Assembly: GCF_000730165.1 (NCBI RefSeq)
Contig: NZ_CP022112.1
Span: 1 to 64,000, forward strand
Origin: Nitrospirillum viridazoti CBAmc
GTDB taxonomy: Bacteria > Pseudomonadota > Alphaproteobacteria > Azospirillales > Azospirillaceae
Length of the DNA stretch: 64,000 bases
Direction of reading: 5' to 3'
The first letter of the stretch is position 1; each line of letters begins with the position of its first letter. Positions 1 through 64,000 of this stretch are shown piece by piece. The notes under the pieces were generated by a model. That model ran no database searches. It had not been told where the DNA came from and saw only the letters and a list, made by a program, of their open reading frames with translations. A program made the position numbers and the translations under genes.

Positions 1-336
1 ATGCTGGCCCTCATGGGCGTGCCACTGTTGCTGGACACCATCAGCAAGGTGCGGCGGCGCGGCAACCCCGACCTCAGCGTCATCGGCATCCTGCCCACCA
101 TGTTCACCGCCCGCCACACCCAGGACCGCGCCACCCTAGCCGACCTGGAAGCACGGTTCGGCGGCGCCATCCGCATCTTCACCCCCGTGCCGCGCGCCAC
201 CATCTTCCCGCAGTCCGTGGCCGCCGGACAGCCCACCATCGATGTGGCATCGGACCCGGCAACCGTGGCACCTTTCCGCGAGGTTGCCCAAGCCCTGCTT
301 GAGGCGGATGGAGAGGACGTCGCCCATGTCGCGTAA
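1..336 (+). CDS. parA: ParA-family partition ATPase, 3' end only
   Basis: This is the C-terminal 111 residues of a ParA/Soj-type ATPase that, with ParB, segregates a replicon. The Walker A part lies before the window, so the ATG at position 1 is internal. Visible family features are the late beta-strand 'VIGILPTMF' followed by a helix and the segment 'PVPRATIFPQSVAAGQP', which matches the 'IPR...EA...GKP' segment of ParA proteins. Its stop overlaps the start of parB by 11 bases, so the two are translationally coupled. The tail sequence and the lack of rsmG/mnmG neighbours look more like a plasmid or chromid ParA than the chromosomal copy, which is inference. Confidence 0.85.
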   Translation: MLALMGVPLLLDTISKVRRRGNPDLSVIGILPTMFTARHTQDRATLADLEARFGGAIRIFTPVPRATIFPQSVAAGQPTIDVASDPATVAPFREVAQALLEADGEDVAHVA

Positions 337-1183
337 ACTGGCCCGCAGCAATCCCGCCCTGGCGGCGACGGCGGCCAGCCTGTTGCCCGCCACAGCCAAA
401 CCGCTGAACAAGCTGTATGGCACGTCGGAGGATTTTCCGGAGCTGGTGGAACTGGACCTGGACCAGGTGTTCCCCAACCCGGATCAGCCGCGCCGCCATT
501 TCGACGAGACGGCCCTGCGTGAGCTGGCCGACAGCATTGGCGCCCAGGGCCTGATCCAGCCCATCGTCGTGCGCAAGCGGGCGGAGGGCGGCTACCTGAT
601 CGCCGCCGGTGAACGCCGCTGGCGCGCCCACCGCCTGCTGGGCAAGGCCACGATCTTCGCCATCGTGACCCAGGGCGGGGTCGATGAGATCGCGCTGATC
701 GAGAACCTGCAGCGTCAGGACCTGGACACGCTGGAGGTGGCCTGGGGCCTGAGTCGCCTGGGGGAGACCCATCGGTACACCCAGGACCAGCTGGCCGGTG
801 CCGTGGGGCTCAGCAAGTCCGAAGTGTCGCGCCTGCTGGCTTTGGTGCGTCTGCCGGACAGTATCCTGGCGGAATATCCCGAATATCGCGACCAGGTGAG
901 CAAGAGCCATCTGTTCATCCTGGCCGACGCCGAGGATGATGCCGCCCGCCATCGCCTGTGGGGATTGATCAAGGGGGGCGCCACCATCAAGGCCTTGCGC
1001 GCGGCCAACAAGTCGCCCGAGCCGGCGGTGACGGCGCCCAAGGCGGCACCGGCTGCCGGCCACCTGATCACGCGCATGGAGCGGGACTTGGCGCAGGTGT
1101 CGGCCGGCCCCAATGGCCTGGCGGCCAAGGACAGGGAGCGGCTGGAGAAGCTGCGCCAGCGGCTGGATGAAATCCTCCGCTAA
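326..1183 (+). CDS. parB: ParB-family partition protein
   Basis: A 285-residue CTP-dependent parS-binding protein that loads onto the centromere and works with ParA. Seen: the ParB/Srx N-terminal domain with '[18 protein letters not shown]', the 'GERRWRA' box near residue 98 that binds nucleotide, then a helix-turn-helix around residues 150-175 ('[20 protein letters not shown]'), a variable linker and a charged C-terminal dimerisation tail. ATG 326 is chosen because it overlaps parA in the usual coupled way; an upstream in-frame ATG at 242 lies deep inside parA. The stop overlaps the convergent CLC gene by four bases. Confidence 0.93.
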
Positions 1184-2562
1184 TTGCGACGTCGCAATCG
1201 GCGCTTCAGGAGCACACGGATATGACGATGTAGGGTAAGGGGGGCCGGCGGCAGATCGCGCGCCTGCCGCAACGTGCCCCCAACAGGTAAGGATGGGGCC
1301 AGCCGAGCCTTGGGCACGCCGATGCGCTGTGACAGATAGATGCCGGAATGCCCGCTGAAGGCGTAGGCGACGAAGCAGGCGACGGCGATGTAAGGGGTGT
1401 GCGCGGCGCCGAACAGCTCTATCCCCATCAGGGTGCAGGCCAGGGGGGTGTTGGCCGCCGCGGCGAACAGCCCCACGAAGCCCAGGCCGGCCAGCAGGTC
1501 CGTCGGGGCATCCATGACGCCGGCCAGGGCATGGCCCAAGGCGGCGCCGATGAAAAACAGCGGCGTGACCTCGCCACCCTTGAAGCCCGTGGCCAGCGTG
1601 GTGATGGTGAACAGCGCCTTCCACAGCCAGCTGAACGGGTGATAGGGCGCGGCCTGGAATAGGCCGGGCAACGTGATCGCTCCCGGATCGGCCGACCAGA
1701 CGCCCAAACCCAGATAGTCGCGCGTGCCCAGGATGTGGACGAAGGCGATCAGCAGCAGGCCACCCAAGACGGGCCGTAGCAAAGGCTGGGGGCAGAGGCG
1801 GCGCACCAGCGCCGCCGCGCTGTGCGAGACCTCGGAAAAGACCAGGCCGCCCAGGCCGAAAATCACCGCCGCCAGGGTCACCTTGGCCAGCAGCCAGCCT
1901 TGCAGGTGAAAGCCGCCATCGCCGGTGGCGATGATGTAGGCGGTATGCTCGATGCCCCAGGCGTGGCAGGTCCAGTCGCCGACCAAGGCCGCGATCAGGC
2001 AGGGCAGTAGCGCCTCATAGCGCACCTGACCCAGGCTCAGCACCTCCAGCGCGAAGACGGCGCCGGCGATGGGCGTGCCAAACACCGCGCCAAATCCGGC
2101 GGCCACGCCAGCCATCAGCACCAGGCGAGTATCGGCGGGGGACAGTTTCACCAGGCGGGTAAAGCCGCTGGCCAGGCTGCCACCCAGTTGCACCGCCGTG
2201 CCCTCGCGGCCCGCTGAGCCGCCGAAGAGGTGGGTGACGACGGTGGCGGCCAGGATCAGCGGCGCCATACGCAAGGGCACGCCGGCGCCGGGTTCGTGGA
2301 TCTGGTCCACGATCAGGTTGTTGCCGCCGTCGGCCCGACCGCCGAAACGGCTATAGACCCAGACGATGGCGATGCCGGCCAAGGGCAGGGCGTAAAGCAG
2401 GGCGGGGTTATCGAAGCGGGCCTGGGTGGCCTGGTCCAGGCTCCACAGGAACAGGGCGCAGACGCTGCCGATCAGGGCGGCGACGGGGGCTGTCAGGCAT
2501 AGCCATTTCAACAGGGCGCGCGTCTGCGCGGCCCACGAGGCCAACAGGCGACGGGGGATCAT
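1180..2562 (-). CDS. CLC-family anion transporter, probably fluoride/proton antiporter type
   Basis: A polytopic inner-membrane CLC protein of about 460 residues. The selectivity regions are GGNNLIVDQ (where chloride CLCs have GSGIP), '[15 protein letters not shown]' with the gating glutamate, and '[17 protein letters not shown]'. The Asn in place of the chloride-coordinating Ser, and the GREGT form, are what I know of the fluoride-exporting CLC-F branch. The fluoride riboswitch upstream supports this role: removal of toxic cytoplasmic fluoride. ATG 2562 is chosen; an in-frame TTG at 2622 would add 20 residues. Neither start has a strong ribosome-binding site. Confidence 0.85.
1183..1198. promoter_or_regulatory. 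Perfect 16-bp palindrome, candidate parS site
   Basis: Half-site ATTGCGAC with its exact inverse, starting on the last base of the parB stop codon and lying in the final codons of the convergent CLC gene. Its 14-bp core TTGCGACGTCGCAA occurs again at 6202-6215. Position at the end of parB and recurrence of the core suggest a ParB binding site; binding is inferred. Confidence 0.5.
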
Positions 2563-2645
2563 GGAAAGGAACCCGGAGCTGATGAAGTAAGGATAGGCGC
2601 GGACACTGCGGACAGACTCCAACCATCAGGTGGCGAAACACCGAA

Positions 2646-2713
2646 GGTAGGAATCATCAGCCCCGGATGGGGCGGTTCGGCCGTGAGACGGCCAGGCAGA
2701 AATCCATTGCCGG
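2646..2713 (-). promoter_or_regulatory. Fluoride riboswitch (crcB motif)
   Basis: Read on the minus strand it has the conserved blocks in order: GGCAATGG, then TTTCTGCC closing the first stem, a GGCCGTCTCACGGCC hairpin, AACCGCC, and GGGGCTGATGATTCCTACC at the 3' end. These match the crcB RNA consensus, including the pseudoknot-forming elements. It sits about 85 bases before the ATG of the CLC transporter gene, in the same orientation. The expected effect is increased transporter expression when fluoride is bound. Confidence 0.9.
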
Positions 2714-2891
2714 ACGCAGCTATGACGGATGCCGGCGCCCCCTGTCAACGGTCTGCCGCGCAGCGCTGTCGCGCACTGGTATCACAAAGAATATCGAATC
2801 GTGTGCAAGAAGCCGATTCGCTGGTTCTTAACGATAAGAAAGAAAGCTAAGCAACGGTTAGTTTTCGTGATGGGCCGAGTCGCGCACGCCG
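2714..2891. other. Intergenic region upstream of the riboswitch
   Basis: An AT-richer stretch between the fluoride riboswitch and the marR stop codon. It should contain the promoter of the riboswitch/CLC transcript (minus strand) and the end of the marR transcript. I see no convincing -35/-10 pair and no gene; the open frames crossing it show no family features. Confidence 0.4.
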
Positions 2892-3413
2892 TTACAGGGT
2901 GCGGATTTTGTTCAGCAGGGCCAGCAGTTGTGTCTGCTCGTCGGCCGTCAGCACGGCGGACACCCTGGCCTCCTGCTCCTCCACCAGGCCTTCGGCCTGG
3001 ACCAGCAGGTCCAATCCGGCGTCCGACAGGCTCAGCATCTGCACCCGCCGGTCCTGCCGGCCGCGCACGCGCTTCAGCAGGCCGCGGTTGGCCAGGCGGT
3101 CGACCAGGTGGGCCATGTTGGGCGGGGCGATTTCCAGAACCTCGCCCGCCTGGCGCTGGTTCACGCCCTTGTTCACGCTCACCAGGCTCAGGAGTGAGAA
3201 TTCCGCCAAGGTCAACTGGCAGGGGGCGAGATGCTCCAGCACCAGGCGCCGCACCAGGGTTTCCGCCCGCGACAGGTTGAAGCCGACGAACCGCTCCAGC
3301 TTTGAACAGTCCAGCGCCGTTTCCGCCTTGGCCGTTGCGGACAGGGACTCGTCGGGGCCTTCCTCGGCTGTCAGTACATCGGTGGCGGGCGTGGTGTTCT
3401 TCAGGGCCGGCAT
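2892..3413 (-). CDS. MarR-family transcriptional regulator
   Basis: 173 residues with a typical MarR winged helix: 'LTLAEFSLLSLVSVNKGVNQRQAGEVLEIAPPNMAHLVDRLANRGLLKRVRGRQDRRVQMLSLSDAG', where the DRR...LSLTxxG-type wing is clear. An N-terminal extension of about 45 residues is poorly conserved and acidic. It lies directly downstream of the aldehyde dehydrogenase and feruloyl-CoA hydratase/lyase genes on the same strand, and MarR regulators of this sort (FerR/CouR type) respond to hydroxycinnamoyl-CoA thioesters. That it represses the ferulate genes is inferred from position. Confidence 0.85.
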   Translation of the reverse strand: MPALKNTTPATDVLTAEEGPDESLSATAKAETALDCSKLERFVGFNLSRAETLVRRLVLEHLAPCQLTLAEFSLLSLVSVNKGVNQRQAGEVLEIAPPNMAHLVDRLANRGLLKRVRGRQDRRVQMLSLSDAGLDLLVQAEGLVEEQEARVSAVLTADEQTQLLALLNKIRTL

Positions 3414-3654
3414 GGGAGCGGTCTCAAAAAAAGCGGTGCGGGCGTGAAAGGGTAGGGCGGATGATCGGTTCAGGCCCTTATATCAGCCGGGGCGGCGGGG
3501 CCAATAGCGTTGGCGGAAGTATCCCGGTAATTGTCCTGGTCGTCCAGGGGAACCACCGCTCGTCGAGCGTCACCCCGCATGGCGCGGGCGGCGTATGGGC
3601 CAGGAGGGAGCGGCCATCCCCCCATCGGTAAGGATGGCCGGCTTTCGAGACCCC
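3414..3654. other. Intergenic region between vdh-like gene and marR
   Basis: About 240 bases. The part near 3613-3636 can fold as GGCCATCC...GGATGGCC and may end the vdh transcript. Another short inverted repeat, CCTGG-TCGT-CCAGG, lies near 3534-3547 and could be a regulator site before marR. No gene seen. Confidence 0.4.
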
Positions 3655-5112
3655 TCAGATCGGGTAATGGCGGGGGCCGGTCTGGATGGTGACCCAGCGC
3701 AGCTCCGTGAACTCGGCTACACCCGATTTGCCGCCGAAGCGGCCGTAGCCGCTGCTTTTCACGCCGCCGAAGGGCATCTGCGCCTCATCATGCACGGTGG
3801 GGCCGTTGATATGGCAGATGCCGGACTCGATGCGCTGCGCCACCGTCAGGGCGCGGGCGACGTCGCGGCTGAACACGGCGGCCGACAGGCCATACTCGCT
3901 GTCGTTGGCCACGCGGATGGCCTCTTCGTCGCCATCGACGCGCATGACCGCGACCACGGGCCCGAAGGATTCCTCGGCATAGAGCTTCATCTCATGCGTC
4001 ACGCCGTCCACCACGGTGGCCTGCATGATGGCGCCGTCGACCGTTCCGCCGGCGGCGATGCGGGCCCCTTTGGCCACGGCATCGTCCAGCAACGCCTTGA
4101 TGCGCTGACCGGCTTGGGCGTTCACCAGGGCGCCCAGGACGGAACCCGGGGCGGAGGGGTCGCCGGCGGTCAGGGTGCGGGCCTTGGCCGCCAGCCTGTC
4201 CACAAAGGCGTCGGCGATGCCGGCGTCCACCACCAGCCGCTCCGTCGACATGCAGATCTGGCCTTGGTTGAAGAAGCCGCCGAAGGCGGCGGCCGCAACC
4301 GCCGCATCCAGGTCGGCATCGTGCAGCACCAGCAGCGGCGCCTTGCCACCCAGCTCCAGCAGGGCGGGCTTCAGATGCTTGGCCGCCAGCTGGGCGACGA
4401 TGCGGCCCACGCCGGTGGAGCCGGTGAAATTCACCCGCCGCACGGCCGGATTGGCGATCAAGCGCTCGACGATGGCCGGCGCGTCGGCGGGGGCGTTGGT
4501 GATGACGTTGACGACGCCGTCGCCCAGGCCGGCCTCGGTCAGGATCTGGCCGATCAGGCGGTGGGTGGCGGGGCACTGCTCACTGGCCTTCAGCACCACG
4601 GTGTTGCCGCAGGCCAGCGGCGTTGCGATGGCGCGCGTCCCCAGAATGACAGGGGCGTTCCAGGGGGCGATGCCCAGCACCACGCCGCAGGGCTGGCGCA
4701 GGGCCATGGCCAGGCTGCCGGGCACATTGCTGGGGATGACCTCGCCATTGATCTGCGTGGTCATGGCCGCCGCCTCGCGCAGCATGTTGGCGGCCAGCAT
4801 GGCGTTGAAGCCGTACCAGTTGGGCATGCCGCCGATTTCCGCGGCGCCGATGGCAATAAAATCCGCCGTGCGGGCGTCCATCAGGTCTGCGGCCTTCAGC
4901 AGGCGCTGACGCCGCTCCCCGGGGCTGAGCGCCGCCCAGGTAGGGAAGGCGGCCTGGGCCGCGGCCACGGCGGCGTCGGCATCGGCCGGGGTGGCCGCCG
5001 CGGCGGTGGTCACGACCTTGCCGCTCACGGGGTTGGCACGGGTGAAGGTGGCGCCGCCGCTGGCGGGCACGTCGCGTCCGCCGATCAGCAGGCCGATGGT
5101 AGTGGTCGTCAT
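3655..5112 (-). CDS. vdh: Aldehyde dehydrogenase, vanillin/benzaldehyde type
   Basis: 485 residues, full length for the NAD(P)-dependent ALDH superfamily. Seen: Rossmann region 'VVLGIAPWNAPVILG', 'FTGSTGVGRIVAQLAAKHLKPALLELGGKAPLLVL' with the general-base glutamate, the catalytic cysteine in 'FFNQGQICMSTERLVV', and the late 'EESFGPVVAVMRVDG' motif. The ATG has a good GGGAGGG site about five bases upstream. It follows the feruloyl-CoA hydratase/lyase gene, which releases vanillin or 4-hydroxybenzaldehyde, so oxidation of that aldehyde to vanillate or 4-hydroxybenzoate is the likely job. Substrate preference cannot be fixed from sequence alone. Confidence 0.88.
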   Translation of the reverse strand: MTTTTIGLLIGGRDVPASGGATFTRANPVSGKVVTTAAAATPADADAAVAAAQAAFPTWAALSPGERRQRLLKAADLMDARTADFIAIGAAEIGGMPNWYGFNAMLAANMLREAAAMTTQINGEVIPSNVPGSLAMALRQPCGVVLGIAPWNAPVILGTRAIATPLACGNTVVLKASEQCPATHRLIGQILTEAGLGDGVVNVITNAPADAPAIVERLIANPAVRRVNFTGSTGVGRIVAQLAAKHLKPALLELGGKAPLLVLHDADLDAAVAAAAFGGFFNQGQICMSTERLVVDAGIADAFVDRLAAKARTLTAGDPSAPGSVLGALVNAQAGQRIKALLDDAVAKGARIAAGGTVDGAIMQATVVDGVTHEMKLYAEESFGPVVAVMRVDGDEEAIRVANDSEYGLSAAVFSRDVARALTVAQRIESGICHINGPTVHDEAQMPFGGVKSSGYGRFGGKSGVAEFTELRWVTIQTGPRHYPI

Positions 5113-5161
5113 CGGGACCCTCCCTGGGGTTTTATCGTTGTCGCTGGCCGCCGCCGCTGTT

Positions 5162-5226
5162 CCCCCAAGAGGTAAGGGCCACTTCCCGGGAACTGGACGG
5201 CGGCACTTATCCTTACCGCCTGGGGG
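5162..5226. repeat. Imperfect inverted repeat between ech and vdh
   Basis: Arms CCCCCAAGAGGTAAGG (5162-5177) and CCTTACCGCCTGGGGG (about 5211-5226) pair with two mismatches. The CCTTAC...GGGGG pattern recurs in the strong hairpin at 18706-18746. It could attenuate or stabilise the ech-vdh transcript. Confidence 0.45.
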
Positions 5227-5244
5227 CGTGTAGGCCCCCGCCTC

Positions 5245-6087
5245 TCAAGAGCCGCGCTTGTAGGTCTGCAGACCGGGCTTGATGCTCTTGTCATCCAGGA
5301 ATTGCTTCAGGCCCTGTTCCCGGCCCTTTTCCGGGTCGCGCAGCTGGGCCTGGTCCAGCTTGGCGTACAGGTAGTCCTCATTTTGCTCCCACGTCAGTTC
5401 GCGGCAGCGCTTGAAGCCGTTCTTGGCGGCGCGCAGCACCACCGGGTTTTTGGCCAGCAGGACCTGGGCCAGCTTGGTGACCTCTTCCCGCAGCTGGTCG
5501 CGCGGCACGCTCTTGTTCACCAGGCCCATCCGGGCCGCCTCCTGGCCGGTGAACGTCTCGCCCGTCATGATCAGGTGCAGGGCGGCGCGGTGGCCGATGG
5601 TGTCGGCCAGGGCCTTGCTCACCAGGTTGCCCGGCGGGATGCCCCAGTTGATCTCCGACAGGCCGAACACCGCCTCGTCGGCACAAATGGCCAGATCACA
5701 AGCCACCAGGGGGGAGAAGGCACCGCCGAAGCACCAGCCGTTGACCATGGCGATGGTGGGCTTGGTATAGAACCGCAGCAGCCGCCACTGCCAGGTGGAG
5801 GCGTCGCGGCGCACCTTTTCCTGCAGGATTTCCGGGCCGGCGTCGATCTCGCGGAAATATTCCTTCAGATCCATGCCCGCCGTCCAGGCGTCGCCGGCGC
5901 CGGTCAGCACCACCACCTGGGCGTCCGCATCCAGTTCCAGCGCTTCCAGCACATCGACCATGTCCCGGTTCAGGGTCGGGCTCATGGCGTTGCGCTTATC
6001 CGGCCGGTTGAAGGTGACCCAGGCGATACCGTCCACGACATCGACCAGGACGGTCTTCCAGCGATCCGCGTATTTGGACTGGGGCAT
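5245..6087 (-). CDS. ech: Feruloyl-CoA / p-hydroxycinnamoyl-CoA hydratase-lyase
   Basis: A 280-residue crotonase-fold enzyme that hydrates feruloyl-CoA or coumaroyl-CoA and cleaves it to the aromatic aldehyde and acetyl-CoA. Diagnostic segments of this subfamily are 'AWTAGMDLKEYFRE', 'GWCFGGAFSPLVACDLAI', and 'SEINWGIPPGNLVSKA' with the catalytic glutamate; the C-terminus 'FKRCRELTWEQNEDYLYAK' is also typical. ATG 6087 is preferred because of a GAGGAGG site about 12 bases upstream; the open frame runs to 6201. It leads the ech-vdh-marR series. A feruloyl-CoA synthetase gene is not in the window. Confidence 0.93.
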   Translation of the reverse strand: MPQSKYADRWKTVLVDVVDGIAWVTFNRPDKRNAMSPTLNRDMVDVLEALELDADAQVVVLTGAGDAWTAGMDLKEYFREIDAGPEILQEKVRRDASTWQWRLLRFYTKPTIAMVNGWCFGGAFSPLVACDLAICADEAVFGLSEINWGIPPGNLVSKALADTIGHRAALHLIMTGETFTGQEAARMGLVNKSVPRDQLREEVTKLAQVLLAKNPVVLRAAKNGFKRCRELTWEQNEDYLYAKLDQAQLRDPEKGREQGLKQFLDDKSIKPGLQTYKRGS

Positions 6088-6197
6088 GGGCCTCAAGGCC
6101 TCCTCAACTGCATTTCCTTCAAGGGCCGGTTTCCGGCCAGTGATTAACTTATATACAATAACTATTATGGGCGCAATAGATCGCGCGCATAGCATCC

Positions 6198-6219
6198 GCA
6201 TTTGCGACGTCGCAAATGC
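6198..6219. promoter_or_regulatory. Perfect 22-bp palindrome, candidate second parS-like site
   Basis: Half-site GCATTTGCGAC followed by its exact inverse. The central 14 bases are identical to the core of the palindrome at the end of parB (1183-1198). It lies about 110 bases before the ech start and 43 bases after the stop of the sensor kinase gene. It could be a partition site or an operator of an unlinked regulator. Confidence 0.5.
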
Positions 6220-6261
6220 CGGTTGGCGGGACGGTTGGACGCGGAATCCGGGTGTCAGGGA

Positions 6262-9200
6262 TCAGGCACGAAAGGCGCGCAGCCGGTCGGCCGCGGTGGC
6301 GCTCAGGCTGGCGCCGATCATCGACGGGATGACCAGTGTCACGGTGGTGCCCTGTCCCAGCACGCTGTCGACGGTCAGGTTGCCCTTCAGCCGCTGGGTC
6401 ACGTGGTTGTAGGCCACGTGCAGGCCCAGGCCGGGATGGCCGCGGCCGCGGGCGGTGGTGAAGAAGGGGTCCAGGATGTGGGGCAGCACCTCGGCGGGAA
6501 TGCCCCGCCCGTTGTCGGTCACGGAAATCAGCACCACGCCGCCCTCGGCCGAGGCCGTGACCGTCACATGGCCGTGGGCGCCGGGATCGAAGGCATGGTC
6601 GGCGGTGTTGGCCAGGATGTGCGTCAGGGCGTTGACCAGTGATTCCGGCACCGTGGGCACCACCAGGCCGTAGGGCACGTCCACAGTCAGCTCGATGGCG
6701 CCCTGGGCCAAGGCGGTCCGCGCCACGTTGGCCACATCGGGAAGCAGGGTGGACAGGTCGACCTCCGTCACCTTGCTTTCGCCGTCCTCCGCCGCGATGG
6801 CGGTGAAGCTCTTCACCAGGGCCGCCGTGCGCTTGGTGTTGCGTTCCACCAGGTCGGCCAGGTCGGACCATTCCTCCAGCCCGGTTTCCAGGGCGTTGCG
6901 GGTCAGCTTGCCCTGGGCGATGTTGTCGCGCACATCCTCCAGGCTGCCGCGCAGGCTGCCGGCGGCGGTCAGCACCACGCCCAGGGGGGTGTTGACCTCA
7001 TGCGCCACGCCGGCCACCAGGCGGCCCAGCGAGGCCATCTTTTCCTGCTGGATCAGCTTGGACTGGGTGGTGCGCAGATCCGCCAGGGCCTGGGCCGTTT
7101 CCATCCAGGCGGTTTCGGCGCGGCGATAGGATTCCGCGTTTTCCAGGGCGATGGCGCTATAGGCGCACAGCGTGCGGAAGATCATCTGCTCCCGGTCGCC
7201 ATAGGCATGGTCGGCGACCACCACCAGCACGCCCAGCACGCGGTTTTCCACCACCAGCGGATAGGCCAGCGCCACGCCGTCCTCCACCGTCTCCGTCAGC
7301 TCCTGCCGGCTTTGCGCCGCGCGGGCGGGTAAGGAGACCGGATCATCCAGGTAGACCGGCTCGACAGCACTGCCGTCGGCGGTGGCGGGTTCCAGGTACG
7401 ATCCCTGCAGGCGGTACAGCACCAGGCGGTGGCCGGTCAGCAACTCACCCACATAGCGCTTCAGCGTGCTCAGCACCGCGTCCAGAATCAGGGTGGCGGT
7501 GATGTCCTGCCCGGCATCACCCAGGCGGCGCAGGATGGCGGCGGACTGGGTCAGGGCGGCGTTGGCTTCCGTCAGTTCCACCGTGCGCTGCGCGACCACG
7601 GCCTCCAGCTCCTGCTGGCGGCGGCGCAGGATGGCGGTGCGGCCCCGCACCAGCAGGCCGACGGCCCCGGCCAGGGCGACGATGCCCAGCATCTGCGCCC
7701 ACCAGGTCTGGTACCAGGCGGGCAGGATGGCCAACGGCACCGTCAGCTCCGCCGTCGACCATTGGCCGCTGCGGTTGCTGCCCCGCACCCGCAGGGTATA
7801 ATTGCCGGGCGGCAGATTGGTGTAGGCGATCTGCCGCCAGTTGCCGTCGATTTCGAGCCAGTCGCGGTCCAACCCTTCCAGCTTGTAGGCGTAGCGGTTG
7901 CGTTCCGGGGCGGAGAAATCCAGCGAGGCGACCTCCAGGCGGAAGCCGTGGTCGTCCGGATGGATCGTCAGGGGCGTGGTGGTGTGGGCCACCTGCGACC
8001 CCGGAATCTGCCGCCGGCCGATATAGGCCTGGGTCACCACCACCGGCGGCACATAGGTCCAGTCCGCCAGCAGGCGCGGGTGGATCAGGGTGACGCCGTC
8101 CTCCGCCCCGAACAGGATTTCACCGTTGGGGCCCTTGGCGACGGACGTGGACCAGTGGGTGGTCAACCACACGCCGTCCGACCGCTGGAAGGGGCGGATG
8201 GCCATGGTGATGGGATCGATACGCACGACCCCGGTATCGGTGGACACCCAGATGAAGCCGTCCTCGTCCTGCGCCACGGCGTTGGCGGTGGCCAGCAAGG
8301 GCTCCACGTCGCTGGCCAGGAACTTCACAGGCCGCCGGCCGTTGGCGTCCGGCTTGCTGATCATGGCGACGCCCTGGCCGTAGATGGTGGCCCATAGCCG
8401 GCCCTGGCGGTCGGTGGCCAGCGACGCGATATTGTGGCTGGTCAGGGTGGTGGGGTTGCCGCTGTCCAGGTCGATCTTCTGGACCGTGCCGCTGTCGATG
8501 CCGGCCAGGTAGAGGCCACTGTAGGTGCCGATCCACAGGTCATGGTTATCTGCCAGTTGCAGCACCGTGATGCGCTGATCCTGCAGGCCGCCGGTACCCT
8601 GGCCCAGCGGGCGGGCGGTTCCCGCGGCGGGATTGTAGGCCCAGACGCCGACGTTGGAATCGCCGATCCACAGTTGTGTCCCATCCCACTGCAGGCTGGA
8701 GATGTTCAGGGCGGCATCCAGCCCCGGCACCCGTGTCAGATGCACGGCCCCGGCGCTGAGGTCGGTGCGGTACAGGCCGTCGCGGGTGCCGATCCACACC
8801 GTGCCGTTCTGCTGAACCGCGAAGGACCGGGCCACCTTGGCCGGCAGCGCGTGTTCGGGGTTGCCGGGGTCGGAGGCCAGGTGGGAAACCAGCTGCCCCG
8901 AAGCGTCCAGGACGTCCACGCCGCCCCGGCCGCGACCCAGCCACAGCTTGCCGTCCGGCGTGACCATCAGCGAATGGGCGCTGCGGTCTTCGGTCTGGGG
9001 GGTAGAGGAGATGGGAGTAAGGAAGCGGAAAGCCTGGGCGGAAGGGTCGAAGCGGCACAGGCCGGGATAGGTTCCCACCCAGACCAGGCCCGCCTTGTCC
9101 TTGTACAGCGACAGGATGTTATCGTTCAGCAGGCTGTCCGGAACCGTGCGGTTGCGTTTGATGGCCTTGGCACCGCCGCTGGCCAAATCCACCTCCAGCA

Positions 9201-10131
9201 AACCGTCGCCCATGGTGCCGACCCAGAAGACGTCGGGTTGCACCTCGAGGATGGCCTTGACCCAGTCGCCGGCCACGCCGGCGAAGGGTGCCGGCACGGT
9301 CTGGAACTGCGGCTCGCCCGCCTTATCGACCTGCAGCAGCAGCACGCCGTGGCGGCTGGTGCCCAGCCACAGGCGGCCGTGGCCGTCTTCGTACAGGGTG
9401 GTGACGCCATCCATGGCCGCGGACCGCGGCAGGGTGAGGCTGCGAAATTCCGTCTGGCCCGGCGGCAGATAGGCCAGGCCGTTGGCCGTTCCCACCCACA
9501 GATATCCCAGATGGTCGCGCTTCAGCGCCTGGATCTTGTCGCCCACCACGCCACCCGCCGGATTGTCGGCGCCGTGCAGGTGCGTGGCCGGTTCCTGGTT
9601 GGCGGACAGGTGGTCAAGGCCGCCCTCGGTTCCCACCCATAGGCCGCCGGCCCCGTCATCCTCGATGCTTCGGACGTCGATATGGCTCATCGTATCCAGC
9701 GGCACGCGCACGAACCGGTCGGTGGCGGCGTCGTAGCGCACCAGGCCGGCGGCGCTGGTGCCCACCCACAACCGCCCTTGGACGTCGGTGTGCAGGGTGC
9801 GGATGTTGCTGTCGGGCAGGCCATAGGGCCCGGTGGACCCGCCGCCATAGGATTTGAAGCGATAGCCATCGAAGCGCGCCAGGTCGCCGGCGGTGCCCAC
9901 CCACAGGAAGCCCTCACGGTCCTGCTGAATGGCCGTGATGTATTCGATGCTTTTGCCTTTGTCTTCGTTGTACCGGGTGAACAGATCGATGACCGAATTA
10001 CGCCACATCTCGGCGGCACGCGCCGGCGCGGCGGAGAGAATTGGTAAACAGACGGCGATCAGTACGCCAGCGCGCCCGATTTTATTGAGCGATCTTCCAA
10101 TTTCCTGAACGAAATTCAGCATGAGGCTCAT
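6262..10131 (-). CDS. Sensor histidine kinase with periplasmic propeller domain
   Basis: About 1,289 residues. A signal peptide/anchor ending 'LSAAPARAAEMW' is followed by a two-component-regulator-type beta propeller (about residues 40-690) with many 'GxLWVGTxxGLxRYD' blades, a Y_Y_Y domain (about 720-790), a membrane segment near 805-825, a coiled linker, a GAF-like region (about 870-1000) and the kinase core. The phospho-accepting His is about residue 1044 in 'GVAHEVNTPLG'; the ATPase motifs are 'LANTADHAF', 'VTDNGRGIPAE' and 'GHPGLGLHVAYN'. There is no receiver domain and no response regulator nearby. The kinase half is close to that of the gene at 13812. Start uncertain among TTG 10143, ATG 10131 and ATG 10122. 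Confidence 0.9.
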   Translation of the reverse strand: MSLMLNFVQEIGRSLNKIGRAGVLIAVCLPILSAAPARAAEMWRNSVIDLFTRYNEDKGKSIEYITAIQQDREGFLWVGTAGDLARFDGYRFKSYGGGSTGPYGLPDSNIRTLHTDVQGRLWVGTSAAGLVRYDAATDRFVRVPLDTMSHIDVRSIEDDGAGGLWVGTEGGLDHLSANQEPATHLHGADNPAGGVVGDKIQALKRDHLGYLWVGTANGLAYLPPGQTEFRSLTLPRSAAMDGVTTLYEDGHGRLWLGTSRHGVLLLQVDKAGEPQFQTVPAPFAGVAGDWVKAILEVQPDVFWVGTMGDGLLEVDLASGGAKAIKRNRTVPDSLLNDNILSLYKDKAGLVWVGTYPGLCRFDPSAQAFRFLTPISSTPQTEDRSAHSLMVTPDGKLWLGRGRGGVDVLDASGQLVSHLASDPGNPEHALPAKVARSFAVQQNGTVWIGTRDGLYRTDLSAGAVHLTRVPGLDAALNISSLQWDGTQLWIGDSNVGVWAYNPAAGTARPLGQGTGGLQDQRITVLQLADNHDLWIGTYSGLYLAGIDSGTVQKIDLDSGNPTTLTSHNIASLATDRQGRLWATIYGQGVAMISKPDANGRRPVKFLASDVEPLLATANAVAQDEDGFIWVSTDTGVVRIDPITMAIRPFQRSDGVWLTTHWSTSVAKGPNGEILFGAEDGVTLIHPRLLADWTYVPPVVVTQAYIGRRQIPGSQVAHTTTPLTIHPDDHGFRLEVASLDFSAPERNRYAYKLEGLDRDWLEIDGNWRQIAYTNLPPGNYTLRVRGSNRSGQWSTAELTVPLAILPAWYQTWWAQMLGIVALAGAVGLLVRGRTAILRRRQQELEAVVAQRTVELTEANAALTQSAAILRRLGDAGQDITATLILDAVLSTLKRYVGELLTGHRLVLYRLQGSYLEPATADGSAVEPVYLDDPVSLPARAAQSRQELTETVEDGVALAYPLVVENRVLGVLVVVADHAYGDREQMIFRTLCAYSAIALENAESYRRAETAWMETAQALADLRTTQSKLIQQEKMASLGRLVAGVAHEVNTPLGVVLTAAGSLRGSLEDVRDNIAQGKLTRNALETGLEEWSDLADLVERNTKRTAALVKSFTAIAAEDGESKVTEVDLSTLLPDVANVARTALAQGAIELTVDVPYGLVVPTVPESLVNALTHILANTADHAFDPGAHGHVTVTASAEGGVVLISVTDNGRGIPAEVLPHILDPFFTTARGRGHPGLGLHVAYNHVTQRLKGNLTVDSVLGQGTTVTLVIPSMIGASLSATAADRLRAFRA

Positions 10132-10280
10132 CTTATACGTCAAACGGCGGCGTCAGGGTAATGACCGATCAGTCTGTCGCGATATGTGCCTCCCGGTAAA
10201 ACGGGGCCTTGGCAAGCCAGGCCGGATACGATGCCGTACCCAGACTTTCTGCCAAGACCCCGCAGTAATTTCACCTGCTT

Positions 10281-11681
10281 TTATTCTGCGGAGACGTTCT
10301 GGTCCTGCACGTCTTCGACCGAAACGTTCTGATCCTGAACGTCCTCAACGGACACGTTCTGATCCTGGACGTCTTCGGTGGAGACGTTCTGATCCTGGAC
10401 ATCCTCCGTGGAGACGTTCTGATCCTGAACGTCCTCGGTGGAGACGTTCTGGTCCTGCACGTCTTCCGTGGATACATTCTGATCCTGGACGTCCTCGGTG
10501 GAGACGTTCTGGTCCTGAACGTCTTCCGTGGAGACGTTCTGATCCTGGACATCCTCGGTCGAAACGTTCTGGTCCTGAACCTCTTCGACGGCGGCGACGA
10601 CCTTCACCGGCGTTGCCGGCTTGGCGAAGGCGGCCAGCCAGCGCTGCTCATCGGCGTTCAGCGCGCCGAAGCTGGTGACATAGCGCACCGGATCGGCACG
10701 GAAGGACTGGGCTGCGTCGGGGTCCAGGGCGATCTGCTGCATGGCCTTGAAGTAGGCGTTGGACATCACCGGCGGAGTGGACGGCACCAGGGTGATGGGG
10801 GCGGACTCTGCCGCCGGCACGGGCAGGGGCTTGCCCACCATGGCGCTGATGCCCAGCCGCTCCGCCATGGCCATGTCGTTGTCCAGGCTGTCCTTGGGGG
10901 GGATGTACAGGGTGCTGGCCTTGCTCAGCCGCTTCAGGTTGGCGGGGTCGCGGTACGCGCCCAGCTTCAGGCGGCGCAGCACGGGCTTCTGCCCCGGGCG
11001 GGTGGCGCCGACATAGTCCACGCAGGGGTGGTTCTCGCCATAGATCTCGATCAGGCGCTCGAACAGGATGGCGCGACGCTCCAGGTTGTCGGTCACCGGG
11101 CGGAACAGGTCGCCCACCGGGCCCACCTGCATCAGCACGACGTGCCCGCTGGTCACCAGCGGCCGGTTGCGCAGCAGGAAGTCGGTGGCCTCCATGGCCT
11201 GGTAACCGGACTGGCTGGGGTCCACGCGCAGGTCGGCGAACAGGTAGTCCAGCGACGACACGCCCGGCAGCAGGCAGGTGTCATAGCCCTCGGCCTTGGC
11301 GGTGGTCAGGGCCAGGCGGGCGGGGGCGACGTAGAAGCCGGGGTGGCCGTAGAACACGCCGGTCACGCGGCGGCCGGACCGCACCTCGGCCACCATCACC
11401 TCGGCCATCTGCACATAGGTCAGGCTGCGGCGCTTGTCCGCGCCATACAACGTGGTGAGGTCGATGACGTTGGGGTTGAGGGCGTGCAGGTCGGCCAGCA
11501 TCAGCGGATCGCGGATGCAGTGGAACACGACGTCGGCGTGGCGGATGTGGCCCTCGGCTTCACGGGTCAGGTGCCCCAGCGCCTGGATGCCCGTGCCCAC
11601 AATGGCCAGGCTGCCGCTGGATTGTTTCGCTTTGGTTTCAGTCAGGATCGCTTGGGTGTCCGCAATTCTGGTGTCCGGCAT
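10281..11681 (-). CDS. Borosin-like alpha-N-methyltransferase fused to a repeat-bearing C-terminus
   Basis: 466 residues. Residues about 24-265 form a tetrapyrrole-methylase-fold SAM methyltransferase: 'AIVGTGIQALGHLTREA' for SAM binding, 'TLYGADKRRSLTYVQMAE', 'FYGHPGFYVAP', 'LPGVSSLDYLFADLRVDP' and 'EATDFLLRNRP'. These are characteristic of borosin RiPP methyltransferases (OphMA/SonM type), which methylate peptide backbone amides; Y79, R85, Y89 and Y111 have the spacing I recall for that active site. Residues about 305-355 ('ALDPDAAQSFRADPVRYVTSFG') resemble the helical precursor-binding domain. Residues 368-466 are ten repeats of VQDQNVSTED, the likely substrate region. ATG 11681 has a GGGGG site five or six bases upstream; ATG 11693 is an alternative. 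Self-modification is inferred. Confidence 0.82.
   Translation of the reverse strand: MPDTRIADTQAILTETKAKQSSGSLAIVGTGIQALGHLTREAEGHIRHADVVFHCIRDPLMLADLHALNPNVIDLTTLYGADKRRSLTYVQMAEVMVAEVRSGRRVTGVFYGHPGFYVAPARLALTTAKAEGYDTCLLPGVSSLDYLFADLRVDPSQSGYQAMEATDFLLRNRPLVTSGHVVLMQVGPVGDLFRPVTDNLERRAILFERLIEIYGENHPCVDYVGATRPGQKPVLRRLKLGAYRDPANLKRLSKASTLYIPPKDSLDNDMAMAERLGISAMVGKPLPVPAAESAPITLVPSTPPVMSNAYFKAMQQIALDPDAAQSFRADPVRYVTSFGALNADEQRWLAAFAKPATPVKVVAAVEEVQDQNVSTEDVQDQNVSTEDVQDQNVSTEDVQDQNVSTEDVQDQNVSTEDVQDQNVSTEDVQDQNVSTEDVQDQNVSVEDVQDQNVSVEDVQDQNVSAE
10284..10580 (-). repeat. Ten tandem 30-bp coding repeats
   Basis: Ten in-frame units encode VQDQNVS[T/V/A]ED at the C-terminus of the methyltransferase; the last unit ends ...NVSAE before the stop. 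Units differ almost only at synonymous positions (GTG/GTC/GTT for Val, GAC/GAT for Asp), so the peptide is conserved while the DNA has diverged. The first seven carry Ser-Thr, the next two Ser-Val and the last Ser-Ala. Confidence 0.95.
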
Positions 11682-11849
11682 CACTACCCCCATCGGTTGA
11701 GTTTGTAGTTGGGCAGATAAGCTACCAGTCTACAATCAGAACGGGTAGATGGAATATGGCATCCGGACAGAATCCCCCATCGCGCAGGGGGCGCGAGGGC
11801 AGGTGCAACAGGGCGAGAGGGTCCATGTCAATGGTGCGTTAATGGACCT

Positions 11850-13613
11850 TTGCAATCGGGTGGAGAGTTGGATGATAGTGCCTCGGCTACCGCCTATCCG
11901 CAGACCAGGGGCGCTTCGTTGTTTGATTTCGGCTTTTCCCGAGTGTGGCCGCGCCACGCGTTCGCCGGCCTTGTCCTCGTCTGTCTGGCAATCGGGGCTT
12001 CCGCCGCATGGTCCGACCAAGCACATGCGGCGGGCAAGGCGGAGTCTGTGGTGTCTACAGCTGTTATCGGTAGCTGGCCGGTGAGCCTGCACCCGCTTCA
12101 AGGCGACGAGTTCGGCCACGTCATGGCGAAGCGCTTCGTCAACCGGCCACTTCTGGAAGCCGGCCCGGGCGGACTGACGTGCGTTTATTGCGTCTCGGTT
12201 CCCTCCGTGGCCGATGGTTCCTTGCGGACGGTGCGCGATTCGGATGGAACCTGGATCACGGTCGCGCGCTACATCATGCGTCCGGATGTGCGATGGGCTG
12301 ACGGTGTCGCCATGACGACGGCTGACGTCGCATTTACCTGGGAGGTCTTGACAAGCACCGGCCGCGGCCTAGCGGACTCTGACCAGCGCATCATCAACGT
12401 GAAGTCAATTCAGGTGATTGATGAGCGGCGGTTCGACGTCGTTTACACGGGCTCCGCCTGTAGCGACCAGCTCTCAGTGCCGCCATTGCTCCCGGCTCAT
12501 TTGGAAAAGCCGATTTGGCAATCCAACCCAGCGGAATACTTCTCAAACTCGCTTTACCGTACGAAGCCAGGCACCCCGGGTCTTTATAGTGGTCCGTATC
12601 GGGTGGTGGCCGCCGACGGCACAACCTTGCATCTTGAGGAGAATATTTACTGGCCGGGGCAAAAGCCTGCCTATGGAAAAGTCGACCTTCTGGTTCCGGC
12701 CAACCAGGCCGCCCTTGAAACCGCCGTCCGCGCTGGAAAGGTGGATGTTTTCACCACCCTTACCTTTGATGTCGGCAGCCGGCTGGCCAGGGATCTGACC
12801 AATGCCTACAACGCTTTTTACGCGCCGTCCGATTTCCTGGTCCACCTGAAGGTGAATTTCACTAACCCCATCCTTTCCGACTTACGGGTCAGGAAGGCCT
12901 TGTTATTCAGCCTGAACCGCGACGCCCTGGTGAGTTCGGTTTTGGAGGGGAAGGGGACCGTCGCTCAAAGCCTGTTAAGTCCCTTCATGCCCGGATATGC
13001 TCCGGTCAGCCGGTATCCGTTCAATCTCACCAAGGCCAACCAATTGCTCGACGCCGCTGGTTGGGTCAGGGGGCGTGACGGCATGCGCCATAACATATCC
13101 GGCGTGCCTCTACGGTTTGAGCTGCGATATAGGGGAAACCATCCCTGGCCCCAATTGGCGCCGCGCCTCGCGGAGGCTTGGCAGGCCGTTGGCGCGCAAG
13201 TCGACCTAGTGGAAGACGCCGCCCTGTCTGGCGATGCCGTGGATACGACCCAGCGGTATTCCGGACTTGTCGGTTTCTCCCAGTCTTTGGAAGGGGGGTT
13301 GGAAGCCGCCAGATTCTGGTTCCATTCGACGATGATCCCGAACGCCGCCAACGGCAAGCGGGGGAATAACTATTTCGCCGTGCGGATCAAGACGCTGGAT
13401 GACGCCCTGGATCATTTGACCCAGGCGGGCTGTGCCGTTGATCCCCGGCGCGACGCGCTGACGGAGGTTCAAAAGGCTTATGCGGATGATTTGCCGGCGT
13501 TGCCGCTGTGGTTCGGCACGGTGATCACGTTGGCGAACAAGCGCATTGACGGTGCGGTGGATGCGCGCACCTTCGCGTCGGCGCCTGTGGAGTATTGGCA
13601 CCCACGGCTGTGA
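11850..13613 (+). CDS. Periplasmic peptide-binding protein (SBP_bac_5 family), solitary
   Basis: Up to 587 residues of the family-5 extracellular solute-binding fold used for oligopeptides and similar ligands. Seen: a hydrophobic export signal 'FAGLVLVCLAIGASAAWSDQAHAA', 'TVARYIMRPDVRWADGVAMTTADVAFTWEVL', 'HLKVNFTNPILSDLRVRKALLFSLNRDALV', and 'AQSLLSPFMPGY', all standard for DppA/OppA relatives. No permease or ATPase genes adjoin it. The frame opens at TTG 11850; TTG 11868 has a GGAG just upstream and GTG 11943 would begin right at the signal peptide, so the start is uncertain. It is divergent from the borosin-like gene and precedes a sensor kinase, so it might present peptides to that kinase, which is inference. 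Confidence 0.82.
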   Translation: MQSGGELDDSASATAYPQTRGASLFDFGFSRVWPRHAFAGLVLVCLAIGASAAWSDQAHAAGKAESVVSTAVIGSWPVSLHPLQGDEFGHVMAKRFVNRPLLEAGPGGLTCVYCVSVPSVADGSLRTVRDSDGTWITVARYIMRPDVRWADGVAMTTADVAFTWEVLTSTGRGLADSDQRIINVKSIQVIDERRFDVVYTGSACSDQLSVPPLLPAHLEKPIWQSNPAEYFSNSLYRTKPGTPGLYSGPYRVVAADGTTLHLEENIYWPGQKPAYGKVDLLVPANQAALETAVRAGKVDVFTTLTFDVGSRLARDLTNAYNAFYAPSDFLVHLKVNFTNPILSDLRVRKALLFSLNRDALVSSVLEGKGTVAQSLLSPFMPGYAPVSRYPFNLTKANQLLDAAGWVRGRDGMRHNISGVPLRFELRYRGNHPWPQLAPRLAEAWQAVGAQVDLVEDAALSGDAVDTTQRYSGLVGFSQSLEGGLEAARFWFHSTMIPNAANGKRGNNYFAVRIKTLDDALDHLTQAGCAVDPRRDALTEVQKAYADDLPALPLWFGTVITLANKRIDGAVDARTFASAPVEYWHPRL

Positions 13614-13811
13614 GGGCGGTTGGGCCAGCCCAGCGTGGTCAGGGCTGGGGTGGGCTGCTTATTTTCTGAGCGGCGGCATCAACATGGTGATCTCCTAAGG
13701 CAATGTGGCGACGATCGCCAGTCGTTAAATAACTCTGTGACGCAACTGGTGCGGGTGCTATGACCGTAGCTCCATGAAGGCTGTGGCAGCGGTCTCCAAA
13801 AAGCCAGGCGG

Positions 13812-15923
13812 GTGACAGAATTGGGAGCACTGGTGCGGGGCGATAGCGTCGATATGGGCCGGCGGGACGCCGGCGTCCTGGCACCGTTGCGACAGGGCGC
13901 GCGCATCCGGGCGACCTTGCGCATCCTTCTGCCAGTTCTGGCGGCGGGGTTCCTGATGGTCGCCCTTTTTGGAACCGGCGAACGGACCCTTTACCGCCTG
14001 ACCGGCGCCATCGATCAGATCGTCGACCGGAACCTGGCCAGCAGCGTCAAGCTGTCGGATATCAATACACGGGTCCAGGCGGTGAACGCGCGTTTCAACC
14101 GGCTGCTGGCGGTCAAGTCGGCCGGGCGGCAAGCCATCGATGTGTCGATCGAATTGGGGGCGATCACGGCGCAGGTCGATCTCCTGGCCGCTGATCTGGA
14201 ATCTTATCGCGACCTGTACGCCACGCCCGACCAGCGGCCGCGCGTGGACGAAATCCTCCACAACTTGGCTGATTATAAAGGTGCCGTCGCCTGGGTCGGT
14301 TCCATGCTGAGCATAGATTTCGCCAGCACGGTAAGTTTCATCGAGCCTTTTGGGGCCGTGTTCGGCCGTATGCAGGTCGATCTGAATCAGATCGTCATGG
14401 AAACCGGCAAGGACGCCCAGTCCAAGGCGGAGGAGGCGACCCGGCAAGCCGCTGAAACGGTTCGCACCTTCCTGTATTCGGCGGTGGCGGTCATGCTTGG
14501 CGTGGCGATACTGGCCTGGTTGATCGGCCGGTATCAACAGCGCCTGCGCATCAATTCCGAATTGCTGCAGCAACAGGTGGAGGCGCGTACGGCGGAACTG
14601 CGTCAGGCGAATAGCGATCTGGCTGACTCGGCGGAAATTTTACGGCAATTGGGTGATGCCGGCCGGGCGCTGACGGCCACTCTAGACTTGGCCGAAGTGC
14701 ACGACGCGCTTCACCAGCATTTGGCCGATCTTATCCCGATGGATGCCTTTGGTATTGCCCGGCGGTCAGGGGATGGCCGGGAGCTGTTGTTCGATCGCTT
14801 CATCCTGCACGGCGTCCCTATTTCCATTGCCCCTCGGGCCCTGTCCGTTATCAACGAACCAGCCGCCCGGGCCCTTAACCAGGAGAAGGAGGTCCTGATC
14901 CAGGGGGAGGAGGCGCAGCGATGGGCGGCGGCCATTAGCCCCGGTGGATTGGATGGTGGGCCGATCCAGGCCGCCATATGGTGCCCGCTGGTGGTCTCCG
15001 GCCGCGTGCTGGGGCTCATCACCGCCCAAAGCAGGGACATCGATGCCTATGGCCAGCGGACCGCCGAGGTTCTGCGGTCAGCATGCGCCTATGCAGCCAT
15101 CGCCATCGCCAATGCATGTTCCTATAATGAATTGGAAGCGACGCTGGCGGAGTTGCGGGCGACTCAGGACAAGCTCGTCCAACAGGAGAAGATGGCGTCA
15201 CTCGGCCGCTTGGTCGCCGGCGTGGCGCATGAGATCAACACGCCCTTGGGCATCGTATTGACGGCTGCGGGAAGTCTGCATGGCGGGGTCGCGGATCTAA
15301 AAGCCGCGATGGGCCAGGGCAGGCTGACGCGTGCCGCCCTTGAGCAAGGTATTGCCGAATGGAGCGACTTGGCGATGGTCGTGGAACGCAATGCCGTCCG
15401 CACCGCGACCTTGGTCAAAAGTTTTTCCGCCGTTGCCGTTGCCGAGGGCGACGGCCGTATCCTGGATACCGATCTGTCCATTTTGCTGACGGATGTGGTC
15501 GCTCTTTTCCGGCCCGCTTTCGACAGGGGCGGTATTCGTCTGACTCTTGAAATAGAAGATGGGCTGTGCATACGCACGGTGCCGGAGCTGCTGACGGATG
15601 CTTTGACGCGCATTCTGGCGAATACCGTTGACCATGCCTTTTCAGCCCGGCAGGGCGGCGAGGTTACGGTTTCCGTGGTGATGGATACTTTTGGCAGTGT
15701 GGTCTTGACGGTCGTAGACAATGGCCGTGGCATTCCCGCCGACGTGCTTGCTCATGTATTTGAACCCTTTTTTACGACGGCTCGTGGCAGCGGCCACCCG
15801 GGATTGGGGCTGCACGTCGCCTTCAACCAGGTGACGCAGCGGCTAAAAGGCAGATTGGTGGTGGCGAGCGAAGCGGAGGGTGGAACCCACGTGACGATTC
15901 AAATACCGCCACTAACAGCATAA
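13812..15923 (+). CDS. Membrane sensor histidine kinase
   Basis: 703 residues. Membrane segment about 36-56 ('ILLPVLAAGFLMVALFG'), a helical periplasmic sensor of about 160 residues, a second membrane segment about 219-240, a coiled linker, a GAF-like domain about 285-435, then the kinase core. Phospho-accepting His473 lies in 'GVAHEINTPLGIVLTAAGSL'; ATPase motifs 'LANTVDHAF', 'VVDNGRGIPADVL', 'GHPGLGLHVAFNQVTQRLKG'. From the linker on it is a clear paralogue of the kinase at 6262-10131, but the input domain differs. No response regulator is adjacent. GTG 13812 follows an AGGCGG; ATG 13854 is possible. It lies between the peptide-binding protein and the RiPP precursor genes. Confidence 0.9.
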   Translation: MTELGALVRGDSVDMGRRDAGVLAPLRQGARIRATLRILLPVLAAGFLMVALFGTGERTLYRLTGAIDQIVDRNLASSVKLSDINTRVQAVNARFNRLLAVKSAGRQAIDVSIELGAITAQVDLLAADLESYRDLYATPDQRPRVDEILHNLADYKGAVAWVGSMLSIDFASTVSFIEPFGAVFGRMQVDLNQIVMETGKDAQSKAEEATRQAAETVRTFLYSAVAVMLGVAILAWLIGRYQQRLRINSELLQQQVEARTAELRQANSDLADSAEILRQLGDAGRALTATLDLAEVHDALHQHLADLIPMDAFGIARRSGDGRELLFDRFILHGVPISIAPRALSVINEPAARALNQEKEVLIQGEEAQRWAAAISPGGLDGGPIQAAIWCPLVVSGRVLGLITAQSRDIDAYGQRTAEVLRSACAYAAIAIANACSYNELEATLAELRATQDKLVQQEKMASLGRLVAGVAHEINTPLGIVLTAAGSLHGGVADLKAAMGQGRLTRAALEQGIAEWSDLAMVVERNAVRTATLVKSFSAVAVAEGDGRILDTDLSILLTDVVALFRPAFDRGGIRLTLEIEDGLCIRTVPELLTDALTRILANTVDHAFSARQGGEVTVSVVMDTFGSVVLTVVDNGRGIPADVLAHVFEPFFTTARGSGHPGLGLHVAFNQVTQRLKGRLVVASEAEGGTHVTIQIPPLTA

Positions 15924-16044
15924 GAAATCCTCCTCCTATGAGGGCGCTGTGCTTATGTTTGACACCCATTAAGGACTATGTCGCCCACGATATATAGTAT
16001 AAGATGCATAATAATTTGCCTTATGCGTGAAAGATGAGGGGAAA

Positions 16045-16293
16045 ATGACACAATTTTTGCGTGAAATGTCTCCCGAGGATGTACAGAAGGTCCTGGGACG
16101 GGCGCTGTTGGAGCCCGGTTTCCGTAAGCAGTTCCTGGCTGACATCCCGGGGACGCTTGCCACGCTTGGCTTCAAGGCCTCGCCCGAAGCCCTAGCTTTC
16201 TTCGCCAAGCTGGGAAACCAGCCTTTCAGCGATGCCGCCAGCGATATCGAGGGCTTCTTCGCGGCCAATCCGCTGCCCAATTCCTGGTTCTGA
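16045..16293 (+). CDS. RiPP precursor peptide candidate A
   Basis: 82 residues. The leader-like part 'SPEDVQKVLGRALLEPGFRKQFLADIPGTLATLGFKASPEALAFFAKL' resembles the helical leaders of the NHLP/Os1348-type precursor clan. It is followed by an acidic linker and the C-terminus 'AANPLPNSWF', a plausible core. ATG 16045 is preferred over the in-frame GTG 16027 because GAGGGG stands a few bases upstream. The next genes are a second, shorter paralogue and a radical SAM RiPP maturase on the same strand. Family membership is from pattern recognition; that the C-terminal residues are modified is inference. Confidence 0.75.
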   Translation: MTQFLREMSPEDVQKVLGRALLEPGFRKQFLADIPGTLATLGFKASPEALAFFAKLGNQPFSDAASDIEGFFAANPLPNSWF

Positions 16294-16310
16294 CAGTCCT
16301 ACAGATAAGT

Positions 16311-16330
16311 GCCCGCTCTAAGCGGCGGGC
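16311..16330 (+). terminator. Small hairpin between precursor genes
   Basis: GCCCGC...GCGGGC with an eight-base loop, 17 bases after the stop of precursor A and without a T-run. It could protect the precursor mRNA end or partly terminate, giving more precursor than enzyme. Confidence 0.35.
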
Positions 16331-16442
16331 GCAATCTTCAACATATTAGCATGATTGGCGTTAGTCATTCAGATGAATCCGCCTGTGGTTTTGGCTTTCG
16401 CGTGCTCTTAGCGGGTGAACCAAAAGATCGGGAGATACTTCT

Positions 16443-16607
16443 ATGCCGCAAATCGTTGCTGATCATGTTAAGTCAAGTCTGGCAGACTTGGGTTTTTCCG
16501 CTTCCGAGGCGAGCGAAGCTTTCCTCCGAGCTTTTAGAGAGCGCGACCTTCAAGATGAGGAAGCGCCGCCCGCTGCGAACCTTCCGATTCCCAGTGTCTG
16601 GTACTGA
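16443..16607 (+). CDS. RiPP precursor peptide candidate B (54 aa)
   Basis: A 54-residue frame starting at an ATG with GGGAG about nine bases upstream. Residues 13-31, 'LADLGFSASEASEAFLRAF', align with 'LATLGFKASPEALAFFAKL' of candidate A, and its last residues, 'AANLPIPSVWY', align with 'AANPLPNSWF'. It lacks the first leader helices of A. Both peptides end P-x-P-x-x-W-[F/Y]. It sits between A and the radical SAM gene, 80 bases before the latter. The shared ends on different backbones strongly suggest a duplicated precursor with a conserved core. Confidence 0.72.
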   Translation: MPQIVADHVKSSLADLGFSASEASEAFLRAFRERDLQDEEAPPAANLPIPSVWY

Positions 16608-16686
16608 TTTGATCATGGGCGACGCGCCCTAGTGAGGAAACTCAATAGGACGCATCGCTTGGTTTAAGAGATTTCAGGGCGCGCGC

Positions 16687-18639
16687 ATGGCCGATGGATC
16701 GGGAATGATGAAGGCCGGTGACGGCCGCACCCTGCTGGTGGCCATGCCCGTCGCCGCCCTGCATTATCCCGTCATCGGTCTGTCCCTGCTGAAGGGCGCG
16801 CTGGCCCGCCAGGGCTTGGCGGCGGATATCCGCCACTTCTACCTGGACTTCGCCGACTATATCGGCTTCGACGCCTATGCCGCGGTGGAGGACAGCCGTT
16901 ATTTCCTGGCCATGGTGGGGGACTGGGTGTTCGCCGGTGCCGCTCATGGTGCGCCAGAGAGGGAGCCTTTCACCTTCCTGAATGGCCTGATGACGGGGGA
17001 ATATGGCCGCTATTTCGGGCCGCAACGCCTGATGGGCATCCTGGCCGCCCGCAACAAGGCGGAGGGCTTCATCGAGCATTGTTTCGGCCTGGTCGACTGG
17101 TCGCGCTATGCCGTCGTGGGCTTCTCCACCTCCTTCCAGCAGACCATGGCCTCGCTGGCGCTGGCGCGGCGCATCAAGGCGGCGCACCCCCACATCCTGA
17201 TCGTCTTCGGCGGCGCCAATTGCAGCGACGAGATGGGGGTGGAGCTGCACCGCCGCTATCCGTTCATCGACGTGGTCGTGGGGGGCGAGGCGGAGGAGGT
17301 GCTGCCCGAGCTGGTGCGTCGCCACGCGGCGGGGCTGGATCTGGCCGGCTTGCCGGGCAGCACCATCCGCGCCGCCGACGGGACGACCCTTCCGGCCACC
17401 GTGCCCGCGGGCATGATCACCGACATGGATAGCCTGCCGCCCCTGGACTATGCTGATTTCTATGCTGACCGGGCGCGCCTGCCGGCGGTGGCTGAGCGTT
17501 TCCCGGCCTTTCCCCTGTTCGAAAGCGCCCGGGGCTGCTGGTGGGGGCAGAAACACCATTGCACCTTCTGCGGGCTGAACGGCCTGGGCATGGCCTACCG
17601 CAGCAAGAGCCAGGATCGCGCCTTTACCGAGCTGACGGACGTGGCCGACCGCTTCGGGCGTGAGATCATGGTGGTCGACAACATCCTGGACAGCCGCTAC
17701 TTCGGCGACTTCCTGCCCCGCCTGGCGGCGCTGGACCGGCCGCTGCTGCTGCATTACGAGGTCAAGGCCAACCTGCGCGCGGGCCAGCTGGCCCTGCTGG
17801 GGCAGGCCGGGGTGCGCAAGATCCAACCGGGCGTGGAATCGCTCAGCACCCCGGTGCTGGCCCTGATGCGCAAGGGAACCACCCTGTTGCGCAACGTCCA
17901 GACCCTGCGCCTGGCGGCAGAGGCGGGCGTGCTGGTGGACTGGTCCCACCTCTATGGCTTCCCGGGGGAGACGGCGGCCCATTACCACGCCGCGGCGGCG
18001 GTGGTGCCCAAGATCACCCACCTGCATCCGCCCGGCGGCCTCCACCGGGTGCGCGCCGACCGTTTCAGTCCTTACTTCAACACGCCGGCGGCCTTCGGCG
18101 TCACCATCCGTCCCGTGCCCGGCTACAGCCACATATTCCCCCACGACGAGGATGGCACCGCGCGCCTAGCCTATCACTTTGACATGACGCCCGAGCGGCC
18201 GGACGAGGATTTGGCGGCTGGTCATGCCGCCCTGGCCGCTCAGCTGGACCTATGGCGCCGGGGCGACGCGACGTTGACCCTGACGCCGGCCAATGACGGC
18301 ACGGCGGTGGTGGAGGATGGCCGGGGTGCCACCCCCCGGCGACACGCGCTGACTGCCGTCGCCGCGGCGGTGCTGGATGCCTGCGCCGAAATCCAGGGTG
18401 CCGGCCCGCTGCTGAAGACCTTGGCACCCCGCTTTGGCGAGGCCGCCGTCACCGCGGCGGTGGCGGAGCTGGAGGCGCTGGCCCTGCTGCTGCGCGAGGG
18501 CGATGAACTGTTGGCCCTGCCGTTGCGCCAGCCGGGCTTCGACCGCGCCCCCCGGCATGAGGAGATCCGCACCTCTTGGGGGCGTTCCTACTTCCATCAT
18601 GCCCAGGCGGCGGCGCGGATGCCGGAACCGGTCGTCTGA
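16687..18639 (+). CDS. B12-binding radical SAM RiPP maturase (RiPP maturation radical SAM protein 1 type)
   Basis: 650 residues. An N-terminal cobalamin-binding-like domain ('LLVAMPVAALHYPVIGLSLLKGAL...', 'VVVGGEAEEVLPELV') precedes the radical SAM barrel, with the cluster cysteines 284, 292 and 295 in 'RGCWWGQKHHCTFCGLNG'. Further family marks are 'MVVDNILDSRYF', 'KIQPGVESLSTPVLALMRKGTT' and 'WSHLYGFPGET'. The residues after about 500 form a variable C-terminal region. Proteins with this CWWG...HCTFCGLNG motif are RiPP maturases, commonly C-methyltransferases. The substrate is most likely the two small peptides encoded just upstream. The exact chemistry cannot be read from sequence. AGGG lies about eight bases before ATG 16687. 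Confidence 0.9.
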   Translation: MADGSGMMKAGDGRTLLVAMPVAALHYPVIGLSLLKGALARQGLAADIRHFYLDFADYIGFDAYAAVEDSRYFLAMVGDWVFAGAAHGAPEREPFTFLNGLMTGEYGRYFGPQRLMGILAARNKAEGFIEHCFGLVDWSRYAVVGFSTSFQQTMASLALARRIKAAHPHILIVFGGANCSDEMGVELHRRYPFIDVVVGGEAEEVLPELVRRHAAGLDLAGLPGSTIRAADGTTLPATVPAGMITDMDSLPPLDYADFYADRARLPAVAERFPAFPLFESARGCWWGQKHHCTFCGLNGLGMAYRSKSQDRAFTELTDVADRFGREIMVVDNILDSRYFGDFLPRLAALDRPLLLHYEVKANLRAGQLALLGQAGVRKIQPGVESLSTPVLALMRKGTTLLRNVQTLRLAAEAGVLVDWSHLYGFPGETAAHYHAAAAVVPKITHLHPPGGLHRVRADRFSPYFNTPAAFGVTIRPVPGYSHIFPHDEDGTARLAYHFDMTPERPDEDLAAGHAALAAQLDLWRRGDATLTLTPANDGTAVVEDGRGATPRRHALTAVAAAVLDACAEIQGAGPLLKTLAPRFGEAAVTAAVAELEALALLLREGDELLALPLRQPGFDRAPRHEEIRTSWGRSYFHHAQAAARMPEPVV

Positions 18640-18705
18640 CCTTTACCCAAAAGCTTGGTGGCGGCGCCGTCCGTGCCGGGTTGGGAGGGACCTGCGGGGA
18701 CGGAT

Positions 18706-18746
18706 ATCCTTACGCCTCGGGGGAAATGCCCCCGAGGCGTAAGGAT
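18706..18746. terminator. Strong bidirectional hairpin
   Basis: An 18-bp perfect stem (18706-18723 with 18729-18746, beginning ATCCTTACGCC) around a five-base loop, between the convergent radical SAM and beta-phosphoglucomutase genes. It should stop transcription from either side. Confidence 0.8.
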
Positions 18747-18757
18747 GGGTCGGCACG

Positions 18758-19414
18758 TTACAGGAAATCGCCGATGTGAAACTGCTCGGTCGTGGGCACG
18801 ACATAGTCGGCCCTGGTCAGCACGGTGGGATCGCCGATGCCAACGGCCACCATGCCGGCGTCCTTGATGCTGATGATGCCGGCCACAGAATCCTCAATAC
18901 CCAGGCAGCGTTCCGGTACGGCGCCCACCAGGCGTGCCGCTTCCAGGAACAGGTCGGGCGCCGGCTTCGGCGCCTTGACCGCCGCCGGGTCGGCGATGGC
19001 GTCGATCAGCGGTGCGATGCCCAGCTGCTGCAGCAGGGGCGGGGCGTTGCGGCTGGCCGAGGCCAGGGCGATCTTCAGCCCAGCGGCCCGCACCTCCTCC
19101 AGCACCCGGCGGGCGCCGGGCAACAGGTCGTCGGGCGTCTGCTCGGCGATGGCGGCGGTGTAATAGCCGTTCTTGCGCTCGGCCAGCACCCGCTTTTCCT
19201 CCGCCGTGCGCGTCACGCTCCCCTCTGGCCCGCCATGGGCCAGGATCAGCTCCAGCGACCCCATGCGGTCCACGCCCTTCAGCTTCTCCTCGAAGGCTGG
19301 TTCGAGGTGGATGCCCAGCTCTTCCGCCAGGCGGCGCCAGGCGGCGAAATGGATGTGGGCGGTGTCGGCCAGCACCCCATCCAGGTCGAACAGCACGGCA
19401 TCAAAGCGCGGCAT
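18758..19414 (-). CDS. pgmB: Beta-phosphoglucomutase (HAD superfamily)
   Basis: 218 residues. Converts beta-glucose 1-phosphate to glucose 6-phosphate. The nucleophile motif 'FDAVLFDLDGVLADTAHIHF', the 'KLKGVDRMGSLELIL' cap segment, 'ALASASRNAPPLLQQLGI' and 'GIEDSVAGIISIKDAGM' are typical of beta-PGM. It overlaps the upstream GH65 phosphorylase gene by 14 bases, so the two are coupled, and the phosphorylase makes exactly the beta-sugar phosphate this enzyme uses. Confidence 0.93.
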   Translation of the reverse strand: MPRFDAVLFDLDGVLADTAHIHFAAWRRLAEELGIHLEPAFEEKLKGVDRMGSLELILAHGGPEGSVTRTAEEKRVLAERKNGYYTAAIAEQTPDDLLPGARRVLEEVRAAGLKIALASASRNAPPLLQQLGIAPLIDAIADPAAVKAPKPAPDLFLEAARLVGAVPERCLGIEDSVAGIISIKDAGMVAVGIGDPTVLTRADYVVPTTEQFHIGDFL

Positions 19415-21785
19415 GGCGGGTGCCCTCCATCACCTCTTCCGGGGCCGTTGGCGTCAGGTGCACGACCTGACCGTGATGGCTCAGCGCCAGGCCGGGGCCG
19501 GCCAGCAGGCGATAGGTGGTTGCGGCGTCGCAACCGACGGCCACTTCCACCCGGTTGCCCTGGAACTCCAGGCGGAAGCGGTACCCGGTCCAGCCCGGGG
19601 GCAGGGTGGGGGCGAAGCGCAGGGTGCCGCCCAGGGCGTGCAGCCCCGCGAACCCCTGGGCCAGGGCCATCCAGCTGCCGGCCATGGCGGCCATGTGCAG
19701 GCCATGGCCCGTGTTGTGGTGCAAATCGTCCAGGTCGACCAGGGCGGTGTCATTGAAATAAGCCAGCGCCTTGTCCATCTGGCCCAGGCGCGCCGCCAGC
19801 AGGGCGAACACGCCGGCCGACAGGGTGCTGTCATGCACCGTCACCGACTCATAGAAGGCGAAAGACCGGCGTACGGCCTCCGGCTCGAACCGGTGGGGCA
19901 GCAGGCAGAAGGCCAGTACCGCGTCCGCCTGCTTGCACACCTGGTGGCGGTACAGCACCAGGGGATGATAGTGCATCAACAGGGGATGATGGTCGGCGGG
20001 CGTGCCGGCGAAATCCCAGGGCTTCTTGTCCAGGAAGCTGTCGTCCTGCGGGTAAATGCCGCTGGCCTCGTCATGGGGCAGATACATGGCCTCCGCCGCC
20101 TGGCGCCAGCCCTCTGGCTCCTCCGCGCCCAGGCCGATGGCGGCGGCGATGCGCGCCAGGGCCTCCGGCTTCTCCCGGCCCAGGCGGGCCGCCACCTCGG
20201 CCGCATACTCCAGGTGCGCCTGGGCCATGGCGTTGGTGTAGAGGTTGTTGTCCACCATGGCCGTGTATTCATCCGGCCCGGTCACTTCGTGGATGCAGAA
20301 GCGGCCCCCGCGGCGCGGGTTGTAATGCCCCATGTCCAGCCACAGGCGGGCCGTCTCGAACAGGATTTCGGCGCCGTGGCGCACCAGGAAATCGTCGTCG
20401 CCACTGGCGTCCATGTATTGGCGCACGGCGTGGGCGATGTCGGCGTTGATGTGGTATTGCGCCGAGCCTGCAGGGAAATAGGCGGAGCATTCGGCGCCGC
20501 CGATGGTGCGCCAGGGATACAGGGCGCCCTTGCGGTGACCCATGGCGCGCGCATGGGCACGGGCGCCGTCCAGAGTGCGGTGCCGGTATTCCAGGATGGC
20601 ACGGGCCACGGCCGGCCGGGTGTAGACTAGCACCGGCAGGGCGAAGATCTCGGCGTCCCAGAAATAATGGCCCTCATAGCCTTCGCCGCTCTGCCCCTTG
20701 GCGCCGACAGAGGTCAGGCCATCCCGCCCCGCCCCCTGCAGCAGCTGGAACAGGTTGAAACGCACGGCGCGCTCCAGCTCCGGCGCGCCCTCTATGGCGA
20801 GGTCGGACGACAGCCAGAAATCCTGCAGCGCCTGGGTGCGCGCCTGGCGCAGCGCGGGCAGGCCGATGGCGGTAGCTTGGGCCAGGGCGGCCAGGGCGGC
20901 GCGGGCCAGCGCCTCGTCATCGGCGGGGGTGCCGTCCACGCCCTTGTCGGCGGCATAGGCCACGCCCTTCACCAGGGTCAGCACGGTTCCGGGCGTGAGG
21001 GTCGTGCGTACGGTGTGGCTGACGATGCCCTGGTCGCGGATGCTGGCCGTCAGGATGGGGGCGTCGCTGGTGACGGTCACGCTGTGGCTCATGGCCACGG
21101 CCACGCCCTGGCGGCTGCGGCCGGTGCGCAGCACCATGCCGTCGCTGCCGTCCTCCTCGATCCAGCGGCGGAAGGCCAGGGCCGCCAGCTGCGGGCCCAC
21201 GCGGGGGTCGTGCACGCCGCCCTCGTCCGCCGAGGGCGGCTGGTGCGGGGCCAGGCACGAATCCACCACCACCTCGGCGGTGAAGTCTTCCGCCGTCACC
21301 TGGTACTGAATGACCACGGGGCCGGGGTGGTCCTCCACCACCAGGCGCTCGGTCGCCAGCTGCAAGGTGCGGCCGGCGGGCGAACGCCAGCGCAGCGCCC
21401 GATGCAGCACGCCGGTACGCAGGTCCAGCCAGCGGTGATGCTCCAGCACGGTGCCGGTGGACAGATCCAGCGGTTCGCCCTCCACGGTCAGGCCGATCAG
21501 GGTGCCGTCCGGCACCGGGATGCGGGTGTCGCTGGCCTCGGCGAAGCCCGGCGCCTTCTCGTGATAGGTGATGGGCGTGATCTCATAGACGCCGTTCAGA
21601 TGCACGACGGGCGCGGTGGAGCGTGCATCCTCCTCCACGCCACCGCGCACGCCGATGAAGCCGTTGCCGAGCGTGAACAGGGATTCGGTGCATTTCAGCG
21701 CCGCCGGGCTGTCGCCCTGGGCGATGACCACCCAGGGATCGGTGGCGGGCGGGATGGCGGGGAAGGGGGGGAGCGAGGCTGTCAC
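19401..21785 (-). CDS. GH65 disaccharide phosphorylase (maltose/kojibiose phosphorylase type)
   Basis: 794 residues, normal length for GH65. Inverting phosphorolysis of an alpha-linked glucose disaccharide gives beta-glucose 1-phosphate and glucose. The general-acid motif 'HEVTGPDEYTAMVDNNLYTN' is present, with the catalytic Glu about residue 506; 'GHYFWDAEIFALPVLVYTRP' and the phosphate-loop region 'VTVHDSTLSAGVFALL' also fit. The GPDEYTAMVDNN form is closest to maltose phosphorylase, but kojibiose, nigerose or trehalose cannot be excluded. No signal peptide, so cytoplasmic. It starts at a GTG with a weak ribosome-binding site. Confidence 0.9.
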   Translation of the reverse strand: MTASLPPFPAIPPATDPWVVIAQGDSPAALKCTESLFTLGNGFIGVRGGVEEDARSTAPVVHLNGVYEITPITYHEKAPGFAEASDTRIPVPDGTLIGLTVEGEPLDLSTGTVLEHHRWLDLRTGVLHRALRWRSPAGRTLQLATERLVVEDHPGPVVIQYQVTAEDFTAEVVVDSCLAPHQPPSADEGGVHDPRVGPQLAALAFRRWIEEDGSDGMVLRTGRSRQGVAVAMSHSVTVTSDAPILTASIRDQGIVSHTVRTTLTPGTVLTLVKGVAYAADKGVDGTPADDEALARAALAALAQATAIGLPALRQARTQALQDFWLSSDLAIEGAPELERAVRFNLFQLLQGAGRDGLTSVGAKGQSGEGYEGHYFWDAEIFALPVLVYTRPAVARAILEYRHRTLDGARAHARAMGHRKGALYPWRTIGGAECSAYFPAGSAQYHINADIAHAVRQYMDASGDDDFLVRHGAEILFETARLWLDMGHYNPRRGGRFCIHEVTGPDEYTAMVDNNLYTNAMAQAHLEYAAEVAARLGREKPEALARIAAAIGLGAEEPEGWRQAAEAMYLPHDEASGIYPQDDSFLDKKPWDFAGTPADHHPLLMHYHPLVLYRHQVCKQADAVLAFCLLPHRFEPEAVRRSFAFYESVTVHDSTLSAGVFALLAARLGQMDKALAYFNDTALVDLDDLHHNTGHGLHMAAMAGSWMALAQGFAGLHALGGTLRFAPTLPPGWTGYRFRLEFQGNRVEVAVGCDAATTYRLLAGPGLALSHHGQVVHLTPTAPEEVMEGTRHAAL

Positions 21786-21869
21786 GGGCGATCCACGTGG
21801 TTTCGATCTGCAGGTGGCCTAGGGGGTAACCCGGGCAAGGGGGCCTGGGTTCCCTCAGGCAGGAATGGT

Positions 21870-23339
21870 TCAGCTGTGCGGGGTGGAGGACAGCGGGGCG
21901 GCCACGTCTTCCAGCGACCGGCCCTCCGCCTTCACGCCCAGCACCAGTTCGGCGATGGCGGCGGCGATCATCAGGCCGGCCCCCAGGACGTAGCCCCACA
22001 GCACGTTGGTGCGAGAGCCGGTGTCGATCAGGGCGCCGAACACCAGCGGGCCGCAGACCCCGCCCAGGCCGGTGCCGAAGGCGAAGAACAGCGAGATGGC
22101 GACGGCGCGGATCTCCAGCGGGAAGCATTCGCTGACCGTCAGGTAGGCGGAGCTGGCGGCGGCGGAGGCGAAGAAGAAGATGACGCTCCACGCCAGGGTG
22201 ATGGTGGTGGCGGTCAGCAGGCCCTGCTGGAACAGGATGCCGGTGCCGATCAGCAGCACGCCCGACAGGGCGTAGGTGCCGGCGATCATGGGCACACGGC
22301 CGATGGTGTCGAAGAAGCGGCCGATGATCAGGGGGCCCAGGAAGTTGCCGGCCGCGAAGGGCAGGATGTACCAGCCCACGGAACTGGACGGCACATCGAA
22401 GAACGAGGTCAGGACCAGGGCCTCGGTGAAGAAGATGGCGTTGTAGAAGAAGGCCTGGGCCGTCATCAGCGACAGGCCCAGCACCGTGCGTCGGCCGTAA
22501 TCGCGCAGCAGCGACCGGGCCACGGCGGCGGTCGATACCGTCCGCAGCTCACGCAGGCGCACCGGCGGGCCGGCGGGGGGCAGGGTCAGGCCCTGGGCCT
22601 GGATGCCGGCCTCGATGCGGGCGACGATGGCCTCACCCTCCGGCACGCGGCCATGGGTCATCAGCCAGCGGGGACTTTCCGGGATGGCCCGGCGCAGCAG
22701 CAGGATGAACAGGCCCAGCACGGCGCCGGTGAAGAAGCTGGCGCGCCAGCCCATGTCCGGCCCCAGCAGGCCCGGATCCAGCAGGACGACGGCGCCGATG
22801 GCGCCCAGGGCGGCACCCAGCCAGTAGCTGCCGTTGATGACCAGGGTAACCCAGCCGCGCGCGCGGGCGGGGATCAGTTCCTGGATGGTGGAATTGATGG
22901 CCACATATTCGCCGCCGATGCCGGCCCCGGTGATGAAGCGGAACAGCAGCAGGCTGGTGAAATCCCAGCTGAAGGCGGTGGCGGCGGTGGCGGTCAGGTA
23001 GACCAGCAGGGTGATGCTGAACAGCTTCTTGCGGCCCAGCCTGTCGGTCAGCCAGCCGAAGAACAGGCCGCCCAGCACGCAGCCGATGAGATAGGCGCTG
23101 CTGGCGGCCGAAACCTGGGCGTTGTTCAGCGCCAGCGACGGGCTTTCCTTCATGGCGCCGGCGACGGCGCCGGCCAGCGTGACCTCCAGCCCGTCCAGCA
23201 CCCAGGTGATGCCGAGGGCGGCCACCACCAGGCTGTGGAACCGCCCCCAGGGCAGGCGGTCCAGCCGGGCCGGGATGTCGGTTTCCGTCAACGCGGGCGG
23301 GCCGGGGGGCGCTGAGGTGAGGGAGGCGGCGCTGGACAC
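21870..23339 (-). CDS. MFS sugar/metabolite transporter
   Basis: 489 residues with about 12 membrane spans. The MFS loop motif 'GWLTDRLGRKKLF', the 'GAGIGGEYVAINSTIQELIPARARG' segment and the later 'GRFFDTIGRVPMIAG' repeat put it in the major facilitator superfamily. GTG 23339 is chosen for the AAGGTGA site upstream; the open frame starts at 23462. Placed between a TonB receptor and a GH65 phosphorylase, it should carry the disaccharide from periplasm to cytoplasm. Substrate is inferred from context. Confidence 0.85.
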   Translation of the reverse strand: MSSAASLTSAPPGPPALTETDIPARLDRLPWGRFHSLVVAALGITWVLDGLEVTLAGAVAGAMKESPSLALNNAQVSAASSAYLIGCVLGGLFFGWLTDRLGRKKLFSITLLVYLTATAATAFSWDFTSLLLFRFITGAGIGGEYVAINSTIQELIPARARGWVTLVINGSYWLGAALGAIGAVVLLDPGLLGPDMGWRASFFTGAVLGLFILLLRRAIPESPRWLMTHGRVPEGEAIVARIEAGIQAQGLTLPPAGPPVRLRELRTVSTAAVARSLLRDYGRRTVLGLSLMTAQAFFYNAIFFTEALVLTSFFDVPSSSVGWYILPFAAGNFLGPLIIGRFFDTIGRVPMIAGTYALSGVLLIGTGILFQQGLLTATTITLAWSVIFFFASAAASSAYLTVSECFPLEIRAVAISLFFAFGTGLGGVCGPLVFGALIDTGSRTNVLWGYVLGAGLMIAAAIAELVLGVKAEGRSLEDVAAPLSSTPHS

Positions 23340-23392
23340 GGGATGGTCACCTTCACTGTAGGCCGAAGGAAAAGGAGCCGAGTGGAAAAGGA

Positions 23393-23431
23393 GGATGGGC
23401 GGGCAAAGATCGGGGCAATGCCCGCCCATCC
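23393..23431 (-). terminator. Hairpin between TonB receptor and MFS genes
   Basis: A 13-bp perfect stem (23393-23405 with 23419-23431, GGATGGGCGGGCA) around a 13-base loop. It may partly terminate or process the transcript so that the outer-membrane receptor is made in excess of the permease. Confidence 0.6.
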
Positions 23432-23510
23432 CCAGAGGCCGTCTTCGGGGCGACGGCCCCATACCGGAAGGGTGCCGCCCTGCGGACGGCGCCCCCTAAT
23501 CAGCCGGCGG

Positions 23511-25988
23511 TCAGAACTTGGCCGCGGCACTCAGGTGGATGGACCGGCCGAACAGCGGGCGGCCCAGGAAGACGCCGCTGCTGCTGGTGCCGGACCCGAC
23601 CACGCGGGCGTTGCCCTCGGTGATGCCCAGCTCGTCCGTCAGGTTGGTGCCGGTCAGCTGGACGGTGTAGCGGTCGAACTCGGCCGAGACGCCCAGGTCC
23701 AGGGTGTCGTAGGCCGGCAGCGGCTGCTGGTTGTTCGGGTCGCCGTAGCGGTCGCCCACATGGGTGTAGGTGCCGAACAGGCGCAGGCTGGCCCAATCCA
23801 GCGGGATCTCGTACGACGGCGCGATGGAGAACTGGAACTTGGGCTGGCGCAGCACCTGGTCGCCGTTGAAGGTGGGGTTGTCCTGGTACTTGGCATCCAG
23901 ATAGGTGCCGCGGAAGCTGACCGTCAGGTTGGTGACGGGCCGCACCGCCAGTTCAAACTCCGCACCCCAGGCTTCCGATCCATAGATTTCGTTGATCAGG
24001 CTGCCGCTGCCGTCGGGGTTCACCACCTCGGCCTGGTACAAGAGGCCGGAGAAGGTGTTGTGGAAGCCGGTGACATAGGCGCTGTAGTAGTGCGACGACG
24101 TCTTCAGGCCCACTTCCTGCTGCCGGATGTTGACCATCTGGTAGTCGCCGCCGCGCAGGGCGTCGAACTGCGGGAACTCGTGGCCGCTGTTGACGCGGGC
24201 GTACACGCTGAGGTCGTCGGTCAGGTAGTAGTTGGCGCCGACGGTCCACGACGGCTCCGTCCGGTGGGAACTGACGCCGTAGTAGGTGCCGTTGGTGTAG
24301 CTGGCGGCGTTGTCGTACAGCGTCAGCGGGTTGTTATCCAGGTCGCCGGTGCTGTCGTTGCTGATGGTGCCGTTGATGCTCTGATGTTCCATGCGGAAAC
24401 CGGCGTCCAGGCGCAGGTCCGGCGTGATCTTCCATTCGTCGGAGATGAAGCCCGCCACGGCGGTGCCGTCGTAGCTGGCGTCCAGCGCGTAGAAGGAACC
24501 GGAGGTCAGGCCGCCGCGCGAGGCCTTGGCGCCGTTGTTCAGCACCACGTCCACCGCCTGCGGGTGGTTCTGCATGGTCAGCAGGTAGTTGTTGCCCAGG
24601 TACCACTGGTCCTTGGACGAATACTGGGCGAAGTAGGCGCCTACCGTCAGGGTATTGCCGGGGAACAGCTCATGGCTGAGGCGGGCGTCATCGGTGAAGG
24701 ACTGGATGCGCTTGTCCACCGACCACATGCCCACGGCGATGACCTGCTGGTTCATGTTGGTCAGGGCGGCGCCCGAACCGACGATCTTGGCCGAGCCACC
24801 GGTGGCGATGCCGCCGGCCGCCGCCACCACGGCGGCGTTGGCGTTGGCCGAGGTCACGGTGTCGCTGATGAACTGGCCCAGCGTCTCGGGGTTCGAGCCC
24901 GTGAATTCCGACTGGGTGAAGGCCCGGCCGGTGACGAAGTTCATCTTGTTGCTGAGCTGCCAGCCCTTCAGGTCCAAATCCAGGGTGTTGCCCAGGGTGG
25001 TCAGCTGAATGCCGCGGCCGTCGCCGATGTCCACGTTCTTGGACTGGCCGGGGCCCGTCTCGATGGTGACGTTGCGGACGTCGTTGCTGTACAGGCTGAA
25101 GGTGCCCGGATCGGTGCCGGGGAAGGCCGAGATGTTCTTGCCGCCGTTGCTGCTGACCAGCGGAATGGCGGTGTAGAAGGCGTTCTTGTCGTCCGTGCGG
25201 CGGCCGTAGAACGTGAACTCGCCATTCTCGAACTTCTTGGTGATGTTGGCCACCACCTGGCCGCCGTCGTCGGCGGGGAACTGGGTGCTGCGGATGCCCT
25301 CATTGTAGCGGTAGAAGCCGCCGACCATGAAGTTCAGGTCCTTGGTGATGGGGCCGCCGTAATAGGTGTCGACGCGGTACAGGCCTTCGTCACCCACGGT
25401 CAGGCGGATGCTGCCCTCGGGGGTGTCCGTGCCCTTGCGCTGGATGAAGTTCACCGTGGCGCCCGGCTGGGCGTTGGAGAAGACGGTGGCCGGGCCGCCG
25501 CGCAGCACCTCCACCCGCTCCACCGTGTCGTCCAGGCGGATGAGGGTGGAGTTGTCCATGAAGGACAGGGTGGGTGCTGGGTAGATAGGCGAGCCATCGA
25601 TCTGCATGGTGATGAAGGGCGCGTCGCCGCCGCCCGGGAAACCACGCACGTCGATGTTGGGGCCGGCCGTGCCGCTGGTGGATTCCACCCACAGGCCCGG
25701 TGTCAGCTTCAGCAGGTCGGCGGTGCCGTTGGGCTGCTGGGCGACGATGTCCTCGGCCTTGATGGTGCTGATGGCGAAGCTGGCGTCCAGCTTCTTCATG
25801 CCGTCGCTGCGCGCGGTACCGGTGACGATGATTTCCTGCAGTTCGTCGACGGCGCCGGCGGCCTGCGGCGCCGGTGCGGTGTTCGTGGCCGTGGTGGTCG
25901 CTGTTTGCGCCAAGCCCACGGCCGGCATCAGCAGGGCGGCCAACGCGACGCCGCCCAACAACGCACCTATCCTGTGAGGATGTGACAT
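23511..25988 (-). CDS. TonB-dependent outer-membrane receptor, disaccharide locus
   Basis: 825 residues. Signal peptide ending 'LMPAVGLAQT', a TonB-box-like segment 'LQEIIVTGTARSDG', a plug domain ('LLKLTPGLWVE', 'IDVRGFPGGGDAPFITMQIDG', 'VERVEVLRGGPATVFSNAQPGATVNFI') and a 22-strand barrel ending in 'SIHLSAAAKF' with terminal Phe. GGGAGGG precedes the ATG. It is the first gene of the run leading to the MFS permease, GH65 and pgmB, and is divergent from lacI, so import of a maltose-like sugar is likely. Iron-chelate uptake is the usual alternative for the family, but the context argues against it. Confidence 0.9.
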   Translation of the reverse strand: MSHPHRIGALLGGVALAALLMPAVGLAQTATTTATNTAPAPQAAGAVDELQEIIVTGTARSDGMKKLDASFAISTIKAEDIVAQQPNGTADLLKLTPGLWVESTSGTAGPNIDVRGFPGGGDAPFITMQIDGSPIYPAPTLSFMDNSTLIRLDDTVERVEVLRGGPATVFSNAQPGATVNFIQRKGTDTPEGSIRLTVGDEGLYRVDTYYGGPITKDLNFMVGGFYRYNEGIRSTQFPADDGGQVVANITKKFENGEFTFYGRRTDDKNAFYTAIPLVSSNGGKNISAFPGTDPGTFSLYSNDVRNVTIETGPGQSKNVDIGDGRGIQLTTLGNTLDLDLKGWQLSNKMNFVTGRAFTQSEFTGSNPETLGQFISDTVTSANANAAVVAAAGGIATGGSAKIVGSGAALTNMNQQVIAVGMWSVDKRIQSFTDDARLSHELFPGNTLTVGAYFAQYSSKDQWYLGNNYLLTMQNHPQAVDVVLNNGAKASRGGLTSGSFYALDASYDGTAVAGFISDEWKITPDLRLDAGFRMEHQSINGTISNDSTGDLDNNPLTLYDNAASYTNGTYYGVSSHRTEPSWTVGANYYLTDDLSVYARVNSGHEFPQFDALRGGDYQMVNIRQQEVGLKTSSHYYSAYVTGFHNTFSGLLYQAEVVNPDGSGSLINEIYGSEAWGAEFELAVRPVTNLTVSFRGTYLDAKYQDNPTFNGDQVLRQPKFQFSIAPSYEIPLDWASLRLFGTYTHVGDRYGDPNNQQPLPAYDTLDLGVSAEFDRYTVQLTGTNLTDELGITEGNARVVGSGTSSSGVFLGRPLFGRSIHLSAAAKF

Positions 25989-26116
25989 TCTTCCCTCCCC
26001 TTATGTCTTGGTGGTGATCGTGACTTGGACTGGCTCGCCCCGTCGCGCCCTGACCCAAGGCTTCTTATCGGGATGGCACGCCCTGGTTGGGTCGCCTACC
26101 ACCCCTGCTTGAATGG

Positions 26117-26163
26117 GGCCATCGATAACATCGAATGACATCGATAACAAGACATCGATGTCA
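26117..26163. promoter_or_regulatory. Cluster of three LacI-type operator boxes
   Basis: Three 14-bp boxes of the form TGWYATCGATRWCA: 26117-26130 (right half intact), 26136-26149 TGACATCGATAACA and 26150-26163 AGACATCGATGTCA, the last two directly abutting. The central CG step is typical of LacI-family operators. They lie 130-175 bases before the TonB receptor start. Confidence 0.7.
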
Positions 26164-26349
26164 TTTGGGAGTCACGAGGCCGGGGAGCGATGCAATGGCG
26201 CAACACCAGGGGCATAAACGGGACAAACATTGCTGCGCCTGCACTTCGCGGATGCAGCATAATTCCTGGATATGCGGCGGTTCCTTTAAACCCTTGGCGT
26301 ATCAGTATCGGCGCTTTCCCCCGTGTGGGGTAAGGCATGCCGCCACTAT

Positions 26350-26363
26350 TGTTATCGATGTCA
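26350..26363. promoter_or_regulatory. Fourth LacI-type operator box
   Basis: TGTTATCGATGTCA, the inverse of the box at 26136-26149, with flanking AA/TT also shared (TTGTTATCGATGTCATTC versus its inverse). It is about 285 bases before the lacI start, spaced for looping with the cluster at 26117-26163. Confidence 0.65.
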
Positions 26364-26647
26364 TTCAATGCTAGGGCTGGGCTGCGGAACAGGCGTGGAC
26401 GCCGGCTGAGAATGGGCGCCGGTCCATCCTGCGGAAAGAGGGGGGATAGGGGATTGGGCCGGGTGGAACGTCTATCCGCATATGGGACTGGATGGCGACT
26501 CGGTGACGTCGCCGGGCAGGGCCAGCCCGCGCTTGGCAAGGCCTCGTCTGGCAAGCACAGTGGGTTTATGAAACAGTCATCACCTGGAATGTCCGTTTAT
26601 GGGGATGTTCCTCTTTCCCGGCTTCCTTTCTCGTTTCGGACCCGCTG

Positions 26648-27697
26648 ATGAGCCCGCGCCCCGCCAAGTCCAGCCGCCCGGCGGCCTCGTCCGTGATGGC
26701 GGACGCCGTCCCCGGTGACGCCGCGCGCCTGACCATGGCCGACCTGGCGGAACGGGCGCAGGTGTCCATCATCACCGTGTCCCGCGCCCTGCGCGACAGC
26801 CCATCCGTGCGTGAGGACACGCGCCGCCGCATCCAGGACCTGGCGCGGGAAATGGGCTATCGCTTCAACGCCACGGCGCGGAACCTGCGCCTGCAGCGCA
26901 GCCACACCATCGCCGTGGTGGTGGACATGAAACCCACGCCGGAACGGCCCATGTCCGGCCCCTTTCCCTTGGATTTGCTGGGCGGCATCTGCCAGGAACT
27001 GACCACGGCCGGTTACAACGTGCTGTTGACCACAGGGCAGTCGCAGCCGGCCGCCGCCGTGCAGGCGGCCGACGGCGCCATCCTGCTGGGTCAGGGCGCC
27101 GACGACACGGCCGTGCGCCAGCTGCTGCCCATGGGCGTGCCGCTGGTGGTGTGGGGCGCCCCCCAGCCGGGCGTGGACCCCGTCTTCGTGGGCAGCGACA
27201 ACCACCAGGGTGGGGCGCTGGCCGCCGCCCGCCTGATCGAGACCGGCCGCCGCCGCCTGGTCTTCCTGGGCGACACCCGCCACCGTGAGAACGCGGAGCG
27301 CCTGCACGGCTTCGCCGAAACCCTGGCGTCGGCCGGGGCGGTACTGGTGGCGCTGGTGCCTTGCGACTTCACCTTCAACGCCGGCGTGGCGGCGGTGCGG
27401 GGCCTGCTGGCCGACACGTCAGTTGGATTCGACGGCATCTTTGCCTGCAGCGACGCCATCGCGCTGGGCGCCATGCGCGCCCTGACGGAGGCGAAGCTGA
27501 CCGTGCCGGACGACGTCTCCGTCATCGGCTACGACGACACCCCCATGGCCGCCTTCCACACGCCGGCCCTGACCTCGGTGCACCAGAACTGGACCGAGGG
27601 CGGGGTACGGCTGGCGCAAAGCGTGCTGGCGCTCATCAATGGCGAGCACCCGGACTCGCTCATTCTTCCCACCCGCCTAGTGGTGAGGGCAACATAA
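26648..27697 (+). CDS. LacI-family transcriptional repressor
   Basis: Up to 349 residues. The helix-turn-helix 'LTMADLAERAQVSIITVSRALRDSPSVREDTRRRIQDLAREMGYRFNATARNLRLQRS' includes the hinge helix, followed by a periplasmic-binding-protein-like effector domain ('DGIFACSDAIALGAMRAL', 'DVSVIGYDDTPMAAFHTPALTSVHQNW'). The start is uncertain: ATG 26648 gives a 30-residue extension before the usual MADLA start. It is divergent from the TonB receptor and is the natural regulator of the disaccharide genes through the boxes at 26117-26163 and 26350-26363. Confidence 0.93.
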   Translation: MSPRPAKSSRPAASSVMADAVPGDAARLTMADLAERAQVSIITVSRALRDSPSVREDTRRRIQDLAREMGYRFNATARNLRLQRSHTIAVVVDMKPTPERPMSGPFPLDLLGGICQELTTAGYNVLLTTGQSQPAAAVQAADGAILLGQGADDTAVRQLLPMGVPLVVWGAPQPGVDPVFVGSDNHQGGALAAARLIETGRRRLVFLGDTRHRENAERLHGFAETLASAGAVLVALVPCDFTFNAGVAAVRGLLADTSVGFDGIFACSDAIALGAMRALTEAKLTVPDDVSVIGYDDTPMAAFHTPALTSVHQNWTEGGVRLAQSVLALINGEHPDSLILPTRLVVRAT

Positions 27698-27716
27698 CCC
27701 CAGGGTTTGATGGGCG

Positions 27717-27947
27717 ATGAGAAAGCTGCGGGGTGTCCTTTGCATCGTGGTCGGACTGCTGCCGCTGGCCATCGTTCTGTCGGCCTATCTGTGGACCGCG
27801 CAGATGTTCGCGATCGGCCTCGCCCCCGGTTACAAGGAACGCATCATCGCCTTTGGCATTCTGCTGATTGTTCTGGGGCTCGCCAGTGTGGGATGGGGTA
27901 TCCACCTGCTGGTTCGCCCGGCGCGCCAGAGGCGAAACTCCACCTGA
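27717..27947 (+). CDS. Small two-span membrane protein
   Basis: 76 residues. Two hydrophobic helices, 'GVLCIVVGLLPLAIVLSAYLW' and 'IIAFGILLIVLGLASVGWGIHLLV', with basic ends (MRKLR..., ...RPARQRRNST). No family recognised. It begins 20 bases after lacI, on the same strand, and runs toward the convergent PepSY reductase gene. Its real status rests on the clean membrane pattern and codon use. Confidence 0.55.
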   Translation: MRKLRGVLCIVVGLLPLAIVLSAYLWTAQMFAIGLAPGYKERIIAFGILLIVLGLASVGWGIHLLVRPARQRRNST

Positions 27948-27966
27948 TCTGGCGGGCCGGCCAGTC

Positions 27967-30486
27967 TCAATACACATCCCGGCGATAGCGCCCTTCGGCC
28001 GTCAGGGTGTCCAGGCGGTCGCGGCCCAGGATGGCCTCCAGCGCGCCGTCCACACCCGGGGCCATGCCCTCCAGGCTGCCGCAGACGTACAGCACGGCGC
28101 CCCGGTCCACCCAGGCCCGCACCTCGTCCGCTTGGGCTGCCAGGCGATCTTGGACATAGCCCTGGCCGTCGCGGGAATAGACCAGGTCCGCGCGCGCTAG
28201 CGTGCCGTCCGCCTGCCAGGCAGCGATCTCCTCGGCATGCCAGGCGTCGGTGGCGGCATGTCGCTCCCCGAACAGCAGCCAGGCGTCGCCCTGGCGCTGC
28301 GCCTGGCGGTGCTTGAGGTGGCCGCGCAGGCCGGCCAAGCCGGTGCCGGTGCCGATCAGGATCATGGGCACCGCCGCCGCCGGGGCGTGGAAGCCGGGGT
28401 TGGGCCGCAGGCGCATCCGCACCTCTTCCCCCACCGCGACACCGGCAGTCAGCCAGCCGGAGCCCAGGCCCAAGGTGCCGTCGGGCCGCGTCTGCTGGCG
28501 CACCAGCAGGTCCAGGCGGCCGGAGGACGGCAGGCTGGCGATGGAATAGTCGCGGTGATGAGCGCTGGCGTCGTTGCCAGGCAGGATCTGGGCGATGTCG
28601 CCGGCCGCCCAAAGGGGCTGGGGCTGGTCCAGGGGCTCCAGCGACAGGTGGTAGGCGGGACCGCCCGGGCTGCCGGGATTCAGCAGCCGGCGTTCCACCA
28701 GGCGCCAGCGGCCATAGGCCTCGGGCGCCCAGTCGGGCGCGGTGCCGGCCCCGATGCTCCGCAGCTGCTCCTGCCACTGGTGCAGCGCCTGGGCGTCGTT
28801 GTCGTCCACCAGCACAGGCTCGAACAGGCGGGTGGCGCCGCTGTCGCCCAGCCAGCGGTCCAACGCGCGGCCGAAGCCGCAGAAGGTCTCATACTGCCGG
28901 TCACCCAGGGCCAGCACGGCGAACGCCACCCCGCCCAGGTCGGCGGGGCTGCCCATGCGCTTCCTGGCGAAGGCGCGGGCGTCGTCCGGCGGCTCCCCCT
29001 CGCCATAGGTGCTGGCCACCACCAGCAGGCGGCCGCGCAGGGTCTTCGGATCCAGCTTGGCCAGCGGCAGCACCTCGGGCGCCAGCCCGCCGTCGCGCAG
29101 CGCGCCGGCGGTGCGCCAGGCCAGCTGCTCCGCCGTGCCCGTCTGGCTGGCGTAGGCGATGGTCAGGGTGGCGCTGGCGGCGGTGGGCGGGATGGCGGTG
29201 GTGGCCGCATTCTGGGCGCCGCCCCGGGCTAGGCGCACCGCCTTCTTCTTGCGCCGGCGGTCCAGGTACATCAGCAGGCCGGTGATGGTGAACAGGGGCA
29301 TGGCCCCGGCCGCCGCCATGAACACCACCGCACCCCCGGTGCCGAAATAGGTGCCCCGGTGCACGGTCAACACCCCGGCCAGCAGCTGGGCGCCCAGCTT
29401 CTTGTCCGCGTAATGGCTCTCGGACTTCACCTGGCCCGTGGCGGTATCCAGCACCATCTCGTCATAGGCCTGGTCCGCCGGCGCGCCCAGGGGGCGATAG
29501 CGCACGCGGGTGGGGCCGTCCGGCTTCCCCGGTGGGGTCAGCAGCGCCATGGCGTAATGGTCGCCCTCGCGCGCCAGGAAGGCGGCCCAGGCGGCATCGA
29601 CGGAGATGGGGCCGGCCTCGCCCTTGCCCCGCTCCCGGCCGCCCTTCTCGCCCTTCGGGCCTTCCTCACGCGCCGGCAGCGGCTGGCCGGTCAATAGCTG
29701 GACGGCCGCGTCGCGGTACCAGTCGTAGGACCACCACAGCCCGGTCAGGCCGATGACCAGATAGACCAGCAGCACCCAAGTGCCGATGACGGCGTGCAAG
29801 GACCACAGGAAGGCGCGGCCCTTGGCCCCCGTGTCCAGCGCCAGCCAAGCGCGCCAGTCCAGCGGCCGGCGGGGCCAGCGCAGATACAGGCCCGAGAGGC
29901 AGAAGAACAGCAGGGCCATGACGGCGGCGCCGGTGATCTGCCGGCCCAGTCCGTCGCCGTTGCCGGGCAGGGCCAGCCAGCGGTGCAGCCGGCGGACGAA
30001 GGCGAAGAACTCCTCCCCCGTCGCGCGGCCCAGCACCGTGCCGTCATAGGGGTCGACATAGGCGCGTTCCCCCCGGTTGCCGCCCATGCCGCCGGCAAAC
30101 AGCACGCGCGCCGCCTCATCCTTGCGGGCGGACAGGAACACCCCTTCCACCCGCGTGTCGGGCCGCTGCTCCCGCACCCGGGCCAGCAGCGCGTCGGGCG
30201 TCAGCACCGGCGCCTCGCGCGGCGCCACCGTGATCACGCCGGGGCTCAGCGCCCGCATGATCTGGTCCTCGAAGCTCATGGTGGCGCCGGTGATGCCCAT
30301 TAGCGCCAGCACGAAGCCCAGCGTGATGCCCAGCAGCCAGTGCAGTTGATAGACCACCCACCGCCCCGTGATGCCGCCCGCCGGGCCCCTCACCGGCAAC
30401 CGGCGCGCTTTACCGGGCGCACGAATGCTCTGGCTGGCCACGGCGTCGCCGCCGGCCTGGTCTCTGGTCACACTGGTCACTGTCAC
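27967..30486 (-). CDS. PepSY-membrane / flavodoxin / FAD-NAD(P) reductase fusion
   Basis: 839 residues from GTG 30486, which has GGGGG a few bases upstream (open frame to 30522). The N-terminal half is a PepSY-TM protein: membrane helix 'LLGITLGFVLALMGITGATMSFEDQI', 'RLHRWLALPGNGDGLGRQITG', and 'LHAVIGTWVLLVYLVIGLTGLWWSYDWYRD'. It is followed by a flavodoxin domain ('YASQTGTAEQLAWRTAG', 'STYGEGEPPDDARAF', 'LALGDRQYETFCGFG') and a sulfite-reductase-type FAD/NADPH module ('HRDYSIASL', 'IGTGTGLAGLRGHLKH', 'YVCGSLEGMAPGVD'). Such fusions move electrons across the inner membrane, often for reductive iron release from siderophores. The acceptor is not shown by context. Confidence 0.88.
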   Translation of the reverse strand: MTVTSVTRDQAGGDAVASQSIRAPGKARRLPVRGPAGGITGRWVVYQLHWLLGITLGFVLALMGITGATMSFEDQIMRALSPGVITVAPREAPVLTPDALLARVREQRPDTRVEGVFLSARKDEAARVLFAGGMGGNRGERAYVDPYDGTVLGRATGEEFFAFVRRLHRWLALPGNGDGLGRQITGAAVMALLFFCLSGLYLRWPRRPLDWRAWLALDTGAKGRAFLWSLHAVIGTWVLLVYLVIGLTGLWWSYDWYRDAAVQLLTGQPLPAREEGPKGEKGGRERGKGEAGPISVDAAWAAFLAREGDHYAMALLTPPGKPDGPTRVRYRPLGAPADQAYDEMVLDTATGQVKSESHYADKKLGAQLLAGVLTVHRGTYFGTGGAVVFMAAAGAMPLFTITGLLMYLDRRRKKKAVRLARGGAQNAATTAIPPTAASATLTIAYASQTGTAEQLAWRTAGALRDGGLAPEVLPLAKLDPKTLRGRLLVVASTYGEGEPPDDARAFARKRMGSPADLGGVAFAVLALGDRQYETFCGFGRALDRWLGDSGATRLFEPVLVDDNDAQALHQWQEQLRSIGAGTAPDWAPEAYGRWRLVERRLLNPGSPGGPAYHLSLEPLDQPQPLWAAGDIAQILPGNDASAHHRDYSIASLPSSGRLDLLVRQQTRPDGTLGLGSGWLTAGVAVGEEVRMRLRPNPGFHAPAAAVPMILIGTGTGLAGLRGHLKHRQAQRQGDAWLLFGERHAATDAWHAEEIAAWQADGTLARADLVYSRDGQGYVQDRLAAQADEVRAWVDRGAVLYVCGSLEGMAPGVDGALEAILGRDRLDTLTAEGRYRRDVY

Positions 30487-30724
30487 GTCCCCCGGGTGGC
30501 GTCCCACCGCCCGATATTGCAAATCACTCGCAACTCTTATAACGGGCGGATGGGACGTTGGGAAGGGGCGTTGGTCGGGGGGGTGTGTAAGGTTCTGATG
30601 GCGTTAGCGGCGGCCTTGGCACGGCGCTGACAAATTGCCCGCCAAGTTCGATCATGCGGCGGCTCGACCTTTTTCGACAGTATAGCCAAAAGGTGAAGCG
30701 GGAAAATGCCCGGCGGATGCGAGA

Positions 30725-31234
30725 TTATCCGGGGCGTGGAAAACTTATTTTACTACTTCCCCAGGATGAGCAAGCGTCACCGGATAAAGCATGTTTGTGG
30801 CAGGCTTGAACGCTTGCTTCATACATAATGCCGTAATCGACCTCCACGTTATAGGCGCAGCGCGGCAAAGGACGACCTTCATTGGTGTAGTAGCCACAAT
30901 TTTTACCGAAACCGGTTTCCTTTATAATAAAGGGTGTTTTTCCTGCTTCGCCGAAGCGGATGTGGACAGCGTCCCTGCAAGAGGCCGGACCCAGAAATTC
31001 CCACGCAATCTGCAAATGTATCTTTCCAGGGTTCGGGCTAGGGCCATTGGCCCAGGACACCTTCGGCTGGAATTTCCTACATTCGTTGCCCGCCATGGCC
31101 GGTTGCACTGAAATTATGGTGAGAGCCGTGGCCAATGTTATGCTTGTTGCAAGGTGCTTCGCAGTCATCTTGGAGCTTTGCTTGCGCATATCCGATTTAA
31201 AGTGAATTAACGGAATACCATTTATTCCAGACAT
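30725..31234 (-). CDS. Small secreted protein of unknown function, AT-rich
   Basis: 169 residues from ATG 31234, chosen for GGAGGAC about five bases upstream (open frame to 31441). A signal peptide, 'LATSITLATALTIISVQPAMAG', follows a 35-residue basic lead. The mature part has six cysteines (in NECRKF, ASCRDA, KNCGYY, PRCAYN, QACHKH, DACSSW), which could form three disulfides. I recognise no family. Base composition here and in the flanking spacers is clearly lower in GC than its neighbours, suggesting transfer. Confidence 0.6.
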   Translation of the reverse strand: MSGINGIPLIHFKSDMRKQSSKMTAKHLATSITLATALTIISVQPAMAGNECRKFQPKVSWANGPSPNPGKIHLQIAWEFLGPASCRDAVHIRFGEAGKTPFIIKETGFGKNCGYYTNEGRPLPRCAYNVEVDYGIMYEASVQACHKHALSGDACSSWGSSKISFPRPG

Positions 31235-31506
31235 GACAGTCCTCCACTGGACAGTTTTTCCCATATTCGAAATTTGCGAAAGGGATTGCATGGCCTCTCT
31301 TTCCAGATGGACAGGGGCGCCTTGCATTCGGATAGGATGATAGGCTAAGCGCGAACTGAATGAGAGCGGGAATAAGTGAGTAAATCCACACGTTATAATA
31401 TTAACTCCCGTATTTATTTTGACCATGTGCATAAGGGGCACAACCGCTTGAACGGCGCCGTTGAACGCAAGCCGGGAGGGTTCGGGCGGCCCGGCCGAAG
31501 AAAATT
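31235..31506. other. AT-rich spacer upstream of the orphan secreted protein
   Basis: Lower-GC spacer that should carry the promoter of the secreted-protein gene (minus strand). No further gene is supportable; the frame that extends the secreted protein upstream to 31441 has no conserved content. Confidence 0.4.
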
Positions 31507-31534
31507 ATATCACTGCTTATATAAGCAGTGATAT
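31507..31534. promoter_or_regulatory. Perfect 28-bp palindrome, MarR operator candidate
   Basis: Half-site ATATCACTGCTTAT followed by its exact inverse. It ends nine bases before the marR ATG at 31544, overlapping where the promoter or leader must be. Size, AT-rich halves and position fit an autoregulatory MarR-dimer operator. Confidence 0.75.
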
Positions 31535-31543
31535 TGTCTCTGC

Positions 31544-32038
31544 ATGAAACAGGGATTGGGAACTCAGCTGCGGCATCTGATCGACCTGCTCGACGGGGCG
31601 GTCGATGCCGCCTACGGCGAGGCGGGGCTGGACTACCGGCCGCGCTACACGCCCATCATGCGGGTGTTGGCGGCGCACGGCAGCCTGACGGTCGGCCGCA
31701 TCGCCGAACTGGCCGGCATCACCCAGCCGGCCGTGACCCAGACGCTGGCGTTGATGAAGGCGGACAAGCTGGTATCCATCACCGCCAGCGACAGCGACGC
31801 CCGCCAGCGCCTGGTCAGCCTCAGCAAGCATGGCGTGTCCCTGCTGGGTCGGCTGCAGGAATGCTGGGACAGGACCCGCCAGGCTGCGGACAGCCTGGAC
31901 GCCGATCTGCCCTACCCCCTGTCGCAATGCCTGCGCGAGGCAATCGAGGCCTTGCACAAGCGCCCGTTCGGCGACCGCATCCGCGCCGCCCGTGACCTAA
32001 CCTCTGATTTGGCCTCTGACCACCTGGAAAGCGAATGA
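31544..32038 (+). CDS. MarR-family transcriptional regulator
   Basis: 164 residues. Winged-helix core 'YRPRYTPIMRVLAAHGSLTVGRIAELAGITQPAVTQTLALMKADKLVSITASDSDARQRLVSLSKHG' with the D-A-R-Q-R wing. It overlaps the next gene, a CPBP-type membrane protease, by a few bases, so the two form an operon behind the 28-bp palindrome. Ligand unknown. Confidence 0.88.
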   Translation: MKQGLGTQLRHLIDLLDGAVDAAYGEAGLDYRPRYTPIMRVLAAHGSLTVGRIAELAGITQPAVTQTLALMKADKLVSITASDSDARQRLVSLSKHGVSLLGRLQECWDRTRQAADSLDADLPYPLSQCLREAIEALHKRPFGDRIRAARDLTSDLASDHLESE

Positions 32039-32886
32039 TGGAGCATACCCTGGCCTTGGCCGCCCCCCGGTCCCGTTTTGGCACGCGCCTGATGGCCCAC
32101 CCGCTGGTGCGCATCCTTGTCGGCACGCTGCTCACCTTCGCGCCGGTGCCGCTGGTGATGATCCTGGCCACCAAGCTGGTGGATAAGCCGTACCGCGTCG
32201 TGTGGCCGCAGCTGCTGGCGGCGGTCCTCGTCTGGTTCGGTTATGGCTTTTATGTGCGGCGCATTGAAAAGCGCTCGGTGACGGAACTGGCGCTGCCCCA
32301 GGCGCCGCGCGAACTGGGCCTTGGCCTGCTGCTGGGTGGCGCCATGGTGACGGCTGTCTTCGCGCTGCTGGCCCTGTTGGGCGTCTATCGGGTCGACGGG
32401 GTGAATGGCGTCAGCCTGGCGCTTTTCTTGCCCTTGGCCGAACTGGTGTTGGTCGCGCTGGCGGAAGAGGCGGTGTTCCGCGGCATCGTGTTCGGTGTGA
32501 CCGAACGGGCCTGGGGCAGCCGCGCCGCCCTCGCCATTTCCGCCCTGCTGTTCGGTCTGGTGCATTTGCCCAACGACGGCATCTCCGTGCTGGCGGTGGC
32601 CGCCGCCTGCGCCTTCGGCCTGCTGCAGTCGGCCATTTATATGAAGACGCGCCGCCTGTGGCTGTGCATCGGCAGCCATGTGGCCTGGAATTACAGCGTC
32701 GGGCAGGTGTTCTCGGTCCCCGTATCGGGCCATGCCGTCACGTCCGGCCTGGTGCGCGGGGATCTGGCCGGCGCGCCATGGCTGACCGGCGGGGCCTTCG
32801 GGGTCGAGGGCTCGCTGGTCTCGCTGGTGGTGATCACCCTCGCCGCCCTGGCCTGGCTGCGCTTGGCCTTCAAGCGCCCGGCCTGA
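32035..32886 (+). CDS. CPBP-family intramembrane metalloprotease
   Basis: 283 residues with about eight membrane helices. The CPBP/Rce1-type motifs are intact: 'LAEEAVFRGIVFG' (EExxxR), 'FGLVHLPNDG' with the first metal His, and 'GSHVAWNYSVG' with the second His/Asn. Members cleave prenylated or bacteriocin-type substrates or act in self-immunity; the substrate here is unknown. It is translationally coupled to the MarR regulator (ATG 32035 or 32038 overlapping its stop). Confidence 0.88.
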   Translation: MMEHTLALAAPRSRFGTRLMAHPLVRILVGTLLTFAPVPLVMILATKLVDKPYRVVWPQLLAAVLVWFGYGFYVRRIEKRSVTELALPQAPRELGLGLLLGGAMVTAVFALLALLGVYRVDGVNGVSLALFLPLAELVLVALAEEAVFRGIVFGVTERAWGSRAALAISALLFGLVHLPNDGISVLAVAAACAFGLLQSAIYMKTRRLWLCIGSHVAWNYSVGQVFSVPVSGHAVTSGLVRGDLAGAPWLTGGAFGVEGSLVSLVVITLAALAWLRLAFKRPA

Positions 32887-32889
32887 CGC

Positions 32890-33414
32890 TCACGGCACGC
32901 CCTCGACTGCCGGGCGCCGGAAGCCCATGGCGGCCCAGGCGCCCAGGAGCTTCAGCATGAATTTGCCGGAAATGCCGGGATGGTTGACCATGTCATCGGG
33001 CAAGGCCACGCCCTGGGGACGGGCGGCGGTCATCACCCGCATGGTCGCCGGCGGGATGGTGCCGGGCAGGCGGCCGCGATAAACGGTCAGCCAATGGCCC
33101 TTGGTGAAATCCAGGAACATGGCGGTGTCGCAGCAACGCGCGTACAGGCGCCGTGTCGGGGACTTCGGGTCCAGCCGCCGCTCCTCCAGCAACTCCCCGC
33201 CCCGGACGCAGCGGACGCGGTCTTTGCGATAGAGGACATAATCCGTGCCGCCATCCTCGGCCAGGGCGACATCGGCGCCAAGCTTGGCCTGATGCCGGCG
33301 GCCGGCCTCTTGGCAACTGGCGCAATAACAAATGCCGCGCAGGATGGGGGCGCCGACGATCTCAAGTTCCACCTTGCCGCACCGGCAGGATGCCGAGGTG
33401 TGCCCTTCCATCAT
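32890..33414 (-). CDS. GFA-like / DUF6151-type zinc protein
   Basis: About 174 residues from ATG 33414 (ATG 33411 also possible; the frame extends to 33483). The N-terminal zinc-site pattern 'SASCRCGKVELEIVGAP...GICYCASCQEAGRR' is like glutathione-dependent formaldehyde-activating (GFA) proteins, with the later 'ARCCDTAMFLDF' supplying more cysteines. The long C-terminal half without GFA features points to the DUF6151 branch. It converges on the CPBP gene with a four-base gap. Function unknown. Confidence 0.7.
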   Translation of the reverse strand: MMEGHTSASCRCGKVELEIVGAPILRGICYCASCQEAGRRHQAKLGADVALAEDGGTDYVLYRKDRVRCVRGGELLEERRLDPKSPTRRLYARCCDTAMFLDFTKGHWLTVYRGRLPGTIPPATMRVMTAARPQGVALPDDMVNHPGISGKFMLKLLGAWAAMGFRRPAVEGVP

Positions 33415-33545
33415 GTCGCGTGGCCTTCCATGAACCCGGGGGCCGGGTGCCCGCACTATGGCGCGGAAGTGCTGTTGCGCCAAGCCGCCTCAGCATGACT
33501 GTGTGCTCCCCCGTGAAGGGGGGCACACGGGATGCGGCATGTGGC

Positions 33546-34292
33546 TCAGCGCAGGCCGCCGCTGGCGGTCAACCGTTCACCGGTCAGCCAGCGGGCGTCG
33601 TCGGAAGCGAGGAAGACGGCGACGGCCGCGATGTCGTCCGGCCGGCCGATGCGGCCCAGCGGGGTCTGCGCCACGAAGCCGTGTTCAAGGTCGGAGCCGA
33701 CGACCCCGGCGGTATGCGTGCCTTCGGTCTCGACCAGGCCCGGATTGATGGCGTTCACCCGGATCTTGCGCGGGCCCAGTTCATTGGCCAGCACGCCGGT
33801 GATGACGTCCACCGCGCCCTTGGTCCCGGTATAGACGGCCGAGGTCGGCATGAGCACGCTGGTGACGGCGGACGAGATGTTGATGACGCTGCCACCTTCG
33901 CCCAGGTGCTTCGCGGCCGCCTGGGTGGTCAGCAGCAGGCCCAGCACGTTGACGTCGAATATGCGGCGGTAATGCGCCTCGGTCACCTCCTCGATGGCGG
34001 CGAATTCGTAAACGCCGGAGTTGTTGACCAGGATGTCCAGGCGGCCGAATTCCTTGATCGCCGCGTCGATCAGGCCCTGCGCCTGGTCGGCCTTGGTGAC
34101 GTCGCCCTGCACGGCGATGGCCTTGCCGCCCGCCGCCATGATTGCCTGGACCGCCGCATCCGCGCCGGCCTTGCTCGACGCGTAGTTGACCACGACGGCC
34201 GCACCTTCCGCCGCCAGCGCCTTGGCGATGCCGGCGCCGATACCCTTGGAGGCGCCCGTCACCACGGCGACCTTACCGGTAAGCTTTCCCAT
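33546..34292 (-). CDS. SDR-family oxidoreductase
   Basis: 248 residues, a classical short-chain dehydrogenase: 'VAVVTGASKGIGAGIAKAL' cofactor loop, 'LVNNSGVYEF', the catalytic 'SSAVTSV...YTGTKGA' Ser-Tyr-Lys set, and 'IRVNAINPGLVETEG'. A basic residue after the first strand (YASSKAGAD) suggests NADP(H). It is divergent from an ArsR-type regulator gene with an inverted repeat between them, so it is probably that regulator's target. Substrate unknown. Confidence 0.9.
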   Translation of the reverse strand: MGKLTGKVAVVTGASKGIGAGIAKALAAEGAAVVVNYASSKAGADAAVQAIMAAGGKAIAVQGDVTKADQAQGLIDAAIKEFGRLDILVNNSGVYEFAAIEEVTEAHYRRIFDVNVLGLLLTTQAAAKHLGEGGSVINISSAVTSVLMPTSAVYTGTKGAVDVITGVLANELGPRKIRVNAINPGLVETEGTHTAGVVGSDLEHGFVAQTPLGRIGRPDDIAAVAVFLASDDARWLTGERLTASGGLR

Positions 34293-34345
34293 GTTTTCCG
34301 TTCCCTTTTTGAGTCGGGGCAGCCGGAGGATGCCGGCTTCGTCCC

Positions 34346-34368
34346 ATAGTTCGGAATATCGGAACTAT
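34346..34368. promoter_or_regulatory. Inverted repeat, ArsR operator candidate
   Basis: ATAGTTC-N9-GAACTAT in the divergent gap between the SDR and ArsR-type genes, about 55 bases before the SDR start and 70-90 before the regulator. Spacing and AT-rich arms fit an ArsR dimer site. Confidence 0.6.
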
Positions 34369-34438
34369 TGAAGCAGGCAACAAGCCCCCTCATATTAAAA
34401 AAATCATGAGGCCCTTATTTCACCCCGCGGTCGGAGAT

Positions 34439-34735
34439 ATGCGACCGAAAGCCATCCTTCACGCCCTGTCCGATCCCGTGCGCGCGGCGATCTTCACCCA
34501 GATTTCTGGGCAGGGCTGTGTGGAGGCGTGCTCGGATGTCGCGGTCGTGGGCGACAAGGCCATCCCGAAATCCTCGCTGTCCCACCACATCAAGGTGCTG
34601 CGCGAGGCCGGGCTGATCCGGTGTGAGCGGCACGGCGTAGAGATGCGCAACCATTCGCGCTGTTCCGAGGTGGATCAGCGCTTCCCGGGCCTCATCGCGG
34701 CCATCCTGGGCGCCTACGCCCTGGTCCGGGCATAG
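34439..34735 (+). CDS. ArsR-type helix-turn-helix regulator
   Basis: 98 residues from ATG 34439, which has GGAG directly upstream; ATG 34406 would give 109. The winged helix 'ILHALSDPVRAAIFTQI...KSSLSHHIKVLREAGLIRCERHGVEMRNH' is an ArsR/SmtB type without the metal-binding ELCVCDL motif. It contains 'GQGCVEACSD' with two cysteines that might sense redox or electrophiles. Divergent from the SDR gene. Confidence 0.85.
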   Translation: MRPKAILHALSDPVRAAIFTQISGQGCVEACSDVAVVGDKAIPKSSLSHHIKVLREAGLIRCERHGVEMRNHSRCSEVDQRFPGLIAAILGAYALVRA

Positions 34736-34750
34736 AGTTCGCCGTCCCCG

Positions 34751-36370
34751 CTAGCGCGCATCCTCCAATATCATCCGTGCGGCCCGGTCCGCGATCATCA
34801 TGGTGGGCGACGCGGTGTTGCCCGAGGTGATGCGCGGCATGACCGAGGCGTCGGCCACGCGCAGGCCCTGCACTCCGATGACCCGCAGGCGGGCGTCTGT
34901 GACGGCGTGAGGGTCGTCGGGGGCGCCCATGCGGGCGGTGCCCACGGGGTGGAAGATGGTGGTGCCCACGTCGCCAGCGGCCTGCGCGATGTCGGCATCG
35001 CTTTGCAGGTGGATGCCGGGCTTGTATTCCTCCGGTTTGAAGGCGGCCAGCGCCGGGGCCTGGGCGATGCGGCGCGCCAGGCGCAGGCTGTCCACCGCCA
35101 CCCGCCGGTCCTCCTCCGTCGCTAGGTAATTGGGCTGGATCAGGGGGGCGTCGGTGGCATCGGGGCTGCGCGCGTGGATGCTGCCCCGGCTGGTGGGGCG
35201 CAGATTGCAGACGCTGGCGGTGAAGGCGCCGAAGGGGTGCAGCGCGTCACCGAACTTGTCCAGCGACAGGGGCTGGATGTGGAATTGCAGGTTGGGGGTG
35301 GCGTATTCCGGGCCGCTGCGGGTGAAGGCGCCCAGCTGCGACGGCGCCATGGTCAGCGGCCCGCGCCGGCGCAGGGCATAGTCCAGCCCCATCCAGGCCC
35401 GCCGGGGCAGGGATTGGTACAGCAGGTTCAAGGTGGGCACGCCTGTCACCTTGAAGATGGGGCGCAGCTGCAGGTGGTCCTGCAAATTCTCCCCCACCCC
35501 CGGGCGGTCGGCGATGACCTCCACGCCCAGGTCGCGCAGCCGCTGGCCGGCGCCGATGCCGGAGCGTTCCAGCAGGGCCGGTGTGGCCACGGCGCCGGTG
35601 GCCACCACCACCTCCCGCCGTGCCGCCAGGGTACGGATGCCCCCGGGTGCGCGCAGGCGCACGCCAGTGGCGCGTGTGCCCTCGAACACCAGGCGGTCGG
35701 CCAGGGCGCCGGTGATGACGGTCAGGTTGGGGCGGTGGCGGACAGGGTCGAGGAAGGCACGGGCGGCACTCCAGCGCCGGCCGCCCTTCTGGTTCACCTG
35801 GAAATAGCCGCAGCCCTCGTTGTCGCCGCGGTTGAAATCCTCTGTGCGGGGTATGCCGCACTGCTCGGCGGCGTCGATGACGGCATCCAGCAGGGCCCAG
35901 CGGATGCGCGGGTGGTCGACATGCCATTCGCCGCCGGCCCCATGGAACAGGCTGCTGCCCGCCACATGGTCCTCCTGCGCCAGGAAGGTGGGCAGCACGT
36001 CGTCCCAGCCCCAGCCCTCCAGCCCCATCTGGCGCCAGCCGTCATAGTCGGCAGCCTGGCCGCGCATGTAGATCATGGCGTTGATGGCGGAGCAGCCGCC
36101 CAGCACCTTGCCGCGTGGATAGGCCAGGCTGCGGCCGTTCAATCCTGGCACCGCCTCGGTCTTGAACATCCAGTCGGCGCGGGGATTGCCGATGGCGAAC
36201 AGATAGCCGACGGGGATGTGGAACCAGATCCAGTCGTCCTTGCCGCCGGCCTCCACCAAGGCCACGCGCACGCCCGGGTCGGTCGACAGCCGGTTGGCCA
36301 GCACGCACCCGGCCGAGCCCGCGCCCACGACGACGTAGTCGAAGATGTCGGCTTGTGCGGCGGCGGACAT
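34751..36370 (-). CDS. GMC-family FAD oxidoreductase (choline/alcohol dehydrogenase-like)
   Basis: 539 residues. FAD-binding 'FDYVVVGAGSAGCVLANRLSTDPGVRVALVEAGG', GMC signature 'YPRGKVLGGCSAINAMIYMRGQ', second signature 'VVVATGAVATPALLERSGIG', and the C-terminal 'GTTIFHPVGTARMG' with the active-site His followed by 'ITSGNTASPTMMIADRAARMI'. It resembles BetA-type alcohol dehydrogenases, but no betaine genes are nearby. The next gene on the same strand upstream is a GH3 glucosidase; a joint role with its products is possible but unproven. Confidence 0.9.
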   Translation of the reverse strand: MSAAAQADIFDYVVVGAGSAGCVLANRLSTDPGVRVALVEAGGKDDWIWFHIPVGYLFAIGNPRADWMFKTEAVPGLNGRSLAYPRGKVLGGCSAINAMIYMRGQAADYDGWRQMGLEGWGWDDVLPTFLAQEDHVAGSSLFHGAGGEWHVDHPRIRWALLDAVIDAAEQCGIPRTEDFNRGDNEGCGYFQVNQKGGRRWSAARAFLDPVRHRPNLTVITGALADRLVFEGTRATGVRLRAPGGIRTLAARREVVVATGAVATPALLERSGIGAGQRLRDLGVEVIADRPGVGENLQDHLQLRPIFKVTGVPTLNLLYQSLPRRAWMGLDYALRRRGPLTMAPSQLGAFTRSGPEYATPNLQFHIQPLSLDKFGDALHPFGAFTASVCNLRPTSRGSIHARSPDATDAPLIQPNYLATEEDRRVAVDSLRLARRIAQAPALAAFKPEEYKPGIHLQSDADIAQAAGDVGTTIFHPVGTARMGAPDDPHAVTDARLRVIGVQGLRVADASVMPRITSGNTASPTMMIADRAARMILEDAR

Positions 36371-36461
36371 GAGGCGTTCTCCCAGGCGGCTGTTTTGCCG
36401 CCAGTGTCGGCCCCAGGGGTGGGGCCTGGCAAGCGCCGGGGTGGCTTGCCAGGCGATCCCG

Positions 36462-38822
36462 TCACGGCTTCAGGGTCTGGGCCTTCAGCGTCACGGTCTG
36501 CTTCTCCCCCAGGCTCAGGGCGTCGCTGCCCAGGGCCACGGTGTAGCTGCCGGCCGCTACCTTCCACTCATGGGCCTGGGCGTCGAAATCGGCCAGCAGG
36601 CGCGGGTCGACGCTGACACTGACCGTCTTCTTTTCGCCCGGCTTCAGGTCCACCCGGCCAAAGCCCAGCAGGCGGGTGCGGTTGCCCTGCGGGCCCGACA
36701 CCAGATAGACCTGCCCCACATCCTGGCCGGCGCGCTTGCCCGCGTTGCTCACGGTGAAGCTGATCTTCATCGCCTCACCGGCCTTGGTGCCGGCCGATGC
36801 CTTCAGCCCGCCTTGCGCGAAGGTGGTGTAGCTGAGGCCGTAGCCGAAGGGGAACAGGGGCGTCAGGCCCTTGGCCGCGTACCAGCGGTAGCCCACGTCC
36901 GACTTCTCCGGATAATGGGCGTCGATCAGCTTGGTGCGGTCGCGCTCATAGAAGCCGGCCAGCACCGGGCTGGGCAGCTGGCTTTCATCCTTGGGGAAGG
37001 TGATGGGCAGGTGGCCCGAGGGGTTCACGTCGCCGAACAGCACGTTGGCGATGGCCTGGCCGCCGCGCGTGCCGGGGTACCAGGCCTCCACCACGCCCGC
37101 GACCTTGTCCAGCCAGGGCATGGCGACGGGGCCGCCCGTCTCCAGCACCACGATGGTGTTGGGGTTGGCGGCGGCCACGGCGGCGATGACGGCGTCCTGG
37201 CCCTGGGGCAGGCTGAGATCCGGCACGTCCTGGCCTTCGATGTTCCATTGCGTGGCGAAGACGATGGCGATGTCCGCGTCCTTGGCGGCGGCCACGCTTT
37301 CGCTGACGTACCGGCCGTCGGCGAAGAACACGTTGTCCTTGCCGGCCTTGTCCTCGATGGCCTTCAGTGGCGCGTCGGGCTGATAGATGGCGTCGGAGAT
37401 GTGGACCAGCTCACCGGTGCCGCCGATATGGACGAAGGCGCCGTTCTTGTAGTCATGGTTGGGCCCGTCGGCCGCCAGCACCTGGGATGAGCCGCCGCCC
37501 GACAGCACGCCCACATCCGCCAGGCCGCCGATGACGGCGATGCGCTTGCCCTTGGTGAAGGGCAGCACGTCACCCCTGTTCTTCAGCAGCACGATGCCCT
37601 GTTCGGCGACCGTGCGGGTGATGTCGGCGTGGGCCTGGAAGTCGATGGGGCCGGTGGGCGCTTTCACATCGAACACGCCGGTGGCGAACAGGGAGCGCAG
37701 GATGCGCCGCACCATGTCCGACACACGGGCCGCCGGGATCTGGCCGCCCTCGACCGCCGCCTTCAGCGGCTTGTCGAAGAACACCTCCTTGTCGATCTGC
37801 TCACCCGACTGCTGGTCCAGGCCGTTGGTGGCGGCGCTCAGCGCCGGGGTGGCGCCCCAGTCGGACATGACCCAGCCGGGATAGGCCCAATCCCCCTTCA
37901 GCACCTTGTTCAGCAGGAAGTCACTGTCGCAGGCCCAGGGGCCGTTGACGCGGTTGTAGGAACACATGACCGAGCCGGGCTTGCCCGCCTCGATGGCGAA
38001 CTGGAAGGCCAGCAGGTCGCTTTCACGCAGCGGCGCCTCGTCGATCACGGCGCTCACGGCGCGGCGGCTCGATTCCTGGCTGTTGATGGCGAAGTGCTTC
38101 ACCGTCGCCACGATGTGCTGGTCCTGGGTGCCGCGGATGGCCTGGCCCGCCAGTGTGCCGGCCAGCAGGGGGTCCTCACCCAGATATTCGAAGTTGCGGC
38201 CGTTGCGCGCCTCGCGCGTCAGGTTCACCCCGCCGCCCAGCAGGACGTTGAAGCCCTTGCGCGTCGCTTCGTCACCCACCATGGCGCCGCCCTGGTAGGC
38301 CAGTTCCGGGCTCCATGTCGCGGCGATGGCCAAGCCGGCGGGCAGGCCGGTGGCGCCGTCGGGGCGCAGGCGGTGCGGGGTGGCGACGCCCAGGCTGGCG
38401 TCCGTCTCGCGCAGCGCGGGGATGCCCAGGCGCGGCACGCCGGGGATGTAGCCGGCGGACCAGACGACGCCGTCCGGCAGGCCCTCGATCTTGTAGGGCA
38501 GGGCCATGATGCCGTGCAGCATGCCGATGCGCTCATCCAGGGTCAGCTGGCTTTCCAGCAGGCGCGCCCGTTCATCCGGCGACAGCTTGGTGTTCATCCA
38601 CGGCCCCGGCACCGACGGGGTGGGCGGCACGGCGGCGGCGGTCGCCCGCGCCGACATCTCGGCCTCCAGCGCGATCTGGGCGTGGGCCGGCGAGGTCAGC
38701 ACGCCCCCAATCATCAGGGCGCCCCCAATCATCAGCGCACTGAGGGCGGCACCGGCGGCAAGGCGGCGGGCGAAGGCACGGGGCGTGGAAGGCAGGCAGG
38801 ACCCAAACGGCGCGTGGGGCAC
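36462..38822 (-). CDS. bglX: GH3 beta-glucosidase, exported
   Basis: 786 residues from a GTG with GGGAGTAG about eight bases upstream. A long signal peptide is followed by the GH3 N-terminal barrel ('[15 protein letters not shown]', '[15 protein letters not shown]', nucleophile Asp about 321 in '[11 protein letters not shown]'), the C-terminal sandwich ('[24 protein letters not shown]') and a fibronectin-III-like tail ('[12 protein letters not shown]', '[15 protein letters not shown]'). It releases glucose from beta-linked sugars in the periplasm. The signal peptide contains a duplicated [12 protein letters not shown] segment from a 16-bp direct repeat. An inverted repeat lies upstream at 38871. 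Confidence 0.92.
38702..38735. repeat. 16-bp direct repeat in the GH3 signal peptide
   Basis: CGCCCCCAATCATCAG occurs at 38702-38717 and again at 38720-38735 (period 18), duplicating six residues of the hydrophobic core. It keeps the frame and looks like a recent slippage duplication. Confidence 0.85.
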
Positions 38823-38870
38823 GAACGTCTACTCCCTAGTTTTATTGCCGCCGGAAGGGGTCCGGCGGGG

Positions 38871-38892
38871 CATATGACAACCTTGTCATATG
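38871..38892. promoter_or_regulatory. 22-bp inverted repeat upstream of the GH3 gene
   Basis: CATATGACAA-CC-TTGTCATATG, perfect 10-bp arms, about 50 bases before the GH3 GTG. Likely an operator; no dedicated regulator gene adjoins, so it may be controlled from elsewhere. Confidence 0.6.
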
Positions 38893-39042
38893 GCGGACAC
38901 TCTAGGGTTTGGCCTGGTCGGGCGCAACCGGTTTTGTGCAGCTTTGTCGGTGAGGCCGGATGGCGGATGGCCGAATGCGCGTCTAGGCCGCTGGTGCGGC
39001 CCTGGGTTTGGCTGGAGCAAAATCCCTATCAGGAGGAAGACC

Positions 39043-39414
39043 ATGGCCGAGATCAAGACATCCGCCGGTACCACCATCCACATCGATGCCGGCGGCATCA
39101 GCACCCTGGTTGGTGGTCCATCCGGCACGGCGCTGGGCGGCCTGGCCGAAGGGGTGACGACGGCGGAGGCGCCGGACGCCCTGCTGGCCCGCCTGGGCTT
39201 GGCCCACGACTTCGCCCGTCTGACGCGGCCGGACGGGTCGGCGCTGTGGGTGCGGGGGTCGGCCGTGTCGCTGCTGCGCCCGCCTCTGCCCACAGAAACT
39301 CCGCCGGGCGGCACGGGCAAGGCGACGCTGTTGATCGGGGGCGCCCACCAGACGGTGGCGGAGGACATCGCCGCCGTGCTGGCCGCCGTGAATGCCGCTG
39401 GCGGACGGTTGTAG
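39043..39414 (+). CDS. Conserved-looking hypothetical protein
   Basis: 123 residues from an ATG with a perfect AGGAGG site about six bases upstream; the open frame extends to 38890 but this start is far better. The sequence 'MAEIKTSAGTTIHIDAGG' is followed by Gly/Ala-rich segments, with no membrane or signal pattern and no family I recognise. Convergent with the GlxA-type regulator, four bases apart. Confidence 0.6.
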   Translation: MAEIKTSAGTTIHIDAGGISTLVGGPSGTALGGLAEGVTTAEAPDALLARLGLAHDFARLTRPDGSALWVRGSAVSLLRPPLPTETPPGGTGKATLLIGGAHQTVAEDIAAVLAAVNAAGGRL

Positions 39415-39418
39415 CCGG

Positions 39419-40411
39419 TCACTCCGCCGCGTCGGCGAAACGGCTGCGATAGGCGGCAGGGCTGGTGCGCAGGCGGGCGCGGAAATGGTGGCGCAGGGTG
39501 TCGGCGCTGCCGAAGCCGCAGTCGGCCGCCACCTGCTCCAGCGGCAGGGATGTGGCCTCCAGCAGGGTACGGGCACGGTTCAGCCGCTCGGTCAGGATCC
39601 AGTCCTTGGGGCTGGTGCCGGCGGCCTCGCGGAAGCGGCGGACCAGGGTGCGCTCGCTCATGCGCGCCTGCACGGCCAGGCGGGCCAGGGGCAGGTCCTG
39701 GTCCAGGTTGCGGCGGATCCAATCGAACAGGGCGGACAAGGGCGCGGCCTCATCGGCCAGCGGCGCCTCTACGAACTGGGCCTGGCCGCCGTCGCGGTGG
39801 GGCGGGATGACCAGGCGGCGGGCCACCTGGTTGGCAATGCGGGCGCCGTGGTCCCGCCGCACGATGTGCAGGCATAAATCCAGGCCGGCGGCGCTGCCGG
39901 CTGAGGTCAGCACCGATCCCTCGTCCACGTACAGCACGTCCGGTTCCACGCGGATGTCGGGGAACCGCTCCGCCAGGGCCTGGGCATAGCGCCAGTGGGT
40001 GGTGGCGCGCTTGCCGGCCAGCACGCCGGCCGCCGCCAGGACGAAGACCCCGGAACAGATGGACACCAGCCGCGTCCCGGCGGCGTGCGCCCGGCGCAGC
40101 GCGTCCAGCAGGGCCGGCGGCACCGGGGCGTCCTTGCCCCGCCAGCCGGGGATGATGACGGTGCCGGCGTCGGCCAGATCCTCCAACCCACCGTCGGCCA
40201 ACACCTGGATGCCGCCCATGGCCCGCATGGGGCCGGTGTCGGCGGCGCAGACCCGGAACTCGTACCAGTCCACCATCTCCGGCCGGGGCAGACCGAACAC
40301 CTCCACCGCCACGCCGAATTCGAACGTGCACAAGCCGTCATAGGCCAGGACGGCCACGGTGCGGTTGTGCGGGGGCGGCGGAGCGGATGGAGTAGGGCGG
40401 CGCAGGGTCAT
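39419..40411 (-). CDS. GlxA-type AraC regulator (DJ-1/PfpI domain plus HTH)
   Basis: About 330 residues from ATG 40411 (frame to 40456). The N-terminal DJ-1/PfpI-like domain ('VAVLAYDGLCTFEFGVAVEVFGLPR', nucleophile-elbow 'VSICSGVFVLAAAGVLAGKRATTHW') is joined to a double AraC helix-turn-helix ('LARLAVQARMSERTLVRRFREAAGTSPKDWILTERLNRARTLLEATSLPLEQVAADCGFGSADTLRHHFR'). Regulators of this build control amino-acid or betaine metabolism genes; the target here is unknown. A TTGGCG-TGGG-CGCCAA repeat at 40485-40500, before its start, may be its own operator. Confidence 0.88.
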   Translation of the reverse strand: MTLRRPTPSAPPPPHNRTVAVLAYDGLCTFEFGVAVEVFGLPRPEMVDWYEFRVCAADTGPMRAMGGIQVLADGGLEDLADAGTVIIPGWRGKDAPVPPALLDALRRAHAAGTRLVSICSGVFVLAAAGVLAGKRATTHWRYAQALAERFPDIRVEPDVLYVDEGSVLTSAGSAAGLDLCLHIVRRDHGARIANQVARRLVIPPHRDGGQAQFVEAPLADEAAPLSALFDWIRRNLDQDLPLARLAVQARMSERTLVRRFREAAGTSPKDWILTERLNRARTLLEATSLPLEQVAADCGFGSADTLRHHFRARLRTSPAAYRSRFADAAE

Positions 40412-40536
40412 GGCATCCCATGAAACACCGGCGTGGCGGGGGCGCCAAGGGGGCATCGCCAGCGTGGCCGGAAATGCCTGTTTGTTGGCGTGGGCGCCAA
40501 GGCCTTACCTGGCAGATATAGTCTTTATCCATCAAA

Positions 40537-40555
40537 TGCATTACACTGTAATGCA
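40537..40555. promoter_or_regulatory. Inverted repeat, antitoxin operator candidate
   Basis: TGCATTAC-ACT-GTAATGCA, perfect 8-bp arms, ending 19 bases before the antitoxin ATG and just ahead of its AAGGAGG. Typical placement for RelB/DinJ autoregulation. Confidence 0.7.
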
Positions 40556-40574
40556 AGCTATGAAGGAGGATGCG

Positions 40575-40889
40575 ATGGTCAGCAATGCCTTGGTGCAGAC
40601 GCGCATTGACGCCGATGTGAAGGAGCGGGCTGCCGCCGTGCTGGAAAGCATGGGGCTGACAGTATCGGATGCCGTCCGTATCCTGCTGACCCGGACCGCC
40701 AATGAGGGGGCGCTGCCCTTCCTGCTAGCGGATGGTCCGGCCCACGATGCCTGGTTTCGCGCCAAGGTGCGCCAAGCGCTGGAAGATGCCCGCCCCAGCC
40801 TGGAGGAAGACGAGGTGGAGGCCCGTTTCGCGCAGCGGCGCGACGCCCTGCGCCGGGTCGCGGGCAACGCGGACGGGGGTGACACGTGA
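40575..40889 (+). CDS. RelB/DinJ-family antitoxin
   Basis: 104 residues. The ribbon-helix-helix 'NALVQTRIDADVKERAAAVLESMGLTVSDAVRILLTRTANEGALPF' is the DinJ signature, followed by a charged toxin-binding tail. ATG 40575 has AAGGAGG ahead; the frame is open upstream to 40359 but without good starts. Its stop overlaps the GTG of the broken toxin gene by four bases (GTGA). Because the toxin is interrupted, this antitoxin is probably an orphan. Confidence 0.9.
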   Translation: MVSNALVQTRIDADVKERAAAVLESMGLTVSDAVRILLTRTANEGALPFLLADGPAHDAWFRAKVRQALEDARPSLEEDEVEARFAQRRDALRRVAGNADGGDT

Positions 40890-41173
40890 AACTGCGCTGG
40901 TCCCCCTGGGCCGTTACGGACCGCGAGCGCATCTTCGACTATCTGGCCGAGCGGAATCCCTAAGCCGCTTTGGTCATGGATGATCGTATCCATGCCGCCG
41001 TTCAAGGCTTGAAGGCCTTTCCCGAAAAAGGTCGGCCCGGGCGTGTGCCGCCGACGCGAGAGCTGGTGATCCCCGATACACCGTACATCGCCGCGTATCA
41101 TGTGGAAAAGGGCGTTATCCTTATTCTACGTGTCCTGCACACGGCGCAGCTTTGGCCGGAGGATTTGCCCTAA
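40886..41173 (+). pseudogene. ParE/RelE-type toxin, interrupted by an in-frame stop
   Basis: Reading from GTG 40886 gives 25 codons, 'VKLRWSPWAVTDRERIFDYLAERNP', then TAA at 40961-40963, and the same frame continues 'AALVMDDRIHAAVQGLKAFPEKGRPGRVP...YIAAYHVEKGVILILRVLHTAQLWPE' to the TAA ending at 41173. The two halves together are one ordinary ParE-fold toxin of 94 residues. A TAT or TAC (Tyr) codon at that point would fit, so a single-base change explains the stop. The second half alone could start at TTG 40970 but would lack the first helix. Confidence 0.88.
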
Positions 41174-41213
41174 CCGTTCAGGCTAGGGGTCACTCCTCCA
41201 GCGGTACGCGTTG

Positions 41214-41561
41214 TCAGCCGTGGTCGGCGTCCGGCTGCATCACCGCCAACTCATTGCCCGAGGGGTCGGTGAACTGGAAGCGGCGGCCCCCGGGAAAGCT
41301 GAAGGTCGGGCGGACGATGGTGCCGCCGGCGGCGGTCACGGCGGCCAGCGCCGCCTCCAGATCGTCCACCTGGATGACAGTCAGGGGGGCTTTGGTCGCC
41401 TCCGCCGCGTCGGCCTGCAGGCCGATGTCCACGTCGCCCGTCATGGTGCAGGCGTAGGTGGGGCCGAAGCCGGTCAGCGACCAGCCGAAGGCCTGTTCGT
41501 AAAAGCGCTGTGATGCCGCGATGTCGCGGGTGGGCAGCTCGATGTAGTTGGGGCGGGCCAT
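41214..41561 (-). CDS. VOC-family (glyoxalase-like) protein
   Basis: 115 residues. One vicinal-oxygen-chelate unit: 'YIELPTRDIAASQRFYEQAFGWSLTGFGPTYACTMTG', 'VIQVDDLEAALAAVTAAGGTIVRPTFSFPGGRRFQFTDPSGNELAVMQ'. The terminal Glu of the ExAVMQ motif could bind metal. Such single-domain proteins act as dimers in detoxification or antibiotic resistance; a specific reaction cannot be given. Confidence 0.85.
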   Translation of the reverse strand: MARPNYIELPTRDIAASQRFYEQAFGWSLTGFGPTYACTMTGDVDIGLQADAAEATKAPLTVIQVDDLEAALAAVTAAGGTIVRPTFSFPGGRRFQFTDPSGNELAVMQPDADHG

Positions 41562-41655
41562 GGGATCGCGTGCCTTTGTCCTGCGTTTGTCTGGTCGGAC
41601 CTTCCTAGCCGCGCCGGGTGACAGAAGCTGTCAGCAGGATCGGTCCCCCGGGGCA

Positions 41656-42174
41656 TCAGCGCCACGACAGGTCGTTGCGGGGCAGGCGCCCGGCGTCGTC
41701 GATTATTCGCACCTGATGGGGTGGCATCGGTCCCCAGGTCCAGAAGACGGCATTGATGTCGATGGCGCCGGCGCCGGGGGCGAAGCTGGGCACCAGGATG
41801 CCGACATGCCCCGCCTGATGCAGGCGCTGCGCGATCCGCCAACTGGCCGGCATCTTGCCCTGGTCGGCCAGATCCTCCCAGGCGCAGGCCAAGTCGGCCC
41901 CATCGATGCCATGGGCGGCCCGTTCGGCGGGGTCGGTCAAATCCACGATGCCCGCACAGTCCACCTCATAGGCCACCATCGTCATGGGCTGTGCCTTGAA
42001 GGGGAAGGCTTGCTGCGCTTCCAGCCAGGCCGCCTCAAGGCGGCGCGCGGTGTAGAGGGTGGGCAGTCCGGGTGGGTTGAAGCGCCCGCCGAACCGGGCG
42101 GCCCCGTCGCCGGAGTCCGGCAGGAATGCCCAACGCGGGTTGTGTGCCCGGTAGACCAGGCCAGTCAGCCTCAC
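41656..42174 (-). CDS. RES-domain toxin
   Basis: 172 residues. RES domain, with 'VYRAHNPRWAFLPDSGDGAARFGGRFNPPGLPTLYTARRLEAAWLEA' containing the catalytic-type Arg and Glu, and a distal 'ILVPSFAPGAGAIDINAVFW' region supplying the Ser/Asn. RES toxins deplete NAD+. The start overlaps the stop of the Xre-type antitoxin gene by four bases, antitoxin first, the standard order. The frame is intact, unlike the nearby ParE toxin. Confidence 0.88.
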   Translation of the reverse strand: MRLTGLVYRAHNPRWAFLPDSGDGAARFGGRFNPPGLPTLYTARRLEAAWLEAQQAFPFKAQPMTMVAYEVDCAGIVDLTDPAERAAHGIDGADLACAWEDLADQGKMPASWRIAQRLHQAGHVGILVPSFAPGAGAIDINAVFWTWGPMPPHQVRIIDDAGRLPRNDLSWR

Positions 42175-42539
42175 GCGTAGCCGCCGACGGCGATGCGGCT
42201 CAGGTATCGCTTCACCGCCTCGGCCCGGCCTTCCTTCACCAGGTCCTCGGCCGTCTGATCGCCAAAGGATGGGATGGGCTGCGCCCGGTACCAGGCGAAG
42301 GCCTGCGGAAGGGAACCTGACCAGGCCAGGATGCGATTGATGATCTCCACCCCGTCGCGCAGCCGGGCCTGGGTGCTGGGCGCGCGCAACCGGCTGGACT
42401 TGGAGACGGCGTCGCGGGACAGGCCCATCGCGCCTGCCAGTTCGGTCTTGGTGATGCGCAATTGGGTCGCCAGGCGGTCGGTGGCGACCAAGCCGTCGGA
42501 CGCCATCACTTCTGCCAGGAAGGCTGCTTGCGAGCCCAT
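42171..42539 (-). CDS. Xre/MbcA/ParS-type antitoxin
   Basis: 122 residues. N-terminal helix-turn-helix 'LATQLRITKTELAGAMGLSRDAVSKSSRL' and the C-terminal toxin-binding domain 'RLRDGVEIINRILAWSGSLPQAFAWYRAQPIPSFGDQTAEDLVKEGRAEAVKRYLSRI'. Partner of the RES toxin gene directly downstream. An AT-rich stretch before the start (around 42545-42580) should hold its promoter. Confidence 0.9.
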   Translation of the reverse strand: MGSQAAFLAEVMASDGLVATDRLATQLRITKTELAGAMGLSRDAVSKSSRLRAPSTQARLRDGVEIINRILAWSGSLPQAFAWYRAQPIPSFGDQTAEDLVKEGRAEAVKRYLSRIAVGGYA

Positions 42540-42726
42540 GGCCGCCTCATCAATTATCCGTATTTAGAGGCATAATATGGGGCAACAGAGGTGTTCGCGC
42601 CAGCCTTCTTCCGTTTAGGCGCCGCTTGGCTGGAAGTACCTGCATATTGGCTGGCGCGCCACTGGCGGGAATTCGGACGTCGGGCGACAAAATGCGCGTC
42701 ACCGTCGTCTGACAAGGATACCGATC

Positions 42727-43149
42727 ATGACCACCGCTGCTTACAGCCCCGCTTCCCCTTCCGTCGTCGCCAAGGCGCCGGCCGCCCCATCCCAGGCCGC
42801 CGCGGCTCATTTCGAAGCCAAGCTGGCGTTCGAGACCGACTGCGCCGACGTCTGGTACGCCACGAACCATGAGACCAAGGACTTCGTGCTGGTGGACGTG
42901 CGCACCCCGGCGATGCACGCCGCCGGCCATGTGCCGGGCGCCGTCAACATCCCCACCCGGCAGCTGAGCGAGGCGCGGCTGGCCGAGTATCCCGCCGACA
43001 CGCTGTTCGTCGTCTATTGCGCCGGGCCGCATTGCAACGGTTCCACCAAGGCGGCGTTGAAGCTGGCCAGGATGGGCCGTCCGGTGAAGGAGATGATCGG
43101 TGGCCTGACGGGCTGGATCGATGAGGGCCTGGGCCTGGCGCGGGCCTGA
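42727..43149 (+). CDS. Rhodanese-domain protein
   Basis: 140 residues with one rhodanese domain: 'DFVLVDVRTPAMHAAGHVPGAVNIPTRQL' and the active loop 'VVYCAGPHCNGSTKAALKLARMGRPVKEMIGGLTGWIDEG'. The catalytic Cys is about residue 98. An N-terminal Ala/Pro-rich stretch of 30 residues is not a signal peptide. Sulfur transfer or persulfide handling is likely; no partner is visible. Confidence 0.9.
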   Translation: MTTAAYSPASPSVVAKAPAAPSQAAAAHFEAKLAFETDCADVWYATNHETKDFVLVDVRTPAMHAAGHVPGAVNIPTRQLSEARLAEYPADTLFVVYCAGPHCNGSTKAALKLARMGRPVKEMIGGLTGWIDEGLGLARA

Positions 43150-43154
43150 TCCGG

Positions 43155-43631
43155 TCAGGTGAGGGTCTTGGCCATCTCGGTGGTCGGGCCCCAGCCTGCC
43201 TGTTCGTACAGGGGCCGGCCGGCCGCCGTGGCGTGCAGGATGGCATAGGCGACGCGGCGCCGCCGGAACTCCGCCTCCGCCAAATCCATCAGCTGGCGGG
43301 CCAGGCCCCGGCGGCGGTGGGTGGGTTCGACATAGACGTTCAATATATAGCCGCGCCGGCCTTCCCCGGGATGCGCGGGATGGGGCGGCCAGTCGATCTC
43401 CATCAGGCCGATGCCGGCCACGGCCGCGCCATTCGCATCTTCCAGGACGAAGCCGAAGTAGCGCCCGTCCGCCAGGCGGGGCGCCAGCCAGTCGCGGAAG
43501 GGTGTCGCCATGGACGCGATGGCGTCTTCCGGCCGGCCGGACTCGCGGAACATGGCGGTACGGTGCCGGCATACCAGGTCCAGGTCATCGGGTGTCAGCG
43601 GCCGACGGCTCAAGCGGTGGGTCAGGTCCAT
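43155..43631 (-). CDS. GNAT-family N-acetyltransferase
   Basis: About 158 residues from ATG 43631 (frame to 43664). The acetyl-CoA loop is 'GYILNVYVEPTHRRRGLARQLMDLAEAEFRRRRVAYAILHATAAGRPLYEQAGWGPTTEM', with the R-R-R-G-L-A motif and the final Y-E-Q-A-G-W. Substrate unknown. Convergent with the rhodanese gene, five bases apart. Confidence 0.88.
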   Translation of the reverse strand: MDLTHRLSRRPLTPDDLDLVCRHRTAMFRESGRPEDAIASMATPFRDWLAPRLADGRYFGFVLEDANGAAVAGIGLMEIDWPPHPAHPGEGRRGYILNVYVEPTHRRRGLARQLMDLAEAEFRRRRVAYAILHATAAGRPLYEQAGWGPTTEMAKTLT

Positions 43632-43703
43632 GCGATTCCCATTGGCGCGATTCCCCATTGGCATCGGGAATCCTTGTACGGCCAGGCGGGCCGCCAGGCC
43701 AGC

Positions 43704-45767
43704 TCAGGCTGTGCGCACGCCGCCCAGGAAGCCTGCCACGTCGCCCTTCAGCCGTTCCGCCCGGTCGGTCATGGAGGTGGCGGCTTGGCGCAGGTCTCCC
43801 GCCACGGTGGTGGATTGTTCCACAGCCGTGCGCACGTCATCGATGCTGGCGGTGATCTGGTGGGTGGACATGGCCACCTCCTGCACATTGCGGGCGATCT
43901 CCTGCGTCGCCGCCCCCTGTTCCTCCACCGCCGCCGCGATGCCGGCGGTGATGCCGCCCATGGTGTGGATGACGTCGGAGATGGCGCGCACCCCGGCCAC
44001 GGCGCTGCGCGTCACCAACTGGATCTCCCCGATCTGGCGGGTGATCTCGTCCGTCGCCTGGGCCGTCTGGTTGGCCAGGTTCTTGACCTCCGCCGCCACG
44101 ACGGCGAAGCCCTTGCCCGCTTCGCCCGCCCGCGCCGCCTCGATGGTGGCGTTCAGGGCCAGCAAATTGGTCTGGCTGGCGATCGCCGTGATCAGGCCCA
44201 CGATTTCCCCGATCTTGGCGCTGGCGGCGGCCAGGACGGCGATGGACTGGTCCGTTTCCTCCGCCTTGGCCATGGCGTCGTTGGCGATGGTGGTGGATTG
44301 GGCCATCTGCCGGCTGATCTCGGAGATGGAGGCCGACAGTTCTTCCGCCGCGGCGGCCACGGTGTTGATTCCGCTGGACGCGGTCTGGGCGGCGCTGGCC
44401 ACGGTGGCGGCCTGGCGGCTGGAGTGTTGGGCTGTCTCCGTCATGGCGGCGGAGGTGGCGGCCAGGTGGTCCGCCGCTTCCTCCATGGCGTTCAAGCCGA
44501 TGGTGGCACGGCTGTCGAAGTCACGGCACAGCCCGTCCACCGCCCGGGCGCGGTCCAACGCCGCCTGGCGGGCGGAGGCGGCCTCGCGCTCGGCCGCGCG
44601 GGCCAGGGCGGCGTTGTCGCGCAGCACGGTCAGGGCGGTCGCCATGGCGCCCACCTCGTCCTGCACGCGCGGCGCGGTGATGGCCACCTCCAGGTCGCCC
44701 TCCGCCAGCCGGGTGATGGCCTGGGTCAGGTCCTTGATGGGCCGGGTCACACGGCGGCGCAGCACCCAGGCCACCAGGGCGGTGATGACGGCGACGAAGG
44801 CCAGGGTGAGACCGCCCAGCATCAGGCGCAAGCGCGCCTCCGCCAGGGCGTCGCGGTTCATGTCGCGCGCCGTCTCCAGCGCGCGGTCGCGCAGGATCAG
44901 GGCGTTGTCCAGCATGGGGCTGGTCCAGGCCCGCCAGGCGGCGTTGTCCATGGGGCTGGTCGCGCCGGCGCGCGCCGCCTCCAGGATGGCCTGGTAGCGC
45001 GGCTCTCCCTCCTTCATCAGGGTGGACTCCTCGGTTGCCAGCGCCTCGGCCAGCTTGGCCGGGCTGCCCAGATTGGCCACGGCCTGGGTCTGCAGCCGCC
45101 ACAGGGTGGCCACCTGGCCGGTCAGCTGGGTGGCGGTCTGCAGGCGCTTGGCGTCCAGCGCCTGGCCCGCCTGGAACAGGCTGAGGATGGCGGAGCGGGT
45201 GCCGGCGGCGGCGCGCAGGTCCTGCGCCATGGCGCCGATCTGCAGGGGCACCGTCAGGTCGGCGGACCAGGCGGCGGTACGGCGGAAGGCCAGATCGGCG
45301 GCGTGGTCCACCGCGGCGGCCGTGGCGGCGATGCCTTCCTGCATCCGCCCCGCGCCGTCCGCCGCCCGGTCGGCCCTGGCCTTGGCGGTTTCAGCCTTGG
45401 CGCCGGCACGCGTGTCGGCCAGCAGTTTTTCCGCCTGACCCAGGCCGGCCGGATCCAGGTGCGCGGCGGCGGTGCTGCTCCGGGCGGCGGTCAGGGCGGC
45501 ATCCGTGGCCGCCATGGCCTTGCCCGGTGCGCTGCCGGCACCGGTGTCCACCGGGCCATCGGCACTGAAGGCGCCGTTCCAGGCGGCCCGTTCCGAGGCC
45601 AGCAGGGCGCCCAGCCTGAGGGTATCGCCATAGGCCGCCAGGCTGCGCCCGGCGGCGGCCTGGGCCGCGAGGTCCCGGGCAGCAACGAAGGCGATGATGC
45701 CCGACAGGGCCACGGCCAGGGCGGCGACGCCGCCGATCCCCGACAAGACTGTCTTGCTGATGTTCAC
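43704..45767 (-). CDS. Methyl-accepting chemotaxis protein
   Basis: 687 residues from GTG 45767, preferred because AGGAGGT lies six bases ahead (frame to 45926). N-terminal membrane helix '[21 protein letters not shown]', a helical periplasmic sensor of about 300 residues resembling the nitrate/nitrite-type (NIT) sensor, second membrane helix '[20 protein letters not shown]', HAMP '[25 protein letters not shown]', and the signalling hairpin '[47 protein letters not shown]'. The protein signals to CheA/CheW, which are not in this window. Confidence 0.92.
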
Positions 45768-45994
45768 CGGGGTACCTCCTGGCTTGCCGGACATGGACAG
45801 GGCGCCTTCCGCCAAATATAGCGATATAGCGTTCATGTTAAGGTTGCATGAACCATGAACCATAGCGTGGGCGGCGACCAGCGTCGGGGCGCGCCATGGC
45901 CGGCGATGCCAACAATTTACTGCCAAAGATAGTCCTTGCGTCCCAACTTGAACGCTGTTTGCAGGGCGAGGTGCACGTATAGTGGCGCCTGGGT

Positions 45995-48721
<2,727 letters not shown>

Positions 48722-48879
48722 AGGGCGTGTATTACCGTGTGCCGTACAGGGCGGCGGGGGCCGTTTGTTGACAGCACTACCTGATCCATATAGCGTTCCG
48801 CGGGGCCACTCCCCTGGCCAAGATCAAGTAATAGATAGCGCCTTTTTCTTGCTCTGCCAAAAATTTGAAATAATGGTCT
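48722..48879. other. Promoter region of the glycosyltransferase operon
   Basis: About 160 bases, with a lower-GC 3' part. TTGACA near 48768 with an AT-rich CATATAG stretch 15-17 bases on could be a promoter, and GGGGCCACTCCCCTGGCC near 48801 can form a small hairpin. No gene seen. Confidence 0.35.
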
Positions 48880-51027
48880 GTGCTGACAATGACACTCTCT
48901 AGGACGCCAGCCCCGCATGATGAGGGCGACGCGGTGCGTATTCTGGCGGAGCGGGATGGCGAAATCGCAAGCCTGACGCGAACCCTGGCGGATCGTGATC
49001 GCACTATTGCGTATCTCAACCAACTCGCTGGGGAGCGCGGGCGTTCTTTGCAGGATGCCGAAGCGGCGAACGTCGCGTTGCGGGCGGAACTGACACGGAT
49101 CTACCAGTCGCGCAGTTGGCAGCTGACCGGCCCCTTGCGCTGGTTGTTGCGCCGCGCATTCCAGGGCCGCGCCGCGATGGTCACGCTACTGTGGGCCTTC
49201 AGGCGCCGGGGCCCGAAGGCGACCCTCACCGACGTTCGCCGGATTCGGCAAGACCATGGCATCACCGGTGTGAAGTTCTGGCTGCTGAACGGCGTGGCGC
49301 CGGGCGGGGCGGCGCAGGGTGAACCGGGCACTGATCTGGCCGCGACCAAGGGGGCCTTGGCGGATGTGCGCGGACCCGACGGCTATGTCTATCGCGCGCC
49401 GCGCCGGCCTGCGGACCTGGATGCGCGGCTCAAGGACCTCTCCACCACCTTCTCCATCGTGGTGCCTATCTACAATACGCCGCCGGCCTTGCTTGAGGCC
49501 GCGATCCGTTCGGTGGAGGCGCAATGGTATCCCCACTGGCAGCTGGTGCTGGTGGATGACGCGAGCCCCAATCCGGCGACACGGGCGGCGTTGGAGCAGC
49601 CGCGCGATCCCCGCGTCACCATCCTGCGGCAACCTGCCAATCAGGGCATTTCCGGCGCCACCAACGCCGGCCTGGCCGCCGCCACGGGCGATTTCGTCGT
49701 TTTCCTCGATCATGACGACGAACTGACGGCCGACTGCCTGTATGAGCTGGCGTTGTGTATCGCGGCCCACGATCCTGACTTCGTCTATAGCGACGAGGAC
49801 AAGATCACCGAGGACGGCCGGTTCACGCAGCCGTTCTTCAAGCCGGACTGGTCGCCCGATACGATGATGAGCACGATGTACACGTGCCACGTCAGCTGCG
49901 TCCGGCGCAGCCTTGTGAACGAACTTGGGGGGCTTCGGCCGGAGTATGATGGCTGCCAGGATTGGGACCTGGTCCTGCGCCTGGCGGAGAGGACGACGCG
50001 CATCCAGCACGTGACCAAGGTGCTCTATCACTGGCGCATCATTCCGCAATCCACGGCGGCCGACCTGAACGCCAAGCCCTACGTCGTGTCCGTATCTGAA
50101 CGCTTGCGCGCCGACACCTTGGCCCGCCGGGGCCTGAAGGGCACGCTGGAGCCTCTGCCCCAGCTGCCTAGCTATCACCGGGTGCGCTACGACATCCGGG
50201 GCACGCCCACCATCTCCATCATCATCCCCTCGCGCGACAACCAACCGGTGCTGTCGGCCTGCCTTGACAGCATCCGCGCCCGGTCCAGCTATGACCGATA
50301 TGAGATCGTGGTGTTGGATAACGGCAGCCGGGAACCGGCCACGCTGGGTTACCTGAACCGTATCCGGGCCTGGCCCGGGGTCAAGGTCATCCGCCATGAC
50401 GCCCCATTCAACTATTCGGAACTGAACAACTTGGGCGTTGCCGCCGCCACGGGGGACATCCTGTTGTTCCTGAATGATGATACAGAGGTGCTGACGACTG
50501 ATTGGCTGGAGCGCATGGCGGGCTACGCGCAGCTGGATCATGTGGGCGCCGTGGGGGCCAAGCTGCTGTACCCGGGTGGAGAGAAGGTACAACATGCCGG
50601 CGTGCTGAACCTGTTCAACGGTCCAAGCCATGCCTTCCTGCGGCAGGATCGGAACCACTATGGCTATTTCCTGCGTAACTTGCTGGAATATAACTGGCTG
50701 GCCGTGACCGGCGCCTGCTTGATGGTGGAACGGCGCAAGTTCGAAGCGGTGGGCGGATTCGATGAGACCTTACCCATCGCCTACAACGACGTGGATTTGT
50801 GCATGCGCTTGCACGAGGTTGGCTATTACAACGTCATGTGCCAGGCGGCTGAGTTGATCCACCACGAATCCATCAGCAGGGGCCTCGATTTCGTGTCCCC
50901 GGAAAAGATGGCGCGGTTGGAACAGGAGCGGGGCCGGCTTTATGACCGGCATCCCGGCTTGTTCCTGCACGATCCCTTTGGCAATCCCAACCTGCATCCC
51001 AACGGCGGCAATTTCGAGATCGCGTGA
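48880..51027 (+). CDS. Two-domain GT2 glycosyltransferase
   Basis: About 715 residues (GTG 48880 or ATG 48889; no clear ribosome-binding site). An N-terminal coiled coil ('ILAERDGEIASLTRTLADRDRTIAYLNQLAGERG') with 'RSWQLTGPLRWLLRRAF' is followed by GT2 domain 1 from about residue 190 ('FSIVVPIYNTPPALLEAAIRS', 'VFLDHDDELT') and GT2 domain 2 from about residue 444 ('ISIIIPSRDNQPVLSACLDSI', 'LLFLNDDTEVL', 'NDVDLCMRLHEVGY'). This layout is known from O-antigen and surface-glycan enzymes that add sugars from nucleotide donors. It is coupled to the HAD-like gene that follows. Confidence 0.9.
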   Translation: MLTMTLSRTPAPHDEGDAVRILAERDGEIASLTRTLADRDRTIAYLNQLAGERGRSLQDAEAANVALRAELTRIYQSRSWQLTGPLRWLLRRAFQGRAAMVTLLWAFRRRGPKATLTDVRRIRQDHGITGVKFWLLNGVAPGGAAQGEPGTDLAATKGALADVRGPDGYVYRAPRRPADLDARLKDLSTTFSIVVPIYNTPPALLEAAIRSVEAQWYPHWQLVLVDDASPNPATRAALEQPRDPRVTILRQPANQGISGATNAGLAAATGDFVVFLDHDDELTADCLYELALCIAAHDPDFVYSDEDKITEDGRFTQPFFKPDWSPDTMMSTMYTCHVSCVRRSLVNELGGLRPEYDGCQDWDLVLRLAERTTRIQHVTKVLYHWRIIPQSTAADLNAKPYVVSVSERLRADTLARRGLKGTLEPLPQLPSYHRVRYDIRGTPTISIIIPSRDNQPVLSACLDSIRARSSYDRYEIVVLDNGSREPATLGYLNRIRAWPGVKVIRHDAPFNYSELNNLGVAAATGDILLFLNDDTEVLTTDWLERMAGYAQLDHVGAVGAKLLYPGGEKVQHAGVLNLFNGPSHAFLRQDRNHYGYFLRNLLEYNWLAVTGACLMVERRKFEAVGGFDETLPIAYNDVDLCMRLHEVGYYNVMCQAAELIHHESISRGLDFVSPEKMARLEQERGRLYDRHPGLFLHDPFGNPNLHPNGGNFEIA

Positions 51028-52811
51028 TGACGGCCATGATTGACAGCCTTGACCCGGCCGCCATTTCGGGCGGTCCGTCGCTTGGGGACCAGGTCCTGCA
51101 TGAGGCCATCATGGCTGCGGGGGCTGTATCGTTCGGTTTTTATGGCACGCTGTTCCATCGCGCCGCCCCCTCGCCGGATGCCGTTTTCGATATGCTGGGG
51201 CGGCGCTACTCCATGTCGGGCTTTTCCGCCCAGCGTAAAGCCGCCCAGGCGGAGGCCTTGGACCGGGCGCGCAAGGCAGGCCGCCGGGAAATCACGCTGG
51301 CCGGCATTTACGATTGCCTGACCCTGGAGCCGACGCTGGCCGCTTGCATAAAGGCGGCTGAAGTGGCGCTGGAATTGGATCTGCTGTGTCCCGATCCCAT
51401 CGCGATCGCCGCGCTCCGGCAGGCGCAGGCGTCGGGCCGGCGGGTGCTGATCGTCGCCGACAGCTATATGGGTCGCGCCTTCGTGCGTGACGCGTTGGGC
51501 CGCCACGGGCTCGACTCCGTCGCCCTGTTCATCTCCAGTGATTGCAACCTCACGGCCCGGGACGGCGACCTGTTCGATCTGGCCATCGACTATCTGCAAT
51601 TGCCGCGCGAGCGCGTGCTGCACGTCGGTTGTGACGTGCAAGGCGACGTGGCCCAAGCGCGAGCGAAGGGCCTCGCGGCGGCTCACTATCAGGGCCGCGG
51701 CCAAGGCAGCGATATGTCCGTTGGCCCGGTGACTCCCATGTCGGCGGCCTTGCCCGCGGGGACGTTGCCGCCCCGCGATCTAGGGTATCGTGTTGCTGGC
51801 CCTGCCGCCGTCGGTTTCTTGAACTGGATCGAACGCCAGGCCAAGCTGGACGACATCCGGCACCTGCTGTTTTGCTCACGGGGCGGCTATCTACTGGAGC
51901 GCCTGGTACAGGAAAGCCCGGGCCTCTGGTCCCTGCCGCCCTGCAGTTTCCTCCCCGGGTCCCGGATTGCCTTCGACCTGGCGGCAATGGATGACCTGAA
52001 CTTCGCCGACTACCTGCCATTCCTGATCTCCAGATCGGACGGTCTGGCGCCGTTCGAGGTGCTGGAGCGCATCGGCGTTCCGGCGCCGGCGCCGGAGGTG
52101 ATGAAGAAGTATGAGCTGGGGGATGAGATCAGGCTGTCGCCGGCGGCGCATCCGCGCCTGCGCGGATTCTTGTTTGAGTATCGATTTGAGATTCTGAAGG
52201 TTTGTCGGCGCAACCGCCGGGCCCTCTTCACCTTCATGAGGAATCTACGGCTTGCGCCGGAGACACCCGTGGCTCTGGTCGACCTGGGGTGGGACGGTGC
52301 CACGCAGGAAGCGTTCGAAACGGCCTTGAGCGGCATGGTGGACCTGAGCGTCCACGGCTATTCCTTCGGCCTGACGGACGGCGAAGACAGCCGGCGGCGG
52401 CGGCGTGCGCGCCGGATGGCGGCCCTGTTCACCGACACCGACGTGGCACCAGCTATTCTGCGGCGCCTGCATGCCAACCGGGCGTCGGTCGGGCTGCTGT
52501 TCGATGCCCGACGCCAGGTCGCCATAGGCCAGGAGGTGATAGGCAATGACGTGCGAGGGGTGGATGATGTGCGGTGGCACCCCGATGCCGCCACCGGCGC
52601 CGCGATCTCGGCCATGATCGATGGGGCCATGGCGTTCGTCCAGGATTATGCCGCGGGTCTGGCCGCTGAGGCTGTCCGGGCGCCGGCGCTGGAAATGGCC
52701 TGGCCGCTGGTGCAGCTGCTGGACCGGCCGGCCTCGTTGGCCGAGGATTTGCGGGCGCAGGCGGATTTTGATCCATGGACGGCCAGCCGGCATCTGCGGC
52801 AGGCCAGATAA
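51027..52811 (+). CDS. HAD-like protein of glycan loci, nucleophile missing
   Basis: About 594 residues. The ATG overlaps the glycosyltransferase stop (TGATG). The N-terminal third is a HAD fold: motif I reads 'AVSFGFYGTLFHR' where SFDxYGTL or SFDxFDTL is expected, so the nucleophilic Asp is Gly37; later 'RRVLIVADSYMGRAFVRDAL' and 'RVLHVGCDVQGDVAQARAKG' match motifs II and III. The remaining two-thirds ('LLFCSRGGYLLERLVQE', 'LVDLGWDGATQEAFETAL') match large HAD-like proteins often linked to glycosyltransferases. It is probably not a phosphatase and may have a binding or scaffold role. Confidence 0.75.
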   Translation: MTAMIDSLDPAAISGGPSLGDQVLHEAIMAAGAVSFGFYGTLFHRAAPSPDAVFDMLGRRYSMSGFSAQRKAAQAEALDRARKAGRREITLAGIYDCLTLEPTLAACIKAAEVALELDLLCPDPIAIAALRQAQASGRRVLIVADSYMGRAFVRDALGRHGLDSVALFISSDCNLTARDGDLFDLAIDYLQLPRERVLHVGCDVQGDVAQARAKGLAAAHYQGRGQGSDMSVGPVTPMSAALPAGTLPPRDLGYRVAGPAAVGFLNWIERQAKLDDIRHLLFCSRGGYLLERLVQESPGLWSLPPCSFLPGSRIAFDLAAMDDLNFADYLPFLISRSDGLAPFEVLERIGVPAPAPEVMKKYELGDEIRLSPAAHPRLRGFLFEYRFEILKVCRRNRRALFTFMRNLRLAPETPVALVDLGWDGATQEAFETALSGMVDLSVHGYSFGLTDGEDSRRRRRARRMAALFTDTDVAPAILRRLHANRASVGLLFDARRQVAIGQEVIGNDVRGVDDVRWHPDAATGAAISAMIDGAMAFVQDYAAGLAAEAVRAPALEMAWPLVQLLDRPASLAEDLRAQADFDPWTASRHLRQAR

Positions 52812-52830
52812 GGCCTGCCCGCCGCGTAGG

Positions 52831-53997
52831 TCAAGTATCGGCGCGGGCGGCTTCCATCGCCGCCAGGAACAGGTGGTAGGGCGTGCTGCCCGGCAAGTCG
52901 CGCATGGTGGGCACGCCAGTCTCGTCCTGTGTTTCAATCCAGCGCCCGCCGGCCGGGTCGAGAAACGCGGCCTGCAGGTGGACCATCAGCCGCTGGGCCA
53001 GCGCCCCCGCGGCGTCGCCGGCGCTCGTGCCGTGGTGCCGGCGGGCCTGCGACAAGGCGGCCTTGATGGCCTCCGCCACTGGCCAGATGCGCCGGGTACG
53101 CAGGACGGGCGCGCCTTGGGGATCCATCTGGTCCATGATGCCGCCGTCGGGCAGGAAGCCATGCGCCACCGCCTTGTCGAACAGGGCGTCGGCCAGCGGC
53201 AACACGGACGTGTCGCCGCCTTGTCCGGCGTACCGGTCCAGCAGCCAAGCCCACTCGAAATGGTGGCCGGGCTCGACGATGTGCCCGGTGGCGGGATCAG
53301 GCCGCCAATCCTGGGTGAAGAACTCTCTCAGGGTATTGGTCGTGCCGTCAAAAAAGCGGGCCTGGAACAGATGGATGACGGCGGTCGCTTCCGATAGCCA
53401 CGCGCTGTCCCCAGTAACCTCATGCAAGGCCAACAGGGCTTCCAGCAGATGCATGTGCGGGTTCTGGCGGCGCGTCGCGCCATTCGGGACCCATTCCGCA
53501 CTTGCCCCTTCCGCCAAGCCGCCCCAGCCGCCGTCCGCCAGCGCCGGCATGGCCAGGCGGTCGCGCATCAGCGCCCAGGTCTCTTGCGCCAGCGTCAGAG
53601 CGCGGGGGGCGGCGAAAGCGGCATGTACGTAAGCCAGGCCAAACAGGACGAAGGCGTGACCGTAAAAGTCCTTGGAGTTGTCCAGGGGCTGACCGTCGGG
53701 CAGCACCTTGAAGAACCAACCGCCATTGCGGTCATCCCAGAAATGGCGGACCAGGAAGTCGTAGCCGCGCTCGGCGGCGGCTTGGCCGCTGCGGTCCCCC
53801 AGCAGCGCGCCATGGGCCAGAACGTACAGTTGGCGAGCCTGCACCATAGACCGCTTGTAGCCTAGCGGCAAGGGCTGTTCCGCCGAATCCAATCGTTCAT
53901 GGAAACCGCCATGGACCGTGTCAGCGAACCGGTCGCGGCACAATGGCAGCAGGCGGTTGAGGGCATAGTCGGTAAGGGCGGGTAAGGATAGGGACAT
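52831..53997 (-). CDS. AGE-family epimerase/isomerase
   Basis: 388 residues, an (alpha/alpha)6-barrel sugar 2-epimerase or aldose-ketose isomerase: 'ADTVHGGFHERLDSAEQPL', 'KRSMVQARQLYVLAHGALLG', 'DFYGHAFVLFGLAYVHAAF', 'NPHMHLLEALLALHEVTGD', 'HIVEPGHHFEWAWLLDRYAG'. The HxxE...H...E catalytic histidines are present. Mannose or N-acylglucosamine could be substrates. It is convergent with the glycosyltransferase/HAD pair and might supply sugar for the same glycan, which is inference. Confidence 0.88.
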   Translation of the reverse strand: MSLSLPALTDYALNRLLPLCRDRFADTVHGGFHERLDSAEQPLPLGYKRSMVQARQLYVLAHGALLGDRSGQAAAERGYDFLVRHFWDDRNGGWFFKVLPDGQPLDNSKDFYGHAFVLFGLAYVHAAFAAPRALTLAQETWALMRDRLAMPALADGGWGGLAEGASAEWVPNGATRRQNPHMHLLEALLALHEVTGDSAWLSEATAVIHLFQARFFDGTTNTLREFFTQDWRPDPATGHIVEPGHHFEWAWLLDRYAGQGGDTSVLPLADALFDKAVAHGFLPDGGIMDQMDPQGAPVLRTRRIWPVAEAIKAALSQARRHHGTSAGDAAGALAQRLMVHLQAAFLDPAGGRWIETQDETGVPTMRDLPGSTPYHLFLAAMEAARADT

Positions 53998-54551
53998 GGC
54001 GACCTGGGGCTGTAGCGGCTGCGCTCTGATGTAGCGGAGCCGGCATGGTAGAGGTTAAGGCGTGGCGAACCGAGCCTCGGCATTACTGATCCTGTAGTTG
54101 AGGCGGTAGCCGGACCCCGGGCGCTTTCTATCCCCAGCTTTGCCGACGGACAAGCCGCTCTGAGTCGAACGTTCAAAAGTTAGGCATTGTGTGCGCGCAT
54201 GCCTATTTAATGTTCAGGTCAAATTTAAGTCTACGGTATTCCCCCTAGTGTCTTCTTGATGTCTGGAGATGCCAGAAACTGGCGTCATTCTTGCTAGCAC
54301 CCCTCCCCAACTGCCGCATTGCGGCAACACTCGCGCATCAAATATGTGCGTTGCGGCAAAATTCCGGTCTGGCCCTCGCTTTCTTGTTGGATTTGAAAGA
54401 CCTTCGGGAGTAGTGGGGCTGCCGCAAACAAAATCTGCCATGTACCCTCCCCCGGCTGTTCCCAGCCTAGCCTTTTTGGCGCGGGGACCGGTGCGACGGG
54501 CAACGCAAAAGCAGGTCCGGCAAGGGCCTGGAAAAAGTGAAGGGATCGAGC
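53998..54551. other. Long intergenic region before the second TonB receptor
   Basis: About 550 bases without a supportable gene. It contains GCCAG-AAA-CTGGC at 54271-54283, and TTGCGGCAA boxes at 54319-54327 and 54351-54359, the first lying within the palindrome TGCCGCA-T-TGCGGCA (54312-54326), plus an inverse TGCCGCAA at 54420-54427. These are likely regulator sites for the receptor gene. Several short frames cross the region but none shows a domain. Confidence 0.5.
54312..54427. promoter_or_regulatory. TTGCGGCAA boxes upstream of the TonB receptor
   Basis: Three copies of the TTGCGGCA motif in about 115 bases: 54319, 54351 and (inverse) 54420. The first is embedded in a 15-base palindrome. 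Spacing of the first two is 32 bases, about three helical turns, as expected for cooperative binding on one DNA face. Confidence 0.45.
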
Positions 54552-56753
54552 ATGATGAGGGTTGAGAAGGGCCGCGGGCTGAAGTCCGCGCTGCTGGGTA
54601 TGTCGGCTTTGAGCCTGCTGGGTTTGGCCAGCGTGGCGCAGGCCGCCGATGACAGTTCCGACAAGCTGGACGAGATCATCGTGTCGGCCGAACGCCGGCC
54701 GGCGCTGGAGCGTGAGGTGCCGATCGCCGTCACCTCCATCAGCGGGGAAAAGCTGGACGTGCTGAACTCCGGCGGCCAGGACATCCGTTTCCTGGCGGGC
54801 CGCGCCCCCAGCCTGCAGGCGGAGTCATCCTTCGGCCGCACCTATCCGCGCTTCTACATCCGCGGCCTGGGCAACGCCGACTTCGACCCCAACGCCTCCC
54901 AGCCGGTGTCGGTGGTGTTCGACGACGTCGCCATGGAAAACCCCATGCTGAAGGCCTTCCCGGTCTTCGACGTCGGTGCGGTGGAAGTGCTGCGCGGTCC
55001 CCAGGGCACGCTGTTCGGCAAGAATACCCCGGCCGGCGTGGTCAAGATCGACAGCGCCAAGCCCAGCGACACCTTCGGCGGCTTCGCCGACCTGACGTAT
55101 GGCACCTATGATACGGTGAACTTCACCGGCGCCGTGGGCGGCCCCATCGTCAAGGACGTGCTGAAGTACCGCGCTTCGGTCAGCCTGCAGCGCCGCAACG
55201 ACTGGGTGCAGAACCAGGACATCTCCACGAAGAACGACACCGACTTCGAGGGCTATCGCGATCTGGCCGGCCGGTTCCAGCTGGAATACACGCCGAACGA
55301 GAACCTGGACATCCTGCTGAACGTCCATGGCCGCCAGCTGGATGGCTCCGCCCGTCTGTTCCGCGCCAACATCATCCAGAAGGGCACCAATGACCTGGTC
55401 CCCGGCTTCGACATCGAGAAGGCCAACCAGGACGGCGCCAACCCGCAGAAGCTGAATTCCTTCGGCTCCAACCTGCACGTCGTCTATGACGCCGGCCCCG
55501 TCACTGTCACCTCGGTCAGCGGCTATGAGCGCGCCAACGTGTTCAGCCGCGGCGACATCGACGGCGGCGTGCCCTCCGACGTGCCGTTCTCAGTGGAAAC
55601 CGGCGGCTACAACTCCCCGCGTGAGCTGAGCCAGGAAGTGCGCTTCGCCTCTAACGACCTGGGCCCCTGGCTGCTGCAGGGTGGCCTGTACTACTTCAAC
55701 TCCTACCTGACCGGTAAGGACTACGACTACGTCACCGCCGACGGGTCGATCGACAACCAGGTTCGCCACAAGGACCGCAGCGAGACCGACGGCGTCTTCG
55801 GTTCGGTGAAGTACAAGATCACCGACGACCTGACCCTGGGCGGCGGCGTACGCTATTCCCACGACAACAAGTCGGTCGAGTCCATCCGCGACTTCGGCTT
55901 CACCGGCCCGATCTACCTGCGCACCAGTGTCAACGGCGGCAATGCCTCCTGGGACATCTCGGCCGACTACGCCGTCAACAGCGACGTGAACGTCTTCGCC
56001 CGCGTTGCCACCGGCTACCTGGCCCCGTCCATCCAGGACCGCATCGCTTTCGCCAACGCCACGTCCTCCGCCAAGGCTGAGACCACCATCTCGTATGAAG
56101 CGGGCGTCAAGTCGTCGCTGTTCGACAAGCGCGCCAGCTTCAACCTGACCGGCTACTACTACGACACCAGCGACATGCAGCTGACCGCCGTGGGTGGCGC
56201 CAGCAACACCGCCCGCCTGCTGAACGCCGACCACGCCGTCGGCTACGGCGTGGAAGCGGAGCTGGAGGCCAAGCCGGTGGAGCACATGCTGGTCACCTTC
56301 GGCGGCAGCTACAACCACACCGAAATCCAGGACCCGAACGTGTCGGTCGCCACCTGCGGCGGCGGCTGCACCGTGACCAACGCGCTGAACGCCCAGGGCA
56401 ACGCCCTGCTGGACGGCAACCCGTTGCCCGAGGCGCCGGAATGGGTGCTGAACGCCACCTTCCGCTATGGTGTGCCGGTGGGCGACAAGGGCGAGGTGTT
56501 CTTCTACACCGACTGGGCCTACCGCAGCGACGTGAACTTCTTCCTGTACAAGTCGACTGAATTCACCGGGAAGTGGCTGCTGGATGGCGGCCTGCGCCTG
56601 GGCTACAAGAATGACGCCGGCTATGAGGTCGCGGCTTTCGTCCGTAACGTGTTGGACCAGGTGCGCGTCATCGGCGCCATCGACTTCAACAACCTGACGG
56701 GTATGGTCAACGAACCCCGCATCATCGGTGTGCAGGCCAAGTACTCGTTCTAA
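54552..56753 (+). CDS. TonB-dependent outer-membrane receptor, nucleoside locus
   Basis: 733 residues from ATG 54552 (frame from GTG 54537). Signal peptide 'MSALSLLGLASVAQAAD', TonB-box-like 'DEIIVSAERR', plug ('RFYIRGLGNADFDPNASQPVSVVFDDVAMENP', 'VEVLRGPQGTLFGKNTPAGVVKI') and a barrel ending 'IIGVQAKYSF' with terminal Phe. The RGPQGTLFGKNTPAGVV form is common in alphaproteobacterial receptors for diverse ligands. The two following genes (nucleoside hydrolase and a secreted glycosidase-like/SUMF1 protein) are on the same strand, so a nucleoside-type ligand is possible. Confidence 0.9.
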   Translation: MMRVEKGRGLKSALLGMSALSLLGLASVAQAADDSSDKLDEIIVSAERRPALEREVPIAVTSISGEKLDVLNSGGQDIRFLAGRAPSLQAESSFGRTYPRFYIRGLGNADFDPNASQPVSVVFDDVAMENPMLKAFPVFDVGAVEVLRGPQGTLFGKNTPAGVVKIDSAKPSDTFGGFADLTYGTYDTVNFTGAVGGPIVKDVLKYRASVSLQRRNDWVQNQDISTKNDTDFEGYRDLAGRFQLEYTPNENLDILLNVHGRQLDGSARLFRANIIQKGTNDLVPGFDIEKANQDGANPQKLNSFGSNLHVVYDAGPVTVTSVSGYERANVFSRGDIDGGVPSDVPFSVETGGYNSPRELSQEVRFASNDLGPWLLQGGLYYFNSYLTGKDYDYVTADGSIDNQVRHKDRSETDGVFGSVKYKITDDLTLGGGVRYSHDNKSVESIRDFGFTGPIYLRTSVNGGNASWDISADYAVNSDVNVFARVATGYLAPSIQDRIAFANATSSAKAETTISYEAGVKSSLFDKRASFNLTGYYYDTSDMQLTAVGGASNTARLLNADHAVGYGVEAELEAKPVEHMLVTFGGSYNHTEIQDPNVSVATCGGGCTVTNALNAQGNALLDGNPLPEAPEWVLNATFRYGVPVGDKGEVFFYTDWAYRSDVNFFLYKSTEFTGKWLLDGGLRLGYKNDAGYEVAAFVRNVLDQVRVIGAIDFNNLTGMVNEPRIIGVQAKYSF

Positions 56754-56907
56754 GACGTGGTCATGGGCGATCCCGGTGGCGGCTGGCCTGCCATCGGGTG
56801 TCCATGAGACGAGTTGTTCTGGCAAGGGCCCGGCCGTGGCAGCGACGGGTCCTTGTTCCTGTGCGCCCCCAACCGTGGGCGGCCATTCCGTGCCTTGGGG
56901 GATACCC

Positions 56908-57903
56908 ATGACCCGGTCCATGCTTCGGATCGCCTTGCTGTTCCTATTGCTGTGCGCGGGTGTCTTCTGTGTCGCCCTGCTGGCGGGTCCCGGCACCGCC
57001 GCCCCGGCGGCGTCAAGCCGGGAAAAGGTCATCATCGATACCGACATCGGTGATGACATCGATGATGCTTTCGCCCTGGCGGCCGCGCTGAATGATCAGC
57101 ACCTCGACATCCTGGGCGTCACGGCAGCCTGGGGCGACACGGGCCTGCGCGTGCGCCAGCTGCAGCGCCTGCTGACCATCGCCGGCCGCGCCGACGTGCC
57201 GGTGACGCAAGGGCCCGCCACGGCCAACGCCACGCCCTATACCCAGAAGCGCTGGGCGGAAGGGCAGCCGGCGCCGGCCGCGCCCGTGCCGTCCTCGGTG
57301 GACTTCATCCTGGAACAGGCGCGTCGCTACCCGGGGCAGGTCACGCTCATCTCGCTGGCGCCACCCAGCACCCTGGGCGCTCTGATCGACCGTGATCCCG
57401 CCGGCTTCGCCAAGCTGAAGCGCGTGGTGATGATGGGTGGCTCGGTTTATGCCGGCTATGATGACACCGGCTACGGCCCGCTCAAGGGCCCGACGCCGGA
57501 GTACAACATCTATTCCGACATCGCTTCGGCCAAGAAGCTGTTCACCAGTGGCGTTCCCCTGGTGGTGATGCCGCTCGACAGCACCCGGCTGAAGCTAGAT
57601 GAGGTGAAGCGCGACCTGCTGTTCGCCGCCGGCACGCCCATGACCGACGCCCTGGCCCTGATGTATCACCAGTGGCGGCACCTCAACGGCTGGGGCCAGA
57701 TCACGCCCACGCTGTTCGACCTGGTGCCCGTGGCCTATGTCCTGGATCCCAGGCTGTGCCCCACAACGCCCCTGCGCCTGGTCGTGGGCGACAAGGGGGA
57801 GACGACACCGGCGCCAGGCCCGGCCAATGCGCAGGTCTGCCTGAAGGAGGACAAGGAGGGCATCCTGGATCTGCTGATGAACGGCCTGCTGGCCCGGCAG
57901 TAG
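56908..57903 (+). CDS. Nucleoside hydrolase, exported
   Basis: 331 residues from ATG 56908, which has GGGGGAT ahead (frame from 56728). An N-terminal hydrophobic signal, 'IALLFLLLCAGVFCVALLAG', precedes the calcium-binding active-site motif 'IIDTDIGDDIDDAFAL'; 'LISLAPPSTLGALIDRDP', 'RVVMMGGSVYAGYD' and 'EYNIYSDIASAKKLFTSGVPLVVMPLD' follow the family. It hydrolyses the N-glycosidic bond of ribonucleosides, apparently in the periplasm. It follows the TonB receptor gene and is 12 bases before the next gene. Confidence 0.92.
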   Translation: MTRSMLRIALLFLLLCAGVFCVALLAGPGTAAPAASSREKVIIDTDIGDDIDDAFALAAALNDQHLDILGVTAAWGDTGLRVRQLQRLLTIAGRADVPVTQGPATANATPYTQKRWAEGQPAPAAPVPSSVDFILEQARRYPGQVTLISLAPPSTLGALIDRDPAGFAKLKRVVMMGGSVYAGYDDTGYGPLKGPTPEYNIYSDIASAKKLFTSGVPLVVMPLDSTRLKLDEVKRDLLFAAGTPMTDALALMYHQWRHLNGWGQITPTLFDLVPVAYVLDPRLCPTTPLRLVVGDKGETTPAPGPANAQVCLKEDKEGILDLLMNGLLARQ

Positions 57904-57915
57904 GGGGAACGTCCC

Positions 57916-60096
57916 ATGCGCCGCCTGCTGGCCGCCGCTTTTCTAGGCATGCTTTTGACCGGCACCGCCGGGGCGCAGGACACCCAGGCGGTGCCCTATG
58001 GCAGCTGGAAACAGCTGATGATCAACGGCCCCGCCTGCCTCACCTGGCGGGAGGCGTGGGAAGGCGGGACGCGGGAGTGCGCGAACGCCGATTACGAGGC
58101 CTGGCTGGCGGACATACGTCACTGGCGCCAGGAACGGCGCATCCGCATCGGCTATGATCCCGCCCGCTATGCTGATCCCCGCCTGGCCTGGACGCGCACC
58201 AGCTTCGTTCAGACCCAGATGATGGTGGAGGATCGCTATTTCTATGATCCGGTGGCCGGCCGCTATACCGTCGATCGCTACCTGGATGACCTGACGGCCC
58301 GCTTCGGCGGCATCGACGCCGTGCTGCTGTGGCCCGACTATCCCAATATGGGCATCGATGACCGCAACCAGCTGGACCAGGTGGCCAACCTGCCGGGCGG
58401 GCTGCCGGCGGTGAAGGCCATGGTGGCGGATTTTCACCGCCGGGGCGTGCGCGTGCTGCTGCCCATGATGATGTGGGACCAGGGCACCCGCGCGCCGGAC
58501 CATCCCTGGCCGCAGGCCATCGCCGAGATGGCCAGGGAGATTGGCATCGACGGCATCAACGGCGATACCCAGGACGGCGTGCCTCTGGCGTTTTCCCTGG
58601 CGGCCGACAAGACCGGCCATCCGCTGGCCTTCCAGCCGGAAGGGGTGCTGGCGGACGAGGCCGTGGCCTGGGACCTGATGTCCTGGGGCCAATACACCTT
58701 CGCGCCCGTGCCCAAGGTCGACCGCTACAAGTGGCTGGAGCCCCGGCACATGGTCAACATTTCGGACCGCTGGGCCCGGGACAAAACCGACGACCTGCAC
58801 TACGCCTTTTTCAACGGTGTCGGCTGGGAGGCGTGGGAGAACGTCTGGGGCATCTGGAATGGCATCAGCGCCCGCGATGGCGAGGCGATGCGCCGGGTGG
58901 CGACCCTGGAACGGGGCTTGGGAGGCCTGCTGTCCAGCCCGGACTGGCAGCCCTTTTATCCCACCCGTGCCGCCGGCGTGTACGCCAGCCGCTGGCCCGG
59001 TGCCGATGGCCGCGTGGCTTGGACCATCGTCAACCGCAACGACCACCCGTTGGATCAGACGGTGCTGGCCGTGCCGGCGGACGGGGCGGCCTCGCGCTAT
59101 TTCGACCTCTATCACGGCGTGGAACTGGTGCCGCGCCGGGAAGGGGGCCAACTGCTGCTGTCCTTCCCGCTGGAGGCTCAGGGCTTCGGCGCCGTACTGG
59201 CCCTGCCGGACGCGCCGGATGCCGCCACGCGCGGCCTGATGGCGCGCATGAAGGCACTGACGGCCACGGATCTGGCCAGCCTGCCGCGCGTGTGGGCGCC
59301 GCTGCCGCAGCGCCTGGTCGATATCCCGGCCACGGTGCCCGCCGTCGCCGCGCCCGACGGTATGGTGGAAATCCCGGCGGGCAACTTCACCTTCCGTGTC
59401 CAGGGGCTGGAGATCGAGGGCGGCACCAACGCCGGCGTCGACGTCGCCTATCCCTGGGAGGGGGAGGCGCGGCGCTATCACGAGCATCGCCTGTCGCTGC
59501 CGCGCTTCTTCATGGACCGCTTTCCCGTGACCAACGCGCAGTTCAAGCGTTTCCTGGACGCCAGCGGTTACCACCCCAGGGACGACCGCAACTTCCTGAA
59601 GGATTGGAAGGGCGGTACCTATCCCGCCGGCTGGGACGACCGGCCCGTCACCTGGGTGTCACAAGAGGATGCGCGGGCCTACGCCGCCTGGGCGGGCAAG
59701 CGCCTGCCGCACGAATGGGAATGGCAGTACGCGGCGCAAGGGCGGGATGGCCGCCGCTACCCCTGGGGCGACACCTGGCGGGATGATGCCGTGCCCGTGC
59801 CGGAACGGGGCCGCGCCGTGCGGCCGCCCGATGCCGTGGGCGCCCATCCAGCGGGGGCCAGTCCCTTTGGTGTCCAGGATCTGGTGGGCAACGTCTGGCA
59901 GTGGACGGATGAGTACCAGGACGAGCATACCCGCGCCGCCATCCTGCGCGGCGGCAGCCTGTACCAGCCCCAGGGCTCCATCTGGTATTTTCCACAAGCC
60001 TACCGCAACGACCAGCACGGCAAGCTGTTGCTGATGGCCCCCTCCCGCGATCGCTCCGCCTTGGTGGGCTTCCGCTGCGTGAAGGACGCGGCCTAG
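57916..60096 (+). CDS. Secreted fusion: glycosidase-like barrel plus SUMF1/FGE-like domain
   Basis: 726 residues with signal peptide 'MRRLLAAAFLGMLLTGTAGAQD'. Residues about 30-450 look like a TIM-barrel glycosidase ('IDAVLLWPDYPNMGIDDRNQL', 'RGVRVLLPMMMWDQGTRAPDHP', 'EIGIDGINGDTQDGVP') with a small beta domain. Residues about 480-726 are a SUMF1/formylglycine-generating-enzyme-like domain ('MVEIPAGNFTFRV', 'FPVTNAQFKRFLDASGYHP', 'PVTWVSQEDARAYAAWAGKRLPHEWEWQYAAQG', 'QDLVGNVWQWTDEY', 'LRGGSLYQPQG', 'LVGFRC'). The cysteines that make formylglycine are absent from the RGGS region, so true FGE activity is unlikely and a binding role is more probable. It follows the nucleoside hydrolase closely. 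Confidence 0.8.
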   Translation: MRRLLAAAFLGMLLTGTAGAQDTQAVPYGSWKQLMINGPACLTWREAWEGGTRECANADYEAWLADIRHWRQERRIRIGYDPARYADPRLAWTRTSFVQTQMMVEDRYFYDPVAGRYTVDRYLDDLTARFGGIDAVLLWPDYPNMGIDDRNQLDQVANLPGGLPAVKAMVADFHRRGVRVLLPMMMWDQGTRAPDHPWPQAIAEMAREIGIDGINGDTQDGVPLAFSLAADKTGHPLAFQPEGVLADEAVAWDLMSWGQYTFAPVPKVDRYKWLEPRHMVNISDRWARDKTDDLHYAFFNGVGWEAWENVWGIWNGISARDGEAMRRVATLERGLGGLLSSPDWQPFYPTRAAGVYASRWPGADGRVAWTIVNRNDHPLDQTVLAVPADGAASRYFDLYHGVELVPRREGGQLLLSFPLEAQGFGAVLALPDAPDAATRGLMARMKALTATDLASLPRVWAPLPQRLVDIPATVPAVAAPDGMVEIPAGNFTFRVQGLEIEGGTNAGVDVAYPWEGEARRYHEHRLSLPRFFMDRFPVTNAQFKRFLDASGYHPRDDRNFLKDWKGGTYPAGWDDRPVTWVSQEDARAYAAWAGKRLPHEWEWQYAAQGRDGRRYPWGDTWRDDAVPVPERGRAVRPPDAVGAHPAGASPFGVQDLVGNVWQWTDEYQDEHTRAAILRGGSLYQPQGSIWYFPQAYRNDQHGKLLLMAPSRDRSALVGFRCVKDAA

Positions 60097-60132
60097 AGCA
60101 AGATGCGATCAGCCATGATCGCATCTTGCTCT
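60095..60132. repeat. Palindromic element 1 (16-bp stem)
   Basis: AGAGCAAGATGCGATC at 60095-60110 pairs perfectly with 60117-60132 around a six-base loop. It begins at the stop codon of the upstream gene and can act as a terminator in both directions. Related in sequence to the next element (AGAGC...GCGATC). Confidence 0.85.
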
Positions 60133-60146
60133 TAACCTGTTCATGA

Positions 60147-60194
60147 TAGAGCGGAACGCGATCAGGTGACTCCACCTGATCGCGTTCCGCTCTA
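60147..60194. repeat. Palindromic element 2 (22-bp stem)
   Basis: A 22-bp perfect stem (60147-60168 with 60173-60194, beginning TAGAGCGGAACGCGATC) around a four-base loop, lying between two convergent genes. It looks like a dispersed alphaproteobacterial intergenic palindrome and would also serve as a strong bidirectional terminator. Confidence 0.85.
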
Positions 60195-60199
60195 AGGGA

Positions 60200-61033
60200 T
60201 CAAAGCCCGGGAGCCCGGCCCGTGTGACGCCGGGCGATACGCTCCAACGTGCCGTCCGCGGCCAGGCGGTCCAACCCCGCCTCCAGCCGTTCCCGGACCT
60301 CAGGATCCAGGTGGCGGGAGAAGACCATGTATTGGTCCTCCACCGCCAGCGAATGGGGCAGGATGCGAATCCGCCCGTCCCAGCCGTTGCTCTGGATGAC
60401 CTCCGTCAGGCCGGGGTTGCGGAAGATGAAGAAGCGGCCCCTGCCGTTCATCAGCTTGCGCAGGTTGGTGTCGCTGTGCGCGGCCCAGGCGTCGATGCTG
60501 TGGTCTTCGATGCCGGCGCGGTGCAGCCGCTCCAGAAAGGCGGAGCCGGCGTTGACCAGGATGGTGTCGTGTCCGTCTGCCAGCGCCGCGCGCAACTCAT
60601 CGAAGGTGGCGATGTCGGCCGGGTCGTCGGCGCGCACGGCCAGCACCGTTTCCATGCGGATGACGGCGCGGTGGGAATAGAGTATCCGGGCTTCCCGTTC
60701 CGCCGTGCGGTAGTAGCCGCAATCCGTGTCCAGCCGGCCGGCCGCCAGTTCCTGCACCGCCCGGTCATGGGTCAGCCAGTCCGTGGACCACACCAGCCGT
60801 ACGCCGGCCACCTGGCGCGTCAAGGCCAGCAGGATTTCCTCGCACATGCTGGGGGCTTTGGCGTCCGATGGCCCGTGGCGCGGGATGCGCAGCTCCAGAA
60901 CCGGTGTCGGCACGCCGCTGGGTGCGGGGGAGGCGTCCGCTCCCCCCCATGCGCCAAGGAGGGCGACTGTCAGCAGCGCCACGCGCCGCGCCCATCGCGC
61001 CATGCCTTTTCGATGTCGGCTTTTCCGGTCCAC
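60200..61033 (-). CDS. Family-3 solute-binding protein A
   Basis: 277 residues. Signal sequence 'VALLTVALLGAWGGADASP', then a periplasmic type-II binding fold: 'LAAGRLDTDCGYYRTAEREARILYSHRAVIRMETVLAV', 'FDELRAALADGHDTILVNAGSAFLERL', 'RILPHSLAVEDQYMVFSRHLDPEV', 'LDRLAADGTLERIARRH'. It lacks transport partners and may instead be a stand-alone sensor or binding protein. It lies in the same direction as a second such gene 67 bases upstream. Confidence 0.8.
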   Translation of the reverse strand: MDRKSRHRKGMARWARRVALLTVALLGAWGGADASPAPSGVPTPVLELRIPRHGPSDAKAPSMCEEILLALTRQVAGVRLVWSTDWLTHDRAVQELAAGRLDTDCGYYRTAEREARILYSHRAVIRMETVLAVRADDPADIATFDELRAALADGHDTILVNAGSAFLERLHRAGIEDHSIDAWAAHSDTNLRKLMNGRGRFFIFRNPGLTEVIQSNGWDGRIRILPHSLAVEDQYMVFSRHLDPEVRERLEAGLDRLAADGTLERIARRHTGRAPGL

Positions 61034-61100
61034 GCGGGCCCCCGTTTCCCACAGACGCCAGTTTACACCCTGGCGCGGCGTCTTCTAAGCGCGCCTTCGG

Positions 61101-61883
61101 TCAGGCCATGCCCAGGCGCACGCGGCGGGCCAGCGCATCCAGATCGGCGCGACGGGCCAGGATGGCGGCGTCCAGGCTTGCCACCACGGCGGCGCAGTCG
61201 GGCAGGCTGCGCCGGATGGCGAGGGTGCGCACCACCTGGCCCAGGAAGGGGCGCGGGGTATAGGCCAGGGTGCCGGTCAGGCCGGCGGCGCGGGCCAGAT
61301 AGCCCATCTGCAGCTCGTCATGGACAAAGGCGTCGATGCGGCCGGCAGCCAGCATCTTCAGCACGCTGACGGGATCCGGCACCATCGCCAGGGTGGGGAT
61401 GGTGCCCACATGCTCCGTCGCCCAGCCGTTGCCGACGTAGCTGCCCAGACTGAAGGCCGCCAGCTCCTCCAGGCTGCCAACCGCCTTGAAACGGTCGTCG
61501 TCACGGCGGTGCCAGATGCCGATGTCGCTGGTCATCACCGGCTGCAGGCAGAACTGGACATAAACGGCGCGGTCGGCGGAGGGCACGGTGCAGAAGCCGT
61601 CCGCTTGGCCGGCCCGCACGGTGGCCTGGGCGCGGCCCCAGGGCATCAGGCTGGTGGTCTGGCTATAGCCGGCGGCCGAGGTCACGACGTCCACATCGTC
61701 TTTCAGCAGGCCGGTGGCGTTGCCGTCCGCGTCGGCATAGCTGAAGGGCACCACGTTGTCCGCATAGACAAAACGCAAGGGCAGTAGCGCCGCGCGGGCG
61801 GCGTGGGGGCCCAGGGCCAGGCCCAAGCCAGCGCAACCGGCCCCCCGCAACAGGGCGCGGCGGTCCATGATGATGCCACTCAT
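61101..61883 (-). CDS. Family-3 solute-binding protein B, probable Tat signal
   Basis: 260 residues; GGGGGG stands just before ATG 61883. The N-terminus 'MDRRALLRGAGCAGLGLALGPHAARA' has twin arginines and a hydrophobic stretch, typical of Tat export. Then 'LRFVYADNVVPFSYADADGNATGLLKDDVDVVTSAAG' and 'LAAGRIDAFVHDELQMGYLARAAGL' match the amino-acid-type binding fold. No ABC permease is near. Its ligand is unknown; neighbours suggest purine or nucleoside-derived compounds, which is weak inference. Confidence 0.8.
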   Translation of the reverse strand: MSGIIMDRRALLRGAGCAGLGLALGPHAARAALLPLRFVYADNVVPFSYADADGNATGLLKDDVDVVTSAAGYSQTTSLMPWGRAQATVRAGQADGFCTVPSADRAVYVQFCLQPVMTSDIGIWHRRDDDRFKAVGSLEELAAFSLGSYVGNGWATEHVGTIPTLAMVPDPVSVLKMLAAGRIDAFVHDELQMGYLARAAGLTGTLAYTPRPFLGQVVRTLAIRRSLPDCAAVVASLDAAILARRADLDALARRVRLGMA

Positions 61884-62047
61884 CTAGCCCCCCGCGTGTT
61901 CGGTCCTGGATGATCGAAGGTGCCGGGACGTGCGTTAACTAACGATCTGGAAACAGGTCGGTTCGTATTCCTAATCCGGACAGGCTACACCAGAGGGGCT
62001 GTGGGTGAAAGCGCCACCATCGATAGTGGTGATGGCGCCACCCCGGA

Positions 62048-63007
62048 TCAGCGGACGGCGTCCGTCATCATGCGGACGAAACCTTCGCGGTCGGCGCGCT
62101 TGATGACCCGCATGTTGGGCACCTGGGGCGCCAGATCCGGATCGGCGTCGGCCGCGTCCGGCAGAATGGCGGAGGAGACGCTGGAATAGCCGCGCGTGAG
62201 CGTGCCGGCTGTCTCCACGTCCACCACGCAGTGCTCCGCCTCCAGCACCAGGGCCTCATTCAGGGCGCAGGCGCAGGTCAGGGCGTCGGGATGAATGCTG
62301 CCGTCGATGCGCTGCCGATCGCGCGAGAAGGCCAGGCTGTCGCGGTTTACGCGGGTGAAGAACTGGGATACCGGGGTGCCCAGGGCCGCGATGGCGTCCA
62401 GCTCGGCGCTGGTAATGACACCCTCGACCATGGAGCGGGTCCACGTCAGCATGCTGGCCTTGAAGCCGGCGTTAACCACGATCTTGGCGGCCTCGGGATC
62501 GACATAGAAATTGAACTCGGCAGCACTGGTGACGTTGCCCACGGCATTGTCGGTGCCGCCCATGATCCACAAATGCTTGGTGGCCTGGACGATGGCCGGT
62601 TCCTTCATCACCGCCAACGCCAGGTTGGTCAGGGGCGCCTGGGCGATGATGGTGACCTCGCCGGGGTGGGCCAGGACGGTGTCGATGATGGCGTCGACAG
62701 CGTGCTTGGCCTCCGGCCGCTGCTTGGCCGGCGGATAATTGGCGTCGCTCATGCCGTCCTTGCCGAAGACGTAGGCCGCGTCCAGCGGCTTGCGCATCAT
62801 GGGCAGGCGGGCGCCCGGGTAGACCGGTACCTCGCCGCCGCGGCCGGCGGCCTCGACGGTGTATAGCGCGTTCTCCACGCACTGGTCGAAGGTCACGTTG
62901 CCATGGCAGATGGTGATGGCGTCCAGCGTCACCTTCGGATTGCGCAGGGCCAGCAGCAGGGAAAAGGCGTCATCGCCGGCGGTGTCGGTGTCGATCAGAA
63001 GGCGCAT
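62048..63007 (-). CDS. Nucleoside hydrolase, cytoplasmic
   Basis: 319 residues, no signal peptide. Active-site motif 'MRLLIDTDTAGDDAFSLLLAL' (DTDxxxDDA), then 'VTLDAITICHGNVTFDQCVENALYTVEAAGR', 'EVTIIAQAPLTNLALAVMKEP', 'LWIMGGTDNAVGNVTSAAEFNFYVDPEAAKIVV' and 'DGSIHPDALTCACAL'. Inosine-uridine-preferring family. Together with the exported paralogue at 56908 it would process nucleosides in both compartments. It is 22 bases after the adenosine deaminase-like gene on the same strand. Confidence 0.92.
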   Translation of the reverse strand: MRLLIDTDTAGDDAFSLLLALRNPKVTLDAITICHGNVTFDQCVENALYTVEAAGRGGEVPVYPGARLPMMRKPLDAAYVFGKDGMSDANYPPAKQRPEAKHAVDAIIDTVLAHPGEVTIIAQAPLTNLALAVMKEPAIVQATKHLWIMGGTDNAVGNVTSAAEFNFYVDPEAAKIVVNAGFKASMLTWTRSMVEGVITSAELDAIAALGTPVSQFFTRVNRDSLAFSRDRQRIDGSIHPDALTCACALNEALVLEAEHCVVDVETAGTLTRGYSSVSSAILPDAADADPDLAPQVPNMRVIKRADREGFVRMMTDAVR

Positions 63008-63029
63008 GGGCGCGGTCTCGCTTCAGAAC

Positions 63030-64000
63030 TCAATTGGGGGATTGGCCAAGGGATGCGGCGGTGGTTTTAGAGCCGTGGCCCTGGCCCCACAAGCCGCTTT
63101 CGGCCTCGGCGGCCACGGCCGCCTCGAAATCGTGGAAGTCCGCCTCCAGCCGCCATTGCAGGGCGGCCTTGGGGCTCTGGTTCAGGAAGGCCTGGCAGGC
63201 GGCGGATGGGCTCGTGCCGGGGTGATCGGCGGCGCAGGATGCCACGAGCTGCCCCGGCATCCCCCACAGGCTGGCGCCGGGCAGGAAGGCATGCTCCAGC
63301 CCGTTGCGGGAGAAGGTTTTCAGCGTGGCGTAATCCAGGGCGTAGGTTTCGGCCGCGCGCACATACTCATGCGTCAGGTCGATACGCGACACGCCCTCGT
63401 CATCCGTGGACAGGGCCAGGGGCACGCCGAATGCGCGGTAGGCGGTGATGGGGTGGTCGCGGCCCTTCACGCCGAGGATGACGTCGTTGCTGGTCAGGTT
63501 GATCTCCACCAGCACGCCCCGGTCGGCCATGGTCTTCAGCACGTGCTGGGCATCCGTCTCCTGCCCGATGTCCACGCCGTGGCCGATGCGCTTGGCGCCC
63601 GCCACCTCCACCGCCAGGCGGATGTGATCGCGCAGGTCCTCTGGCGGCACCAGGCCCAAGGCCAGCTCACCGGCATGCAGCGACAGGTTGGCCGCCGGCA
63701 TGCGCCGGCCCAGATAACCCAGCAGGCGCATCTGCAGGCCATAGTCCTTCAGCGTCACCGGGTTGTCCTCCGGCGCCACCAGGTTGACGCCGACGAAGCG
63801 CGGGTCGGCGGCGGTCAGGGCGTAGCCGTACAGGCTTTGCGCGAACACCTGCGGGGCGGGCAGCACGCGGATGACCTGGGCCAGATAGCGGATGCTGACG
63901 GCGCAGCCCGGCTGGGCGTCTGCCGTGCCGCAGCGCAGGATCTGGCGCATGCGGGCCTCCGCCGCGTCGGTATCGGTCTTCGCGGCGGCGATGATCGCCG
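63030..64000 (-). CDS. Adenosine deaminase-family protein, 5' end outside the window
   Basis: At least 323 residues; the frame continues past ATG 63950 to the window edge ('AIIAAAKTDTDAAEAR' before it), so the N-terminus with the first metal HxH site is missing here. Seen: 'NLSLHAGELALGLVPPEDL' (His/Glu), 'AKRIGHGVDIGQE' (His/Gly), 'VLVEINLTSNDVILGV', and 'PLALSTDDEGVSRIDLTHEY' (Asp pair), all catalytic motifs of adenosine deaminases, converting adenosine to inosine. The downstream nucleoside hydrolase would then release hypoxanthine. Confidence 0.9.
   Translation of the reverse strand, partial: AIIAAAKTDTDAAEARMRQILRCGTADAQPGCAVSIRYLAQVIRVLPAPQVFAQSLYGYALTAADPRFVGVNLVAPEDNPVTLKDYGLQMRLLGYLGRRMPAANLSLHAGELALGLVPPEDLRDHIRLAVEVAGAKRIGHGVDIGQETDAQHVLKTMADRGVLVEINLTSNDVILGVKGRDHPITAYRAFGVPLALSTDDEGVSRIDLTHEYVRAAETYALDYATLKTFSRNGLEHAFLPGASLWGMPGQLVASCAADHPGTSPSAACQAFLNQSPKAALQWRLEADFHDFEAAVAAEAESGLWGQGHGSKTTAASLGQSPN

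Follow-up and report, generated by a model that had tools for sequence, protein, structure and literature searches.

Analysis of a 64,000-nucleotide stretch of the Nitrospirillum viridazoti CBAmc genome (the window) revealed a radical SAM RiPP locus in which two related precursors, A and B, are encoded next to a peptide-binding protein (SBP5) and a histidine kinase (HK1). SBP5, HK1 and A/B are exchanged as a unit between close relatives; the methyltransferase and the flanks are not. Judged from sequence, there is about an even chance that the locus is a small RiPP signalling system, in which a C-methylated heptapeptide signal would be co-inherited with its receptor.

Precursors A and B

16045 to 16293, + strand: precursor A, 82 aa, Os1348/NHLP-clan leader (NF038399 42.4 bits, cut-off 40)
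16270 to 16290, + strand: proposed core of A, PLPNSWF (alignment of 15 precursors)
16443 to 16607, + strand: precursor B, 54 aa (alignment, and HMM from A-type seeds)
16584 to 16604, + strand: proposed core of B, PIPSVWY (alignment)

Precursor A runs from an ATG at 16045 to a stop at 16291-16293 and has AANPLPNSWF as terminal residues; B runs from an ATG at 16443 to a stop at 16605-16607 and terminates in AANLPIPSVWY. A Shine-Dalgarno-like purine run lies 5' of the ATG in both, with GGGAG eight bases upstream of the ATG of B. The radical SAM RiPP locus with a pair of related precursors that the sequence-only reading had proposed was upheld: the enzyme is of family TIGR03975, A scores over the NF038399 cut-off, and by HMM and alignment B is a homologue of A that covers its C-terminal two thirds. 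The LGFxAS leader half and the similar ends that A and B had been said to share are supported by homology and conservation. A and B are related RiPP precursors, as first observed, and by alignment B and its B-type relatives are N-terminally shortened versions of the Os1348/NHLP-clan A.

The A precursors of genus genomes G006, G003 and G001 scored 49.0, 49.9 and 51.7 bits against NF038399 (cut-off 40), a family presumably named, to judge from its name, for Pseudomonas strain Os17; B was without a match in the scan with this profile. For TIGR03793, the classical NHLP/proteusin leader, the window's own A was not listed at E <= 1, and the top score among four relatives scanned was 19.8 against a cut-off of 50.9. 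Neither A nor B has a double-glycine cleavage site ahead of the core. GG was found in two of the 15 precursors: at residue 57 of N. iridis A, far upstream of the core, and in Sinorhizobium kostiense as GGR adjoining PVIGAWL.

Putative sensor genes upstream of the precursors

11850 to 13613, + strand: SBP5, orphan periplasmic peptide-binding protein (SBP_bac_5), 587 aa as called (Pfam 155.1 bits)
13812 to 15923, + strand: HK1, histidine kinase, 703 aa (Pfam, hydropathy)

The SBP5-HK1 pair had been overlooked in the sequence-only reading. SBP5, with a signal-like hydrophobic segment at residues 37-55 and the peptide-binding protein 2d5w as its top solved relative, is a predicted ligand receptor. 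It is flanked by a borosin-like gene and HK1, with no ABC permease genes as neighbours, and is the single match at E <= 1e-60 in each of the seven genus genomes (48-98% identity outside its own). HK1 has TM-like segments at residues 36-54 and 220-238 around a presumed periplasmic region of about 165 aa, followed by GAF, HisKA (under its Pfam cut-off) and HATPase domains; no receiver domain was listed in the Pfam scan. HK1 adjoins SBP5 in 7/7 genus genomes, and the gene order SBP5-HK1-precursor(s)-enzyme is fixed in all seven. Residues 31-280 of HK1 are 72-98% identical and the GAF region is more variable; since the presumed periplasmic part is not the most variable, SBP5 would have to supply the specificity. 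None of the genes at the locus was recognised as a transporter, protease or response regulator.

Outside the genus, 19 distant SBP5 matches were identified, with HK1 in two of the five loci checked (about 1.5 kb beside each). Nine loci with HK1-like kinases from other genera (L218-L226, genus g5 included) were searched by tblastn with ten proteins as queries; none of the SBP, enzyme, borosin-like or lanthipeptide genes was found beside the kinases, some of these contigs ending nearby.

A homologous SBP-HK pair in the same order (33-34% and 41-43% identity) ends a HopA1/APH-LanC-S8 lanthipeptide-like operon in another genus, and stands at the operon end in all five fetched loci of sufficient length. 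This second locus scored over the Pfam cut-offs for HopA1 (96.9 bits) and LANC_like (140.4 bits) and under the cut-off of the LxmK profile of class V lanthipeptides (40.4 against 315); it appears to be a class V-like lanthipeptide locus, unrelated to the A/B RiPP. SBP and synthetase are both present in seven and both absent in four of 11 genomes of that genus (concordant 11/11), these genomes being related and thus not independent trials.

Exchange of the SBP5-HK1-A-B block

11801 to 16800, no strand: exchanged block SBP5-HK1-A-B (DNA identity to G003 in 200-base steps)

Comparison with G003 revealed 39-79% DNA identity in each 200-base step of the block; identity is 94-99% to the left of 11801 and 86-96% to the right of 16800. 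Both edges are sharp, at about 11.8 kb on the left and between 16.6 and 16.8 kb on the right. Inside the block, dS between the window and G003 is 2.24 for SBP5, 1.55 for HK1 and 0.99 for A; outside it, dS is 0.11 for the borosin-like gene, 0.22 for the enzyme, 0.23 for PGM and 0.21 for KP. The dS of the cassette, from a simple NG86 script under which several cassette pairs were saturated (-1), is at least 0.87 or saturated in all pairs with a value except that of the window and G002; the borosin-like gene gave no dN/dS value against G005. The low dN/dS of the cassette indicates exchange of divergent alleles and is not a measure of diversifying selection.

In the cassette tree G003, G004 and G005 are grouped (100/100), and in the flank-plus-enzyme tree the window, G002 and G003 (100/100). 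Under the AU test each data set rejects the grouping obtained from the other (p 1e-10 and 1.5e-31), for trees of seven rows and groups picked after the identities had been seen. HK2 was omitted from the flank set, as it overlaps the window's own locus by only 47 codons and is itself fast-diverging. The putative signal gene and the sensor kinase are adjacent and co-inherited, as in a pheromone/receptor locus.

A toxin-like gene exchanged with a matching partner would yield the same linkage pattern, and N. iridis has several cores within one genome. The product may thus be an antimicrobial or kin-discrimination RiPP, with SBP5-HK1 travelling along because they respond to envelope stress or to different cues, or because they confer immunity. 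We consider this possible but rather improbable, since neither an immunity nor a transporter gene could be recognised at this locus and a periplasmic peptide-binding protein with a kinase has the architecture of a sensor. It is unlikely that the RiPP locus is as read and SBP5-HK1 are mere neighbours, diverging through recombination tracts that happen to span them. One tract could cover SBP5 to B, and HK1-like kinases exist without such partners; against this stand the order kept in 7/7 genomes, the high or saturated cassette dS in all pairs but the window and G002, and the association with a second RiPP class in 11/11 concordant genomes.

The radical SAM enzyme

16687 to 18639, + strand: B12-dependent radical SAM C-methyltransferase, TIGR03975 (rSAM_ocin_1), 650 aa, 591.6 bits
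17536 to 17571, + strand: CX7CX2C cluster motif CWWGQKHHCTFC, residues 284-295
18220 to 18552, + strand: C-terminal winged-helix domain, candidate leader-binding (RRE-like), residues 512-622

By sequence (CWWGQKHHCTFCGLNG), the enzyme is a clear match to TIGR03975, a family named RiPP C-methyltransferase (cut-off 281.85 bits; residues 16-613). In Pfam, Radical_SAM is over its cut-off and B12-binding slightly below (31.2 against 32.1). The CX7CX2C motif is invariant in 49 aligned relatives, CWWGQKHH being among the patterns that retrieved them, and occurs in six of eight loci retrieved by the TIGR03975 profile, one of the two exceptions being an N-terminal fragment. Locus L175 is over the TIGR03975 cut-off and without CX7CX2C. 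The family is rare, with 8/398 phylum genomes at E <= 1e-60, the window's own included.

The enzyme model (pLDDT 90.1) has TokK, OxsB, TsrM and CysS as top PDB matches. Residues 512-622 (pLDDT 87.8) are ordered b-b-b-a-a-a-b-b; Foldseek gave the sactipeptide maturase 5why as first match for this domain, at an E of 0.022, and nothing at E <= 0.001. The B12-type radical SAM maturase that had been placed 3' of the precursors is upheld by the TIGR03975 score, CX7CX2C and the B12-methylase fold. The same three features argue against the enzyme carrying out some reaction on the core that is not C-methylation, which we also hold to be unlikely, although family names are not tests and no member of TIGR03975 is known to us to have a substrate with this kind of core.

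The PxPxxW end and the case for B

A total of 14 precursors were found in the seven genus genomes, all at the A/B locus, with related precursors at the same position in 7/7 genomes and five at the locus of N. iridis. P[LI]PxxW plus one residue terminates all 14, a count that is not blind to the motif, the 14 having first been chosen via the motif and an HMM from A-type seeds. P76 and W81 are invariant and P78 nearly so in the alignment of 15 precursors, and no genus homologue without PxPxxW turned up. The initial proposal had been made to depend on conserved C-termini in related loci, and these were found in the genus. Of its shared P-x-P-x-x-W-[F/Y] end, PxPxxW stood in the genus, but the final residue, mostly F or Y, is also L or D. 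Of the short frames that it had suggested looking for beside this enzyme family, those with a PxPxxW end occur in 7/7 genus genomes but in none of 71 loci elsewhere.

Among 474 ORFs of at least 40 aa in the window, the end P.P..W[FYWLD] is confined to A and B, and it was absent from 6,441 ORFs in the 71 enzyme-relative loci from other genera (S. kostiense included). The exact PxPxxW end looks genus-specific in the genomes compared. PxPxxW as a general rule for TIGR03975 partners was rejected on these 71 loci and on the different end in Ruegeria.

A precursor profile of the 14 genus precursors, which match it by construction, and the S. kostiense one revealed no copy beyond the 14 in the seven genus genomes. 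It found none at E <= 1e-4 among the candidates scored (at most 14 per genome) in 384 other class genomes, and one match (S. kostiense) among 11 genomes chosen via enzyme-relative loci. NF038399 matched 89/385 genomes of the class sample at E <= 0.001, with only the window's own over the cut-off. The frames that hold many of these matches are 200-250 aa long, as expected for nitrile hydratase. Plasmid search with the S. kostiense precursor gave Ruegeria as sole match, and with the S. kostiense enzyme region nothing at DNA level.

Precursor A is under purifying selection (dN 0.03, dS 1.83 between G003 and G004, NG86), and B is weaker than A on this test (dN 0.14, dS 0.19 between the window and G002; changes at codon positions 9/7/6). 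The case for B lies in its short relatives in four further genomes (G002, G003, G005 and N. iridis, the last with four copies), in the in-frame ends that these have retained and in their ribosome-binding sites; these frames start with ATG, except one with TTG, and are preceded by purine runs. It is very improbable that B is a chance frame and A the sole precursor, as the lack of codon-position bias and a dN/dS near 0.76 between the window and G002 might suggest, because all B-type frames in the four further genomes, including the four of N. iridis, have PxPxxW ends. Chance or annotation artefact as the source of A and B was rejected on the genus relatives, the ribosome-binding sites and the rarity of the end.

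Comparison with known systems

The characterised enzymes to compare with are the PoyB/PoyC-type B12 radical SAM C-methyltransferases, for which the CX7CX2C motif, shared with the Nitrospirillum enzyme, and Cbeta methylation are reported (PMC5682303). The NHLP-type leader is common to both systems, whereas the Nitrospirillum precursors are tiny with a heptapeptide end, and no epimerase, dehydratase, GG site or transporter was recognised at the Nitrospirillum locus. Os1348/Pfl precursors of Pseudomonas sp. Os17 and P. fluorescens CH267 likewise have an NHLP-type leader without a typical double-glycine site, and their enzymes are HEXXH and MNIO-nitroreductase, acting on a poly-Gln/ARMD end (PMC12636437). 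In contrast, Nitrospirillum has a B12 radical SAM enzyme and PxPxxW.

Like Nitrospirillum, Ruegeria sp. B32 has an Os1348-annotated precursor directly 5' of a TIGR03975 enzyme; unlike PxPxxW, its precursor ends ...DGVIRPRCA, and family-5 SBP and kinase are absent from the annotated names in 13.9 kb. S. kostiense has the closest enzyme found in any other genus (56%), and the precursor there (82 aa, Os1348 62.6 bits) has the divergent end ...RPVIGAWL. The S. kostiense locus adds radical SAM/SPASM, Peptidase_C11 and patatin genes, and its precursor and enzyme occur without an SBP5 or HK1 match in 13.9 kb.

In the ComQXPA and agr pheromone loci, precursor, modifying enzyme and kinase are adjacent and signal and receptor co-vary; in LuxP-LuxQ, an SBP acts together with a kinase. 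Nitrospirillum differs from these in being Gram-negative, in the predicted B12 radical SAM modification and in a peptide SBP as putative receptor of a proposed signal.

Proposed mechanism and significance

In the proposed signalling system, A and B would be translated as precursors with the LGFxAS leader half and a heptapeptide core made up of P[LI]PxxW and one further residue, a step supported by homology and conservation. The TIGR03975 enzyme would C-methylate the core using methylcobalamin and SAM, as its family suggests, the C-terminal winged helix perhaps holding the leader meanwhile. Since PoyC-kind CX7CX2C enzymes act on Cbeta, an sp3 carbon of Pro-Leu/Ile-Pro would be a likelier site than Trp. 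An enzyme encoded elsewhere would remove the leader and the heptapeptide would be exported, steps for which no gene was found. From the linkage, SBP5 may be the periplasmic protein that binds the mature peptide, and may switch HK1 as LuxP does LuxQ. The divergent SBP5 and the two core residues that vary ahead of Trp would set specificity, and strains may swap signal together with receptor in a single cassette yet keep one common modifying enzyme. At somewhat less than an even chance, a general RiPP-reception module of dedicated peptide-binding protein and histidine kinase is present in Azospirillum relatives and serves at least two unrelated RiPP classes; the Nitrospirillum loci would then be exchangeable pherotype cassettes with a C-methylated PxPxxW heptapeptide, a Gram-negative quorum sensing by modified peptide.

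No paper on this locus was among the matches listed from open-licence literature, and no open-licence paper combined 'Nitrospirillum' and 'RiPP'. To our knowledge, few members of the TIGR03975 methyltransferase family have been tested, and the locus supplies a minimal substrate set for this family, with up to five natural cores per genome. The short B-type precursors suggest that half a leader suffices. We know of hardly any ribosomal peptide signals in Gram-negative bacteria. SBP5-HK1, the peptides and the enzyme look like an uncharacterised Gram-negative peptide signalling system, with SBP5 as a concrete candidate for the receptor of a RiPP.

Precursors A and B and the maturase

Analysis of the window confirmed the positions assigned by the sequence-only reading to the two precursors and the enzyme, together with the LxxLGFxAS leader and the near-identical C-terminal ends that it had described as common to A and B. 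The observation of a twin-precursor radical SAM locus is real.

16045 (ATG), + strand: precursor A, 82 amino acids
16443 (start), + strand: precursor B, 54 amino acids
16687-18639, + strand: maturase of 650 amino acids, TIGR03975

Both starts are preceded by purine-rich runs, GAGGGGAAA-ATG for A and GGGAG, eight bases 5' of the ATG, for B. Precursor A matched NF038399 (Os1348 family, NHLP clan) at 42.4 bits (cut-off 40); B had no family match in the profile scan. B is alignable to the last two thirds of A; in the short type, the first part of the leader is missing. Precursor A is evolving under purifying selection. All nine changes in A between the source genome and G002 fall at third positions, and G003 and G004 differ with a dN of 0.03 and a dS of 1.83 (G001-G006 are other genomes of the genus). 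For B, the source/G002 pair is uninformative on selection (changes by codon position 9/7/6), and two copies of N. iridis (G006) differ by 7/4/16. Elsewhere in the source genome, a stretch of about 3 kb (G000:C3:584438-587454) with seven weak matches to the NHLP clan is perhaps another NHLP RiPP cluster.

The enzyme matched TIGR03975 (RiPP maturation radical SAM C-methyltransferase) at 591.6 bits (cut-off 281.85) over residues 16-613. Its Radical_SAM domain lies above the Pfam cut-off and its B12-binding domain slightly under it (31.2 vs 32.1). The AlphaFold model has a pLDDT of 90.1, with TokK, OxsB, TsrM and CysS as top structural matches; the C-terminal winged helix best matched a sactipeptide maturase, weakly (E 0.022). 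The cysteine motif, CX7CX2C, is invariant across 49 aligned relatives, partly by construction since CWWGQKHH was among the search patterns for relatives. It was also found in six of the eight loci outside the source genome from the TIGR03975 profile search, the exceptions being a fragment without that region and a locus without the motif (L175). A review (PMC5682303) describes the same unconventional motif in the methyltransferases of the polytheonamide (PoyB, PoyC) and bottromycin operons, for which Cbeta methylation is proposed, and gives valine as the residue methylated by PoyC.

In G005, a second TIGR03975-like paralogue (L038:5665-9914, 34% identity) is preceded by a pair of radical SAM-like genes; the one that was scanned showed Radical_SAM and SPASM.

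Conservation of the PxPxxW ends

The enzyme is present in 7/7 Nitrospirillum genomes, with 83-97% identity outside the source genome. Scanning for the motif, together with a search by an HMM whose seeds were of the A type, revealed 14 precursors in these genomes: two each in the source genome, G002 and G003, one each in G001 and G004 (A type alone) and G005 (B type alone), and five in N. iridis, where four copies are of the short type. All 14 terminate in P[LI]PxxW followed by F, Y, L or D. Plus-strand translations of short adjacent stretches gave no extra copies in G001, G004 and G005. A profile built from the 14 precursors and the one from S. kostiense returned the same 14 sites and no fifteenth in the seven genomes, the match to B of the source genome extending upstream across one stop.

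Among 474 window ORFs of at least 40 amino acids, A and B alone terminate in this way. Conservation of the C-termini beside this enzyme family, the check put forward with the sequence-only reading, held throughout the genus, but the exact motif occurred in none of 6,441 ORFs from 71 enzyme-relative loci of other genera. The profile matched the source genome alone among 385 sampled genomes of the class (at most 14 candidates scored in each), and S. kostiense alone, with the C-terminus RPVIGAWL, among 11 genomes chosen via enzyme-relative loci; hence, in its exact form, the motif seems characteristic of the genus, with a single divergent relative.

An unrelated Trp-terminated type of candidate precursor, ending in GVGIGVVW, was observed upstream of the enzyme in Rhodoblastus and Mesorhizobium (L086 and L081).

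Apparent exchange of the SBP5-HK1 cassette

Upstream of A, on the same strand, SBP5 encodes a peptide-binding protein of family 5, and HK1 a kinase with two TM-like segments and GAF, HisKA and HATPase domains. The order SBP5-HK1-precursor(s)-enzyme is found in 7/7 genus genomes, as are the boundaries of the locus, a borosin-like gene and sugar-utilisation-like genes (judged by eye).

Comparison of the source genome with G003 revealed dS values of 0.11-0.23 for the enzyme, the borosin-like gene and the sugar genes, whereas the cassette genes gave 2.24 (SBP5), 1.55 (HK1) and 0.99 (A). Along this pair, identity falls at about 11.8 kb, where 94% gives way to 70%, and climbs back from 74% to 88% near the enzyme start, at 16.6-16.8 kb. 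The tree of the borosin-like gene, enzyme and sugar genes groups the source genome with G002 and G003, while that of SBP5 and HK1 groups G003 with G004 and G005, and each alternative grouping is rejected by the other data set. Precursor A follows the cassette (identity 93% for G003/G004, 76% for the source genome and G003). On account of the dS contrast, the identity edges, the tree conflict and the behaviour of A, the precursors and the SBP-HK pair appear to have been exchanged jointly, the modifying enzyme excluded.

The borosin-like gene (10281-11693, - strand; TP_methylase, 65.4 bits) resembles a borosin N-methyltransferase to which a repeat core is fused, its C-terminal tail consisting of ten tandem decapeptides, [TV]EDVQDQNVS. 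Six genomes have 8 to 12 copies of the decapeptide; the G005 repeat differs (EELNEHNDV type). Behind this gene lies a large Reg_prop/Y_Y_Y histidine kinase (6262-10143, - strand), HK1-like in its kinase part (46%); when distant species of the genus are compared, this kinase gene diverges more quickly than the remaining flank genes.

SBP-HK pairs beside a second RiPP class

Of 52 relatives searched outside the genus, 18 contained SBP5 matches (E <= 1e-60), 19 in total. HK1 was found at two of five distant SBP5 loci examined (about 1.5 kb beside each), and there the pair follows a lanthipeptide-like operon.

L202:1942-11607 (also L201, L227, L228, L229; another genus, same family): AQP[QG]TIS repeat peptide, HopA1+APH fusion, LanC-like protein, S8 protease, SBP, kinase

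This arrangement, with a repeat peptide of the form (AQP[QG]TIS[FLA])n, occurs at those two loci and in three further genomes of the same genus, the repeat gene being cut by a contig end in one; on a sixth contig, which is cut, the S8 end, SBP and HK are visible. Of 11 genomes of the second genus, which are related and therefore not independent trials, seven carry SBP together with the HopA1/APH gene and four have neither. Since the HopA1/APH protein scored 40.4 bits against LxmK of class V lanthionine synthetases, far below the cut-off of 315, 'class V-like' denotes likeness to that class instead of membership.

A strict pairing of SBP-HK with RiPP genes is weakened, because HK1-like kinases of other genera (nine loci, ten query proteins) had none of the sought genes adjacent and S. 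kostiense had no SBP5 or HK1 match near its precursor.

Proposed mechanism

The coding, homology, conservation and linkage of the locus are supported. The leader may dock on the C-terminal winged helix of the enzyme, and C-methylation would take place within the heptapeptide. Leader removal and export would rely on proteins encoded elsewhere, and the peptide might be received by SBP5 and HK1; LuxP/LuxQ and ComQXPA are comparison systems for such signalling.

In S. kostiense, Peptidase_C11 and patatin genes lie immediately 3' of the methyltransferase (L043:7913-10574). The Peptidase_C11 protein, far under the NCBIfam clostripain cut-off, may cleave after arginine, as clostripain does; if so, it would free PVIGAWL, whose seven residues would fit the heptapeptide reading.

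The locus is more interesting than the sequence-only reading had it: the enzyme and leader belong to known families, and the signalling hypothesis is testable.
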